The notes under the pieces are model-generated. The model saw only the letters and a program-made list of their open reading frames with translations. It did no database searches and had not been told where the DNA came from. The position numbers and the translations under genes are program-made. Below are positions 1 through 46,912 of a DNA stretch of 46,912 bases, piece by piece. Location: contig CAOKQK010000019.1 of assembly GCA_948470905.1 (NCBI GenBank), forward strand, positions 1 through 46,912, in the 5' to 3' direction. Source of the stretch: an uncultured Lachnospiraceae bacterium. Lineage in GTDB: Bacteria > Bacillota > Clostridia > Lachnospirales > Lachnospiraceae. The stretch's first letter is position 1. Each line of letters begins with the position of its first letter.

Positions 1-108
1 GCTGTTGGAGCTGGAAGAACTCCCGCTTCCGGCAGTGCTGTTGGAGCTGGAAGAATTTCCGCTTCCGGTAGAGCTGTTGGAGCTGGAAGAACTCCCGCTT
101 CCGGTGGT
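1..108. repeat. 36-bp tandem repeat, three copies, in lipoprotein gene
   Basis: Three consecutive 36-bp units (1-36, 37-72, 73-108) differ by only a few bases and probably continue past the left edge. The unit is a multiple of three, so copy-number change would alter the protein length without a frameshift. Confidence 0.85.
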
Positions 109-441
109 GTTATTGTGGGTGCCGTTGTTTGTCATATCGTCCACCCCGTCAACCACATCTTCGACTACGTTGGTGATGGCGTCCCCGGCATCGTTCATGA
201 TGGAATCGTTGCCGTTTGTAACACTGTTGACGTTGGAATTGTTCCCGGCAGTGCCGGCTGCGCTGCTGTTATTATTGCTGCCGGATCCTGTCTGGGAGCC
301 GTTCCCAGCCGTACTGCCATTGCTGCCTGTTGTACTGTCCTTGGTACACGCCACGGCAAAACACATAAAACCAAGCGTCAGACCTAAGGTCAGAAGCTTT
401 CGCGTCCCTGCGATAAAATGTGACTTTTTCATATTGTTCAT
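1..441 (-). CDS. Serine-rich lipoprotein, 3' end beyond window
   Basis: The first 147 codons are visible and the frame is still open at the window edge, so this is the N-terminal part. The start follows a GGAGG site five bases upstream; a second ATG three codons in is less well spaced. The protein begins with a basic stretch, a hydrophobic segment and a lipobox-like AVAC with Cys at about residue 25, which indicates a lipoprotein signal peptide. The rest is low complexity, rich in Ser, Gly, Asn and Thr, with a more ordinary Asp/Val-rich stretch at about residues 68-95. The last 36 visible residues are three copies of a 12-residue Gly-Ser-Asn unit. I do not recognise a family; a surface-exposed or spacer-bearing lipoprotein is inferred only. 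Confidence 0.72.
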   Translation of the reverse strand, partial: MNNMKKSHFIAGTRKLLTLGLTLGFMCFAVACTKDSTTGSNGSTAGNGSQTGSGSNNNSSAAGTAGNNSNVNSVTNGNDSIMNDAGDAITNVVEDVVDGVDDMTNNGTHNNTTGSGSSSSSNSSTGSGNSSSSNSTAGSGSSSSSNS

Positions 442-628
442 AGCGTCCTCCATTCTGTTGTATGAGCTTAAAATCAAAACCATTACGTATGCACGCAATG
501 GCTGATTTGTTAGTAGTGTGTGGAAAAGGCAGGCGGATTATTCTGAGGACAGCGAAGATATGGGAGGCAATGTCTGGAACCTGGTTCAGACACTTAAGAG
601 ATATGCGGAACAAGTTCCCGCAAACGGC

Positions 629-733
629 AACTTGTATAAACAGTCTCGGAACGGAGACGCCCGGGAAGGAATTTAAGACGCGATAGCGGCTGAAATTCCT
701 TCCAGACTACAGGGCGTGGAAGTGTAGAGACGG
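629..733 (+). promoter_or_regulatory. Structured leader motif, copy 1 (upstream of hisA)
   Basis: First of two 105-bp tandem units. Visible pairing: GTCTC (643-647) with GAGAC (727-731), ACGCCC (657-662) with GGGCGT (712-717), and an 11-bp inner stem GGAAGGAATTT/AAATTCCTTCC. GGAAC follows both strands of the outer stem. The same fold with changed but compensated bases recurs at 6119 and 27225. The function is unknown, and I could not assign it to a named RNA family with confidence. Confidence 0.65.
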
Positions 734-838
734 AACTTGTATAAACAGTCTCGGAACGGAGACGCCCGGGAAGGAATTTAAGACGCGGAAGCGGCTGAAA
801 TTCCTTCCAGACTACAGGGCGTAGAAGTGTAGAGACGG
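734..838 (+). promoter_or_regulatory. Structured leader motif, copy 2 (tandem duplicate)
   Basis: Second unit, differing from copy 1 at only about three positions, so the duplication looks recent. It ends ten bases before the AGGAG ribosome binding site of hisA and keeps all the stems of copy 1. The 442-858 gap otherwise holds only a 7-bp inverted repeat around 610-635 (ACAAGTT/AACTTGT). Confidence 0.65.
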
Positions 839-858
839 AACTAATAATAGGAGAAAAA

Positions 859-1653
859 ATGGAATTTCGACCTTGTATAGATATACATAACGGAAGTGTG
901 AAACAAATAGTAGGAGGAAGCCTGAAGGATTCCGGAAGCGAGGCGGTGGAAAATTTTGTCTCAAAACAGGATGCTTCTTTTTTTGCCAGGCTGTACCGGG
1001 AAAACGGGATCCGGGGCGGGCATGTGATCATGCTGAACCCTGCGGGCAGCACCTATTATGAGGCGACGAAGGCCCAGGCGCTTGCAGCGCTGGCGGAATT
1101 TCCGGGCGGGCTGCAGATCGGCGGAGGCATCACGCCGGAGAATGCGGGCGAATATCTGGCGGCGGGCGCTTCCCATGTCATTGTCACTTCCTATGTGTTT
1201 AAGGATGGCAGGATTGATTATGACAATCTGGAAAAAATGGTGGACGCAGTGGGAAAGGACAGGCTGGTGCTGGATTTAAGCTGCAGGAGGATGGAAAAAG
1301 GCTATCTTGTGGTGACAGACAGATGGCAGAAGCTGACACAGGAGAAAGTGGATACGGCTTTGCTGGACAGGCTTGCGGGCTGCTGCGATGAGTTCCTGGT
1401 CCACGGGGTGGATGTGGAGGGCAGGGCTGACGGGATAGAAGAACAGCTGGCGGCAATGCTGGGAAGCTGGGGGAAGCGTCCTGTGACTTATGCGGGAGGC
1501 ATTCACAGCTATGAGGATCTGGAGCTGGTGCGCAGGCTGGGGAAAGACCGCCTGAACGTAACGGTCGGAAGTGCCCTTGATATGTTTGGAGGGACGCTGG
1601 AGTGGAGGAGAGTTTTGGAAATTTGCACAAAAAATACTCTTTTTTCCGGCTAA
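859..1653 (+). CDS. hisA: Eukaryotic-type HisA (ProFAR isomerase)
   Basis: This 264-residue TIM-barrel protein should catalyse the fourth step of histidine synthesis, isomerising ProFAR to PRFAR. It starts with FRPCIDIHNGSVKQIVGG and ends with YAGG and GSALDMFGG motifs that match the fungal/plant HIS6 type rather than the usual bacterial HisA. LDLSCRR near residue 140 is another hallmark of that branch. The ATG follows an AGGAG site. It is monocistronic here with no other his genes nearby, and lies behind the duplicated structured leader. Family assignment is confident; the biochemical role follows from the family. Confidence 0.9.
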   Translation: MEFRPCIDIHNGSVKQIVGGSLKDSGSEAVENFVSKQDASFFARLYRENGIRGGHVIMLNPAGSTYYEATKAQALAALAEFPGGLQIGGGITPENAGEYLAAGASHVIVTSYVFKDGRIDYDNLEKMVDAVGKDRLVLDLSCRRMEKGYLVVTDRWQKLTQEKVDTALLDRLAGCCDEFLVHGVDVEGRADGIEEQLAAMLGSWGKRPVTYAGGIHSYEDLELVRRLGKDRLNVTVGSALDMFGGTLEWRRVLEICTKNTLFSG

Positions 1654-1765
1654 ATACAGGGAGATACCCTTTTTTATTTGGAAAATGTTACAAAAATGTT
1701 AAGTTGTCGTTGATGTGAGGGGGACTTATATGGTAGAATAGGAGAGTATATTGGAGGTGGCTTTT

Positions 1766-2521
1766 ATGAAACGTATCAAGCATAAGCGTAAGAACAGCAA
1801 AGTATTGATCGTTACATCCGATGCCGTAGATGCCAGAGTCAAACAGTATAAAATCCGCCCTTACCTGTTGAAAGTGGCAACTCTCCTTGTGTGCCTGCTT
1901 GTAGGGGCGCTGATAGGGTATTTTATCTTTGAAAAAGATATCTGGACGGAGAGTATGGAGCAGACGGCTTCTCAGAAGGAGGCTATCAAGGCCATAGAGC
2001 AGGAGAAGGCGGAGCTTGAAGGCAGGATAACGGAATTGAATGAAGAGATTGCCGGGCTGAACAATGAGATAGCCGGCCTGAATGAGCAGGTTATGATCCT
2101 GAGCAAGACGGTGGCACAGAAGAACCAGAGTGAAAATGAGCTGCGTCAGGAAATCGAGAAGCAGAGTCTGCCGACGGAATTTCCGCTGACGGGCGCTGCC
2201 AGCGTGGAGGAGTTTGCGGAGGGAGAGCCTATCTGTGTCTTCACTGCGGCAGTGGGGTCTATGGTGGTGGCGACGGCTAAGGGTACGGTGATCGTGGTAA
2301 ACGATGATCCTGAGTATGGCCATAATGTATGGGTGGACCATGGCAACGGTTATGTGACTGTGTACAAGAACCAGGGCGAGGTCAGGGTGAAACAGGGCGA
2401 GACGGTTTCAGCGGGAACCACGCTGTTCCTGGTTGAGGCGGGTAATAACAAGCTGGGCTATCAGATGATGAAGGATGGCGTGTATATCAATCCTATGGAA
2501 ATGCTTGCAATCAGCGGTTAA
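1766..2521 (+). CDS. Membrane-anchored degenerate M23/LytM-domain protein
   Basis: The start chosen is the ATG after GGAGG at 1753-1757; an in-frame TTG at 1751 overlaps that site. The 251-residue protein has a basic N-terminus, one transmembrane helix (about residues 32-52), a coiled coil rich in Glu, Leu and Asn (about 60-135), and a C-terminal LytM-like beta domain. The zinc ligands look lost: the usual YAH position reads VYKNQ, and the final HxH strand reads GYQMM. It is therefore probably a non-catalytic scaffold or activator, as in EnvC-like proteins. The bactofilin gene starts 29 bp downstream. Such pairs shape the cell wall in other bacteria, so a joint role in wall geometry is inferred. 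Confidence 0.8.
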   Translation: MKRIKHKRKNSKVLIVTSDAVDARVKQYKIRPYLLKVATLLVCLLVGALIGYFIFEKDIWTESMEQTASQKEAIKAIEQEKAELEGRITELNEEIAGLNNEIAGLNEQVMILSKTVAQKNQSENELRQEIEKQSLPTEFPLTGAASVEEFAEGEPICVFTAAVGSMVVATAKGTVIVVNDDPEYGHNVWVDHGNGYVTVYKNQGEVRVKQGETVSAGTTLFLVEAGNNKLGYQMMKDGVYINPMEMLAISG

Positions 2522-2550
2522 GTTTCATTAAGAAAGGTGAGGTAGGGAAA

Positions 2551-3033
2551 ATGAAAAAGCAGGAAGTACAGATTACAACAATCATTGGGAACGGAGCGGA
2601 GTGCAACGGCGACTTCAACGCAGAAGGGTCTATCCGCGTTGACGGGACGATCCAGGGAAATGTGACCGTTTCCGGCACGTTGATCGTAGGTGTCTCGGGC
2701 TATATCAACGGGGACGTCAACGCCAGCGTGGTCATTGTGGGAGGCGAGATCAACGGAAATGTAAACGCGCCGGACAAGATGGAACTGACATCCACGGCAA
2801 GAATGATCGGAGATATTGTGACCACCACGATTGTTATAGATGAAAGGGCTGTCTTCCAGGGCAACTGTAATATGAACCAGGATGTCTCCGGAAAGAAGCC
2901 CAGGCCGGATTCAAGAGCGCTGAAGGCGGGCAAGAAGACCGCAAAAGCCGCGATAGAGGAGGTTTTGAGGGAAGTGGAGGCTGCTGGCCAGCAGGAGTCG
3001 GAGGAAACTGGGACAAGTGAGACGATGCCGTAG
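2551..3033 (+). CDS. Bactofilin (polymer-forming cytoskeletal protein)
   Basis: A 160-residue protein with a central right-handed beta-helix core of about 100 residues. It shows regular Gly/Asn/Val periodicity such as DGTIQGNVTVSG and GGEINGNVNAP, typical of bactofilins (DUF583). The N-terminus is short and the C-terminal tail is charged and Lys/Glu-rich. Bactofilins polymerise without nucleotide, often at the membrane, and recruit wall enzymes. It lies 29 bp after the LytM-like gene, probably in the same transcript, which ends at the terminator at 3066. Confidence 0.9.
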   Translation: MKKQEVQITTIIGNGAECNGDFNAEGSIRVDGTIQGNVTVSGTLIVGVSGYINGDVNASVVIVGGEINGNVNAPDKMELTSTARMIGDIVTTTIVIDERAVFQGNCNMNQDVSGKKPRPDSRALKAGKKTAKAAIEEVLREVEAAGQQESEETGTSETMP

Positions 3034-3065
3034 ACAGGATGGATGCAGGCTTACATAAAAAAGGA

Positions 3066-3115
3066 GGCTGAAAGAGGCACTGCTTTGCACGAAGTGCCGC
3101 TTTCAGCCCCTTTTT
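3066..3115. terminator. Bidirectional rho-independent terminator
   Basis: A 16-bp stem (3066-3081 with 3093-3108, one mismatch) is followed by CCTTTTT and preceded by an A-run. It can therefore serve both the bactofilin transcript and the convergent yerC-type gene. Confidence 0.9.
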
Positions 3116-3134
3116 GACATGTACGGGGATCTCG

Positions 3135-3440
3135 CTATCCTTTTTCCGGGGACTGGGACTCCATTCGGTCCAAAACCATTTCATAACCGTCGTTGCCGTA
3201 GTTGAGCGCCCGGTTTACGCGGCTGATGGTGGCGGTGGACGCGCCGGTCTTTTCCGTGATCTCAAGGTAGGTTTTGTGCTGCCTGAGCATTTCAGCGACC
3301 TCAAAGCGCTGTGAGAGCGAGAGAAGTTCGTTCACTGTACAGAGGTCCTCGAAAAAAATATAGCATTCTTCCCGGGTCTTTAAACACAAAACAGCATCAA
3401 ACAGAGAGTCCACCGCTTCACTTTTGATTTTTTTATTCAT
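3135..3440 (-). CDS. YerC/YecD family TrpR-like regulator
   Basis: A 101-residue protein with a helix-turn-helix of the TrpR type near residues 55-80 (EITEKTGASTATISRVNRAL). Its length and sequence match the YerC/YecD family of Firmicutes, whose ligand is not firmly established. The start follows a GGGAGGT site. A minus-strand promoter-like pair (TTTACT, 17 bp, TAAAAT) lies upstream near 3490-3520. It stands alone on the minus strand and converges on the bactofilin gene. No trp genes are nearby. Confidence 0.88.
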   Translation of the reverse strand: MNKKIKSEAVDSLFDAVLCLKTREECYIFFEDLCTVNELLSLSQRFEVAEMLRQHKTYLEITEKTGASTATISRVNRALNYGNDGYEMVLDRMESQSPEKG

Positions 3441-3572
3441 TTAGTACCTCCCTGCCCGTTTTGGCGGACAAAAATTTACAGATTGATTATGTGTATTTTA
3501 ACATACTAAAGCTGTAAAGTAAAGGGTACGGCTGAACTGTTATTGTTTTTTTTGATTTTGTGAAAGAAATAG

Positions 3573-3601
3573 TTGTCATGTAGTATTGAATACTATATAA
3601 T
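3573..3601 (+). promoter_or_regulatory. Sigma-A promoter with palindromic spacer
   Basis: TTGTCA (3573-3578), a 17-bp spacer and TATAAT (3596-3601). The last 15 bp of the spacer are a perfect palindrome, TAGTATT-G-AATACTA (3581-3595), placed as a repressor operator would be. Confidence 0.75.
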
Positions 3602-3699
3602 GATGTTAATGCGGTGAAAAAAGTTTCAGTATTGGATGCGCAGAGAGTGACAGTCCGGCAAAAGGGCGGACCGTCACCGGAGAGATGAGGAAATCATAT

Positions 3700-4323
3700 A
3701 TGACTATAGACAATAGAGATTTGCTGAACAGTATACTGAAAAGCCTTGACAGGATCAGCCATATCAACCCGGACGATATACCAAACATTGACCTGTATAT
3801 GGATCAGGTGACAACCTTTATGGACAGCAGGCTGCGTTCTACGGCCAGATATCCCGGGGAGGACAAGATCCTGACCAAGACCATGATCAACAACTATGCA
3901 AAGAATGACCTGCTGCCTCCGCCTGTGAAAAAGAAGTATTCCAAGGAACATGTCCTGCTCCTGATATTTATCTATTATTATAAAGGCATTTTGTCCATCA
4001 ACGACATTCAGACCCTGTTAAAACCCATTACGGATAAGTACTTTCAGGGCGGTCAGGGCTTTAAGCTGGAGGATATTTACCTGGAGGTTTTCGACATGGA
4101 AGAAAAGCAGATCCAGGCATTGAAGGAGGATGTGGTAAAGAAATTCAGGCTGGCACAGGGGACTTTTCAGGAGGCGCCGGAGGCTGATGCGGATTTTCTG
4201 CGGAAGTTTGCGTTTATCTGCACCCTGAGCTATGATGTGTATTTGAAGAAGCTGATGATAGAGAAGATGATAGACGAGCTTTCCGGTAAGCCCACGGCTT
4301 CGGCGGAAGAAAAGACGGAATAG
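3700..4323 (+). CDS. DUF1836 family protein
   Basis: A protein of about 207 residues. Its first half (SHINPDDIPNIDLYMDQVTTFM, then LTKTMINNYAKNDLLPPP and the KKYSKEHVLLL stretch) matches DUF1836, a Firmicute family whose N-terminal half resembles a MerR-like winged helix. The ATG at 3700 is nine bases after GAGG; an in-frame ATG at 3685 is only poorly spaced from GGAG. A hairpin (GTGAC-GTCCG against CGGAC-GTCAC, about 3646-3676) lies just before the start. The upstream promoter carries a 15-bp palindrome, so autoregulation is plausible. The function of the family is not known. Confidence 0.82.
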   Translation: MTIDNRDLLNSILKSLDRISHINPDDIPNIDLYMDQVTTFMDSRLRSTARYPGEDKILTKTMINNYAKNDLLPPPVKKKYSKEHVLLLIFIYYYKGILSINDIQTLLKPITDKYFQGGQGFKLEDIYLEVFDMEEKQIQALKEDVVKKFRLAQGTFQEAPEADADFLRKFAFICTLSYDVYLKKLMIEKMIDELSGKPTASAEEKTE

Positions 4324-4375
4324 GTTCCCGCAAAAAGAGCAGGGGGCGGTACTGAAAATATGAGGAGGACAGAAG

Positions 4376-4795
4376 ATGAAGGATGTAAATTGCGGTTATT
4401 GTATGAGAGGCGAGCTGTTGGACAAATTCGGGATTTTTATATGCGACCTTAAGGTCAGCAGCCTGATCCTGTTTAAGGAGCAGTCCAAGCCGGGCAGGTG
4501 TATTGTTGCCTACAGGGATCATGTCAGTGAGATGGTGGATATCTCCGACGAGGAGAGGAATGCTTTCATGGCGGATGTGGCACATGCGGCGAGGGCTATC
4601 CACGCGGCGTTCCACCCGGATAAGCTTAACTATGGGGCATACGGCGACACAGGCTGCCATCTGCACATGCATCTCTGCCCCAAGTATAAGGACGGGGACG
4701 AGTGGGGAGGCACCTTTGCCATGAATCCTGGCAAAACTTACCTGACAGATGGGGAGTATGCCGAAATGATCGAGAAGATCAAAGCGAACCTGTAG
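4376..4795 (+). CDS. HIT family protein
   Basis: A 139-residue protein with the histidine triad HLHMHL at residues 95-99, the catalytic signature of nucleotide hydrolases and transferases that act on purine nucleoside phosphoramidates or dinucleoside polyphosphates. It also has an N-terminal CGYC pair (Cys6, Cys9), which may be a metal or redox site as in some HIT proteins. The start follows GAGGAGG. It lies 52 bp after the DUF1836 gene and may share its transcript. The substrate cannot be told from sequence. Confidence 0.9.
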   Translation: MKDVNCGYCMRGELLDKFGIFICDLKVSSLILFKEQSKPGRCIVAYRDHVSEMVDISDEERNAFMADVAHAARAIHAAFHPDKLNYGAYGDTGCHLHMHLCPKYKDGDEWGGTFAMNPGKTYLTDGEYAEMIEKIKANL

Positions 4796-4850
4796 GCACA
4801 ATTTTCTGAAAGCTTCATAAGATAAACCATCATAAAAAATGGAGGTTCTT

Positions 4851-5864
4851 ATGAAGAAGTTGTCTATCAAAAAAATAGGTGCGGTGTATCTTGCGGCAGT
4901 TGCCCTGATGGTCGCCGTATCTGGCTGCGGCAAGGAAAGCAAGCCTGAGGGCGGCGGGACGAAAGTCGTCTTGAACGAGGTCGCACATAGTATTTTTTAT
5001 GCGCCTATGTATGTTGCCATCGAGGAAGGGTATTTTGAGGAAGCAGGCATCGACCTGAACCTTGTCACCGGTTTTGGCGCCGACAAGACCATGACAGCGG
5101 TGCTGACTGGCGAGGCGGACATAGGCTTTATGGGAAGCGAGAGTACGATATACACTTATGCAGGGGGGACGGAGGACTATGTGGTTAATTTTGCCCAGCT
5201 GACACAGCGGGCGGGCAACTTCCTGGTCGCCAGACAACCCGTAGAGAATTTCCAGTGGAGTATGCTCAAGGGAAAGGATGTGCTTGGCGGCAGGGCGGGC
5301 GGTATGCCGGAGATGGTCTTTGAGTATATCCTGACAAAGAACGGGATCAAGCCATCGGAGGTAAACATTGACCAGAGCATTGATTTCGGTTCTACAGCGG
5401 CGGCTTTTTCCGGCGGGCAGGGCGAGTTTACCGTAGAGTTTGAGCCTCATGCCACATCTCTGGAACAGAAGGGGGAAGGCTATATCGTAGCATCCCTGGG
5501 CGAGGCTTCGGGCTATGTGCCGTACACATCTTTCTCGGCGAAAAAGAGCTATCTGGACAAAAATAAAGACACAGTGCAGGCTTTTACCGACGCGCTGCAG
5601 AAGGGCATGGATTTTGTGCAGAAACACACGCCGGAGGAGATTGCAAAGGTCATTTCCCCACAGTTCCCCGAGACGGATCTGACTACGCTCACGACCATTG
5701 TACAGCGGTATTACGACCAGGATACCTGGAAGGAGAACCTTGTCTTCGAGAAGTCTGCATTTGACCTGCTGCAGAATATCCTGCAGGACTCGGGGGTGCT
5801 GGAGAAAAGGGTGCCCTATGAGAAACTGGTGACGACGGAATTTGCGCAGGAAGCGGCAAAATAA
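4851..5864 (+). CDS. NMT1/SsuA-type substrate-binding lipoprotein
   Basis: A 337-residue protein starting at the ATG after GGAGG (an in-frame ATG at 4839 overlaps that site). The signal peptide ends in a lipobox (VSGC) at about residue 26. The mature part has the hallmarks of the NMT1/THI5-like fold: FYAPMYVAIEEGYFEEAGIDLNLV, GADKTMTAVLTGEADIGF and a GGRAGGMPE loop. Relatives bind sulfonates, thiamine precursors or nitrate-like ligands for ABC import. No permease or ATPase gene is adjacent, so it is an orphan here and its ligand is unknown. Confidence 0.87.
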   Translation: MKKLSIKKIGAVYLAAVALMVAVSGCGKESKPEGGGTKVVLNEVAHSIFYAPMYVAIEEGYFEEAGIDLNLVTGFGADKTMTAVLTGEADIGFMGSESTIYTYAGGTEDYVVNFAQLTQRAGNFLVARQPVENFQWSMLKGKDVLGGRAGGMPEMVFEYILTKNGIKPSEVNIDQSIDFGSTAAAFSGGQGEFTVEFEPHATSLEQKGEGYIVASLGEASGYVPYTSFSAKKSYLDKNKDTVQAFTDALQKGMDFVQKHTPEEIAKVISPQFPETDLTTLTTIVQRYYDQDTWKENLVFEKSAFDLLQNILQDSGVLEKRVPYEKLVTTEFAQEAAK

Positions 5865-5903
5865 TGAAGTGAAGCTAATGAAATGAAGCTAATGAAGTGA
5901 AGC
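5862..5903. repeat. 14-bp tandem repeat at a stop codon, three copies
   Basis: Three units of TAATGAAGTGAAGC (the middle one with one change), the first containing the TAA stop of the binding-protein gene. Confidence 0.8.
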
Positions 5904-5905
5904 TG

Positions 5906-5935
5906 AGCGGGCGGGTGTTCTGCCCGCTTATTTCT
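5906..5935 (+). terminator. Rho-independent terminator
   Basis: AGCGGGC (5906-5912) pairs with GCCCGCT (5922-5928), followed by TATTTCT. It ends the binding-protein transcript. The rest of the gap up to 6088 holds nothing I can interpret. Confidence 0.7.
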
Positions 5936-6088
5936 GTAGGGTGTGTCCATATAGGGGTGTTTGCTGCTGATGCAGCATGTGGGCCGCGCAGGGCAGGTAT
6001 CACATAGGGATTGCCGCGCAGGGCATTGGGCATCCAAGGGGGTTAGAAAAGTTGTCGCCCCACAGGTGGAAAAGTTTTAGAAAAGTAG

Positions 6089-6117
6089 TTGAGAGAATCC
6101 ATAAAATTTGGTAAAGT
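6089..6117 (+). promoter_or_regulatory. Sigma-A promoter for the SPFH gene
   Basis: TTGAGA (6089-6094), a 17-bp spacer and TAAAGT (6112-6117). The predicted transcription start, near 6124, coincides with the 5' edge of the structured leader motif, so that motif would form the very 5' end of the mRNA. Confidence 0.65.
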
Positions 6118-6118
6118 A

Positions 6119-6229
6119 TAAACAGTCCCGGAACAAAGGACGCTCCCGGAGGAAAATTCCAGCCGGCTCCCTGTGCAGCAGGAAGTTCCTTCCGGTCAAG
6201 GGGGGCATAGGAGAAAAGAGACGGAACCT
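6119..6229 (+). promoter_or_regulatory. Structured leader motif, copy 3 (upstream of SPFH gene)
   Basis: A diverged copy of the 629-838 element. It keeps AAACAG, the CGGAAC boxes at both ends and the second stem, here GCTCCC with GGGGGC instead of ACGCCC with GGGCGT. The inner stem is rearranged but still GGA/TCC-rich. It lies 57 bp before the start codon. Confidence 0.55.
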
Positions 6230-6286
6230 TAATCAGAGACAGGAAACAATTGTCATGGACGGCAATTAAAACAGGAGGATGAGCGG

Positions 6287-7837
6287 ATGGGTTTGATCAA
6301 AGTAGCAAAAAATGTTGTGCAGTCAATGCTGGCGGATCAGTGGCGGGAGTATTTTTACTGCAGCGCGCTGCCTGGTGACATTCTGGTAAAGAAAGGCCAG
6401 CGCAAGGATACCGGCGGGCGGAATGGCAATACCAAGGGCTCCGCGGATATTATCAGTAATGGCTCCATTATCGCTGTCAATGAGGGGCAGTGTATGATCA
6501 TTGTAGACCAGGGAGGGGTGGTGGACCTGTGCGCGGAGGCGGGAGAGTATACCTTTGATTCTTCCACGGAGCCAAGCCTTTTGTACGGTGATCTGGGTGA
6601 GAATGTGAAAAAGACCATGGACACAGCCTTCAAGCGCTTTGCATTTGGCGGGAACACGGCGAAGGATCAGAGGGTCTATTATGTTAATACCCTGGAGATT
6701 ATGGACAATCTGTTTGGGACAGCTTCCCCCATGCCTTTTCTCTATGTAGATGACAGAGTGGGTATTGAGCTGGAAGTGGACATTAAATTTAACGGGACCT
6801 ATTCTTTCAGGATCACGGATCCGCTGCTCTTTTATAAAAATGTCTGCGGAAATGTGCAGGACAGCTATCAGCGGTCCCAGCTCCAGTCTACCATGAAGGC
6901 GGAGCTGATGCAGGCGATGCAGCCTGCGCTGGCGAAGCTGGGCGATCTGCGCATCCGGGTGTCGGATATCCCCAAGTATACTATGGCGCTGACGGAGGAA
7001 TTGAACAGGCAGCTCTCCGAAAAGTGGGCGGAGACAAGGGGCATCGAGGTGGTCAGCCTGAACATGAATGCGCCGATCATGTCCCAGCAGGCGAAGGACA
7101 TGATCAACAAGGCACAGATGGATATGGTTTATACCAATGAAGATATGCGCATGGTACGGACTTCCCAGGCAGTTTCCCAGGCGGTGGTTGATGCCGCTAA
7201 AAATTCCGCAGGTTCTGACCGGGGTATTCTGGGAATGAGAATGGCAATGATGATGGGTGAAGAAGTAGAAAATATGCTGGGCGGTGACAGCCGGAATTCC
7301 AGGTATCCCAATGGGGGAGGCTACGGCGGACGGCAGAACACCCAGGGGCAGTACAGGCAGCAGAATGGCGGACAGCAGGGCATGCAGGGACAGTATACGC
7401 AGCAGGGCGGCGGACGGCAGGGCATGCAGGGACAGTACAGGCAGCAGAATGACAGGCAGCAGGGCATGCAGGGACAGTACGCACAGCAGAACGGCATGCG
7501 GCAGGATGACGTGCAGGGACAGTATGCACAGCAGGCGCCCCGGATGCAGCCTGCGGGCGCGGCGGAGCCTGGCTGGAGATGTCAGTGTGGTTATGAGGAC
7601 AACAGGGGGAGGTTCTGCACCAACTGCGGAAGCAAAAAGCCTGCAGAGGCAGGATGGACCTGCAGTTGTGGCAGTGTTAATCAGGGAAAATTCTGCACTA
7701 ACTGCGGAAGCAGAAAACCGGAGGGAGCCCCTTTATATAAGTGTGACAAGTGCGGCTGGGAGCCGGAGGATCCGGCACATCCGCCCAGGTTCTGCCCGGA
7801 ATGCGGGGATGCCTTCGACGAAAATGACAGGATTTGA
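6287..7837 (+). CDS. SPFH-domain protein with C-terminal zinc ribbons (YdjI-like)
   Basis: A 516-residue protein behind an AGGAGG site. Residues 1-300 form an SPFH/Band-7-like domain of the YdjI or 'virion core protein' type, soluble and lacking a membrane anchor. Residues about 350-410 are a Gln/Gly-rich linker of four to five 14-residue repeats built on QYxQQNGxxQGMQG. The C-terminus holds three zinc ribbons, each with paired CxC or CxxC motifs (for example CQCG and CTNCGSKKP). YdjI in Bacillus is linked to membrane-stress (PspA-like) responses, so a membrane-associated scaffold is inferred. Its own promoter and structured leader lie upstream; pcrA follows within 20 bp. Confidence 0.85.
   Translation: MGLIKVAKNVVQSMLADQWREYFYCSALPGDILVKKGQRKDTGGRNGNTKGSADIISNGSIIAVNEGQCMIIVDQGGVVDLCAEAGEYTFDSSTEPSLLYGDLGENVKKTMDTAFKRFAFGGNTAKDQRVYYVNTLEIMDNLFGTASPMPFLYVDDRVGIELEVDIKFNGTYSFRITDPLLFYKNVCGNVQDSYQRSQLQSTMKAELMQAMQPALAKLGDLRIRVSDIPKYTMALTEELNRQLSEKWAETRGIEVVSLNMNAPIMSQQAKDMINKAQMDMVYTNEDMRMVRTSQAVSQAVVDAAKNSAGSDRGILGMRMAMMMGEEVENMLGGDSRNSRYPNGGGYGGRQNTQGQYRQQNGGQQGMQGQYTQQGGGRQGMQGQYRQQNDRQQGMQGQYAQQNGMRQDDVQGQYAQQAPRMQPAGAAEPGWRCQCGYEDNRGRFCTNCGSKKPAEAGWTCSCGSVNQGKFCTNCGSRKPEGAPLYKCDKCGWEPEDPAHPPRFCPECGDAFDENDRI
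7348..7530. repeat. 42-bp imperfect tandem repeats in the SPFH linker
   Basis: Four to five in-frame units of about 42 bp encode QY-xQQ-(N/G)-G-x-QGMQG. The linker between the SPFH domain and the zinc ribbons is therefore length-variable by recombination without a frameshift. Confidence 0.75.
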
Positions 7838-7854
7838 CAAGGGGTAGCTATTGG

Positions 7855-10173
7855 ATGAGTATATACGATACCTTAAACAGAGAACAAAAGAAAGCCGTGA
7901 TGCAGACTGACGGGCCGCTTTTGGTGCTGGCAGGGGCAGGCAGCGGCAAGACCAGGGCGCTCACACACCGCATTGCCTACCTGATCAGCGAGATGGAGGT
8001 GAAGCCCTGGAATATCCTTGCTATCACTTTTACAAATAAGGCGGCAGGAGAGATGCGGGAGAGGGTGGATGCCCTGGTGGGCTTTGGCTCAGACCAGGTG
8101 TGGGTGTCCACTTTCCACTCCGCCTGTATGCGTATCCTGCGGCGCCACATTGACAGGATCGGCTATGACAACAGCTTTACCATCTATGATACGGACGACC
8201 AGAAGACGGTGATGAAGGAGGTCTGTAAACGTCTGAACATCGACACGAAAGTGTATAAGGAACGGGCGCTTTTAGCTGCCATTTCCGGGGCGAAGGATGA
8301 ACTGAAATCAGTGGCAGAATATGAGAAAGACGCAGCTCTTGATTTTGGCAGGGCAGTTTATGCGAAAGCCTATCGGGAATACCAGGAAACCCTGCACAAA
8401 AATAACGCTCTGGATTTTGATGATATCATCATGAAGACCGTGGAATTGTTCAAAAGCTGTCCGGAGGTGCTGGATTATTATCAGGAGCGTTTTCGTTATA
8501 TCATGGTGGACGAGTACCAGGATACCAACACCGCCCAGTTTGAGCTGGTGAGGCTTCTGGCGGACAAGTACCGGAATCTGTGCGTGGTGGGTGACGATGA
8601 CCAATCAATCTACAAGTTCAGAGGGGCTAACATCCGCAATATCCTTGGTTTTGAGGATCATTTCCCGGAGGCGGCAGTGATCAGGCTGGAGCAGAACTAT
8701 CGTTCCACCCAGTCTATCCTGGACGCGGCAAACGCGGTGATCAAGAATAATGTACACAGGAAATCCAAGACTCTCTGGACAGACAGGGGAGAGGGCAGCA
8801 GGTTGCGTTTTAAACAGTTTGATAACGCTTACGAGGAGGCGGAGTATATCGCCGATGATCTGGCGCGGAAGGTCAGGAAAAAGAGTGCTCAGTATAAGGA
8901 TTGTGCAGTGCTGTTCAGGACCAATGCCCAGGCACGCCTTCTGGAGGAGCGCATGATCATGGAGGGAATCCCATATAATGTAGTGGGGGGAGTTAATTTC
9001 TATTCCCGCATGGAGATCAAGGATATCCTTGCCTATCTCAAGACCATTGACAACGGACGTGACGATGTGGCGGTCAGGAGGATCGTCAACGTGCCAAAGA
9101 GGGGCATCGGCAATGCTACAATAGAGAAACTTGCGGATTATGCCCAGATTCGGGACAACGGGCTCTATGATGCCATGGAGCAGGCGGAGGAGGTCATGGG
9201 GCTGGGCAAGGCATCTGTGAAGATCCGCCCTTTTGTGCATCTGATCCGGGACTTGAGGAAGCGCGCTGAAAATCTGTCCGTGGCAGAGCTGATCCAGGAG
9301 GTAGTGGACGCCATAGAATATAAGGAATATTTGCAGGACAGTGACGACGAGAGCGCCGAGGACAGGATGGCAAATGTGGATGAACTGATCACCAAGGCGG
9401 TAAATTATCAGGACACCCATGAGGAGCCGGATCTGACCGGATTTCTGTCGGATGTCGCGTTGGTGGCGGATATTGACAGTGTGGACGGAGATGACGACAG
9501 GGTGCTCTTGATGACGCTGCATTCCGCCAAGGGGCTGGAATTTCCAAATGTGTACCTCTCAGGGCTGGAGGAGGGGCTGTTCCCCAGCTATATGACGGTT
9601 ACTTCGGATGACCCCACAGACCTGGAGGAGGAGCGCAGGCTTGCCTATGTGGGCATTACCAGGGCTATGAATGAACTGACGCTGACCTGTGCGAAGATGA
9701 GGATGGTGCGGGGTGAGACTCAGTACAACGCAGTCAGCCGCTTTGTGCGGGAGATCCCTGCAGGGCTGATGGACGGGGCGGCGCCGGAAACGGTGCGCAG
9801 GTTCGAGAAGGCTTTTGATGAAGAACCGGTTCGTTTTTCCACAGGAGGACAGAAAAGTGAGGCATCGGTCTCTTTTGACGCCAGGCCCAGGGCGGTCGTG
9901 CGCCGCAAGGCGACGCCCATGGCGGACAAGCCCTATATCGCCCAGGAGATCGGCGGTCTGAACCGGCTGGCAGGGCTTTCCAAGGGGGACACCTTTCAGG
10001 CACCGGCGGATCTTACATATGGTGTGGGCGATAGAGTGCTGCATGTCAAATATGGGGAAGGAGAAGTACTTAAGATTGAAAGGGAGCCGAGAGATTACAA
10101 GGTGACTGTGCTTTTTGACCAGGCAGGGCAAAAAATTATGTATGCAGCCTTTGCAAAATTAAAAAGAGTGTAG
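7855..10173 (+). CDS. pcrA: ATP-dependent DNA helicase PcrA/UvrD
   Basis: A 772-residue superfamily 1A helicase (3'-5'). Walker A is GAGSGKT at residues 27-33. Motif II VDEYQDTN, motif III GDDDQSIYKFRGA, the motif V-type LMTLHSAKGLEF and motif VI RRLAYVGITRA are all present. The C-terminus has the Tudor-like PcrA tail (GDRVLHVKYGEGEVLKI). The length is normal for the family. The ATG chosen follows AAGGGG; an in-frame TTG at 7834 overlaps the previous stop. The enzyme acts in nucleotide excision repair, plasmid replication and removal of RecA filaments. Confidence 0.95.
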   Translation: MSIYDTLNREQKKAVMQTDGPLLVLAGAGSGKTRALTHRIAYLISEMEVKPWNILAITFTNKAAGEMRERVDALVGFGSDQVWVSTFHSACMRILRRHIDRIGYDNSFTIYDTDDQKTVMKEVCKRLNIDTKVYKERALLAAISGAKDELKSVAEYEKDAALDFGRAVYAKAYREYQETLHKNNALDFDDIIMKTVELFKSCPEVLDYYQERFRYIMVDEYQDTNTAQFELVRLLADKYRNLCVVGDDDQSIYKFRGANIRNILGFEDHFPEAAVIRLEQNYRSTQSILDAANAVIKNNVHRKSKTLWTDRGEGSRLRFKQFDNAYEEAEYIADDLARKVRKKSAQYKDCAVLFRTNAQARLLEERMIMEGIPYNVVGGVNFYSRMEIKDILAYLKTIDNGRDDVAVRRIVNVPKRGIGNATIEKLADYAQIRDNGLYDAMEQAEEVMGLGKASVKIRPFVHLIRDLRKRAENLSVAELIQEVVDAIEYKEYLQDSDDESAEDRMANVDELITKAVNYQDTHEEPDLTGFLSDVALVADIDSVDGDDDRVLLMTLHSAKGLEFPNVYLSGLEEGLFPSYMTVTSDDPTDLEEERRLAYVGITRAMNELTLTCAKMRMVRGETQYNAVSRFVREIPAGLMDGAAPETVRRFEKAFDEEPVRFSTGGQKSEASVSFDARPRAVVRRKATPMADKPYIAQEIGGLNRLAGLSKGDTFQAPADLTYGVGDRVLHVKYGEGEVLKIEREPRDYKVTVLFDQAGQKIMYAAFAKLKRV

Positions 10174-10200
10174 TAATTTTGAAGCGAATGTGGTATTCTA

Positions 10201-10259
10201 TAATAGTAAATTCAACCATAATCCCGGCAGAAAACGGCCGGATGGCCATCATTGTTATG
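10201..10259 (+). promoter_or_regulatory. Second structured motif, copy A
   Basis: A segment of about 58 nt shared with 12141-12198. It holds nested pairs CCAT/ATGG and CGGC/GCCG around GAAAACG, plus an outer stem UAAUAGU/AUUGUUA that covaries with CAUAGUAA/UUACUAUG in copy B. A TATAAT at 10199 overlaps the 5' edge, with TTTTGA 16 bp upstream. The function is unknown. Confidence 0.5.
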
Positions 10260-10314
10260 AAAGCCCATGCTTTTACGGCAATGAGGTTACGAAAAATAAC
10301 TTGGAGGTATTTAT

Positions 10315-10587
10315 ATGAGTAAGCTTGAAAACTTGATGGAGATGGCAAAACTGAACGACCTGCTGGGAAAGAAAGAAGCGGAGAAGAAAAGCAGCAACAC
10401 GGTTGTGGTCGTGCTGGCTGTCATAGGCGCGGTTGCGGCTGTCGCGGCGATCGCTTATGCGGTATACCGCTATTTCACCCCTGATTATCTGGAAGATTTC
10501 GAGGATGAGTTTGAGGATGAATTTGAGGACGAGGAAGCGGATGATGAAGACGATTTCTTCGTAGATGAGGGAGAAGGAGAAAACTGA
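10315..10587 (+). CDS. Small single-pass membrane protein with acidic tail
   Basis: A 90-residue protein behind GGAGG. It has a short amphipathic N-terminus (about residues 1-25), one transmembrane helix of Val, Ala and Ile (about 30-52), then a strongly acidic tail in which FEDE repeats. I do not recognise a family. The acidic tail should be cytoplasmic or extracellular depending on topology; the Lys-rich segment before the helix suggests the N-terminus is inside and the tail outside. It is four bases from the methyltransferase gene and probably cotranscribed with it. Confidence 0.75.
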   Translation: MSKLENLMEMAKLNDLLGKKEAEKKSSNTVVVVLAVIGAVAAVAAIAYAVYRYFTPDYLEDFEDEFEDEFEDEEADDEDDFFVDEGEGEN

Positions 10588-10591
10588 GCAG

Positions 10592-12121
10592 ATGAAAAAA
10601 GGACAGGTATATGATGCCGTTGTCGAGAGGGTGGACTTCCCAAACAGAGGTGTGGCACGCACGGAGGAAGGGACCGTCATCGTAAAGAACAGCCTGCCCG
10701 GTCAGAAAATTAAGCTTGGTGTCAATAAGGTGAGAAGTGGGAAGGCAGAGGGCCGTCTTCTGGAGGTGATCGAAAAGTCGCCTCTGGAAACGGGGAATCC
10801 GTGTTCCCACTTTGGCGTGTGCGGAGGCTGTACTTATCTGTCACTGCCTTATCAGGAGCAGCTGAGGATCAAGAATGAACAGATGATGCGGCTGATGTGC
10901 GGCGCATTGGAGGGCAGGCAGGCACCATGGCGCTGGGAGGGCATCAAGGGCAGCCCGGAGGCTTATGAGTACCGCAACAAGATGGAGTTCTCCTTTGGCG
11001 ATGAGAGGAAGGACGGCCCGCTCTCGCTGGGAATGCATAAGAGAGGCAGCTTCTATGACGTGGTGACGGTGGAGGACTGCAGGATCGTGGACGGGGATTA
11101 CCGTCTGATCCTGCGCGCTGTGAGGGATTATTTTGCAGGGCAGGGCGCGGATTTCTACCACAAGATGAGCCATGAGGGATATCTGCGCCATCTGCTGGTG
11201 CGCAAGGCAGCCAGGACAGGAGAGATCCTGGCTGCGCTGGTGACAACTTCCCAGGATTTCAGGCGGCAGGAGGGCGCAGACAGTGCGGCGTGGGGCGGAA
11301 AAGCTTCGGCGCAGCAGGCGCAATGTCTGGACGGTGCGGCAGACATAGCCCGGACAGAACGGCAGCTGCTGGAGGGGTTCCTGCAGCTGTTGCTTGGCCT
11401 GCAGGAGAGGAAGCTTCTCAAGGGGCATTTTGCGGGGATCATCCACATAGTCAACGACAGTCAGGCGGATACGGTGCAGAGCGACCGTACGGAGGTGCTG
11501 TACGGCAGGGAGTACTTTTATGAAGAACTGCTGGGGCTGAAATTCAAGATTTCCACCTTTTCTTTTTTTCAGACAAATTCCCATGGCGCGGAGGTGCTTT
11601 ATGAGACGGTTCGTGAATATGTGGGCGACCTGGGAAGCGGTCCGGACCGGAAGCCGGACAAGGTGGTTTTCGACCTCTACAGTGGTACGGGGACCATTGC
11701 CCAGATGATGGCGCCTGTGGCGCGCAGGGTCATCGGTGTGGAGATTGTTGAGGAAGCTGTGGAGGCGGCGAGAAAAAATGCCGTGGAGAACGGGCTTGAC
11801 AACTGTGAATTTATTGCGGGGGATGTACTGAAAGTGCTTGACAGCATCGAAGAACGCCCGGACATCATCATCCTCGACCCGCCCAGAGACGGCGTGCATC
11901 CCAAGGCGCTGCCAAAGATCATTCATTACGGAGTCCCAAAGATCATATACATTTCCTGCAAGCCGACCAGCCTGGCCAGGGACCTGGAAGTGTTCCTGGC
12001 CAGAGGGTATCAGGTGGAAAAGGCGGTTGCGGTGGATCAGTTCCCCTGGACTGCAAATTGTGAGATGGTATGTTTATTGTCTAAAATCAATATGCAGCAT
12101 CGATATGGAAGCGAAGCATAA
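10592..12121 (+). CDS. rlmD: 23S rRNA (uracil-5-)-methyltransferase, RlmD/TrmA family
   Basis: About 509 residues. An N-terminal TRAM domain (about 1-60) is followed by a 4Fe-4S cysteine set beginning CSHFGVCGGC, and by the SAM-binding Rossmann fold with DLYSGTGTIAQ. Catalytic motifs are LDPPRDGVHP and the nucleophile-containing YISCKP. These define the RumA/RlmD/TrmA group that makes 5-methyluridine in rRNA or tRNA; in Firmicutes one enzyme (RlmCD) may modify two sites. The ATG at 10592 lies four bases after the previous stop. A low-complexity insert (about residues 225-260) is unusual. Confidence 0.9.
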   Translation: MKKGQVYDAVVERVDFPNRGVARTEEGTVIVKNSLPGQKIKLGVNKVRSGKAEGRLLEVIEKSPLETGNPCSHFGVCGGCTYLSLPYQEQLRIKNEQMMRLMCGALEGRQAPWRWEGIKGSPEAYEYRNKMEFSFGDERKDGPLSLGMHKRGSFYDVVTVEDCRIVDGDYRLILRAVRDYFAGQGADFYHKMSHEGYLRHLLVRKAARTGEILAALVTTSQDFRRQEGADSAAWGGKASAQQAQCLDGAADIARTERQLLEGFLQLLLGLQERKLLKGHFAGIIHIVNDSQADTVQSDRTEVLYGREYFYEELLGLKFKISTFSFFQTNSHGAEVLYETVREYVGDLGSGPDRKPDKVVFDLYSGTGTIAQMMAPVARRVIGVEIVEEAVEAARKNAVENGLDNCEFIAGDVLKVLDSIEERPDIIILDPPRDGVHPKALPKIIHYGVPKIIYISCKPTSLARDLEVFLARGYQVEKAVAVDQFPWTANCEMVCLLSKINMQHRYGSEA

Positions 12122-12140
12122 GCCGGGAACGTTTGGCTTT

Positions 12141-12198
12141 CATAGTAAACCGGACCATAGTCTCGGCAGGAAACGGCCGGATGGCCATCCTTACTATG
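12141..12198 (+). promoter_or_regulatory. Second structured motif, copy B
   Basis: CATAGTAA (12141-12148) pairs with TTACTATG (12191-12198), enclosing CCAT/ATGG and CGGC/GCCG stems. The core is nearly identical to copy A at 10201. It ends 16 bases before the ankyrin gene start. No U-run follows, so it is not a terminator. Confidence 0.55.
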
Positions 12199-12214
12199 TG
12201 AAAGGTTATGAGTA

Positions 12215-13321
12215 ATGATGATAAAGCGAAGAATCAGAAGGAATAAAAGGAACGACCCCAATAAACTGCCGGAAAATTTCCTTACAATCCTCCGTTATGG
12301 GAATTACGGCAGAATAAAAGATATTTTTAATACAAGCAGTTTAGAGGCAACTTTTGGCAATGAAGAAAATACAGCTGTTTTTTATGCCCGGGAGATGCCG
12401 GATGACATCATGTGGTGGCTGGTGGATCAGGGAGCAGACATCAATGCAAGAAATAAATGGGGAAGGACGCCCCTTCATGATTGCATCACTCATCTGGAAA
12501 GCCGGCTCGATATTGTGGATTTACTGACAGGGCTTGGCGCTGATATCCATGCCGTCACGCCGGAGGGGGATACGCCTCTCCACTATGCGGCAGAATGGGG
12601 CCATCTTTCCATTGTCAGAGAGCTGATAGAAAACAATGCGGATATCTATGCCCGGAATAAAAAAGGGGAAAATCCCATGGAATATATGCTGTCAAGGGCC
12701 AATAACAGCAGCATCAGCAGGATCCTTCCGGTTGCGGAATATTTTATTTCCATGGGGGTGCCTGTTACGGACAGTGCCGTCAGGTCTGTGAAAAAGCTGT
12801 CAAATTGGTTTGCGTTTTACCGGGAGGCATACAATCCGGAGAAGCTTGCGGAAACAGAAGAAGCCCTGGGGCAGCTGCTTAAGCTTTTTGACGTTCCGGC
12901 GCCTGCGCCCAAGCGTATCTATGATGGGAAGGCCCAAATTATCGCTGCGCCGGGAAGCTGGCAGGAGCAGTTTCAAGAGCTGTATTTCTGGATTGTATCT
13001 CCGCCGTTGACAGATAAGGCAGGGACTGTACAGGGAGAACTGCTCCGATTGTCAGAAATCCTATATTCCCATATACGGGAGTTGCATGTAACAAAAATGG
13101 CAGAATTTGATACAAAAGTTATGTTTTATACATTTCTTTGTTATTTACGCAGGGGAAACCCTCTACCCAGGAAAGAGATCAAGGAGGCAAAGCTTGTCGT
13201 ACGGGAAATCATTCATGGGGAGAAAACACTGCATCCTGAGAAATTATGTGAATTAACCGTAGGCTGGATACGAAAAAATCCGGACCCGATCCCTCTTGGA
13301 AGAACATTTTACAGGCTTTAG
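12215..13321 (+). CDS. Ankyrin-repeat protein
   Basis: A 368-residue protein. Residues about 50-165 contain three to four ankyrin repeats with clear GADIN/GADIH, GRTPLHDC and GDTPLHYAAEWGHLSIVRELI signatures. The remaining about 200 residues form a helical C-terminal domain I do not recognise. There is no signal peptide or membrane segment, so it is probably cytoplasmic and acts through protein binding. The ribosome binding site is weak (AAAGG). The gene stands alone behind structured motif B and its partner is unknown. Confidence 0.8.
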   Translation: MMIKRRIRRNKRNDPNKLPENFLTILRYGNYGRIKDIFNTSSLEATFGNEENTAVFYAREMPDDIMWWLVDQGADINARNKWGRTPLHDCITHLESRLDIVDLLTGLGADIHAVTPEGDTPLHYAAEWGHLSIVRELIENNADIYARNKKGENPMEYMLSRANNSSISRILPVAEYFISMGVPVTDSAVRSVKKLSNWFAFYREAYNPEKLAETEEALGQLLKLFDVPAPAPKRIYDGKAQIIAAPGSWQEQFQELYFWIVSPPLTDKAGTVQGELLRLSEILYSHIRELHVTKMAEFDTKVMFYTFLCYLRRGNPLPRKEIKEAKLVVREIIHGEKTLHPEKLCELTVGWIRKNPDPIPLGRTFYRL

Positions 13322-13674
13322 CGGTTATTCTATGTGCGCAGAAAATCCCCTTTTTACGGATACTCCGTTCGGATATAGTATTCCTGAAAGGGAATCCCGT
13401 GCTGCCTGATGTATTCATACATATTAACATATGTGATTATAATATCCGGTATGCAATTTATGAATTTGAAAAATATTATTTTCAATATCAGGCAAATAGA
13501 CAGATCAAATTATCCGTAGGTTCACCGGACAGGAATAGGAATGTCTGCAGATATATCAGGAAAAGGATTTGACCGGCAATGAGGAAGACTTCCGAGGCAA
13601 ATATTACCATGTGCGATCTATTATAATGGGACATACTAAGAACAGCACTAAGATAATATTTGGAGGAAGAAATC
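13322..13674. other. Intergenic region, no gene seen
   Basis: An AT-rich 353-bp gap without a supported gene. A TATAAT at 13622 is the only promoter-like element seen before the LysM gene and has no convincing -35 partner. A GGAGG site precedes that gene. Confidence 0.5.
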
Positions 13675-14517
13675 ATGAATAAAATGAAAATGGACAAAAA
13701 GACGAAAAAAAGTATGTTGGCAGCAGCTGCCATGAGCCTTGCGCTGGCGGCGGCTTCTGCCGGAATGATGGGGGCGGTCAAAGCGGTCGGGAAGGTAATT
13801 ATGGCGCCGCTCAGCGTATGGAGCGAGGTTGACTGGGAGGCGGTTGGCAGTGAGATTGATGCCGTTCCCGGGGAAGGCGCCGCACAGGGCCAGGCAAAGG
13901 TCATTGATATCGGCACGGGAGCGGATGTACAGGTGCCCACGGAAACGCTGAGGAAAATGGCGGGCAAGAATGTAACTCTTGCCATGCACACAGGAGGAGG
14001 AGTTGCCGTCAGCGCATTTGGCAGGGATGTGGCGGCGACAGCCCAGGAACTGAAGATCACGCTCACGGATGAAGAAGATATGATTCCGGAGTATGTCAGC
14101 AGGAAGGTTCTTCCCGGAGCACTTTACAGCAAAATGTTTGCCATGGAGGAGAAGGTGGACTATGATATCCGGCTGAACATTCATTTCAGCCTGGGAAAGG
14201 ACTATGCGGGAAAATATGCCAATCTGTACCATTTTGACGAGCAGTCAGAGAACATGATATATGACGGCTCCTTTATCATCACTGTCGGCGGCATGGCAAT
14301 GTTTTCGCTGGGCAGAGGGGATGAGTATATCCTGACGGTGACGGATGAGCTGTGTGCCGGGGGAAGGACCGAATATACGGTGGCTGCAGGGGACAACCTC
14401 ACGCGGATCGCAGAGAAGAACGGTATCAGCTTAAAGGCGCTGATCACCGCAAACCCCGGCATTAAGGATGCTGACAAGATCTATCCAGGTGAAATCCTTG
14501 CAATTATAAAGCAGTGA
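13675..14517 (+). CDS. Exported LysM-domain protein
   Basis: A 280-residue protein starting at the ATG after GGAGG (an in-frame TTG at 13660 overlaps that site). A basic N-terminus followed by an Ala-rich hydrophobic segment (about 14-42) is a signal peptide or anchor. The middle about 180 residues are beta-rich and resemble bacterial surface domains of unknown function. The C-terminus is a LysM peptidoglycan-binding domain (about 235-280: EYTVAAGDNLTRIAEKNGIS to YPGEILAI). It probably binds the cell wall; I cannot assign an enzymatic activity. Confidence 0.82.
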   Translation: MNKMKMDKKTKKSMLAAAAMSLALAAASAGMMGAVKAVGKVIMAPLSVWSEVDWEAVGSEIDAVPGEGAAQGQAKVIDIGTGADVQVPTETLRKMAGKNVTLAMHTGGGVAVSAFGRDVAATAQELKITLTDEEDMIPEYVSRKVLPGALYSKMFAMEEKVDYDIRLNIHFSLGKDYAGKYANLYHFDEQSENMIYDGSFIITVGGMAMFSLGRGDEYILTVTDELCAGGRTEYTVAAGDNLTRIAEKNGISLKALITANPGIKDADKIYPGEILAIIKQ

Positions 14518-14548
14518 GCGGAATGTGTGCCATGTGTATGCGTATATT

Positions 14549-14748
14549 GCCCGGAGAGATCCGGGACCAACTGCAGAGAAAAGGATTACAGGGAGTTATG
14601 GAAGGAGTGCTGTGCCCGGTTACGGCAAAAGCCGTCGCAGCACTCCGAACCCCTGACATAATTGTTCACATGCTGCCGTGGAGAGATGCTCTCATGAGCT
14701 TTTTCATGGATTACTGAAAGACATCGTCAGATTTGGCGGTGTTTTTTT
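14549..14748 (+). ncRNA. Run of hairpins ending in a terminator; possible small RNA or 3' UTR
   Basis: Successive hairpins: CCCGGA/TCCGGG (14549-14564), a large one with GGAGTGCTG (14604) against CAGCACTCC (to 14646) around ACGGC-aaaa-GCCGT, GAGAG/CTCTC near 14681-14693, and ACATCG/CGGTGT (14721-14742) followed by a T-run. Such density is unusual for a plain gap. Either a structured 3' UTR of the LysM gene or a separate RNA is possible. Confidence 0.35.
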
Positions 14749-14759
14749 GATGCAAAATC

Positions 14760-14789
14760 TTGCAATCAGAGTGCGGTATGTAGTACACT
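14760..14789 (+). promoter_or_regulatory. Promoter upstream of the cysteine desulfidase-like gene
   Basis: TTGCAA (14760-14765), an 18-bp spacer and TACACT (14784-14789). Transcription would begin near 14796, giving a leader of about 130 nt. Confidence 0.5.
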
Positions 14790-14797
14790 TATAGCAC

Positions 14798-14880
14798 GGT
14801 CAAAGCCTTCGCGGCAGTCGCCGGATATCTGCAGGAGTTCACTTGACCGACTGCTCATGGAAGTGAACAAAAGTGCAGCG
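14798..14880 (+). promoter_or_regulatory. Candidate switching leader (riboswitch-like)
   Basis: GGTCAA (14798-14803) can pair with TTGACC (14843-14848), while GTTCACTT (14837-14844) can pair perfectly with AAGTGAAC (14861-14868). The two helices share bases, so they exclude each other in part. The loop of the second contains GACTGC (14849-14854), complementary to GCAGTC (14814-14819), giving a possible pseudoknot. I recognise no known riboswitch class here. Confidence 0.4.
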
Positions 14881-14926
14881 GGCCGGCAGCTGTCCGACTT
14901 TAGGAGAAATAAATAAGGAGATACCT

Positions 14927-16207
14927 ATGAAGAAAAACGATATTGAGTATAAAACATATTTGGACATCCTGAACAGAGAATTGGTTCCGGCAATGGGCTG
15001 TACGGAGCCTATTGCCCTTGCCTATTGCGCCGCGAAGGCAAGGGCTGTCCTTGACAGCCGTCCGCAGAAAGTCATTGTGGAAGCCAGCGGCAATATTATC
15101 AAGAATGTGAAAAGCGTCATCGTGCCCAACACAAACGGCGCAAAGGGGATCGCGGCGGCGGCCGCAATCGGCATTGTTGCAGGCAGGGAAGATCTGGAGC
15201 TGGAGGTGTTAAGCCATGTGACCAGCGGGCAGAAGGCGGACTTTGCCGAATATCTTAAAAATACGGAGATTCAGGTAAAGCAGGCAGAGAGCAGCCTGCT
15301 GCTGGATATTGTGGTAAGAGTGTATGACGGAGATTCCCATGCGGTCGTACGTATAGCCGACTCCCATACCAATATCGTATATATGGAAAAGAACGGGGAA
15401 GTGCTTCTGGAAAAGGCTGTGGATGAACGGTCAGAAATGGATATGCCTGATTATGGCCTGCTGTCAGTACAGGGAATTTATGATTTTGCCCAGACTGTGG
15501 ATCTGGAGGACGTTGCGTCCCTGTTGGACAGGCAGATATCATACAACACTGTCATTTCCCGGGAGGGCTTAAAAGGAGATTACGGCGCCAATATCGGTTC
15601 GGTACTGCTGGAGACTTACGGAGATGATGTCAGGAACCGGGCAAAAGCCAAAGCTGCCGCGGGTTCTGACGCAAGGATGAACGGTTGTGAACTGCCTGTG
15701 GTCATCAATTCCGGGAGCGGCAATCAGGGCATGACGGTGTCCCTCCCTGTGATCGAATATGCGGATGAGCTGCAGAGCAGCAGGGATATGCTTTACAGGG
15801 CGCTGATCATTTCCAATTTGAATGCCATCCACTTAAAGGCAGGGATTGGCAGGCTGTCTGCATTCTGCGGGGCTATCAGTGCCGGGGCGGCCGCAGGCGC
15901 AGGGATCGCCTACCTTCGGGGCGGCGGATATGACGAAATTGCCCATACGCTCGTAAATGCGCTGGCGATCACCTCCGGGATCATCTGCGACGGTGCAAAG
16001 GCATCCTGTGCGGCGAAAATTGCTGCTGCGGTGGATGCGGGCATTTTTGGATATGACATGTACTTAAAGGGGCAGCAGTTTTACGGAGGGGAAGGCGTCG
16101 TCTCCGCCGGAGTGGAAAATACCATAAGGAATATCGGGCTTCTGGGGAAGGATGGAATGCGCGAGACAGACAGGGAAATTCTTTATATTATGACCTGTGT
16201 GGATTAG
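14927..16207 (+). CDS. L-cysteine desulfidase-like protein (UPF0597/CyuA family)
   Basis: A 426-residue protein of the UPF0597 family, related to the alpha subunit of iron-sulfur L-serine dehydratase. MGCTEPIALAYCAAKA near residue 22 and GIICDGAKASCAAK near 355 hold the conserved cysteines expected to ligate a 4Fe-4S cluster. Known members degrade L-cysteine to pyruvate, ammonia and sulfide (CyuA). The start follows AAGGAG. The gene is preceded by its own promoter and a leader of about 130 nt with alternative pairings. Substrate choice (cysteine or serine) is inferred from the family only. Confidence 0.85.
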   Translation: MKKNDIEYKTYLDILNRELVPAMGCTEPIALAYCAAKARAVLDSRPQKVIVEASGNIIKNVKSVIVPNTNGAKGIAAAAAIGIVAGREDLELEVLSHVTSGQKADFAEYLKNTEIQVKQAESSLLLDIVVRVYDGDSHAVVRIADSHTNIVYMEKNGEVLLEKAVDERSEMDMPDYGLLSVQGIYDFAQTVDLEDVASLLDRQISYNTVISREGLKGDYGANIGSVLLETYGDDVRNRAKAKAAAGSDARMNGCELPVVINSGSGNQGMTVSLPVIEYADELQSSRDMLYRALIISNLNAIHLKAGIGRLSAFCGAISAGAAAGAGIAYLRGGGYDEIAHTLVNALAITSGIICDGAKASCAAKIAAAVDAGIFGYDMYLKGQQFYGGEGVVSAGVENTIRNIGLLGKDGMRETDREILYIMTCVD

Positions 16208-16331
16208 CAGATGCCAGCCTGTCCCTGACTTTTGAACCGCCGGGGCAATGCAGAGGAAATGCTTTTTTGTTCCCTGCCCTTGGGGCGTAATGGCAAAAAC
16301 AGGAGTTTATTTGAAAAGGAGACCATACTAT

Positions 16332-17096
16332 ATGTTTAATAAAAATGAATTTCCAGTGTTGGAATTTGATGATAATCCTACAGCAAGGTTAAATCCGGTG
16401 AATTTTGTGGACGAGAAATTCAAGACAGACAAAATGGTGATCACATTCTTTCAGGAAGTGGTAAATAAGCTGATAAAGAGCGGACAGATTATCGAGGAGA
16501 AACTGATTCCCGGCGAGAATCCTTTTATGGTTTACCGCTTTGCAAAGCAGCCGGATGTGCTGCTGACATTGGGGCAGGTTGGCTGTCCTGCCTGCGGGGG
16601 GAATCTGGATCTGTTCCATGCAATGGGGATCACAAAGGTCATGTTCTGCGGCGGGGGCGGGGTCCTTGACCGGAATATTGAAGTCGGCCAGGTCATGGTG
16701 GTAGATGGGGCCATCAGGGATGAAGGCTTTTCTTATCAGTATATTGCGCCGTCAAGGGTAATCCGCACAAATTCAGGGGTTACTGATAAAATCATAAGAT
16801 ACCTGGAGGAGAACCATATCCCGCATTTTCGCGGTCTGACCTGGACGACAGACGCAATTTTCCGGGAGACGGCAGACCGAATCGCCCAGAGAAAAGAAGA
16901 AGGGGCGAAGATTGTGGAGATGGAGCAGGCCGGGTGTATTTCGGTTGCGCAGTTCAGAGGCTTTGCCTATGGCGCATTGATCTATGGCGGGGATGATGTT
17001 TCGGGAGAAGAATGGTCTGACAGGGGCTGGCACAGCCGCCAGGGGATACGGTATGATTTGGTCATGTTATGTAAGGAGCTGGTTGGGATCATTTGA
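16332..17096 (+). CDS. Nucleoside phosphorylase family protein
   Basis: A 254-residue protein of the uridine phosphorylase/MTAN fold. LLTLGQVGCPACGG, MFCGGGGVLD, the purine-ribose loop (TTDAIFRET) and the C-terminal VEMEQAG motif, whose Glu binds ribose, are visible. The start follows AAGGAG; an upstream in-frame ATG at 16248 lacks a site. Substrates are probably nucleosides plus phosphate, for salvage, but the exact base is not predictable. It lies 124 bp after the desulfidase-like gene and may be cotranscribed with it. Confidence 0.85.
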   Translation: MFNKNEFPVLEFDDNPTARLNPVNFVDEKFKTDKMVITFFQEVVNKLIKSGQIIEEKLIPGENPFMVYRFAKQPDVLLTLGQVGCPACGGNLDLFHAMGITKVMFCGGGGVLDRNIEVGQVMVVDGAIRDEGFSYQYIAPSRVIRTNSGVTDKIIRYLEENHIPHFRGLTWTTDAIFRETADRIAQRKEEGAKIVEMEQAGCISVAQFRGFAYGALIYGGDDVSGEEWSDRGWHSRQGIRYDLVMLCKELVGII

Positions 17097-17162
17097 ACAA
17101 CGGTAATCTGGGGAAGATTGAATGCAAAAGGTTCCCACAATATGGACAGGAGATATAAGAAT

Positions 17163-17402
17163 ATGATGACAATGGATATGAGCCGGCTGCTGGATTCCAT
17201 GGAAAACAGCATAAAACTGCAGGGGCGTGCCAGAGCGGAGAAAAGATCCAGGCAGGCCGAGCGTGAGCAGAAAGAGTTTAAGGAGAAGCTGATGCGTGCA
17301 GCCGTCAGCCGGGTGGAGCTGGAGGGCATGGTGCAAAAGATAAAGGGAACGGACGCAGCCGTCCAGCGGGATCAGCTGACCGGGCTGATGGGCGGATTTT
17401 AG
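17163..17402 (+). CDS. Small charged helical protein, unknown
   Basis: About 79 residues from the ATG ten bases after GGAG; earlier in-frame starts exist at 17118 (TTG) and 17142 (ATG). It is rich in Arg, Lys, Glu and Gln (a QAEREQKEFKEKL stretch) and predicted fully helical, perhaps a coiled coil. There is no signal peptide. It lies between the phosphorylase and ychF genes. I do not recognise a family. Confidence 0.5.
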   Translation: MMTMDMSRLLDSMENSIKLQGRARAEKRSRQAEREQKEFKEKLMRAAVSRVELEGMVQKIKGTDAAVQRDQLTGLMGGF

Positions 17403-17423
17403 AGGAAGGCAGAGGAAAAACGG

Positions 17424-17452
17424 TTGAAAAATACTTTAAAGTAATGTAAAAT
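17424..17452 (+). promoter_or_regulatory. Sigma-A promoter of ychF with palindromic spacer
   Basis: TTGAAA (17424-17429), a 17-bp spacer and TAAAAT (17447-17452). The spacer contains the perfect palindrome TACTTTAAAGTA (17432-17443). Confidence 0.7.
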
Positions 17453-17524
17453 TGGTACTCATAGAAATACAAATATATCGGAAATGCTTATTTTAAGCCA
17501 TTTCAAAGGAGGAATAAGTAAATT

Positions 17525-18643
17525 ATGAAATTGGGCATAATCGGGCTTCCCAATGTGGGAAAGAGCACATTGTTTAATTCGCTGACAAAGGCGGGGGCGG
17601 AATCCGCAAATTACCCCTTTTGTACCATTGATCCCAATGTGGGGGTCGTGACGGTCCCGGACGAGAGGCTGAGGCTTCTGGGGGAGATGTATCAGTCGAA
17701 GAAGGTGACGCCGGCGGTGATCGAGTTTGTGGATATTGCGGGTCTGGTGAAGGGCGCCTCCAAGGGCGAGGGCCTGGGAAATCAGTTCCTGGGGCATATC
17801 AGGGAAGTGGATGCTGTGGTCCATGTGGTCAGGTGCTTTGAGGATTCCAACGTGGTCCATGTGGACGGCAGCATTGATCCTGTGCGGGATATTGAGACGA
17901 TCAATCTGGAGCTTATTTTTTCGGATCTGGAGGTATTGGAGAGAAGGCTGGCAAAGGTAAGCAAGGCTGCCAGGATGGACAAGACCTGCGCCAGGGAGCT
18001 GGCGCTTCTGGAGAGGTTAAAGGAGCATCTGGAGAGCGGCAGGATGGCCAGGACGCTTTCCGTGACGGACGAGGATGAGCTTGGATTAATGAAGGAGTTT
18101 AACCTGCTGACCTATAAGCCCGTGATCTATGCGGCGAATGTGGCGGAGGAAGATCTGGCTGATGACGGCGCCTCCAATCCCATGGTTGCCAAGGTGAGGG
18201 CTTATGCCCAGAAGGAAAATGGCGAGCAGGATACGGCATGCAGCGATGTGTTTGTAGTCTGCGCCCAGATCGAGCAGGAGATCTCCGAGCTGGATGACGA
18301 TGAGAAGGCGATGTTTTTGGAGGATCTCGGATTAAAGGAGTCCGGGCTGGAGAAACTGATCAGGGCAAGCTACAGCCTTCTGGGGCTGATGAGCTTCCTG
18401 ACGGCAGGCGAGGACGAGACCAGGGCCTGGACCATAGGAGTCGGGACGAAGGCGCCGCAGGCGGCAGGCAAGATCCATTCTGACTTTGAAAGAGGGTTTA
18501 TCAAGGCAGAAGTAGTCAACTATAAGGACCTGCTGGAGCAGGGCTCTCTTGCAGCTGCGCGGGAGAAGGGCCTGGTGGGCATGGAAGGCAAGGATTATGT
18601 GGTCAGGGATGGCGATGTGATCCTGTTTCGGTTTAATGTGTGA
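17525..18643 (+). CDS. ychF: Ribosome-binding P-loop ATPase YchF
   Basis: A 372-residue member of the universally conserved Obg-related YchF/OLA1 group. G1 is GLPNVGKST (residues 7-15), G3 is DIAGLVKGA, and the G4 position reads NVAEE rather than NKxD, which explains the preference for ATP over GTP. A helical insert and the C-terminal TGS-like domain with FIKAEVVNYKDLL follow. It binds ribosomes and modulates the oxidative stress response in several bacteria. The start follows AGGAGG. It overlaps closely with lgt and is probably cotranscribed with it. Confidence 0.95.
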   Translation: MKLGIIGLPNVGKSTLFNSLTKAGAESANYPFCTIDPNVGVVTVPDERLRLLGEMYQSKKVTPAVIEFVDIAGLVKGASKGEGLGNQFLGHIREVDAVVHVVRCFEDSNVVHVDGSIDPVRDIETINLELIFSDLEVLERRLAKVSKAARMDKTCARELALLERLKEHLESGRMARTLSVTDEDELGLMKEFNLLTYKPVIYAANVAEEDLADDGASNPMVAKVRAYAQKENGEQDTACSDVFVVCAQIEQEISELDDDEKAMFLEDLGLKESGLEKLIRASYSLLGLMSFLTAGEDETRAWTIGVGTKAPQAAGKIHSDFERGFIKAEVVNYKDLLEQGSLAAAREKGLVGMEGKDYVVRDGDVILFRFNV

Positions 18644-18660
18644 CGGGAAGGGACGGCTTT

Positions 18661-19545
18661 ATGAATGCAGGTGATATTGCGTTTCCGAATCTGGGGATTT
18701 ACCTGGAGAATGTGCCGAGATATTTTACCATATTCGGTTTTGAAATCTATTTTTATGGCGTGTTCATTGTCATCGGCATGATCGCGGGTTTTTTCCTGGC
18801 GCTGCGGCTGGCGAGGGCCACGGGGCAGGATCCCGATACTTACTGGGATTTCGCGTTGATCGTCATCTTTGTCTCCGTGCTGGGGGCAAGGATCTATTAT
18901 GTGATATTTGAGTGGGACAGTTTTAAAGATGATCTGCTGAGTATCTTTAATATCCGTAACGGGGGGCTTGCCATATACGGCGGCGTGATCGCGGCGTTTA
19001 TCACATTATTTATATTTTGCCGGATCAGGAAGCTGAACGCGCTCCTGGTGGGGGATACCTGTGTGCCGGGGCTCATCCTGGGGCAGGCGATTGGAAGATG
19101 GGGCAATTTTATGAACAGGGAGGTGTTCGGCGGGTACAGCGACGGGCTTTTTTCCATGCAGCTGCCCATTGCGGCGGTTCGTGACCAGGCGGACATCACC
19201 GCTCAGATCATGGAACATATCCCGGAGGGCGCCAATTATATCAATGTTCATCCCACTTTTTTGTATGAGAGCATGTGGAACCTGTTTATCCTGGTCCTGC
19301 TGCTGGTGTACCGCAGGCATAAGAAGTTTGACGGGGAGCTGTGTCTGCTGTATCTGGGAGGCTATGGACTGGGCAGGTTCTTTATCGAGGGGATTCGCAC
19401 GGATACTCTTTTCATCCCGGGAACTACTCTTCCTGTGTCCCAGGTGCTGGCAATGGCGATGCTGGTTTTTTCTGTGGCGGCGGACATCGCAGTACGTGTC
19501 AGGCTTATGAAAAGGGGGGCCGACGGGAGTAAGCGAAAGGACTGA
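18661..19545 (+). CDS. lgt: Prolipoprotein diacylglyceryl transferase
   Basis: A 294-residue polytopic membrane enzyme with about seven helices. The Lgt signature GRWGNFMNREVFGG (about residues 141-154) and NVHPTFLYESMWN are present. It transfers diacylglycerol from phosphatidylglycerol to the lipobox cysteine of prelipoproteins, such as the two predicted lipoproteins in this window. The ATG 17 bases after the ychF stop, behind a GGAAGGGA stretch, is preferred over the in-frame GTG overlapping that stop. A terminator follows about 115 bp downstream. Confidence 0.94.
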   Translation: MNAGDIAFPNLGIYLENVPRYFTIFGFEIYFYGVFIVIGMIAGFFLALRLARATGQDPDTYWDFALIVIFVSVLGARIYYVIFEWDSFKDDLLSIFNIRNGGLAIYGGVIAAFITLFIFCRIRKLNALLVGDTCVPGLILGQAIGRWGNFMNREVFGGYSDGLFSMQLPIAAVRDQADITAQIMEHIPEGANYINVHPTFLYESMWNLFILVLLLVYRRHKKFDGELCLLYLGGYGLGRFFIEGIRTDTLFIPGTTLPVSQVLAMAMLVFSVAADIAVRVRLMKRGADGSKRKD

Positions 19546-19658
19546 GGGGACAGGTATATCAAAAAAATTGAATGGTAGTTCTCAGAGAGGGTTCGTTTTT
19601 TGACAGCCATAAATATGGTGTTGGAAACGGACTTTTCTACTATATCTTGTAGCGTAAA

Positions 19659-19699
19659 AAGGCGTTTTGCAGAATTATGACGTAAAACGTCTTTTTTTG
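19659..19699 (+). terminator. Rho-independent terminator after lgt
   Basis: GGCGTTTT (19661-19668) pairs with AAAACGTC (19684-19691), followed by seven T. Confidence 0.75.
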
Positions 19700-19714
19700 A
19701 CGGAAACTTTTTGC

Positions 19715-19791
19715 TTGTCAAAACCCATGGGATGGGGTAAAATCATTTTACAAGTGGGATGGATATGGCACGAGATACCATAAAGTGGGAT
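19715..19791 (+). promoter_or_regulatory. mraZ promoter with candidate MraZ boxes
   Basis: TTGTCA (19715-19720), a 17-bp spacer and TAAAAT (19738-19743). GTGGGAT occurs at 19754-19760 and again at 19785-19791, 31 bp or about three helical turns apart, and TGGGATGGGG lies in the spacer. MraZ is known to bind repeated TGGG-type boxes upstream of its own gene, so autoregulation is likely. Confidence 0.6.
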
Positions 19792-19860
19792 AGAGACCCA
19801 AAGAAGGTGTTTTTCGTGCCGTATTCTATGGCAGACCCGCTTTGATGGGTGGTGATTGCG

Positions 19861-20292
19861 ATGTTCATGGGCAGATACAATCATACGATCGATCCAAAGG
19901 GCAGGCTGAGCATTCCCTCAAAGTACCGTCAGATACTGGGAGATGAATTTGTAGTCTCAAAGGGAATGGATGGCTGTTTATTTGTGTATGCGAACGATGA
20001 TTGGAAGGTCTTTGAACAAAAGCTTGCATCGCTGCCGCTGATCAACGAGGAAGCAAGACAGTTTGCAAGGTTTTTCCTGTCCGGCGCACAGTATGTGACG
20101 GTGGACAAGCAGGGGCGTATCCTGATGCCCCAGGATCTGAGGGAATTTGCAGGTCTGGAGAAGGACGTGGTGCTGGCCGGGACAGGCGGGCGCATTGAGA
20201 TATGGAGCCTTGAGAAGTGGGATGCGAACAGCAGCCAGGTAGATATCAACAAGATATCCCAGGGTATGGTCAGCCTGGGGCTTACCATATAG
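19861..20292 (+). CDS. mraZ: Division/cell-wall cluster regulator MraZ
   Basis: A 143-residue protein with two AbrB-like DXXXR motifs: HTIDPKGRLSIPSKYR near residue 8 and TVDKQGRILMPQDLR near residue 80. MraZ forms a ring and represses the dcw cluster from boxes upstream of its own gene; such boxes are visible at 19754 and 19785. The ATG is chosen over the in-frame GTG at 19849 because MFMGRYNH matches the family N-terminus. It is the first gene of the cluster. Confidence 0.93.
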   Translation: MFMGRYNHTIDPKGRLSIPSKYRQILGDEFVVSKGMDGCLFVYANDDWKVFEQKLASLPLINEEARQFARFFLSGAQYVTVDKQGRILMPQDLREFAGLEKDVVLAGTGGRIEIWSLEKWDANSSQVDINKISQGMVSLGLTI

Positions 20293-20347
20293 GCTTTGGT
20301 GCAGAGGTACATAAGAGTGAAAGAGAGTGAGGCAGAGGTAAAACCGG

Positions 20348-21286
20348 ATGGAATTTAACCATTACTCCGTTCTTCTCAGGGAGACTATAGAACAACTTCA
20401 TGTAAAGCCGGACGGCATCTATGTGGACGGGACCCTGGGCGGCGGCGGACATGCCTACGAGGTGTGCAGGCGTCTGGGAACAGGCTCTTTCTACGGGATT
20501 GACCAGGATGACGACGCCATCAGGGCGGCGGGGGAGAGGCTTAAAGAGTTTGGGGATAAGGTGAAAATCCTTCGCAGCAATTACTGCAATATGAGGGCCG
20601 TCCTGGCGTCTGAGGGCGTGGAGAGGGTGGATGGTATCGTACTGGACTTAGGGGTGTCTTCTTATCAGCTTGACAGGTCAGAGAGAGGATTTTCCTATCG
20701 TTATGACGCGCCGCTGGACATGCGTATGGACAGGCGTCAGACTCTGACTGCCGGGGATATTGTCAACGGTTACTCCGAGCAGGAGCTGTATCGTATCATC
20801 AGGGATTACGGGGAGGATAAGTTTGCTAAAAATATTGCGAAGCACATTGTGAAAAACAGGGCGGTTAAGCCCATTGAGACTACTTATGAACTGAATGAGA
20901 TCATAAAGGCGGCAATCCCGGCAAAAATGCGGAGGGACGGGCATCCGTCCAAGCAGACCTTTCAGGCGGTCCGCATTGAGTGCAACAGGGAGCTGGAAGT
21001 TCTGAGAGACTCGCTGGATGACTTCATCGAAATGCTGAGTCCTGGAGGAAGGCTGTGCGTCATCACATTTCATTCCCTGGAAGACAGGATCGTAAAGACG
21101 ATCTTTAAAAAGAATGAAAATCCCTGCACCTGCCCGCCGGATTTTCCGGTGTGTGTGTGCGGGAAAGTATCCAGGGGAAGTGTTGTGACGAGAAAGCCCA
21201 TTGTACCAGGAGAGGAGGAGCTTGCGGAAAACACCCGCTCAAAGAGCGCGAAGCTGAGGGTGTTCTGCAGGGGAGTAAGCAAGTAA
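20348..21286 (+). CDS. rsmH: 16S rRNA m4C1402 methyltransferase RsmH (MraW)
   Basis: A 312-residue protein of normal length. The SAM site [11 protein letters not shown] lies near residues 25-35; [20 protein letters not shown] and the C-terminal [13 protein letters not shown] are family hallmarks. It methylates N4 of C1402 in 16S rRNA. It follows mraZ by 55 bp, as is usual in this cluster. Confidence 0.95.
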
Positions 21287-21383
21287 GGAGCTGTCACGAA
21301 ATAACTTATAGTTTTGGTGCAGCATGAATCTGCACAGGTCAGTGACAGATCCTAAGCAAAAACAATAGAAAGCAGGAAGCGAG

Positions 21384-22058
21384 ATGGACAGAACAAGACA
21401 AGGCAGAAGGAATACGTCGAATGCGGGAAGCAGGAGCGCCGTACAGAGGGGAGGCAGGAATGCGGTTGGAGCAGGAGACAGAAATGCGTCACATACAGGA
21501 AACAGGAATGTCTCACACACAGGAAGCAGGAATGCGTCACATACAGGAAACAGGAATGTCTCACACACAGGAAGCAGGAATGCATCATATGCAGGCAGCA
21601 GAGGTGCGGCCGCGGGGGAAAATGGCGGGCTCTATGTATATGGGAACAATGCGCAGGTATTGGAGCTGCAGAGGCAGATAGAGGAGGCTCCGGCAAAGAA
21701 GCCCAGCGTGGAGGTTCAGAAGAACAGAGAAAAAGCACGTCGTATGAATTTTGGTTACATGCTCTTTTTGGGGGCGGCGCTGGTGGCGTCGGCATATATC
21801 CTGGTAAATTATCTTCAGCTGCAGGCGGAGCTGACCAATCTGACCAAGACTGTGGCGGCTAAGACAAGTACGCTGATCGACATGAAGGCGGATAACGAAG
21901 AGGCATACAACCGGGTCGTCAGGAGCATCAATCTGGATGAGATCAGAAGGGTGGCAATAAGTGTGCTGGGCATGGTGTATGCGGACGAGACACAGATTGT
22001 TGTCTATGAGAGCGAACCGTATGACTATATGCGCCAGGTGACGGAAAACAGCCGTTAG
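21384..22058 (+). CDS. ftsL: FtsL-like division protein with repeat-rich N-terminus
   Basis: A 224-residue bitopic protein. Residues 1-80 are an unusual cytoplasmic extension rich in Arg, Asn, Ser and Gly, containing 8-residue repeats of the type G-N/S-RN-A/V-SHT. One transmembrane helix (about 123-145) is followed by a short leucine-zipper-like coiled coil and a compact C-terminus, the usual FtsL/DivIC layout. Position between rsmH and the division transpeptidase supports the assignment. FtsL bridges FtsQ/DivIB and the FtsW-FtsI synthase. Typical FtsL is about 100-130 residues, so the extension is notable. Confidence 0.8.
   Translation: MDRTRQGRRNTSNAGSRSAVQRGGRNAVGAGDRNASHTGNRNVSHTGSRNASHTGNRNVSHTGSRNASYAGSRGAAAGENGGLYVYGNNAQVLELQRQIEEAPAKKPSVEVQKNREKARRMNFGYMLFLGAALVASAYILVNYLQLQAELTNLTKTVAAKTSTLIDMKADNEEAYNRVVRSINLDEIRRVAISVLGMVYADETQIVVYESEPYDYMRQVTENSR
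21450..21600. repeat. 24/48-bp in-frame tandem repeat in ftsL
   Basis: The 48-bp unit encoding RNASHTGN-RNVSHTGS occurs twice exactly, with partial degenerate copies on each side. Unit length divisible by three preserves the frame. Confidence 0.85.
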
Positions 22059-22135
22059 GGGGCGGTACTGTCTTTGGGCGGAATATCTGCCGGAGCAGGG
22101 ACAGTGCGGCACACCGGAAACGGCAGAGGTGTAAT

Positions 22136-24346
22136 GTGGCAGAGAAGCAGAGTGCAAAAAATAACAAGTTTACCATAAAGATGCAGAAAAAGCTGGTGGT
22201 GCTGTTTATGGCAGCGCTGCTTTCCTTTACGCTGCTTTGTGTAAGGCTGGTCTGGATCGTCAGGGAGAACGGCATAAGCTACCAGAAACAGGTGCTCTCG
22301 CAGCAGAGGTATGATTCCACGATCCTTCCCTACAGGCGGGGGGACATTGTGGACGCCAGGGGGACGCTTCTGGCTACCAGTGAGAAGGTCTACAATCTGG
22401 TCATTGACGCCAAGGTCATGAACTATGAACTGCGCGGCGAAAAACCGTACATGGAGCCTACTCTGACGGCGTTGGGAGAGTATTTTGACCTGGATATGGC
22501 AGCGATCAGGGAGTATGTCACCACTCAGGAAAAATCTTCTTACTATGTGCCCAAAAAGCAGCTGACTTATGATCAGATCAAGGGGTTTAAAGAAGCCCAG
22601 GCTGCGGAGGGCTCCAAGATCAACGGGGTCTGGTTCGAGGAGGAATATAAGCGTGTATACCCCTACGGCAGCCTTGCCGCCCATGCGATCGGCTTTACCA
22701 ACAAGGGAAATGTGGGAGCCTATGGCATGGAGGAGTTTTATGATGACACCTTAAACGGCGTGAACGGCAGGGAGTACGGTTATCTGAACGAGGATCTGAA
22801 CCTGGAACGCACGGTGAAGGCGGCAATGGATGGAAATAATATCCATACCACTATTGATGCCAATGTCCAGATGATGGTGGAGAAGAATTTAAAGAAATTC
22901 AACGAGGAAAACAAGGATGCTTTTGTTGCGGGCAACGGTGCCGAGAACGTGGGCTGCATCATGATGCGGGTGAACACGGGGGAAATCCTTGCCATGGCCA
23001 GTTATCCCACCTTTGATCTGAATGATGTACGCAACACGAACAGCCTCATCGGGAGCAGGCTGATTGAACAGTTTACCAACGCCAACGGATATTTTGAGAA
23101 CAGGAAGACGGATACGGTCATCACCCAGAGTGTACTGGATGGCCTGGATGATGCCCAGACCTACCTGAACCTGAACAATCTCTGGAAGAATTTCTGCATC
23201 ACCAATACTTATGAGCCAGGGTCCACTGCCAAGCCCTTCACGGTGGCGTTAGCTCTGGAGCTGGGGATGATCACTCCGGATCAGACCTATGTCTGCGACA
23301 GGTATCTGGATGTGGGAGGATACCAGATCAAGTGCAGCGGGCGTTATCACGGCACCCTGACCCTGAGGGAAGCTGTGGCAAAATCCTGCAATGTGGCAAT
23401 GATGAAGATTGCGCAGACCGTGGGTTATGATGAGTTCTGCAAATACCAGAACATTTTCAACTTCGGGCTGAAGACAAACATCGACCTGGCGGGAGAGGCG
23501 AGGACGGCAAGCCTGATCTATACGGCGGACAATATGGGACCTACAGACCTTGCTACCAACAGCTTCGGACAGAATTTCAATGTCACCATGATACAGATGA
23601 TCACGGGCTTCTGTTCCCTGATCAACGGGGGATATTATTATGAACCTCATATGGTGAACAAGATTACCAACGCAAACGGCGCTACGGTGGTGAACATTGA
23701 GCCCAGGATGCTGAAGCAGACCATCTCCGAGTCCACATCGGCGCTGATCAGGGACTATTGTCAGGCGGTGGTTGACATCGGCACAGGCTCTGCAGCCCGG
23801 CCGGCAGGATACAGGATAGGAGGCAAGACAGGGACTGCGGAGACTATCGACCCTAACACACATCTCCGTTCGGAGACAGAGTACGTAGTCTCTTTTCTGG
23901 GCTATGCCCCGGCAGATGACCCGCAGGTGGCGATCTATGTGGTGGTGGACAGGCTTAATGCGGAAAAGCAGGACAATGCAAGCTTTGCCAGCAAGCTGGT
24001 ACATGATATCCTGACAGAGGTGCTGCCTTACCTGAATATCTTTATGACGGAAGAACCCACGGAGGCGGAGAAACAGGAACTGGCGGCGCTGCAGCTGGAG
24101 ATCACGACCCGGTATACGCAGACGCCGGAGGGCAGTGCCCTGGATAATCTGCAGGGGGAAACGCAGCCAACACAGCCTGTGGCAGACCCGGAAACCCACC
24201 CCTGGCTGAATTTTCCCATCGATCCGGAGACCGGTTATCACAAGGACCCGGAGACGGGGGATCTATACGAACCGATCACGGGCAATAACCTGGGCGGGGA
24301 GTCGGTGCCGAATGTGGCAATTCCTGTCAATCCCAACATACAGTAA
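22136..24346 (+). CDS. ftsI: Class B penicillin-binding protein (FtsI/PbpB type)
   Basis: A 736-residue septal transpeptidase. An N-terminal transmembrane helix (about 20-42) is followed by the pedestal domain with YRRGDIVDARGTLLA and the transpeptidase domain. The active-site motifs are STAK (near residue 363), SCN and KTGT. The C-terminal about 80 residues form a Pro/Glu/Thr-rich tail beyond the catalytic domain. The start is a GTG after AGAGGTG; an overlapping ATG is out of frame. It sits directly after ftsL, where the division PBP is expected, and cross-links septal peptidoglycan together with FtsW. Confidence 0.9.
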   Translation: MAEKQSAKNNKFTIKMQKKLVVLFMAALLSFTLLCVRLVWIVRENGISYQKQVLSQQRYDSTILPYRRGDIVDARGTLLATSEKVYNLVIDAKVMNYELRGEKPYMEPTLTALGEYFDLDMAAIREYVTTQEKSSYYVPKKQLTYDQIKGFKEAQAAEGSKINGVWFEEEYKRVYPYGSLAAHAIGFTNKGNVGAYGMEEFYDDTLNGVNGREYGYLNEDLNLERTVKAAMDGNNIHTTIDANVQMMVEKNLKKFNEENKDAFVAGNGAENVGCIMMRVNTGEILAMASYPTFDLNDVRNTNSLIGSRLIEQFTNANGYFENRKTDTVITQSVLDGLDDAQTYLNLNNLWKNFCITNTYEPGSTAKPFTVALALELGMITPDQTYVCDRYLDVGGYQIKCSGRYHGTLTLREAVAKSCNVAMMKIAQTVGYDEFCKYQNIFNFGLKTNIDLAGEARTASLIYTADNMGPTDLATNSFGQNFNVTMIQMITGFCSLINGGYYYEPHMVNKITNANGATVVNIEPRMLKQTISESTSALIRDYCQAVVDIGTGSAARPAGYRIGGKTGTAETIDPNTHLRSETEYVVSFLGYAPADDPQVAIYVVVDRLNAEKQDNASFASKLVHDILTEVLPYLNIFMTEEPTEAEKQELAALQLEITTRYTQTPEGSALDNLQGETQPTQPVADPETHPWLNFPIDPETGYHKDPETGDLYEPITGNNLGGESVPNVAIPVNPNIQ

Positions 24347-24443
24347 CCCCATGTTCTGGGGCGGCACCGCTGCGCGTGAGAGAAAGGGTTGGCAGCGGGG
24401 CTTTAAACAGGCTGGTGGAAAGCTTTCATAGCAAAATGAGCAT

Positions 24444-24493
24444 AACCTCATAAAAACGGGAATAAAGTATATCAACACCCTTTTTATGAGGTT
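24444..24493 (+). promoter_or_regulatory. Inverted repeat masking the spoVD ribosome binding site
   Basis: AACCTCATAAAAA (24444-24456) is perfectly complementary to TTTTTATGAGGTT (24481-24493). The 3' arm contains the GAGG site of the start at 24498, so the folded mRNA would hide it. Confidence 0.6.
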
Positions 24494-24497
24494 TTAT

Positions 24498-26234
24498 ATG
24501 CTGGCGGACAGCAATAAGGTTTTTCACAGAAAGAAAATTCTGGTTGTTTTTTGTGTCTGCACCTGCATTTGCATACTTCTGTTCGGGCGTCTGGTCTATC
24601 TGATGGTGTGGCGCGCGGATCATTATTCCAGGCTTGCCACGGATCTGCATGAGAGGGAGCGCAGCATCAAGGCGGCAAGAGGCAGGATACTGGACAGGAC
24701 GGGTACGGTGCTTGCAGACAATAAGACCGTCTGTACCGTGTCTGTGATCCACAGCCAGATCGAGGACCCGGATGCCGTGATCAGGATGCTCACAAAGGAG
24801 CTGGAGCTGTCGGAGGAATATGTGCGGGGGCGTGTGGAAAAGTATACCTCCATAGAGCGCATCCGGAGCAATGTGGATAAGGCGGTGGGCGACAGGATCA
24901 GGGAGTACGACCTGGCGGGCGTCAAGGTGGATGAGGACTATAAGCGCTATTATCCCTACGGGGATCTGGCGAGCAAGGTTCTTGGCTTTACGGGAGGCGA
25001 CAATCAGGGGATCATCGGGCTGGAGGTCGTCTATGATACATATCTGGAGGGGAAGGCGGGGACCATCCTCACGGTGACAGATGCCAAGGGTATCGAGATA
25101 GAGTCTGCGGGGGAGCGCAGGATAGAGCCTGTAAGCGGGTTGGATCTGTGTATCAGCATGGATATGAACATACAGTCCTATGCTACACAGCTGGCCCTGC
25201 AGGCGTGTGCCTCAAAGGAGGCGGACGGGGTTTCTATCCTGGTGATGAATCCTCAGAACGGGGAGATATATGCCATGGTAAGCGTGCCGGAGTTTGATCT
25301 CAACGATCCCTATGCGCTGCCGGAAGGAACGGACGAGAATATTTCGGCGGAAGAGAAGCAGAATATACTCAACGGTATCTGGCGGAATGCCTGCATCAAC
25401 GATACCTATGAGCCGGGATCTACCTTCAAGATCATAACTGCGGCTGCGGGGCTGGAGACAGGGTCGGTGACGAAGGCAAGCACCTTCAGCTGCCCTGGTT
25501 ATATCGTGGTGGATGACAGGAAGATCCGCTGTGCCAGGGTTGGCGGGCATGGGTCCCAGGACTTCGTGCATGCGACCATGAATTCCTGCAACCCGGCTTT
25601 TATCACGCTGGGGCTGAGGATTGGACTGGACAATTATTATCAATGTTTTGAGAAGTTCGGACTGAAGACAAAGACGGGGATTGACCTGCCCGGCGAGGCG
25701 GGTACTATCATGCACAAAAAGGAGAATATGGGAAACGTGGAGCTTGCCACAGTATCCTTTGGGCAGTCTTTTCAGATCACTCCCATACAGCTTCTGACAA
25801 CGGTTTCTTCCATTATTAACGGCGGGAACCGCATTACACCCCATTTCGGCATGCAGACCATGGACAGCGAGGGCAATGTGGTTGACAGCTTTAACTATCC
25901 TGTGGCCACAGGGATCGTGTCGGAGGAGACCAGCGCAACCATGCGGGAAATCCTGGAGATGGTGGTATCGGAGGGCGGCGGGATCAACGGCAGGGTGGAG
26001 GGCTTCCGGGTGGGCGGCAAGACGGCCACAAGCCAGACACTTCCAAGGGGAAGCGGGAAATATATTTCCTCCTTTATCGGCTTTGCTCCGGCAGATGACC
26101 CGCAGGTGATCGCCATTGCCATCATCAACAATCCCAAAGGGACTTATTACGGCGGGTTGATAGCGGCGCCGGTGGTTCGGCAGCTTTTTGAAAATATCCT
26201 TCCGTATTTGGGAATAATGGGTTATAATCAATGA
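24498..26234 (+). CDS. spoVD: Class B penicillin-binding protein (SpoVD-like)
   Basis: A 578-residue class B PBP in the second position after ftsL, as SpoVD in Bacillus. It has one transmembrane helix (about 18-40), the pedestal motif ARGRILDRTGTVLADN and the transpeptidase motifs STFK and SCN. The third motif reads KTATS instead of KTGT. There is no obvious PASTA domain at the C-terminus. SpoVD makes spore cortex peptidoglycan with SpoVE; a role in sporulation is inferred from the pairing with the next FtsW-type gene. The ATG at 24498 follows GAGG by six bases; an upstream in-frame ATG at 24486 lies inside the inverted repeat. Confidence 0.82.
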   Translation: MLADSNKVFHRKKILVVFCVCTCICILLFGRLVYLMVWRADHYSRLATDLHERERSIKAARGRILDRTGTVLADNKTVCTVSVIHSQIEDPDAVIRMLTKELELSEEYVRGRVEKYTSIERIRSNVDKAVGDRIREYDLAGVKVDEDYKRYYPYGDLASKVLGFTGGDNQGIIGLEVVYDTYLEGKAGTILTVTDAKGIEIESAGERRIEPVSGLDLCISMDMNIQSYATQLALQACASKEADGVSILVMNPQNGEIYAMVSVPEFDLNDPYALPEGTDENISAEEKQNILNGIWRNACINDTYEPGSTFKIITAAAGLETGSVTKASTFSCPGYIVVDDRKIRCARVGGHGSQDFVHATMNSCNPAFITLGLRIGLDNYYQCFEKFGLKTKTGIDLPGEAGTIMHKKENMGNVELATVSFGQSFQITPIQLLTTVSSIINGGNRITPHFGMQTMDSEGNVVDSFNYPVATGIVSEETSATMREILEMVVSEGGGINGRVEGFRVGGKTATSQTLPRGSGKYISSFIGFAPADDPQVIAIAIINNPKGTYYGGLIAAPVVRQLFENILPYLGIMGYNQ

Positions 26235-26247
26235 AAGGAAAGAGTGT

Positions 26248-27204
26248 ATGGGCAAAGTGTATGTAATGGCAGTGTTGCTTTCCTTTTTTATAAGCGCGCT
26301 CCTGGGACCGGTGGTGATCCCCTTTCTGCGATGGCTGAAATGCGGCCAGACGGTGCGGGATGACGGGCCCAAGACGCATCTGAAGAAGTCGGGGACGCCT
26401 ACCATGGGCGGGATATTGATCCTGTTCAGTGTGGCGGTGACGACGCTGCTTTTTGTGGAGGATTATCCGAAGGCGGCACCGGTGCTTTTTCTGACGGTGG
26501 GATTTGGGCTGATAGGGCTTTTGGATGATTACATAAAGGTGGTGTGCAGGCGTTCCATGGGTCTGAGCCCCTGGCAGAAGCTTCTGGGGCAGCTTATAGT
26601 CACCGGCAGCTTTGCCTGGTTCATGACACAGTATACGGATGTGGGGCTTGCCATGAAGCTGCCCTTTACGGCGGACAGATACCTGGATTTCGGCATCTGG
26701 AATGTCCCGATATTGTTTTTTATCGTCCTGGGGACCACGAACGGGACGAATTTCACAGACGGGCTGGATGGGCTGGCGGGAAGCGTTACTCTGATGATCG
26801 CGGTTTTCTTTTCCGTGGTGGCAATCGGCACCTCGGCGGGGATAGAGCCCATCACCTGTGCGGTAGCCGGGGCGCTGGCGGGTTTTCTATTGTTTAATGT
26901 GTATCCGGCGGAGGTCTTTATGGGCGACACCGGCTCCCTGGCGCTGGGAGGCTTTGTAGCCGGATGCAGCTATATGCTGCAGATGCCGCTTTTCATCGCC
27001 ATTGTGGGCGTGGTCTACTTTGCGGAGGTGGTGTCCGTTATTTTACAGGTGGGTTACTTTAAGATAAGCGGCGGCAGGAGGCTTTTCAAGATGGCGCCGC
27101 TGCATCATCATTTTGAGCTGTGCGGTCTTTCGGAGACCAGGATCATGGCTTTGTTTACGATTATCACCGCACTGATGTGCCTGATCGCGCTGCAGGGGCT
27201 GTAG
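26248..27204 (+). CDS. mraY: Phospho-MurNAc-pentapeptide translocase MraY
   Basis: A 318-residue enzyme with about ten transmembrane helices. Family motifs are TPTMGGI, LLDDYIKV, GTTNGTNFTDGLDGL and, near the C-terminus, MAPLHHHFE with its triple histidine. It transfers phospho-MurNAc-pentapeptide to undecaprenyl phosphate, giving lipid I. It follows spoVD by 13 bp and shares its transcript. Confidence 0.96.
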   Translation: MGKVYVMAVLLSFFISALLGPVVIPFLRWLKCGQTVRDDGPKTHLKKSGTPTMGGILILFSVAVTTLLFVEDYPKAAPVLFLTVGFGLIGLLDDYIKVVCRRSMGLSPWQKLLGQLIVTGSFAWFMTQYTDVGLAMKLPFTADRYLDFGIWNVPILFFIVLGTTNGTNFTDGLDGLAGSVTLMIAVFFSVVAIGTSAGIEPITCAVAGALAGFLLFNVYPAEVFMGDTGSLALGGFVAGCSYMLQMPLFIAIVGVVYFAEVVSVILQVGYFKISGGRRLFKMAPLHHHFELCGLSETRIMALFTIITALMCLIALQGL

Positions 27205-27224
27205 GGCAGGGCGCAGCTGGGAAA

Positions 27225-27327
27225 AAAACAGCCTCGGAACGGATGCGCCCGGAAGGAATTTGCAGCTGCGTATTCGGCAGATGGAAATTTCTTCCCCACA
27301 AAGGGCGCAGAAGTGCAGAGGCGGAAC
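27225..27327 (+). promoter_or_regulatory. Structured leader motif, copy 4 (upstream of murD)
   Basis: GCCTC (27231-27235) pairs with GAGGC (27318-27322) and TGCGCCC (27244-27250) with GGGCGCA (27303-27309). Both stems change in compensated fashion relative to copy 1. The inner stem GGAAGGAATTT and AAATTTCTTCC is kept. It lies inside the dcw operon, 23 bp before murD, so it is an internal element rather than a transcript start. Confidence 0.65.
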
Positions 27328-27349
27328 TGGAATAGAAAGGAATTTGGAG

Positions 27350-28717
27350 ATGAAGACAGGAGAGAAGTGTCTTGTGATAGGGTCCGGCATCAGCGGGGTA
27401 GGAGCGGTGGGCCTTTTGGAGCATATGGGGGCGGAAGTGGTGCTGTATGACAGCAGCGACAGGCTGGATGCGGCTGCGGTCCGGGCAAAGCTTCCCACAG
27501 GCAGCGGCGCCCGTTGTGTGGCAGGCGTCCTGCCGGAGGAGATTTCTGAGTCGGTGGAGACGGTGGTTTTAAGCCCGGGTGTGCCTGTGGATATCCCGCT
27601 TGTGAATGAGCTGCGGGCGCGGGGCGCCAAAATCATAGGGGAGATTGAGCTGGGTTGTCAGGAGGAAAAGGGGCGTGTGGCGGCGATTACCGGAACTAAC
27701 GGCAAGACCACGACGACAACCTTGGTGGGGGATATCATGGGTGCCCACTTAGGGAAAGACAAGGTGTTCGTGGTTGGGAATATCGGGAAGCCCTATACCT
27801 CCGAGTGCCTGAAGACCGCTCCGGATACAGTGACGGTAGGGGAGATCAGCTCATTCCAGCTGGAGACCATCCGGGATTTCCATCCTCATGTGTCGGCGAT
27901 CCTGAACATCACGCCGGATCATCTGGACCGCCATCACACCATGGAGGCGTATGTGGCTGCCAAGGAAAATGTCACCCGGAACCAGTCGGGGGAGGATATC
28001 TGCGTGCTGAACTATGACAACAGCTATACCCGTGATTTCGGCGGCAGGTGTCCTGCAAGGGTGGTGTTTTTCTCCTCGTCGCAGGCGCTTGAAAACGGTT
28101 ATTACCTCAAAGGTGATAAAGTCGTTAAGGCTGAGAACGGGAAGGCATGGGAGCTGATGGATATTCACGCAGACATGAACCTGCTGGGAAGGTGCAATGT
28201 GGAGAACGTAATGGCGGCGATTGCCATTGCGGAGGGGATGGGCGTCCCCATGGATACCATCTTAAAGGTTATCAAAGATTTCCATGCGGTGGAGCATCGG
28301 ATAGAATTTGTGGCGAACAAGGGAGGAGTTGACTATTATAACGATTCCAAGGGGACCAATCCCGACGCGGCGATCCAGGGGATCAGGGCGATGAACAGGC
28401 CTACTGTGCTGATCGGAGGCGGATATGACAAGGGCAGTGAGTATGACGAATGGATTGACAGCTTTGAGGGCAGGGTCAAGTATCTTGTGCTCATAGGGCA
28501 GACCAGGGAGAAGATTGCCGAATGCGCCAAAAGGCATGGCTTTGACGAGAAAAGGATATATCTTGAGGATACCTATGAGGATTGTCTGAGACGCTGCAGT
28601 GAGCTGGCGGAGAGCGGGGACGCGGTGCTCCTGTCCCCTGCGTGCGCAAGCTGGGGCATGTTCCCCAATTACGAGATCCGTGGAGAACAGTTCAAGGAGT
28701 ATGTCCGCAGGCTGTGA
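27350..28717 (+). CDS. murD: UDP-MurNAc-L-alanine:D-glutamate ligase
   Basis: A 455-residue Mur ligase that adds D-glutamate to UDP-MurNAc-L-Ala. An N-terminal Rossmann segment (VIGSGISGVG), the ATP loop ITGTNGKTTTT near residue 117, the central NITPDHLDRH and the C-terminal YYNDSKGTNPDA with ACASWGMFPNY are characteristic. The start follows AAAGGAA and comes just after structured leader copy 4. No murE, murF or murG follows; those genes must lie elsewhere. Confidence 0.95.
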   Translation: MKTGEKCLVIGSGISGVGAVGLLEHMGAEVVLYDSSDRLDAAAVRAKLPTGSGARCVAGVLPEEISESVETVVLSPGVPVDIPLVNELRARGAKIIGEIELGCQEEKGRVAAITGTNGKTTTTTLVGDIMGAHLGKDKVFVVGNIGKPYTSECLKTAPDTVTVGEISSFQLETIRDFHPHVSAILNITPDHLDRHHTMEAYVAAKENVTRNQSGEDICVLNYDNSYTRDFGGRCPARVVFFSSSQALENGYYLKGDKVVKAENGKAWELMDIHADMNLLGRCNVENVMAAIAIAEGMGVPMDTILKVIKDFHAVEHRIEFVANKGGVDYYNDSKGTNPDAAIQGIRAMNRPTVLIGGGYDKGSEYDEWIDSFEGRVKYLVLIGQTREKIAECAKRHGFDEKRIYLEDTYEDCLRRCSELAESGDAVLLSPACASWGMFPNYEIRGEQFKEYVRRL

Positions 28718-28741
28718 ACCGTGCAGGCAGGTCTGCGGGCG

Positions 28742-28862
28742 ATGTGTCAGCGGAAGGCGAGGCGGCATGTCAGGAAAGGTAAGGCGACATGTCAGCGGAG
28801 GGCGAAACGGCGCCGGCATGTCAGGGAAGGCGAGGCGACATGTCAGCGGCAGAGGAGGCGGC
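28742..28862. repeat. Short imperfect tandem repeats between murD and ftsW
   Basis: Five units of about 22-29 bp, each starting with ATGTCAG or a close variant and continuing with a GGCGAGGCG-like stretch. Spacing is irregular, so it is not a CRISPR array. No ribosome binding site supports the Arg-rich frames that cross it. Confidence 0.65.
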
Positions 28863-28915
28863 TCCGGCGTAGCAGGGAAAGCGAGACAGTCTTTAGATGG
28901 GAATGAGGAGTGTTT

Positions 28916-30085
28916 ATGGCAAGACAAAGGGCAGAAAGACGAAAGAAAAAAACACAGGCAGAATATTTCTTTGACTACAGTCTTCTGCTTATTGTGCTGT
29001 TCCTTCTGGGATTCGGGCTGGTCATGATCTATTCCGCCAGCTCCTATACAGCGGCGCAGATGTTCAAGGGGGATGCCGCGCATTATCTGAAAAGGCAGCT
29101 GACCGCCGTGATCCTTGGGCTGGTAGCCATGATCATAGTGGCGAATGTCCCTTATCATTTTTGGGAGCGGTTCGCATTGTTCGCCTATATTGTGGCGGCT
29201 GGGCTGATCCCGCTGGTCAAGACTCCTCTGGGAGTGAAATCCCACGGGGCAACCCGGTGGATCGAGATACCCGGCACCGGGTTCAATATCCAGCCCGCGG
29301 AGGTGGCAAAGCTTTGCATGATATTGTTCCTGGCGGTGCTGGTGTGCAGGATGGGCAAGGGCATCCGCACGACAAAGGGCTTTATTCTGATGGTGCTGAT
29401 CCCCATGCCGATTGTGGCGGAGGTCTATATTCTGACAAAAAACTTAAGCTCGGCGATCATTATCCTGGGCATTTCGGTCCTGATGGTGTTCGTAGCCAGC
29501 CCGGACTACAAAAAGTTTGTGATCATGGGGCTTTTGGGGGTAGCGCTGGTGGCGCTGGTAATCTATCTGGTGGTTTCGGGCAGCGATATCTTTGCATTTC
29601 GAGGCAACCGTATCCGGTCCTGGCTTGACCCGGAGAGCGATCCCACGGATACCGGCTTCCAGACCCTGCAGGGGCTGTATGCCATAGGCAGCGGAGGCAT
29701 ATGGGGCAAGGGGCTGGGGCAGAGCATGCAGAAACTGAGCTTCCTTCCGGAGGCCCAGAACGACATGATCTTCTCCATTATCTGTGAGGAGCTTGGGCTT
29801 TTTGGCGCTGTGGCGATCATTGTAATGTTTGTCATGCTTCTGTGGCGGATGATGGTCATAGCCAACAACGCGCCGGATTTGTTCGGTGCAATGCTGGTGG
29901 TAGGCGTCATGGGACATATTGCAATACAGGCGATTTTAAATATTGCGGTCGTGACCAATTCCATACCAAACACAGGAATTTCGCTGCCCTTTATCAGTTA
30001 CGGGGGCTCGTCTGTCATATTCCTGCTGATCGAAATCGGGCTTGTCTTAAGCGTGGCGCGGCGCATCCAGCTAAAGGAGCTGTAG
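28916..30085 (+). CDS. ftsW: SEDS peptidoglycan polymerase (FtsW/SpoVE)
   Basis: A 389-residue SEDS-family glycosyltransferase with about ten transmembrane helices. It polymerises lipid II into glycan strands with a class B PBP partner. IYSASSY early on, IQPAEVAKL, EAQNDMIFSIICEELG (holding the essential Asp) and FISYGGSSV near the end are family motifs. The start follows GAGGAG. Position beside a SpoVD-like gene allows either FtsW (division) or SpoVE (spore cortex); sequence alone does not decide this. Confidence 0.9.
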   Translation: MARQRAERRKKKTQAEYFFDYSLLLIVLFLLGFGLVMIYSASSYTAAQMFKGDAAHYLKRQLTAVILGLVAMIIVANVPYHFWERFALFAYIVAAGLIPLVKTPLGVKSHGATRWIEIPGTGFNIQPAEVAKLCMILFLAVLVCRMGKGIRTTKGFILMVLIPMPIVAEVYILTKNLSSAIIILGISVLMVFVASPDYKKFVIMGLLGVALVALVIYLVVSGSDIFAFRGNRIRSWLDPESDPTDTGFQTLQGLYAIGSGGIWGKGLGQSMQKLSFLPEAQNDMIFSIICEELGLFGAVAIIVMFVMLLWRMMVIANNAPDLFGAMLVVGVMGHIAIQAILNIAVVTNSIPNTGISLPFISYGGSSVIFLLIEIGLVLSVARRIQLKEL

Positions 30086-30168
30086 GGCGTCATTTTGGTA
30101 CAAGGTACATATAGTCTTTTCCCGCATAGGATAGAATAGGTCTTTAGTCTGAAACCGGATGGTGCGAG

Positions 30169-31419
30169 ATGGATTCTATTCGTATTCAGGGCAGGATTGC
30201 CCTGCAGGGAAAGGTTCGTATACAAGGTTCTAAAAATGCCGCGCTGCCAATCCTGGCGGCGACGCTTTTGGTGGGGGAGTGTTCTTTTATAGAGAACTGT
30301 CCCAGGATTGCGGATGTCCATGCCATGATCAGCCTTTTGAGGAGCATGGGCTGTACGGTACATTGGCAGCAAAGGGGAGTCACGGTGGATTCTACGCAGG
30401 TGAGAAGGGGAGAGATGCCACAGGAGGCAGTGACGGGCATGCGTTCGTCCCTGTGTCTTTTGGGTGCGCTCATTGGGAGGTGCAGCGAGGTCGTGATGGA
30501 ATATCCCGGCGGCTGCGTCATCGGGGCGCGTCCCATAGACCTGCATTTGTCGGCACTTGAGCAGATGGGAGTGGAATTTACCGAAAAAGAGGGCAAGCTG
30601 AAGGCTGTGGCTGACAACCTTCACGGCGCGGATATCTGCCTTCCGATCCCCAGCGTGGGTGCGACGGAGAATGTGATCCTTGCCGGCGTCATGGCGGAGG
30701 GGGATACTGTCCTCAGAGGGGCTGCCCTGGAACCGGAGATTACGGCCCTTTGTCGTTATCTGCAGTCCTGCGGCGCGGATATCGATGGCGTAGGGACAGG
30801 GCGGCTGGTGATCCGTGGGGGCAGGACCCTGTATGGGACGGCGTTCAAAGTGCCCTCCGACAGGATCGTGGCAGGCACATACCTGTTTGGTTGCCTGGGC
30901 GCCGGCGGGAGCGTGCTCTTAGAGCGTGCGCCGGGGGAGGAGCTTGGCGCGGTGCTGGAGGCGGCTGGAGAGATGGGGGCGAAGGTATGTACCGCCAGGG
31001 AGGGCGTCTATGTACAGGCGCCTGACAGAGTGGGGCATATCCACATCCGGACGGAGCCTTATCCGGGCTTCCCCACGGATCTGCAGTCTGCGGCGCTGGC
31101 GGCTTCCGTCTGCTGCGACGGGGTCAGCGTCATAGAGGAGACTATATTTGAAAACCGTTTCCGCATTGTGGATGAGCTTAACAGCATGGGGGCGGACATC
31201 AGGCTGAAAGGTCCGCGGAGCGTGGAAATCTGCGGGGTTGAGAGACTTGTGGGCAGGCATATGGAGGCGAAGGAGCTGCGCGGCGGTGCGGCGCTTGTGA
31301 TCGCCGGGCTGATGGCGGAAGGTGAGAGCTGTGTCAGCGGCTGCTCTTATATATGCCGCGGATATGAAAATATCTGCAGGGATTTCAGAGAGTTAGGAGC
31401 GCGGGTGGTAAGTGTCTAG
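30169..31419 (+). CDS. murA: UDP-GlcNAc 1-carboxyvinyltransferase MurA
   Basis: A 416-residue enzyme of normal length that starts peptidoglycan precursor synthesis by adding enolpyruvate from PEP to UDP-GlcNAc. GSKNAALPI contains the conserved Lys22 and YPGGCVIGARPIDLH holds the catalytic Cys116, so fosfomycin sensitivity is expected at this residue. The C-terminal LRGGAALVIAGL carries the PEP-contacting Arg. It occupies the slot where many relatives carry murG. Its last codons overlap the start of ftsQ. Confidence 0.94.
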   Translation: MDSIRIQGRIALQGKVRIQGSKNAALPILAATLLVGECSFIENCPRIADVHAMISLLRSMGCTVHWQQRGVTVDSTQVRRGEMPQEAVTGMRSSLCLLGALIGRCSEVVMEYPGGCVIGARPIDLHLSALEQMGVEFTEKEGKLKAVADNLHGADICLPIPSVGATENVILAGVMAEGDTVLRGAALEPEITALCRYLQSCGADIDGVGTGRLVIRGGRTLYGTAFKVPSDRIVAGTYLFGCLGAGGSVLLERAPGEELGAVLEAAGEMGAKVCTAREGVYVQAPDRVGHIHIRTEPYPGFPTDLQSAALAASVCCDGVSVIEETIFENRFRIVDELNSMGADIRLKGPRSVEICGVERLVGRHMEAKELRGGAALVIAGLMAEGESCVSGCSYICRGYENICRDFRELGARVVSV

Positions 31420-32140
31420 GGGCAGAAGAACAGGATTCCTGGCAGGGATCATTGTCATAATATTGGCGTTATGCGGGGGAGCCTGCATTTACATTAAGAA
31501 TAAATATACTATCAAGACCGTCTATGTACAGGGAAATGTCCACTACACGGAGGATGAGATCAAGGCGCTTGTCATGGATGGGGCGCTGGGGGACAATTCT
31601 CTTTATCTATCCCTGAAATACCGGGACAGGGGGATAAAGGGAATCCCCTTTATCGACGTGCTGGACGTGGACATCCTTGCCCCTGACACGATCAAGATCA
31701 TGGTGTATGAAAAGACGCTGACAGGCTATCTGAAATATCTGGATTCCTACCTGTATTTTGACAAGGACGGGGAGGTGGTGGAAAGCTCCGGCATCAGGAC
31801 GGTGGGCGTGCCGCAGATCACGGGGCTGGAGTTTGACTATGTGGTGGTCGGGCAGAAGATCCCTGTGGACAACCCTGAGATCTTTGACAGCATCTTAAAT
31901 GTCACCATCCTGCTCAAGAAATACAGCCTCCAGGCGGATAAGATCCATTTCAGCAAAGCCGGGAGCGTTACCCTCTACTTTGGGGACGTGAAGGTATCGC
32001 TGGGAAATGAGCCCGCGAAAATAGAGGACAAGCTGGTGCTTTTGCCGGGGTTTCTGGAGACGCTTGAGGGGAAGCCGGGAACCCTGAGGATGGATAATTA
32101 TGACGGGGACAGCGGAAAGTATATTTTCAAGCCGGAGTAA
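31412..32140 (+). CDS. ftsQ: Division protein FtsQ/DivIB
   Basis: A 242-residue bitopic protein with a short basic N-terminus, one transmembrane helix (about 9-29), and an extracellular POTRA domain (KTVYVQGNVHYTEDEIKALV, about 33-105). The beta domain that binds FtsL/DivIC follows. The start is a GTG overlapping the murA stop, giving translational coupling. The family stabilises the divisome. Confidence 0.88.
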   Translation: MSRGRRTGFLAGIIVIILALCGGACIYIKNKYTIKTVYVQGNVHYTEDEIKALVMDGALGDNSLYLSLKYRDRGIKGIPFIDVLDVDILAPDTIKIMVYEKTLTGYLKYLDSYLYFDKDGEVVESSGIRTVGVPQITGLEFDYVVVGQKIPVDNPEIFDSILNVTILLKKYSLQADKIHFSKAGSVTLYFGDVKVSLGNEPAKIEDKLVLLPGFLETLEGKPGTLRMDNYDGDSGKYIFKPE

Positions 32141-32225
32141 ATAACTATGTAAGAAATGCATGCCAATGGAAAAATCCCATAGAAATTCTCCATGGAAATT
32201 TTTGGGTGTAAGATGCTTTCCCGGG

Positions 32226-32269
32226 TTGAAATGATGCCCGCCCTGTGATATAATGCAGATGTCACAGGG
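32226..32269 (+). promoter_or_regulatory. Consensus-like promoter with -10 inside an inverted repeat
   Basis: TTGAAA (32226-32231), a 17-bp spacer and TATAAT (32249-32254). CCCTGTGA (32241-32248) and TCACAGGG (32262-32269) flank the -10, so a dimeric repressor could cover it. What it drives is unclear: there is only a 30-codon frame (32277-32369) before the next promoter. Confidence 0.55.
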
Positions 32270-32406
32270 CAGACATATGATATTGGCTCAGTATGCGGGG
32301 GTGGGAACTTTGGCATCGTCACTGTTTTTTATGGTGAGAGTATTGCGGCAGGGGAATCTGTGGCTGTAACTAACACTACTGCTATATAATAATGCACAAA
32401 TAATGA

Positions 32407-32435
32407 TTGACAATATTATATTGTAGTAGTATAAT
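32407..32435 (+). promoter_or_regulatory. Perfect consensus promoter with BlaI-like half-site
   Basis: TTGACA (32407-32412), exactly 17 bp, TATAAT (32430-32435). The spacer contains TGTAGTA, one half of the classical BlaI/MecI operator, next to a degenerate second half (TATTATAT). A very strong promoter under such a site suggests tight repression by a BlaI-type protein. Confidence 0.7.
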
Positions 32436-32458
32436 GAGAGTGTTTGAAGGAGGTGTCC

Positions 32459-33823
32459 ATGAATCACATTTTACTAATGACAAGCGCCGGAAGTCTTCTC
32501 TTTTTGGGAGAATTACTGATGGAGAGAGTGATGGGGAAACGTATGAACCTGAAATATCAGTATAGGATGCTGATTATGGTGATGTTTACCTATCTTGTAC
32601 CATGGATCTGGATGAGAGGCGTTTATGGAGCCATAGGAGTTCCATGTTCAATTACGCTTCCGTATTGGATTCCGTTCGTAAAAGACAGCGCCGTAGAGGT
32701 GAGTGGGGGATTGATGATGGAAGATGCGGTATTCCATACATCGAAGGGGCTTGTAGTGACATCGGGTTACAGTTTTCAATTGCTGATGAGAGGCTTCTGG
32801 ACAGCCAGTGCGTTATTTGCCATGGCTTTGAGGAGCATGCTCTATTTCAGCAACAGGCACAGGCTTTTAAAATGTGCCAGGAGCTGTGAGGCAGATGTAC
32901 CGGAAGAATTGATCATGCGCCTGAAAAAGGAACTGCACATCAAGTGCAGGGTCAAGGTTGTCCGCATCTATACTGAGAAAGGCAGTTTTACGCTGGGGGC
33001 TTTAAGACCAGTGGTATTTCTGCAGAACGGCCTCAAAGCGGATGAACTGGAGACCATTTTGCGTCATGAGTTCGTCCATATTGCCAGAGGAGACTTGATG
33101 GTCAAGATGCTGGCACAGCTGGTATGCTGCCTGCATTGGTTCAATCCTTTTGCCTACTGGCTGAACCGCAGGCTGGAAAGTGTGGGCGAGAAGGCATGTG
33201 ACGAGATAGTCACAAGGGACATGGCAGAAGATGATAAGGTGTCTTATGCATTTTTGATCGTACAAAGCATGCGCGCGCCGGAGAAAGTGTCCAAGAAGAA
33301 GTGGGCGCTGTTTGGCAGTTCCTTTTCTTCAAACGGAAAAAAAGTAGAAGAAAGGGTTAGAGCTATTATGGAGACAAGAAAAAGTAAGACTTGGGAAAAG
33401 ATTGTTTTGGCAGGCGTTTTCGCCCTGCTGGTGTTTGCGGATTCGCTGAGTGCAATGGCTTATCCTCTTACATTTGATGTGAGTGGACCGGTTGAATATG
33501 TAGATGCCGCGGCTCAGGGGGAATTCTATCTGGTGCAGGAAGGTGATGAGGGCTGTCTTGTTGATGCAGAGGTGCCGATCCTGTATGACGAGCAGATCAT
33601 AACGGCGGACGGGGAGATCCTTCCGGCGCAGGGACAGGGCAGGGTCATCTGCATCTTCCACAAGTGGGAGGATGGTAAGGTTCAGTCGCATGTGAAAAAT
33701 GACAATGGAAGCTGTACCGTAACTACTTATGAATGCACTTACTGTACTGTTTGCGGTAAGGTCAAGCTCGGCGAAATAATATCAACAAATACATATAATC
33801 CTTGCCCTCACGGGGGTGACTGA
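32459..33823 (+). CDS. M56 family (BlaR1/MecR1-like) membrane metallopeptidase
   Basis: A 454-residue membrane protein. N-terminal transmembrane helices surround a gluzincin domain with the zinc motif HEFVH (residues 203-207), a downstream EKACDE that supplies the third ligand, and a final helix near 320-340. The C-terminal about 110 residues form an extracellular domain with CTYCTVCGK and CPHGG, not the penicillin-binding domain of BlaR1. It should sense something other than a beta-lactam through acylation, then cleave a BlaI-type repressor; such a repressor gene lies 610 bp downstream. The start follows GAAGGAGG. Confidence 0.88.
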   Translation: MNHILLMTSAGSLLFLGELLMERVMGKRMNLKYQYRMLIMVMFTYLVPWIWMRGVYGAIGVPCSITLPYWIPFVKDSAVEVSGGLMMEDAVFHTSKGLVVTSGYSFQLLMRGFWTASALFAMALRSMLYFSNRHRLLKCARSCEADVPEELIMRLKKELHIKCRVKVVRIYTEKGSFTLGALRPVVFLQNGLKADELETILRHEFVHIARGDLMVKMLAQLVCCLHWFNPFAYWLNRRLESVGEKACDEIVTRDMAEDDKVSYAFLIVQSMRAPEKVSKKKWALFGSSFSSNGKKVEERVRAIMETRKSKTWEKIVLAGVFALLVFADSLSAMAYPLTFDVSGPVEYVDAAAQGEFYLVQEGDEGCLVDAEVPILYDEQIITADGEILPAQGQGRVICIFHKWEDGKVQSHVKNDNGSCTVTTYECTYCTVCGKVKLGEIISTNTYNPCPHGGD

Positions 33824-33957
33824 TGGATGTACTGCTGATGGTGAACGATGTGATTGGCACCTGTGCAGCGTGTGGTTGCGGTAATGACGGATGGATGTGC
33901 TGCTGATGGTCAAAGTTGTGGCTGACGCCTGTGCTGTTGGTGAGCACGATCCTGTTT
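33822..33957. repeat. Two diverged repeats of about 68 bp
   Basis: GATGGATGTACTGCTGATGG and a near copy start 68 bp apart (33822 and 33890), followed by parallel but more diverged sequence rich in TGTG. They lie just after the M56 stop codon. Confidence 0.6.
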
Positions 33958-34101
33958 TATGAACATGCTGTTTGGGAATAAGGCGTCGCAAAGTTGATAA
34001 TGGAAAGGATGGAGAAGTGTCTGTAGATGCATGTCCATGCAGATGTGTGAGACTTGCAGGCGCCTGAATGAATTGACAGTATATTCCCGCGGGCAATGAG
34101 C

Positions 34102-34180
34102 CCCCGCTGCCTGCAGCGGGGTGCCGGCCTGTTTTGGCGTAACAGTTCGGCAAAAGGCTGGCCTGTTACGTTTGTATTTT
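34102..34180 (+). terminator. Hairpin and rho-independent terminator
   Basis: A perfect 9-bp stem CCCCGCTGC/GCAGCGGGG (34102-34121) is followed by CGTAACAG (34138-34145) pairing with CTGTTACG (34163-34170) and a T-rich tail. It probably ends the M56 transcript. The remaining gap to 34350 holds nothing I can interpret. Confidence 0.65.
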
Positions 34181-34355
34181 ATCCACGATGCCGGACATGC
34201 GGGCCTGTGGCAGGTGAGACATGGGGTCTGGGGCGGGCAGGGATAGTTTGGAGATGAAGCCGCCGGAAGAATTATCGACATAGAGACATTTTATGAAATA
34301 ATACTAAATTATTATGTAAAATCCTTGAAAAAACGCTTTTACCATCATTTTTTGA

Positions 34356-34385
34356 TTGACAGCATTGCCTTGTCTGGCGTATATT
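34356..34385 (+). promoter_or_regulatory. Promoter of the BlaI-type repressor
   Basis: TTGACA (34356-34361), an 18-bp spacer and TATATT (34380-34385), about 48 bp before the start codon. It gives the repressor a transcript separate from the M56 gene. Confidence 0.6.
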
Positions 34386-34432
34386 GGATGTGTATGGTTA
34401 GGTTTATAGTATGTCAAGGTGAGGAGAAAAAG

Positions 34433-34807
34433 ATGAAAGAGAGTTATAAGATTGCAGATGCGGAACGCGATGTCATGCAGGTTCTCTGGGAGCATCCGGA
34501 GGCGGTTTCCACAAGGGAGCTGCTGGATATTATGAATGAGAAAGGCAAGAACTGGAAGCGCCAGACGCTCAATACGCTTCTCTTCCGTCTGGAGGACAAG
34601 AAGATTGTCCTTCGCAGGCGCGGATACGTTGAGCCGGCACTGACGGAGGTGGAACTGCTTCAGAAGCAGACGGAGGAGCTTCTGGACAGCTTTTATGGCG
34701 GCAAACTGCGCAATTTCTGCGCGGCACTGACCGGACAGGCTGACCTCTCTGACGAGGAGGCTGACAGGCTGGAGAAACTGATTGTAGAGCTGCGTAGCAA
34801 GTCTTAA
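34433..34807 (+). CDS. BlaI/MecI family transcriptional repressor
   Basis: A 124-residue winged-helix repressor. The helix-turn-helix (ADAERDVMQVLWEHPEAVSTRELLD, about 6-32, and KRQTLNTLLFRLEDKKIV) and the C-terminal dimerisation helix match the penicillinase repressor family. The usual cleavage site region is present but not identifiable with certainty. The ATG follows AGGAGA. It pairs functionally with the M56 sensor upstream and should bind the half-site in that gene's promoter. Its position just before ftsZ suggests the pair monitors the cell wall. Confidence 0.9.
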   Translation: MKESYKIADAERDVMQVLWEHPEAVSTRELLDIMNEKGKNWKRQTLNTLLFRLEDKKIVLRRRGYVEPALTEVELLQKQTEELLDSFYGGKLRNFCAALTGQADLSDEEADRLEKLIVELRSKS

Positions 34808-34918
34808 GGAATTGAAACAAGTGATAGGGTTGTGGATGTTTTTTAAAGAAAGTTGTTGCTAAAATCCAAAAATGAATATATGATAGTAGATATGGATGAA
34901 ATAAAGGAGGACAAACCC

Positions 34919-36115
34919 TTGCTTGAGATTAAGACAAACGACGCGGAATCTGCGGCTAAGATAATTGTGGTGGGTGTCGGCGGCGCAGGCAATAACGCTG
35001 TAAATAGAATGATTGACGAACAGATTGACGGTGTGGAGTTTATCGGTGTAAATACGGATAAGCAGGCTCTCCAGCTCTGCAAGGCCCCCAGGCTTCTGCA
35101 GATTGGAGAGAAGCTGACCAAAGGCCTTGGCGCAGGCGCGAAACCTGAAGTGGGAGAGAAGGCGGCTGAGGAGAGCTCGGAGGAGATTGGCGCGGCAATC
35201 AAGGGTTCGGATATGGTATTTGTCACCTGCGGCATGGGCGGCGGTACGGGAACCGGCGCTGCGCCTGTAGTGGCCAGGATCGCCAAGGAGATGGGTATCC
35301 TTACGGTTGGCGTTGTGACTAAGCCCTTCCGTTTCGAGGCAAAAGCACGTATGGTGAATGCGCTGAACGGTATTGAGCGCATCAAGGAGTTCGTCGATAC
35401 ATTGATCGTGATCCCCAACGATAAGCTGCTTGAGATCGTGGACAGGCGTACCACTATGCCTGAGGCGCTTAAGAAAGCGGATGAGGTTCTTCAACAGGCA
35501 GTTCAGGGCATTACTGACCTGATCAATCTGCCTGCTATCATTAATCTGGATTTTGCAGATGTACAGACTGTCATGAAGGACAAGGGCATCGCTCATATTG
35601 GGATTGGCCAGGCGAAAGGGGATGACAAAGCGCTGGAAGCTGTCAAGATGGCAGTGGAGAGTCCTCTGCTGGAGACCAATATCAGCGGTGCGACCCATGT
35701 CATTATCAACATTTCCGGGGACATTACGCTTGCGGATGCCAGTGATGCAGCGGGCTATGTGCAGAATCTTGCCGGAGATGAGGTCAATATAATTTTTGGC
35801 GCCATGTATGATGCGGCTAAGTCTGACAGCTGTAATATCACAGTCATTGCTACAGGGCTGGAGGATGTCAGCAACAATCATGTCCAGAACAGGATGGGAG
35901 CAGGTGTGGCTTACAAGCCGCCCACATCCCATATTACGCCTAACTCGCTGAAGGGACTGAATCTGCAGACGAGTGTTCCGGGGCCGCAGGCAGGCGTGAA
36001 TCTGCAGAATGCCAGGCCGATACAGCCAATTCAGAGACCGGTGGATATCCGTAGCTCTGTAGAGGAGAAGACCCTGAAGATCCCTGATTTCTTACAGAAT
36101 AATAAGAGACAGTGA
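34919..36115 (+). CDS. ftsZ: Cell division protein FtsZ
   Basis: A 398-residue tubulin-like GTPase that forms the Z ring. The GTP signature GGGTGTG is at residues 107-113, NTD in the T3 region precedes it, and the C-terminal partner-binding peptide LKIPDFLQ is intact. A TTG start is preferred because AAAGGAGG ends eight bases before it and MLEIKTN matches relatives; in-frame ATGs at 34880 and 34892 lack a good site. ftsA is not adjacent. Confidence 0.95.
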
Positions 36116-36162
36116 TCTGTGGCCAGGGGCATTGTGCAAAAGAAAAAATATGATGAAATCAA

Positions 36163-36230
36163 ATACCCCGCAGCAAGCTGACGGGGTATCAGTTTGCCGA
36201 AGCAAGCGAAATGCGGTTCTTTGGACCGCA
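36163..36230. repeat. Hairpin-rich intergenic repeat-like element
   Basis: ATACCCCG (36163-36170) pairs with CGGGGTAT (36182-36189) around CAGC/GCTG, and TGCGGT (36212-36217) pairs with ACCGCA (36225-36230). No T-run follows either stem. It resembles dispersed palindromic elements of Lachnospiraceae genomes as I remember them; there is no second copy in this window. Confidence 0.4.
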
Positions 36231-36373
36231 CTGGTATTACGACCCTCATGGCATTTGTCAGGGCTTTGGCCCATTGCCTGCGGGAATAAAAGATACAACA
36301 AAACATTATGCAGAAAATTAAAAAGAATACATAAAGAATACAGAACAACAAAATTCCAAACCCATATTCAGAC

Positions 36374-36405
36374 AAAAGACCGGGCAGGTAGCTGTCCGGT
36401 CTTTT
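36374..36405. terminator. Bidirectional terminator between ftsZ and spoIIGA
   Basis: AAAAGACCGG (36374-36383) is perfectly complementary to CCGGTCTTTT (36396-36405), with a T-run on one side and an A-run on the other. It ends the division cluster before the sporulation promoter. Confidence 0.88.
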
Positions 36406-36407
36406 GC

Positions 36408-36473
36408 TGTCGAAAAAATTCAACATGATCATGCCCTCATTTGACAAATTCCTGAGCCAAACCCCTTTATAAT
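36408..36473 (+). promoter_or_regulatory. Spo0A-dependent spoIIG-type promoter
   Basis: A perfect Spo0A box TGTCGAA lies at 36408-36414 and a near match TGACAAA at 36442-36448, the latter overlapping TTGACA (36441-36446). TATAAT is at 36468-36473, leaving a 21-bp spacer. The Bacillus spoIIG promoter is likewise sigma-A dependent with a spacing of about 22 bp that Spo0A~P compensates. Confidence 0.75.
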
Positions 36474-36495
36474 CATTATGAAAAGGATGATGCCA

Positions 36496-37374
36496 ATGCA
36501 CTATGAGATTTATGTAGACAGCCTGTTTTTGATCAATCTATGTATGAACCTCTACCTGCTTATGCTGGTGGACTACAGTGTGCCCGGCTCTGCCATGCCG
36601 TGGAGACTGCTGGCCGGGGCTGCGGTAGGAGCAGCGTGTTTTTTACTGCCTTTTTTTGGCGGGGCGCCGGCGTGGGTGAGGATCGCACTGGGGGGTCTGG
36701 CAGGAACGGCAGGAATGCTTTGCATCACATTTCCTGTCAGGAGCTTGAGAATGTTTCTGAAGCTTTTGGAGCGGCTGCTCTTATATTCCTTCGGAATCGG
36801 AGGAGGGATGCTGTTTTTGATGGCGAGACTGCCCTTTCTAAAGGAATATCTGACGGGTGCCAGCGGCGTGTTATGTGTGGGAGGTGTGTTGTTTCTTTTT
36901 TTTAGAAAATTTCCATATGGTCTGGAGACAAAAAACTGTCTGTGTCGGGCAGAACTGGTCCTGGGACAGCGGCGCATCACAGCGGCGGCGCTGATCGATT
37001 CCGGAAACAGCCTGACAGAGCCCATCAGCGGGAAACCGGTCTGCGTGGTGGATCAAAGGCTGTATGAGGGCCTCTGGGGAGAGGGGGAAGCGCCCTGCAG
37101 GGTGATCCCCTACCACAGCATCGGGAAGAAACATGGGATCATGAGGGGGTATCTGCTTCCAAAGCTTGGGGTGGATGTGGACGGCATGAGGCTGGAATTC
37201 CAGGATGTATATGTGGCGGTCAGCGGAGAACAGATTTCCGACAGAGCGGCGGAGGGCGGGGAGAGCGTGGAGATGATAATTAATCCGAGGCTCCTTGAAA
37301 AAGCGGGCAGGGATAAGCTGCAAAGGCGGCAGGATAAAAAAGTGGGAAAGGAAGAAAGCAAAAATGATATTTAA
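36496..37374 (+). CDS. spoIIGA: Sigma-E processing aspartic protease SpoIIGA
   Basis: A 292-residue protein with five to six N-terminal transmembrane helices (to about residue 145) and a cytoplasmic retroviral-type aspartic protease half. The active-site motif is [11 protein letters not shown] near residue 175. SpoIIGA dimerises at the sporulation septum and cleaves pro-sigma-E after a signal from SpoIIR. The ATG at 36496 is nine bases after AAAGG and downstream of the expected transcription start; the in-frame ATG at 36478 would be at or before that start. The 3' end overlaps sigE. Confidence 0.9.
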
Positions 37375-38101
37375 AGTGGCAATGCCGGGGAAGATACAAT
37401 TTAAAATGATACATAAGGAGAATGCGCTTCTGCACAAGAAGAACGAAATATTCTATATTGGAGGTGCCGAGGTGCTTCCCCCGCCGCTGGAGCTGGAGCG
37501 GGAGAGCCAGGTCATAAGCGACCTGGGAACGGAAAGCGACGATGAGGCCAGGGCGACCCTGATTGAGCACAATCTGCGGCTGGTGGTCTACATTGCCAAG
37601 AAATTTGACAATACAGGGGTGGGTGTGGAGGACCTGATTTCCATTGGGACCATAGGACTGATCAAGTCAATCAACACCTTTAACCCTGAGAAGAATATTA
37701 AACTCGCTACTTATGCCTCCAGGTGCATCGAGAATGAGATCCTGATGTACCTGCGCAGGAATAACAGGCACAAGCTGGAGGTTTCCATCGACGAGCCCCT
37801 GAACGTGGACTGGGACGGGAATGAACTGTTGTTGTCAGATATCCTGGGGACAGATGAGGATATCATATACCGGGATCTGGAGAATGAGGTGGAAAGAAAG
37901 CTGCTGCTGCATGCAGTGAGCAAGCTTTCCGACAGGGAAAGGATGATTATCAACCTCCGATTCGGGCTGGGGACCAGGGACGGTCAGGAAATGACTCAGA
38001 AGGAGGTGGCGACGCTGCTGGGGATTTCCCAGTCCTACATATCCAGGCTGGAAAAGAAGATCATGCGGCAGCTTAAAAAGGAAATGAGCAACGAGTTGTG
38101 A
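37364..38101 (+). CDS. sigE: Pro-sigma-E, mother-cell sporulation sigma factor
   Basis: A 245-residue sigma-70 family member. The first about 30 residues are the pro-sequence, ending before [14 protein letters not shown] where processing is expected. Region 2 ([31 protein letters not shown] and [20 protein letters not shown]) and region 4 ([16 protein letters not shown]) are almost identical to Bacillus SigE. The ATG follows AAAGGAAG inside the end of spoIIGA, so the two are translationally coupled. sigG, the usual next gene, is missing here. Confidence 0.95.
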
Positions 38102-38162
38102 GCATTTAGGGCTTGGCAAAATGTCACAGGATAGTATATACTGTTGCCAGGAGGTACATACT

Positions 38163-38468
38163 ATGATTCAGCGGGACGATATTTTGCCCATGGAGTATCT
38201 AAAGAAAACAGAATTTACAGGATGCCATCAGGGTATGCGCTACCGGCTGGAGGGTGTCACTGGCGGGGATGGAGGGAAGCGGCTGCGATGTACGGTCTGG
38301 CCGGAACCCTTCAACTTCTTTACCACTCCTGCGGAGGAGAAGGAGAGCGGGGAGTTCTCTTTTGATGAGGACGGCATTACGGATGCCGTGGCATGGATGA
38401 ACGACAGATTGTTTGAAGAAAAAGACAGATGGGAGCATTCGGGAGAAAACTGGGACTCTTACCGGTAG
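38163..38468 (+). CDS. Small conserved-looking protein of unknown function
   Basis: A 101-residue protein behind AGGAGGT, with no signal peptide or membrane segment. It begins MIQRDDILPMEYLKK and contains a Trp- and Phe-rich stretch (VWPEPFNFFTTP) and an acidic C-terminal half. I do not recognise a domain. A promoter-like pair (TTGGCA, 18 bp, TATACT, 38113-38142) lies upstream, so it may be separate from sigE. Confidence 0.72.
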   Translation: MIQRDDILPMEYLKKTEFTGCHQGMRYRLEGVTGGDGGKRLRCTVWPEPFNFFTTPAEEKESGEFSFDEDGITDAVAWMNDRLFEEKDRWEHSGENWDSYR

Positions 38469-38494
38469 TCTCCCGTGCTTTTGCGGGGCGTTTT

Positions 38495-39013
38495 ATGATA
38501 AGGTATATATATCAGGATATGCTGTCAGTGGTCAGGTTCCTGCCCGGGGCGCTTTTGATAGGGCTGCCGGTGTCTGCTGCGGTTCTATGGGTGAAAAGAA
38601 AGGTGGTCAGGGGCGGAAAAAAAGTCCTTGACATATCGGTATCTGCATTCTGTGTCTATTTTGCGGTGATCATACTGATCACCCTCTTGTCCAGGGAGAG
38701 CGGGGGCAGCAAGGTAGTGGATCTGCAGCTCTTTTCCACCTGGGGCATCAACAGGCGCAACAATGCCCTTGTGGCAGAGAACGTGCTGCTGTTCATCCCC
38801 TATGGCTTCCTGAGCAGTGCAGCCTTTCGGGGAATGCGGAATATCCTGAGCTGTACGGCGTTTGGGGCGGCGACCAGCGTGGGTGTGGAGTGTCTCCAGT
38901 TGGTGACAGGGCGCGGTTTTTTTCAGCTGGACGATATATTGACAAACGCCATGGGTGCCATGCTGGGGTGCATGGCTTATTTGCTTTTATTCAGAAAAAA
39001 GACCGGAGATTGA
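38495..39013 (+). CDS. VanZ-like membrane protein
   Basis: About 172 residues with four to five transmembrane helices. NNALVAENVLLFIPYGFL, GVECLQLVTGRGFFQLDDILTNAMGAMLG is the VanZ-domain signature. The role of VanZ domains is poorly defined; VanZ itself gives low-level teicoplanin resistance. The start ATG at 38495 has a weak G-rich site; an in-frame ATG at 38429 overlaps the previous gene. It precedes the surface-polymer cassette and may or may not be part of it. Confidence 0.82.
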   Translation: MIRYIYQDMLSVVRFLPGALLIGLPVSAAVLWVKRKVVRGGKKVLDISVSAFCVYFAVIILITLLSRESGGSKVVDLQLFSTWGINRRNNALVAENVLLFIPYGFLSSAAFRGMRNILSCTAFGAATSVGVECLQLVTGRGFFQLDDILTNAMGAMLGCMAYLLLFRKKTGD

Positions 39014-39036
39014 AAGCTGGAGGCAGTAAAATGCCC

Positions 39037-39065
39037 TTGCCATATTATGTAAATTTTGTTATAAT
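39037..39065 (+). promoter_or_regulatory. Sigma-A promoter of the FkbH-ACP-MBOAT cassette
   Basis: TTGCCA (39037-39042), exactly 17 bp, TATAAT (39060-39065). A leader of about 190 nt follows, containing tandem repeats. Confidence 0.75.
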
Positions 39066-39121
39066 TTTCAGGAATTATGGCTTTTTGACGGAACACGGCG
39101 GGAGAGAACTGGATACACGGA

Positions 39122-39240
39122 CGGCCAGAGGTGCAGGGACAGGAAAAGGCAGAAGCACGGGTGGTCACAGGTGCATAGACAGGAAAAAGCAGAAGCACGT
39201 ACTGCCAGAGGTGCAGGGACAGGAAAAGCCAGAGGCACGG
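39122..39240. repeat. Three tandem repeats of about 39 bp in the cassette leader
   Basis: Units resembling GCCAGAGGTGCAGGGACAGG followed by AAAAGGCAGAAGCACG occur three times between the promoter and the start codon. The frame is open through them, but no start codon with a ribosome binding site precedes them. Confidence 0.75.
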
Positions 39241-39264
39241 AGACGGATGGGAGCGCAGGGATAC

Positions 39265-41091
39265 ATGAAAGAACTGGAATATCCGTTTGACGCGGATTGG
39301 ATTCTGAAAAAGAAAAAATCAATACGAAGACAGCTGCTGCAGGGAGTTTGCGGGAAAGACGGTAGCCCGAAGGCGGGCGGTCTGTTTGTGGAGAAAAAGA
39401 TTGCCATCCTGGGCGGGAGCACAACCAATGACATAAAAGATATTCTGGAGCTCTTTCTGCTCAATTATGGGATCATGCCATCCTTTTATGAATCCGAATA
39501 CAACCGCTATTATGAGGATGGAATGTTCCCCAACCCGCAGCTGGAGGAGTTTGCCCCGGATATCGTATATATTCATACATCTAATCGAAATATCAATGAC
39601 TTTCCCACGCTGACGGATTCCAGGGATGACGTTGCAGACAGGCTGAACAGGGTGATGGACAGGTTTCGGAGGCTGTGGGAGCATATTTTCAATACGTATC
39701 ACTGCACGATCATCCAGAATAATTTTGAACCGCCCTTTTATCGGCTGATGGGAAATAAGGACGCGGCGGATTACAGGGGAAGGGTGAATTTCATATCCCG
39801 GCTGAACCTGCTCTTTGCGGAGTATGCGGATACGCATGGCAATTTCTTTCTTCACGATATTCATTATGAGGCGTCTTGTTACGGGCTGGAGAAGTGGTCG
39901 GATCCTTTTTACTGGCACATGTATAAGTATGCCCTGTGTGTGCCGGCGATTCCCTGCCTGGCTTTCCAGCTTGCAAACATTATCAAGTCCATTTTGGGAA
40001 AGAATAAGAAGGTCCTGAACCTGGATCTGGACAATACCCTCTGGGGAGGCGTCATCGGGGATGACGGGATGGAAAATATCGAAATCGGCCAGGAGACTCC
40101 TGTGGGACAGGCTTACGCGGAGTTTCAGGAGTATGTCAGACAGCAGAAGCAGCTGGGCGTGCTGCTCACCGTGAATTCCAAAAATGACATGCAGGTGGCG
40201 GTAACGGGCTTCCAGAGGCAGGATTCCGTCTTGAAAAAAGATGATTTTGTAGCCTTTAAGGCAAACTGGGACCCCAAATCCAGGAATCTTTTGGAGACGG
40301 CAGAGGAGCTGAAGCTGCTGCCGGAGAGTTTTGTCTTTGTGGACGACAATCCGGCGGAGCGGGAGATCATCCGGCAGATGGTGCCCCAGGCTGCGGTTCC
40401 GGAGCTGGGCTCGGCAGAACATTATATACAGGTCCTTGACAGGAGCGGCTTCTTTGAGGTGACGAGTCTTTCGGAGGATGACCTGAAACGCAGCGAGATG
40501 TATCAGGAAAACGCCATGCGCAGGCAGCTGCAGGAGAGCTGTGCCGATTATGGGGAGTATCTGTTGAGCCTTGAGATGAAGGGTGCCATCAGGGCGTTCG
40601 AGCCCCAGTATATGTCGCGCATTTCCCAGCTCACCAACAAGAGCAATCAGTTCAACCTGACAACCCAGCGCTACAGCCAGGCCCAGATAGAGGAGGCGGC
40701 TGCGGACCCGTTTCGGATCACGCTCTACGGCAGGCTGGAAGACAGATTTGGAGACAACGGCGTGGTGAGCGTCATCATAGGCAAAAGGGAGGGCGATACC
40801 CTGCATATCGACCTGTGGCTGATGAGCTGCCGCGTCTTAAAGAGGGACATGGAATTTGCCATGATGGACGAGCTGGTAAGGCGATGCCTGGAGGCGGGGA
40901 TCAAGACCATCAGGGGCTATTATTATCCCACCGCCAAGAACGGCATGGTGAAGGATTTCTATTCCGTGCAGGGCTTTGAAAAAATATCCGGGGACGAGGG
41001 CGGCGCCACGGTTTGGGAATATCCGGTCACAGAGGAGTATGAGGTTAAAAACAGGGTGATCGAGGTAAATGGAAGAAAACCATTTCCATAG
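39265..41091 (+). CDS. FkbH-like HAD-IIIC protein with C-terminal GNAT-like domain
   Basis: A 608-residue multidomain protein. Residues about 45-230 look like an SGNH-type BF1531-like N-domain (AILGGSTTND). The HAD core begins with LDLDNTLWGG (about 253-262), continues with LTVNSKND near 300 and FVDDNPAERE near 357. A GNAT-like acyltransferase domain fills about 430-600. FkbH proteins take 1,3-bisphosphoglycerate, dephosphorylate it and load glycerate onto an acyl carrier protein; the gene 76 bp downstream is a carrier protein. The start ATG is preceded by GGGAG; the frame extends further upstream without a credible start. Confidence 0.85.
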   Translation: MKELEYPFDADWILKKKKSIRRQLLQGVCGKDGSPKAGGLFVEKKIAILGGSTTNDIKDILELFLLNYGIMPSFYESEYNRYYEDGMFPNPQLEEFAPDIVYIHTSNRNINDFPTLTDSRDDVADRLNRVMDRFRRLWEHIFNTYHCTIIQNNFEPPFYRLMGNKDAADYRGRVNFISRLNLLFAEYADTHGNFFLHDIHYEASCYGLEKWSDPFYWHMYKYALCVPAIPCLAFQLANIIKSILGKNKKVLNLDLDNTLWGGVIGDDGMENIEIGQETPVGQAYAEFQEYVRQQKQLGVLLTVNSKNDMQVAVTGFQRQDSVLKKDDFVAFKANWDPKSRNLLETAEELKLLPESFVFVDDNPAEREIIRQMVPQAAVPELGSAEHYIQVLDRSGFFEVTSLSEDDLKRSEMYQENAMRRQLQESCADYGEYLLSLEMKGAIRAFEPQYMSRISQLTNKSNQFNLTTQRYSQAQIEEAAADPFRITLYGRLEDRFGDNGVVSVIIGKREGDTLHIDLWLMSCRVLKRDMEFAMMDELVRRCLEAGIKTIRGYYYPTAKNGMVKDFYSVQGFEKISGDEGGATVWEYPVTEEYEVKNRVIEVNGRKPFP

Positions 41092-41128
41092 AAGAAAACC
41101 ATTTCCATAGAAGAAAAGCATTCCATGA
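41072..41128. repeat. 19-bp tandem repeat at the FkbH stop codon
   Basis: Two exact units of GAAGAAAACCATTTCCATA (41072-41090, 41091-41109) and a third, diverged one (41110-41128). The FkbH stop codon spans the first junction. Confidence 0.8.
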
Positions 41129-41166
41129 AAAAAAAGAGTTCTATGGAGAAGACAGGAGATTATAAA

Positions 41167-41409
41167 ATGACGAGAGAAGAAGTATATGAGAGGCTTACAG
41201 GCGTTTTCAGGGATGTTTTTGACGATGACAGTATCGAGATCAGCGATGAGACGACTGCTGATGACATAGAGGACTGGGATTCCTTTGAGCATATTAACCT
41301 GGTGGTGGCAGTGGAGGATGAATTTTCCTTTAAGATACCCATGGGCAAGGTAGTCACAATGAAAAACGTGGGTGAAATGGTGGATATTATCCTGGATCTG
41401 GGCAGGTAG
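41167..41409 (+). CDS. Acyl carrier protein
   Basis: An 80-residue four-helix carrier protein. The phosphopantetheine attachment site is Ser39 in DWDSFEHINLV, with Phe in place of the common Leu. It is acidic, as usual. The ATG follows ACAGGAG, and MBOAT starts three bases after its stop, so the two are coupled. Here it most likely carries the acyl group made by the FkbH-like enzyme, in the role DltC plays for D-alanine. No fatty acid synthesis genes are nearby. Confidence 0.9.
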   Translation: MTREEVYERLTGVFRDVFDDDSIEISDETTADDIEDWDSFEHINLVVAVEDEFSFKIPMGKVVTMKNVGEMVDIILDLGR

Positions 41410-41412
41410 GGT

Positions 41413-42933
41413 ATGGCAATTACATCGTTTGGATTTTTGTTAATGGTCTGTGCGGGAGGGGCGCTGTATTATATACTGCCAAAGTCCTGGCAGTGGGCGG
41501 AGCTTCTGGTTTTGAGCCTGGTCTTTTACTGTCTTTCGGCGGAGCCTTACACATTTATCTATATCCTGATCTCAACGGCTGCCGCATACATATGTACCTG
41601 TTACGCGGACAGCAGGAGGGCAGAGACAGACAGGGGGAGGAAGGTTGCCGTGGGGCTTGGCGCCGGGGCAGTCCTCCTCAATGTCTTGCTGTGGTTTGTG
41701 CTGAAAGGAGCCGGGCTGTGGATGCCGTTATTCCCCAAGATGGCTTCCATGCCCTTTGTGGCGGCTCTGGGAATGGGATATTATACGCTGCAGATGATCA
41801 GCTATATCCTGGACTGTTACTGGAAAAGTATCCGGCCGCAGAAAAATCCTCTGAAGCTGCTTCTCTTTGCGTGCTTTTTTCCGCAGATGATCACAGGTCC
41901 CATCAGCAGGTACAGCCAGCTGGGCTCTCTGTATGAGAGGCATGTATTCTCCTATGAGAATCTTACCTTTGGGGCGCAGCGGATCCTGTGGGGTTTTTTA
42001 AAGAAGCTGGTACTGGCTGAGCGCGTGGGGATCCTGGTAGATGCGGTCTGGAGCCTGCAGGCGCAGGAGCCGGTATTTTTGTGGATTGCCTTCCTGCTCT
42101 ATCCCATCCAGATGTATTCTGATTTTTCAGGGTGCATGGATATTGTGATCGGCACGGCGGAGGTCTTTGGGGTCAGGCTTCCGGAGAATTTCAACAACCC
42201 CTTTTTTTCCCGGACCATTCAGGAATTCTGGCAGAGGTGGCATATTACTCTGGGGACGTGGGCGAAGGATTATGTTCTTTACCCACTGTTGAAATCAAGA
42301 GGGATGGTGCGCCTGGGAAACCGTGCCAGGAAGAAATTGGGAAAGAGGTACGGGAAATTCGCCGCCACAAGCCTGGGCATGCTGGTGCTCTGGATGGTGC
42401 TGGGCATATGGCATGGCGGCGTGAACCATATCGTGGGAGTGAGCCTGTGGTATTGGGCGCTTTTGATGCTGGGTGAGCTGTGTGCGCCTGGCTTAAAAAA
42501 GCTGACCGCTTTTTTGCGGGTAAACGAGGACAGCTTCAGCTGGCATCTGTTCCAGTCTGCCCGGACCTACCTGATCTATGCGGTTGGCATTGTCTTTTTC
42601 CGGGCGGACAGCGTGGGCAGGGGAATGGCTTTTCTGAAAGACCTGATCGTCGGGACCTTCACCGGGAATCTGCATCTGGAGAAGCTTTTTGACAGGAGCC
42701 TGCTGCAGCTGGGGCTTGGCGCGGCCGACTGGGGTATCCTCCTCATTTGTGTGCTGCTTTTGGTCCTGGCGGCTGTGTTGCGTGAGAGGGACGGGTATGC
42801 CAGGCGATGGGTGGCAAAGCAGATCCTGCCGTTTCGGTGGTTTGTATGGCTGGGAATTTTGCTGGCGGTAGTGATCTGGGGAAAATACGGCGATGAGTAT
42901 AATGCGGTACATTTCATATATCAGATATTCTGA
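41413..42933 (+). CDS. MBOAT family O-acyltransferase (DltB/AlgI-like)
   Basis: A 506-residue enzyme with about 11 transmembrane helices. MITGPISRYSQLG, YSDFSGCMDIVIG, FNNPFFSRTIQEFWQRWHITLGTWAKDYV and the catalytic histidine in LGIWHGG (about residue 335) place it in the AlgI/DltB branch. Such enzymes pass an acyl group across the membrane to a surface polymer. With a carrier protein directly before and an SGNH protein after, the arrangement is that of dltB. The acceptor polymer is unknown. Confidence 0.93.
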   Translation: MAITSFGFLLMVCAGGALYYILPKSWQWAELLVLSLVFYCLSAEPYTFIYILISTAAAYICTCYADSRRAETDRGRKVAVGLGAGAVLLNVLLWFVLKGAGLWMPLFPKMASMPFVAALGMGYYTLQMISYILDCYWKSIRPQKNPLKLLLFACFFPQMITGPISRYSQLGSLYERHVFSYENLTFGAQRILWGFLKKLVLAERVGILVDAVWSLQAQEPVFLWIAFLLYPIQMYSDFSGCMDIVIGTAEVFGVRLPENFNNPFFSRTIQEFWQRWHITLGTWAKDYVLYPLLKSRGMVRLGNRARKKLGKRYGKFAATSLGMLVLWMVLGIWHGGVNHIVGVSLWYWALLMLGELCAPGLKKLTAFLRVNEDSFSWHLFQSARTYLIYAVGIVFFRADSVGRGMAFLKDLIVGTFTGNLHLEKLFDRSLLQLGLGAADWGILLICVLLLVLAAVLRERDGYARRWVAKQILPFRWFVWLGILLAVVIWGKYGDEYNAVHFIYQIF

Positions 42934-43032
42934 GATGGAGATAAGAGATACCGGATGCTTCGGTGCCGGGAAAGAGATATCAGATTCTGGTGCCGAGGAT
43001 GATTTGGAGGATGTTTTGGCGGGAGAAGCGTT

Positions 43033-44043
43033 ATGAGTAAGCGACAGTTTTTGAGCGGCGTTACTTTTCTGTTACTGGCAGCGGCGGTGCTGTGGGGCTG
43101 TTCTGAGATCGCGTTCCGGAATCTGCGCGTGTATGGGGGCCACGAGGGCTTTTATGACTGCGCGCCGGGGACGGTAGATGTGGTCTTTATCGGAGGCAGT
43201 ATGTCCTATGCCGCCTTTTCGCCGGTAGAATTGTATGAGAAGCATGGGATCAGCAGCTATAATCTGGGCACCTCCAACCAGTCCATGCTGGCAGGGTATA
43301 TCTGGGCGCTGGAGGCCGGGGAATATCATGATTATAAGGCGGTGGTGGTGGAGGCTCTGGCGGTTTCCATGTCCCATGGGGAGATCGCTTCGGACATCAG
43401 GTCCCTTTACAGCATGGGGATCAATCATAATTATCTTAAGCTGGCAGGTGTCTATAAGAGGAATTTTTATAAGGTTCTGTTTCCGATTTTTGTATTGCAC
43501 GATGGCTGGGAGATTAATGAGATTACATTTAAACAGAGGGTCAATGAAGACAGCCGGTATCTGCGGGGGTATATCCCCATAGCCAGCGAGGCGGGTGAAA
43601 AATACCGGGTTCCGCTGGTGCAGGGGGATAAGTCTGCAACGGCGTATCTGAAATTTCCCTATCTGGACCGTCTGAGGGAATACTGCGATGAAAACGGCAT
43701 CCAGCTGATCCTGGTCAAGACTCTTATGGCGAGCAATGAGGTGAACTATTGGGATGACGGGCTGCACAACAGGCTGCAGGAATACGCGGATGAATATGGT
43801 ATTCCCTTCCTTGATTTTAACACGGCGGAATACATGGAGGCGGCAGGCCTGGATATTGCCACGGATGTAGCGGAGGATCTCCGGCATATGAATGTCAGCG
43901 GCGCGGGGAAGGTGACAGATTATATGGGGAAATATCTTCTGCAGATGGACAATCTCCAAATAAGGCAGTTTGAGAATCCCCAGATAGGGAGTGATGTCAT
44001 CGAGGGATATCACAGAATCATAGATGAGGTCAGTTCCAGGTAG
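43033..44043 (+). CDS. SGNH-type extracellular protein (DltD/AlgX-like)
   Basis: A 336-residue protein anchored by one N-terminal transmembrane helix (about 8-25), with the rest outside. The catalytic serine lies in FIGGSMSYAAF (about 51-61), with a conserved Asn in LGTSNQSM and the DxxH pair in DLRHMN near residue 282, so the triad appears intact. DltD and AlgX-like SGNH proteins complete acyl transfer to teichoic acid or alginate. Its place directly after MBOAT supports the same role. The start is 13 bases or so after GGAGGATG-like sequence. Confidence 0.85.
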   Translation: MSKRQFLSGVTFLLLAAAVLWGCSEIAFRNLRVYGGHEGFYDCAPGTVDVVFIGGSMSYAAFSPVELYEKHGISSYNLGTSNQSMLAGYIWALEAGEYHDYKAVVVEALAVSMSHGEIASDIRSLYSMGINHNYLKLAGVYKRNFYKVLFPIFVLHDGWEINEITFKQRVNEDSRYLRGYIPIASEAGEKYRVPLVQGDKSATAYLKFPYLDRLREYCDENGIQLILVKTLMASNEVNYWDDGLHNRLQEYADEYGIPFLDFNTAEYMEAAGLDIATDVAEDLRHMNVSGAGKVTDYMGKYLLQMDNLQIRQFENPQIGSDVIEGYHRIIDEVSSR

Positions 44044-44132
44044 GCGGAGAGCATATAAGAGCAAAGGTAACAGTTCAGTGACCTGTCTGAACTGTTACGG
44101 GCAAAGAGAGTTTGGGTGTAGAAAGGCAGTTT

Positions 44133-45851
44133 ATGAAGGCGGATATCGGGAAACGGAAACGATGGATCTGGACGGGGCTGGCTGTTGTGTGCGGGCTCAT
44201 ATGGTCCTGCACCAATTTCGGATATGACTGCGGCTATCAGCTGTCCATGTCCTACCGTTTCCTGCAGGGAGACAGGCTTTTTGTGGAGATGTGGGAGCCT
44301 CATCAGATGTCGGTCTTTCTGCCAGCGGCGTTGATGTGGATCTATATGAACCTGTTCCATACCACGGCGGGCATTGTGGTGTACCTGCAGGTGTGCGGGA
44401 TACTGATCCGCGGAGGACTTGCCTTTTTATTGTACAGAGTGCTGAGGGATGATATTGGCGAGTCTCTGGCTTATTGGCTGGGGCTTTTGTATTTCATGCT
44501 CTCACCGAAGGATTATGCCATACCGGATTTCAGCAACCAGCAGTTGTGGTATATCACGCTGCTTTTCTGCGGTCTGTGGTGCTATCTGAAAAAAGGGAAG
44601 CTTTTTTACCTGGTATGCGGGGCGCTTGCACTGTGCCTGGGAGTTATGGCATATCCCTCCTGTGCCATTATTTTTCCGGGAGTGGTGGTTCTTTTGTTTG
44701 CCTATTCCCCGCACCGTTTAAGAGATATCCTGGTCTTTGCCGGAATATGTGCCGGGGCGGGAGCGGCATTCTGCATTGCGGTACTGCCGGAGCCGGACGT
44801 ATTTAAGGTATGTCTTAAGGGGATGATGGAGTTGGAGCCGACTCATGCGGTAAGCACACTGTCCAAGCTGGTGGCCTATCTGGGCGACAGCCTGGAGGTG
44901 TGTCTCGCGGTGCTGGCGGCGGGAGCGCTGGGCTGGGTGTTGAGTATTGCCGTTCGATTCTTCATGGTAAAAAAAGGCATATCGGCAGGCAGGGGGCAGG
45001 AAACGGACAGACGCTGGGTCTGGCTGATATGCTGCGTGGCCGTGATGCTGGCGGCTTTTCTTGTCAATATCCTCTGTGTCGGACGCCGTGACGCATACGG
45101 AGTAATCTTCCTGAGCCAAGTGGGGGGGGGACTTTCTGCTAAACGGTATCTGAAGGGAAGAAAGAGACAGATCTATATCTGTGGAAGCGTTATCGGCGGA
45201 TTGGAATTTCTTGCCACGTTGATCCTGACGGATCTTCCGCTGACGGTTTCCGTGGTATATGGGCTGCTGGCAATCCTTTTTGCCCTTGTCCCTGTGGAAG
45301 AACAGCTGAAACAAGTTGGAAATGAAGCTGTCAGGAAGTGGATGCACCGCTGTGGTAAGTGCCTGGTGGTCCTTTTGGCGCTGCGGTGTGCCTATACCAG
45401 GGTTCCGCTGACAGGGTTTAGCCAGATAGATTCAAGCCTCTCGGATCTTGCCATAGTCCGCGTGGGACCTGCCATGGGGCTGATCTCCAATGAAGACGGA
45501 GTCTGCGTGCAGCGTGACAGCTATCCGGAATGGCAGGAGCTGATCCGCCCGGATGATAATGTGTGGATTGTGGGGTTTGTGGTCAATAATCTTCAGTATC
45601 TGTACGGAAATGCCCGGGTGGCAGGACCCTCCACCATGTCCACACCCTCTTACAACAATGCCGTCCTGGAATACTGGCGCCTGAATCCGGACAAATATCC
45701 GGATGTGGTCGTGGCGGAAGGGTATCTGGGCGATCTGTCAAATGAGCTGAAAATGAACTCCTGGCTGATGGAATGGCTGGAGGAGGAATATCAGCCGGCG
45801 CGCACGGTGGAGGGGACTTACTGGGTATATTATTTCAGGGAGAAAAGATGA
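44133..45851 (+). CDS. Polytopic membrane protein, probably GT-C glycosyltransferase-like
   Basis: A 572-residue protein with about 11-12 transmembrane helices and a soluble C-terminal domain (about 430-572). The first extracellular loop (NFGYDCGYQLSMSYRFLQGD and EMWEPHQMS) has the acidic and His residues typical of GT-C enzymes that use polyprenyl-phosphate sugars. This fits addition of a sugar to a surface polymer, perhaps the one acylated by the preceding genes. A run of nine G sits in the middle of the frame. The ATG chosen follows AAAGG; an in-frame start at 44112 is also possible. Confidence 0.75.
   Translation: MKADIGKRKRWIWTGLAVVCGLIWSCTNFGYDCGYQLSMSYRFLQGDRLFVEMWEPHQMSVFLPAALMWIYMNLFHTTAGIVVYLQVCGILIRGGLAFLLYRVLRDDIGESLAYWLGLLYFMLSPKDYAIPDFSNQQLWYITLLFCGLWCYLKKGKLFYLVCGALALCLGVMAYPSCAIIFPGVVVLLFAYSPHRLRDILVFAGICAGAGAAFCIAVLPEPDVFKVCLKGMMELEPTHAVSTLSKLVAYLGDSLEVCLAVLAAGALGWVLSIAVRFFMVKKGISAGRGQETDRRWVWLICCVAVMLAAFLVNILCVGRRDAYGVIFLSQVGGGLSAKRYLKGRKRQIYICGSVIGGLEFLATLILTDLPLTVSVVYGLLAILFALVPVEEQLKQVGNEAVRKWMHRCGKCLVVLLALRCAYTRVPLTGFSQIDSSLSDLAIVRVGPAMGLISNEDGVCVQRDSYPEWQELIRPDDNVWIVGFVVNNLQYLYGNARVAGPSTMSTPSYNNAVLEYWRLNPDKYPDVVVAEGYLGDLSNELKMNSWLMEWLEEEYQPARTVEGTYWVYYFREKR
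45122..45130 (+). repeat. Homopolymer tract of nine G within the GT-C-like gene
   Basis: Nine consecutive G encode Val-Gly-Gly-Gly at about residues 330-333. Loss or gain of one G would frameshift the protein before its C-terminal domain. This is the longest G run I noticed in the window. Confidence 0.9.
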
Positions 45852-45897
45852 AATATAATATACAGTGCGGCTTTCGGCAGGGCTGTGTACATGCTTT

Positions 45898-46395
45898 TCA
45901 CGCGGTCAGATATGCCCGCATGGTTTTCAGCGCATTTTTCTCCAGCCGCGACACCTGTGCCTGCGAGATGCCGATAGATTCCGCCACCTCCATCTGGGTC
46001 CTGCCCTCGAAGAAGCGCAGGGAGATGATCTCGTGTTCACGCGGGGACAGGCGCTTCATGGCTTCGCTTAAGGAGAGGTGCTCTACCCAGGTTTCCTCTT
46101 TATTTTTTTTGTCGCTGATCTGATCCATCACATAGAGTGTGTCGCCGCCATCCGTAAAAATGGGCTCGTAAAGGCTCATGGGATTCTGGATAGCATCCAG
46201 GGCATAGGCAATATCCTCCTTTGAGATGCCGATTTCGCCGGCAATCTCCTCAATGGAAGGCTCTTTTAAGTTACGCCTGGTCAGGGCTTCTCTGGCATAG
46301 ATCGCCTTATAGGCGGTGTCCTTCAGGGAGCGGGAGATGCGCAGGGTACTGTTGTCCCGCAGGAACCGGCGGATTTCACCGATGATCATCGGGAT
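45898..46395 (-). pseudogene. sigG: sigG 3' portion, interrupted (sigma-G)
   Basis: The last about 166 codons of forespore sigma-G. Homology begins abruptly at PMIIGEIRRFLRDN, equivalent to about residue 97 of the usual about 257. It continues to the normal end through YALDAIQNPMSLYEPIFTDGGD and SQAQVSRLEKNALKTM. The about 95 missing residues (region 2.1 to the start of 2.4) are replaced by unrelated sequence. ALDAIQ and the VMDQISD stretch distinguish it from sigma-F. It is either a remnant or one half of a gene split by an inserted element. It is inverted relative to sigE. Confidence 0.85.
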
Positions 46396-46433
46396 GAACG
46401 CACTGTGTCGAAAATCCCGGAGAGGAGGAAGCA

Positions 46434-46912
46434 ATGACAAGGAAACAGGCGGCTTTGAGGGCAATCGGGCTACTATCCGGCAGCGAGGAAAACCGAGAGA
46501 TATGCGAGGCTTTGGAGAGGATAGCAGGGGGAAAGCTGTCGCAGGATTGGAATTGTGAACTGGCATTGGAGGCAATCAGGGATTTCATTGATGAAAATGG
46601 TTATTATCCCACGGCGAAAGAGATGGATCTTGATGCAAGGATGCCGGCACATGCCTCTCTGAAGCTTGCTGCCGGAATGTGCTATACAAAGGTAAAAGAG
46701 GCATATTTCCCGGATGTGCCCACAAAGGCTGAAAAAGAGAAGGGAACCGCGCAAGGCTGGCTGGAAGATTTCAAAACGGTGTTTATGGAAATGGGTAGGC
46801 CGTCCGAAAAGGGATTTAACAGGGACAGGGACGCCCGGGTACCCCATGCAGCCACCTGGATCAAAAGAACGGGAAGCACATCCTGGAGTGATATGCTCAG
46901 AAAATGCGGTTT
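46434..46912 (+). CDS. Unknown protein, possibly on an inserted element, 3' end beyond window
   Basis: 159 codons are visible and the frame is open at the edge. The ATG follows GAGGAGG. The protein is charged, with an Ala/Leu-rich helical N-terminus, then a segment (ALEAIRDFIDENGYYPTAKEMD) resembling the homing-endonuclease-associated or phage-type helix-turn-helix repeats seen in mobile elements; a second similar unit may follow near residue 110. It starts about 40 bp from the point where sigG breaks off, so it may belong to the element that interrupts sigG. Family assignment is tentative. Confidence 0.55.
   Translation, partial: MTRKQAALRAIGLLSGSEENREICEALERIAGGKLSQDWNCELALEAIRDFIDENGYYPTAKEMDLDARMPAHASLKLAAGMCYTKVKEAYFPDVPTKAEKEKGTAQGWLEDFKTVFMEMGRPSEKGFNRDRDARVPHAATWIKRTGSTSWSDMLRKCG

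Follow-up and report, generated by a model that had tools for sequence, protein, structure and literature searches.

The Dlt pathway (DltA-DltC-DltB-DltX-DltD) D-alanylates teichoic acids. A locus of an uncultured Lachnospiraceae bacterium, in which an FkbH-type gene precedes genes for a carrier protein, a DltB-like MBOAT protein and an SGNH protein, raises the question of whether a machine of this type can be charged by a loader other than DltA. We analysed the 46,912-nucleotide stretch that holds the locus (contig CAOKQK010000019.1; hereafter the window), and report the genes, their order, their residues, a shuttle motif and their co-occurrence in relatives as direct observations. In our judgement the locus probably encodes a carrier-dependent MBOAT/SGNH system for surface O-acylation, with FkbH, and not a DltA-type ligase, charging the carrier.

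Organisation of the locus

The region contains the following features:

39037..39065, + strand: promoter-like TTGCCA-17-TATAAT, the -10 preceded by TG, 11/12 consensus matches; sequence resemblance only
39116..39241, + strand: tandem repeat, 40 bp x 3.2, between the promoter-like site and the FkbH start
39265..41091, + strand: FkbH-type loader, 608 aa; profile match and conserved residues
41072..41134, + strand: tandem repeat, 19 bp x 3.4, spanning the FkbH stop and the ACP leader
41167..41409, + strand: stand-alone acyl carrier protein (ACP), 80 aa from ATG 41167 (94 aa if from ATG 41125)
41413..42933, + strand: DltB-like MBOAT, 506 aa; H334
42913..42930, + strand: codons of FIYQIF at the MBOAT C-terminus, a match to the FXYXXF acyl-shuttle motif
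43033..44043, + strand: SGNH acyltransferase-like protein, 336 aa; N-terminal hydrophobic anchor; S56, H285, N287
44067..44098, no strand assigned: 12-pair hairpin between the SGNH gene and the next ORF, with a terminator-like score on the - strand only
44112..45851, + strand: multi-pass membrane protein of no known family, 579 aa; neighbour outside the cassette

The five ORFs lie in the order given by a preliminary description of this DNA, all on the + strand. FkbH and ACP are separated by 33 nt or 75 nt, depending on whether the ACP starts at ATG 41125 or at ATG 41167 (the latter yields 80 aa, which is also the median of the relatives' carriers), ACP and MBOAT by 3 nt, and MBOAT and SGNH by 99 nt. 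The first four genes (FkbH, ACP, MBOAT, SGNH) look like one unit, of which the hairpin is a possible boundary; those of their catalytic residues that we checked are conserved. The same description had placed all five genes behind one strong promoter. This was not borne out: the site matches 11 of 12 consensus positions, yet such sites are near chance in number in the region (11 found against 7.9 +/- 3.1 expected).

The fifth gene had been counted as a cassette member encoding a GT-C-like protein, a putative label, as neither Pfam nor NCBIfam gave a match to this membrane protein. We examined 13 regions of genus mates that hold its relatives; the copies are 53-57% identical in 11 of them and 38 and 43% identical in the other two. 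No FkbH, ACP, MBOAT or SGNH matches lie near it in any of the 13 regions, no FkbH of the cassette type was found in the 13 genomes, and sigG adjoins the relative or sits about 6 kb off in five of the regions. We rejected the gene as a cassette member and place it outside the unit because its nearest relatives are without the cassette; the five-gene cassette thus shrinks to its first four genes. Weaker relatives of the fifth gene (26-32%) are present in some cassette-bearing genomes.

Proposed charging of the carrier

The loader matches TIGR01686 with 285 bits (cut-off 146.65) and FkbH_N at 35.7 (cut-off 27). It comprises an SGNH-like N-terminal domain (about 41-245), a HAD phosphatase domain with the motif DLDNT (D254, D256, T258) and a GNAT-like C-terminal domain with C522, the conserved FkbH cysteine, which we take to be the residue carrying the acyl group. 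The HAD DxDxT motif and the cysteine of the C-terminal part are invariant in 81/81 and 10/10 alignment rows, and these residues of the window protein are those of the whole FkbH family. In other FkbH proteins 3-phosphoglyceryl is taken onto the cysteine, dephosphorylated by the HAD domain and passed as glyceryl to the ACP arm, and this glyceryl loading is proven in vitro. The carrier matches PP-binding with 23.3 bits (cut-off 20.8) and has its phosphopantetheine serine in the sequence WDS.

Of 432 matched stretches, the best 80, ranked by similarity to the window FkbH protein, served as relatives' loci, and 53 of them remained once 27 with too little flank were set aside; counts of loci are not independent because many of the best 80 come from related MAGs. 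A same-strand carrier lies within 4 kb of FkbH in 73 of the best 80. In L059 (commensal strain GAM79, whose cassette has a transketolase module) it lies at 4.1 kb, just beyond this count, and in six loci no ACP was seen in the mapped stretch (L045, L051, L111, L116, L117 and L119, of which L051 is cut by the contig end). A same-strand MBOAT occurs within 6 kb in 59 of the best 80 and is absent at that distance from 21, some cut by contig ends. Among the 53 loci with enough flank, a same-strand ACP is found within 6 kb in 49 and a same-strand MBOAT in 42, the MBOAT being absent at this distance from 11.

The genome's single FkbH is the one in the window cassette, and no adenylating ligase lies beside that cassette. 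A dltA gene elsewhere had been named beforehand as a possible refutation, and the genome does hold four DltA-like matches, all under the DltA cut-off (TIGR01734, 560), of which the two strong ones score 318 bits (contig 26) and 286 bits (contig 11). The contig-26 ligase has its own adjoining carrier; the stretch read around them holds no MBOAT. The contig-11 ligase belongs to a sister cassette, ordered AMP ligase - ACP - MBOAT - transglutaminase-like - racemase - SGNH, with a racemase of the Asp/Glu type and an MBOAT ending in FIYNRF. This sister cassette has the carrier/MBOAT/SGNH chassis in common with the window cassette but carries an adenylating loader and an amino acid racemase in place of FkbH.

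Given two such ligases, one of them with a racemase at its side, the window ACP might be charged with an amino acid by the contig-11 or contig-26 enzyme, with FkbH unrelated to the MBOAT/SGNH pair. We consider this very improbable, as both ligases come with a carrier of their own and the contig-11 one with an MBOAT and an SGNH gene besides, FkbH and ACP stand together in nearly all of the best 80 loci (73/80), and a single one of these 80 loci has a ligase match, weak and 8 kb away. A DltA from elsewhere as the simplest loader was rejected on the same grounds, although the DltA-like ligases could in principle charge the window ACP as well. The loader swap is supported by the residues, the motif, the co-occurrence and a sister cassette with a ligase as loader. 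The earlier proposal that FkbH takes DltA's place in a Dlt-like carrier/MBOAT/SGNH machine is therefore supported.

The MBOAT and SGNH proteins

The MBOAT protein matches Pfam MBOAT with 48 bits (cut-off 27) and scores 139.5 bits, under the cut-off of 375, against the DltB equivalog TIGR04091; DltB is its sole relative of solved structure by sequence (E 2.5e-20). The protein ends in FIYQIF, which fits the FXYXXF motif defined in PMC12148441, the "acyl shuttle" that DltX and PatA carry, and 65 of 69 MBOATs of relatives share an ending of this type. Among 73 MBOATs of 25 genomes the window protein falls in a low-scoring group of nine. An ACP adjoins eight of these nine, the ninth being cut by a contig end, and stands beside none of the 19 checked of the 64 high-scoring MBOATs (BLAST of flanks of at least about 4-5 kb, a search that short divergent ACPs may escape).

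These counts bear on whether FkbH and ACP could instead feed a cytoplasmic pathway (sugar N-acylation or a small molecule), with MBOAT and SGNH forming an ordinary acyl-CoA-dependent O-acetylation system. FkbH-ACP pairs do occur apart from an MBOAT. In a control of 12 distant-FkbH loci of the genus, of unequal length and some ending near FkbH, an ACP was found in 10, SGNH-type matches in 7 and an MBOAT in none, some of these loci being cut by contig ends. In nine of the best 80 loci FkbH-ACP is followed directly by pfkA, and the mapped stretch, short in some of these loci, shows no MBOAT. With these nine and the 11 of 53 without MBOAT, FkbH-ACP may be separable from MBOAT or serve another path there. 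Against such a division of the window cassette stand the gap of only 3 nt between its ACP and MBOAT and the presence of adjoining ACPs in the low-scoring group but beside none of the high-scoring MBOATs checked, and we find it improbable.

The SGNH protein is weak by sequence (Lipase_GDSL_2 at 19.8 bits, below the cut-off of 32.9) and gave no match to the DltD family (PF04914) at E 0.1. Its AlphaFold2 model (mean pLDDT 83.5) has the SGNH fold, and the DltD structures 6pfx and 3bma are weak Foldseek matches to it (E 1.8e-3 and 1.8e-2). The cassette thus has an SGNH-fold partner with Ser and His. This protein is 19-29% identical to 16 aligned SGNH proteins of related cassettes and could hydrolyse instead of transfer. 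A gene of the window-type SGNH cluster is present in 19 of the 53 loci; adding three other clusters, two of them without a Pfam match and named SGNH by eye, raises the number to 37. By co-occurrence, with SGNH-type matches also in 7 of the 12 control loci, the link of SGNH to the cassette is weak.

The presumed acyl group and acceptor, and known systems

We infer the substrate, the direction of transfer and the polymer as follows. Cys522 of FkbH would accept 3-phosphoglyceryl from 1,3-bisphosphoglycerate, the HAD domain of the enzyme would strip the phosphate and the ACP would receive glyceryl on its phosphopantetheine arm. The DltB-like MBOAT would then bring glyceryl through the membrane, with Tyr503 in the FIYQIF at its own C-terminus as the receiving residue. 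From there glyceryl would move to Ser56 of the anchored SGNH protein, which would transfer it to a hydroxyl group on a polymer outside the cell, most probably a polysaccharide of the cell surface. Coupling of the cassette to glycolytic flux is likewise something we infer. The acceptor had been described as a teichoic acid or exopolysaccharide. Teichoic acid is not favoured because the cassette was also found on two contigs labelled Spirochaetota and surface-polysaccharide genes lie near it in part of the relatives; the surface polysaccharide is the likelier target.

Glyceryl as the presumed acyl group follows from knowledge of FkbH enzymes; in an excerpt of PMC7489565 its loading from 1,3-bisphosphoglycerate is assigned to FkbH proteins as "likely". 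None of the FkbHs found outside the subfamily of the cassette exceeds 40% identity to it, so this subfamily may have a different acyl substrate. It may load another phosphorylated acid, or glyceryl-ACP may be converted before transfer, for example by dehydration to pyruvyl and reduction to lactyl (MaoC and SDR) or by C2 epimerisation (a VOC protein). FkbH pathways that further modify glyceryl-ACP, e.g. to methoxymalonyl-ACP, are described in the same excerpt of PMC7489565. In the 53 loci, with each family named from one representative, we found MaoC in 18, SDR in 11, transketolase halves in 9 and a VOC gene in 4 on the same strand and 7 on the opposite strand; aldo/keto reductase or epimerase-like genes are also among the insertions in relatives' cassettes. 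These modules cluster on the MBOAT tree (20 changes against a shuffled mean of 30.6, with 0/200 shuffles as low), a pattern that matching of the MBOAT to its acyl group would produce, but the SDR label alone does not (77/500 shuffles as low). The inserted MaoC, SDR, split transketolase and aldo/keto reductase or epimerase-like genes suggest that other hydroxyacyl groups may be made on the same carrier. For the window itself a group other than glyceryl is unlikely in our view: its FkbH residues match the whole family, and no tailoring enzyme of the MaoC, SDR, transketolase or VOC types is present in its cassette, so that unmodified D-glyceryl is the expected product.

The window cassette resembles the Dlt system in its stand-alone carrier, DltB-like MBOAT, extracytoplasmic SGNH protein and tyrosine acyl-shuttle motif. 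It differs in that FkbH replaces the AMP-forming D-alanine ligase DltA, the motif is fused to the MBOAT C-terminus, so that a separate DltX would not be needed (ORFs were listed here from at least 60 aa, and DltX may be shorter), the MBOAT is below the DltB cut-off and the SGNH protein is without a DltD family match. The fused FXYXXF and the SGNH-fold partner recall PatA/PatB-type O-acetylation, which according to PMC12148441 uses an acyl-CoA donor and no carrier protein, whereas a carrier and a loader are encoded here. The pairing of a HAD- and GNAT-containing FkbH with a neighbouring stand-alone ACP is also found in the glyceryl-loading tetronate, methoxymalonyl and some peptide pathways; in contrast to these, no polyketide or peptide synthase lies beside the cassette, whose acyl-ACP would supply a membrane acyltransferase.

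In the literature searched, with bioRxiv outside its scope and few subscription papers within it, we found no description of FkbH-charged MBOAT/SGNH acylation, no pairing of FkbH with DltB by term-occurrence counts and nothing on MBOAT, acyl carrier protein and SGNH together; matches for FkbH with MBOAT concerned only cyanobacterial peptides and natural products. No glycerate esters on Lachnospiraceae polymers were found among the matches listed. Glyceric acid on a C. difficile polymer is mentioned in an excerpt of PMC10642750, which does not state an ester-linked side group, and part of another source names an FkbH-domain gene in a Campylobacter flagellar-glycan locus.

A wider reading, which we put forward tentatively as quite possible, is that Lachnospiraceae share a widespread envelope-acylation chassis (carrier, shuttle-tailed MBOAT and SGNH) with interchangeable loaders: FkbH, fed by 1,3-bisphosphoglycerate, or, where amino acids are attached, an adenylating ligase and a racemase. 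The FkbH branch would put glyceryl on surface polysaccharide, edited in relatives to other hydroxyacyls by MaoC/SDR, transketolase or epimerase modules, and would be coupled to glycolysis with no ATP spent on a ligase. The combination of a carrier with a fused shuttle motif suggests that carrier use and a separate DltX need not go together. If our proposal were correct, carrier-dependent MBOAT/SGNH acylation would extend beyond D-alanine, FkbH would gain a role beyond antibiotic biosynthesis, and gut commensals would have a chemically new class of surface decoration, neutral esters whose hydroxyacyl groups derive from an intermediate of glycolysis.

Gene content and conservation of the FkbH cassette

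The genome to which the window contig (contig 19) belongs is 3.7 Mb in size, and its named relatives are mostly Lachnospiraceae. The five open reading frames of the preliminary description were recovered where it placed them; its single strong promoter was found as a promoter-like site, but such sites are no commoner in the region than by chance.

Features of the window locus
39037-39065, promoter-like site, 11/12 matches
39116-39241, tandem repeat with a 40 bp unit, in the FkbH leader
39265-41091, + strand, FkbH-type loader; 285 bits to TIGR01686 (cut-off 147), FkbH_N domain present
41072-41134, tandem repeat with a 19 bp unit, between FkbH and the ACP
41167 (or 41125)-41409, + strand, stand-alone ACP; PP-binding 23.3 bits, above the cut-off of 20.8
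41413-42933, + strand, MBOAT; above the Pfam MBOAT cut-off and DltB-like at 139.5 bits, under the DltB cut-off of 375
43033-44043, + strand, SGNH gene; weak sequence-level match
44112-45851, + strand, fifth open reading frame

A hairpin of 12 pairs separates the SGNH gene from the fifth gene. The two repeats are possible sites of copy-number variation affecting expression.

A contig scan for FkbH relatives matched 432 stretches. Among the best 80 of these, many of them from related MAGs so that counts are not independent, an ACP lies within 4 kb of FkbH on the same strand in 73 and an MBOAT within 6 kb in 59. The association holds in the 53 of these loci with at least 6 kb of downstream and 3 kb of upstream flank (ACP in 49, MBOAT in 42). 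The link to SGNH is weaker: the cluster matching the window protein occurs in 19/53 loci, rising to 37/53 when three more clusters are added, one with a Pfam GDSL match and two named by eye. In 12 control loci with distant FkbHs of the same genus (33-40% identical; L128-L139), ACP is present in 10, SGNH-type matches in seven and MBOAT in none, some of these loci ending near FkbH. A quick tree built from 30 FkbHs of the subfamily and 10 distant ones sets the subfamily apart on its own side of a branch with SH-aLRT 97. The closest whole-cassette copy among those read, L127, keeps the gene order (FkbH 69%, ACP 72%, MBOAT 58%, SGNH 62%).

Some FkbH match was found in 61 of 146 genomes drawn as relatives and in 15 of 398 drawn phylum-wide. 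Near full-length matches at 55% or more occur in 17 of the relatives, one copy (genome G138) having an internal stop, and matches at 61% or more in four of the phylum-wide set, the window's own genome included in both counts. In nine of the 80 loci (L060, L067, L071, L086, L103, L105, L110, L114, L118) FkbH-ACP directly precedes a 6-phosphofructokinase gene, which puts a gene of glycolysis next to that of an enzyme presumed to draw on a glycolytic intermediate; no MBOAT occurs within the mapped stretch of these loci, which is short in some.

The fifth gene and a split sigG

The fifth gene had been counted as a cassette member, a view we abandon: matches to FkbH, ACP, MBOAT and SGNH were found in none of 13 regions around its relatives (identity 53-57% for 11 of them, 38 and 43% for the other two). 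The gene sigG, which encodes the forespore sigma factor, adjoins the relative or sits about 6 kb off in five of these regions. The cassette itself lies between a VanZ-like gene, which follows sigE, and the fifth gene.

Genus mates carry sigG-like genes in this neighbourhood. In the window genome sigG is split, with the C-terminal part (profile 92-253) at 45910-46395 on the - strand, within 45898-46912 of the window, and the N-terminal part (profile 2-95) on contig 59 (L204, 10550-12253); no intact copy was found in the assembly, which is about 90% complete. A gene for a 452-aa serine recombinase directly follows the N-terminal part, and a rifampin ADP-ribosyltransferase-like gene lies further on. 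This looks like a skin-type element inserted in sigG. Interrupted sporulation genes named in the available part of PMC10747680 are sigK, spsM, spoVFB, gerE and yabG, with sigG not among them. In contrast to mother-cell sigK, excision in the forespore would lose the sigG element from the offspring.

Acyl group and target polymer

Around FkbH, ACP and MBOAT we found a MaoC-type dehydratase in 18/53 loci, an SDR in 11, a split transketolase in nine, an aldo/keto reductase in six and a methylmalonyl-epimerase-like VOC protein in four on the same strand and seven on the opposite strand. In L078, L079, L080, L090, L094, L100, L108 and L120 an opposite-strand VOC gene between ACP and MBOAT splits the presumed operon. 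On a tree of 57 MBOATs the module labels can be explained by 20 changes, where shuffled labels average 30.6 (0/200 shuffles as low). Clustering is strong for the transketolase label (four changes, 0/500 shuffles as low) and is not seen for the SDR label (nine changes, 77/500). We infer that the FkbH-ACP-MBOAT core is constant and that exchangeable enzymes would edit the acyl group, for example from glyceryl through pyruvyl to lactyl by MaoC and SDR, or by C2 epimerisation through the VOC protein. Since the window cassette carries no tailoring genes of these kinds, its expected product would be unmodified glyceryl.

Part of the relatives' loci contain surface-polysaccharide genes, in clusters named from one scanned representative each: DegT aminotransferase (12/80), PMT/DUF2142 membrane protein (9/80), group-1 glycosyltransferase and cytidylyltransferase (6/80 each), CapD-like and NeuB proteins (5/80 each). 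None was found among four flanking window ORFs scanned. The cassette also occurs on two contigs labelled Spirochaetota, L092 and L099, where a teichoic acid would be unexpected, though MAG labels may be wrong. Because of these polysaccharide genes and Spirochaetota-labelled cassettes, a surface polysaccharide is a better guess for the target than teichoic acid. The two contigs carry accessory genes (VOC; MaoC and SDR) and possibly reflect cross-phylum transfer or mislabelled MAGs.

Proposed alternative loaders of a carrier-dependent MBOAT

The cassette would work in the same manner as carrier-dependent MBOAT/SGNH acylation but differs from Dlt. Because it has no DltA, an MBOAT below the DltB cut-off and no DltD match, we call it a variant of such acylation outside the defining Dlt criteria. 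No paper linking FkbH to a DltB-like MBOAT in surface acylation was found in the accessible parts of the literature searched (including PMC12148441, PMC7489565, PMC13122637, PMC7099621 and PMC10642750). Two papers on cyanobacterial peptides mention both; in one of them FkbH is a synthase-loading domain, and it is a sugar of the product that the MBOAT acylates.

A co-directional gene set on contig 11 of this genome (L121, 4085-10792) includes an amino-acid-adenylating ligase that scores 286.6 bits against DltA, short of the cut-off (560). Besides a carrier and a DltB-like MBOAT, the set also encodes a transglutaminase-like protein, a racemase of the Asp/Glu family and an SGNH protein. This MBOAT ends in FIYNRF, the counterpart of FIYQIF in the window MBOAT. 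Such a sister cassette, also present in three genus mates (L205, L208, L209), suggests D-amino-acid surface acylation distinct from classical Dlt. A further DltA-like ligase on contig 26 (L122, 8214-10054; 318 bits, below cut-off) adjoins its own 77-aa carrier just upstream of rimP/nusA-like genes, both named by eye, and has no MBOAT match within the 13 kb examined.

Among 73 MBOATs in 25 genomes (75 rows, two being second pieces), nine are low-scoring (below 60 bits, or at most 63 when two pieces are combined). FkbH cassettes account for three of these (the window, L059 and L075) and ligase/racemase cassettes for four; contig ends truncate the remaining two, of which one has an ACP. None of the 19 high-scoring MBOATs checked, out of 64, shows an ACP beside it, and a ligase match occurs around one of the 80 FkbH loci, weak and 8 kb distant. 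Since most of the low-scoring MBOATs sit in FkbH or ligase/racemase cassettes and the high-scoring ones checked show no ACP, the low-scoring group looks like a carrier-dependent chassis that may be served by two alternative loaders.
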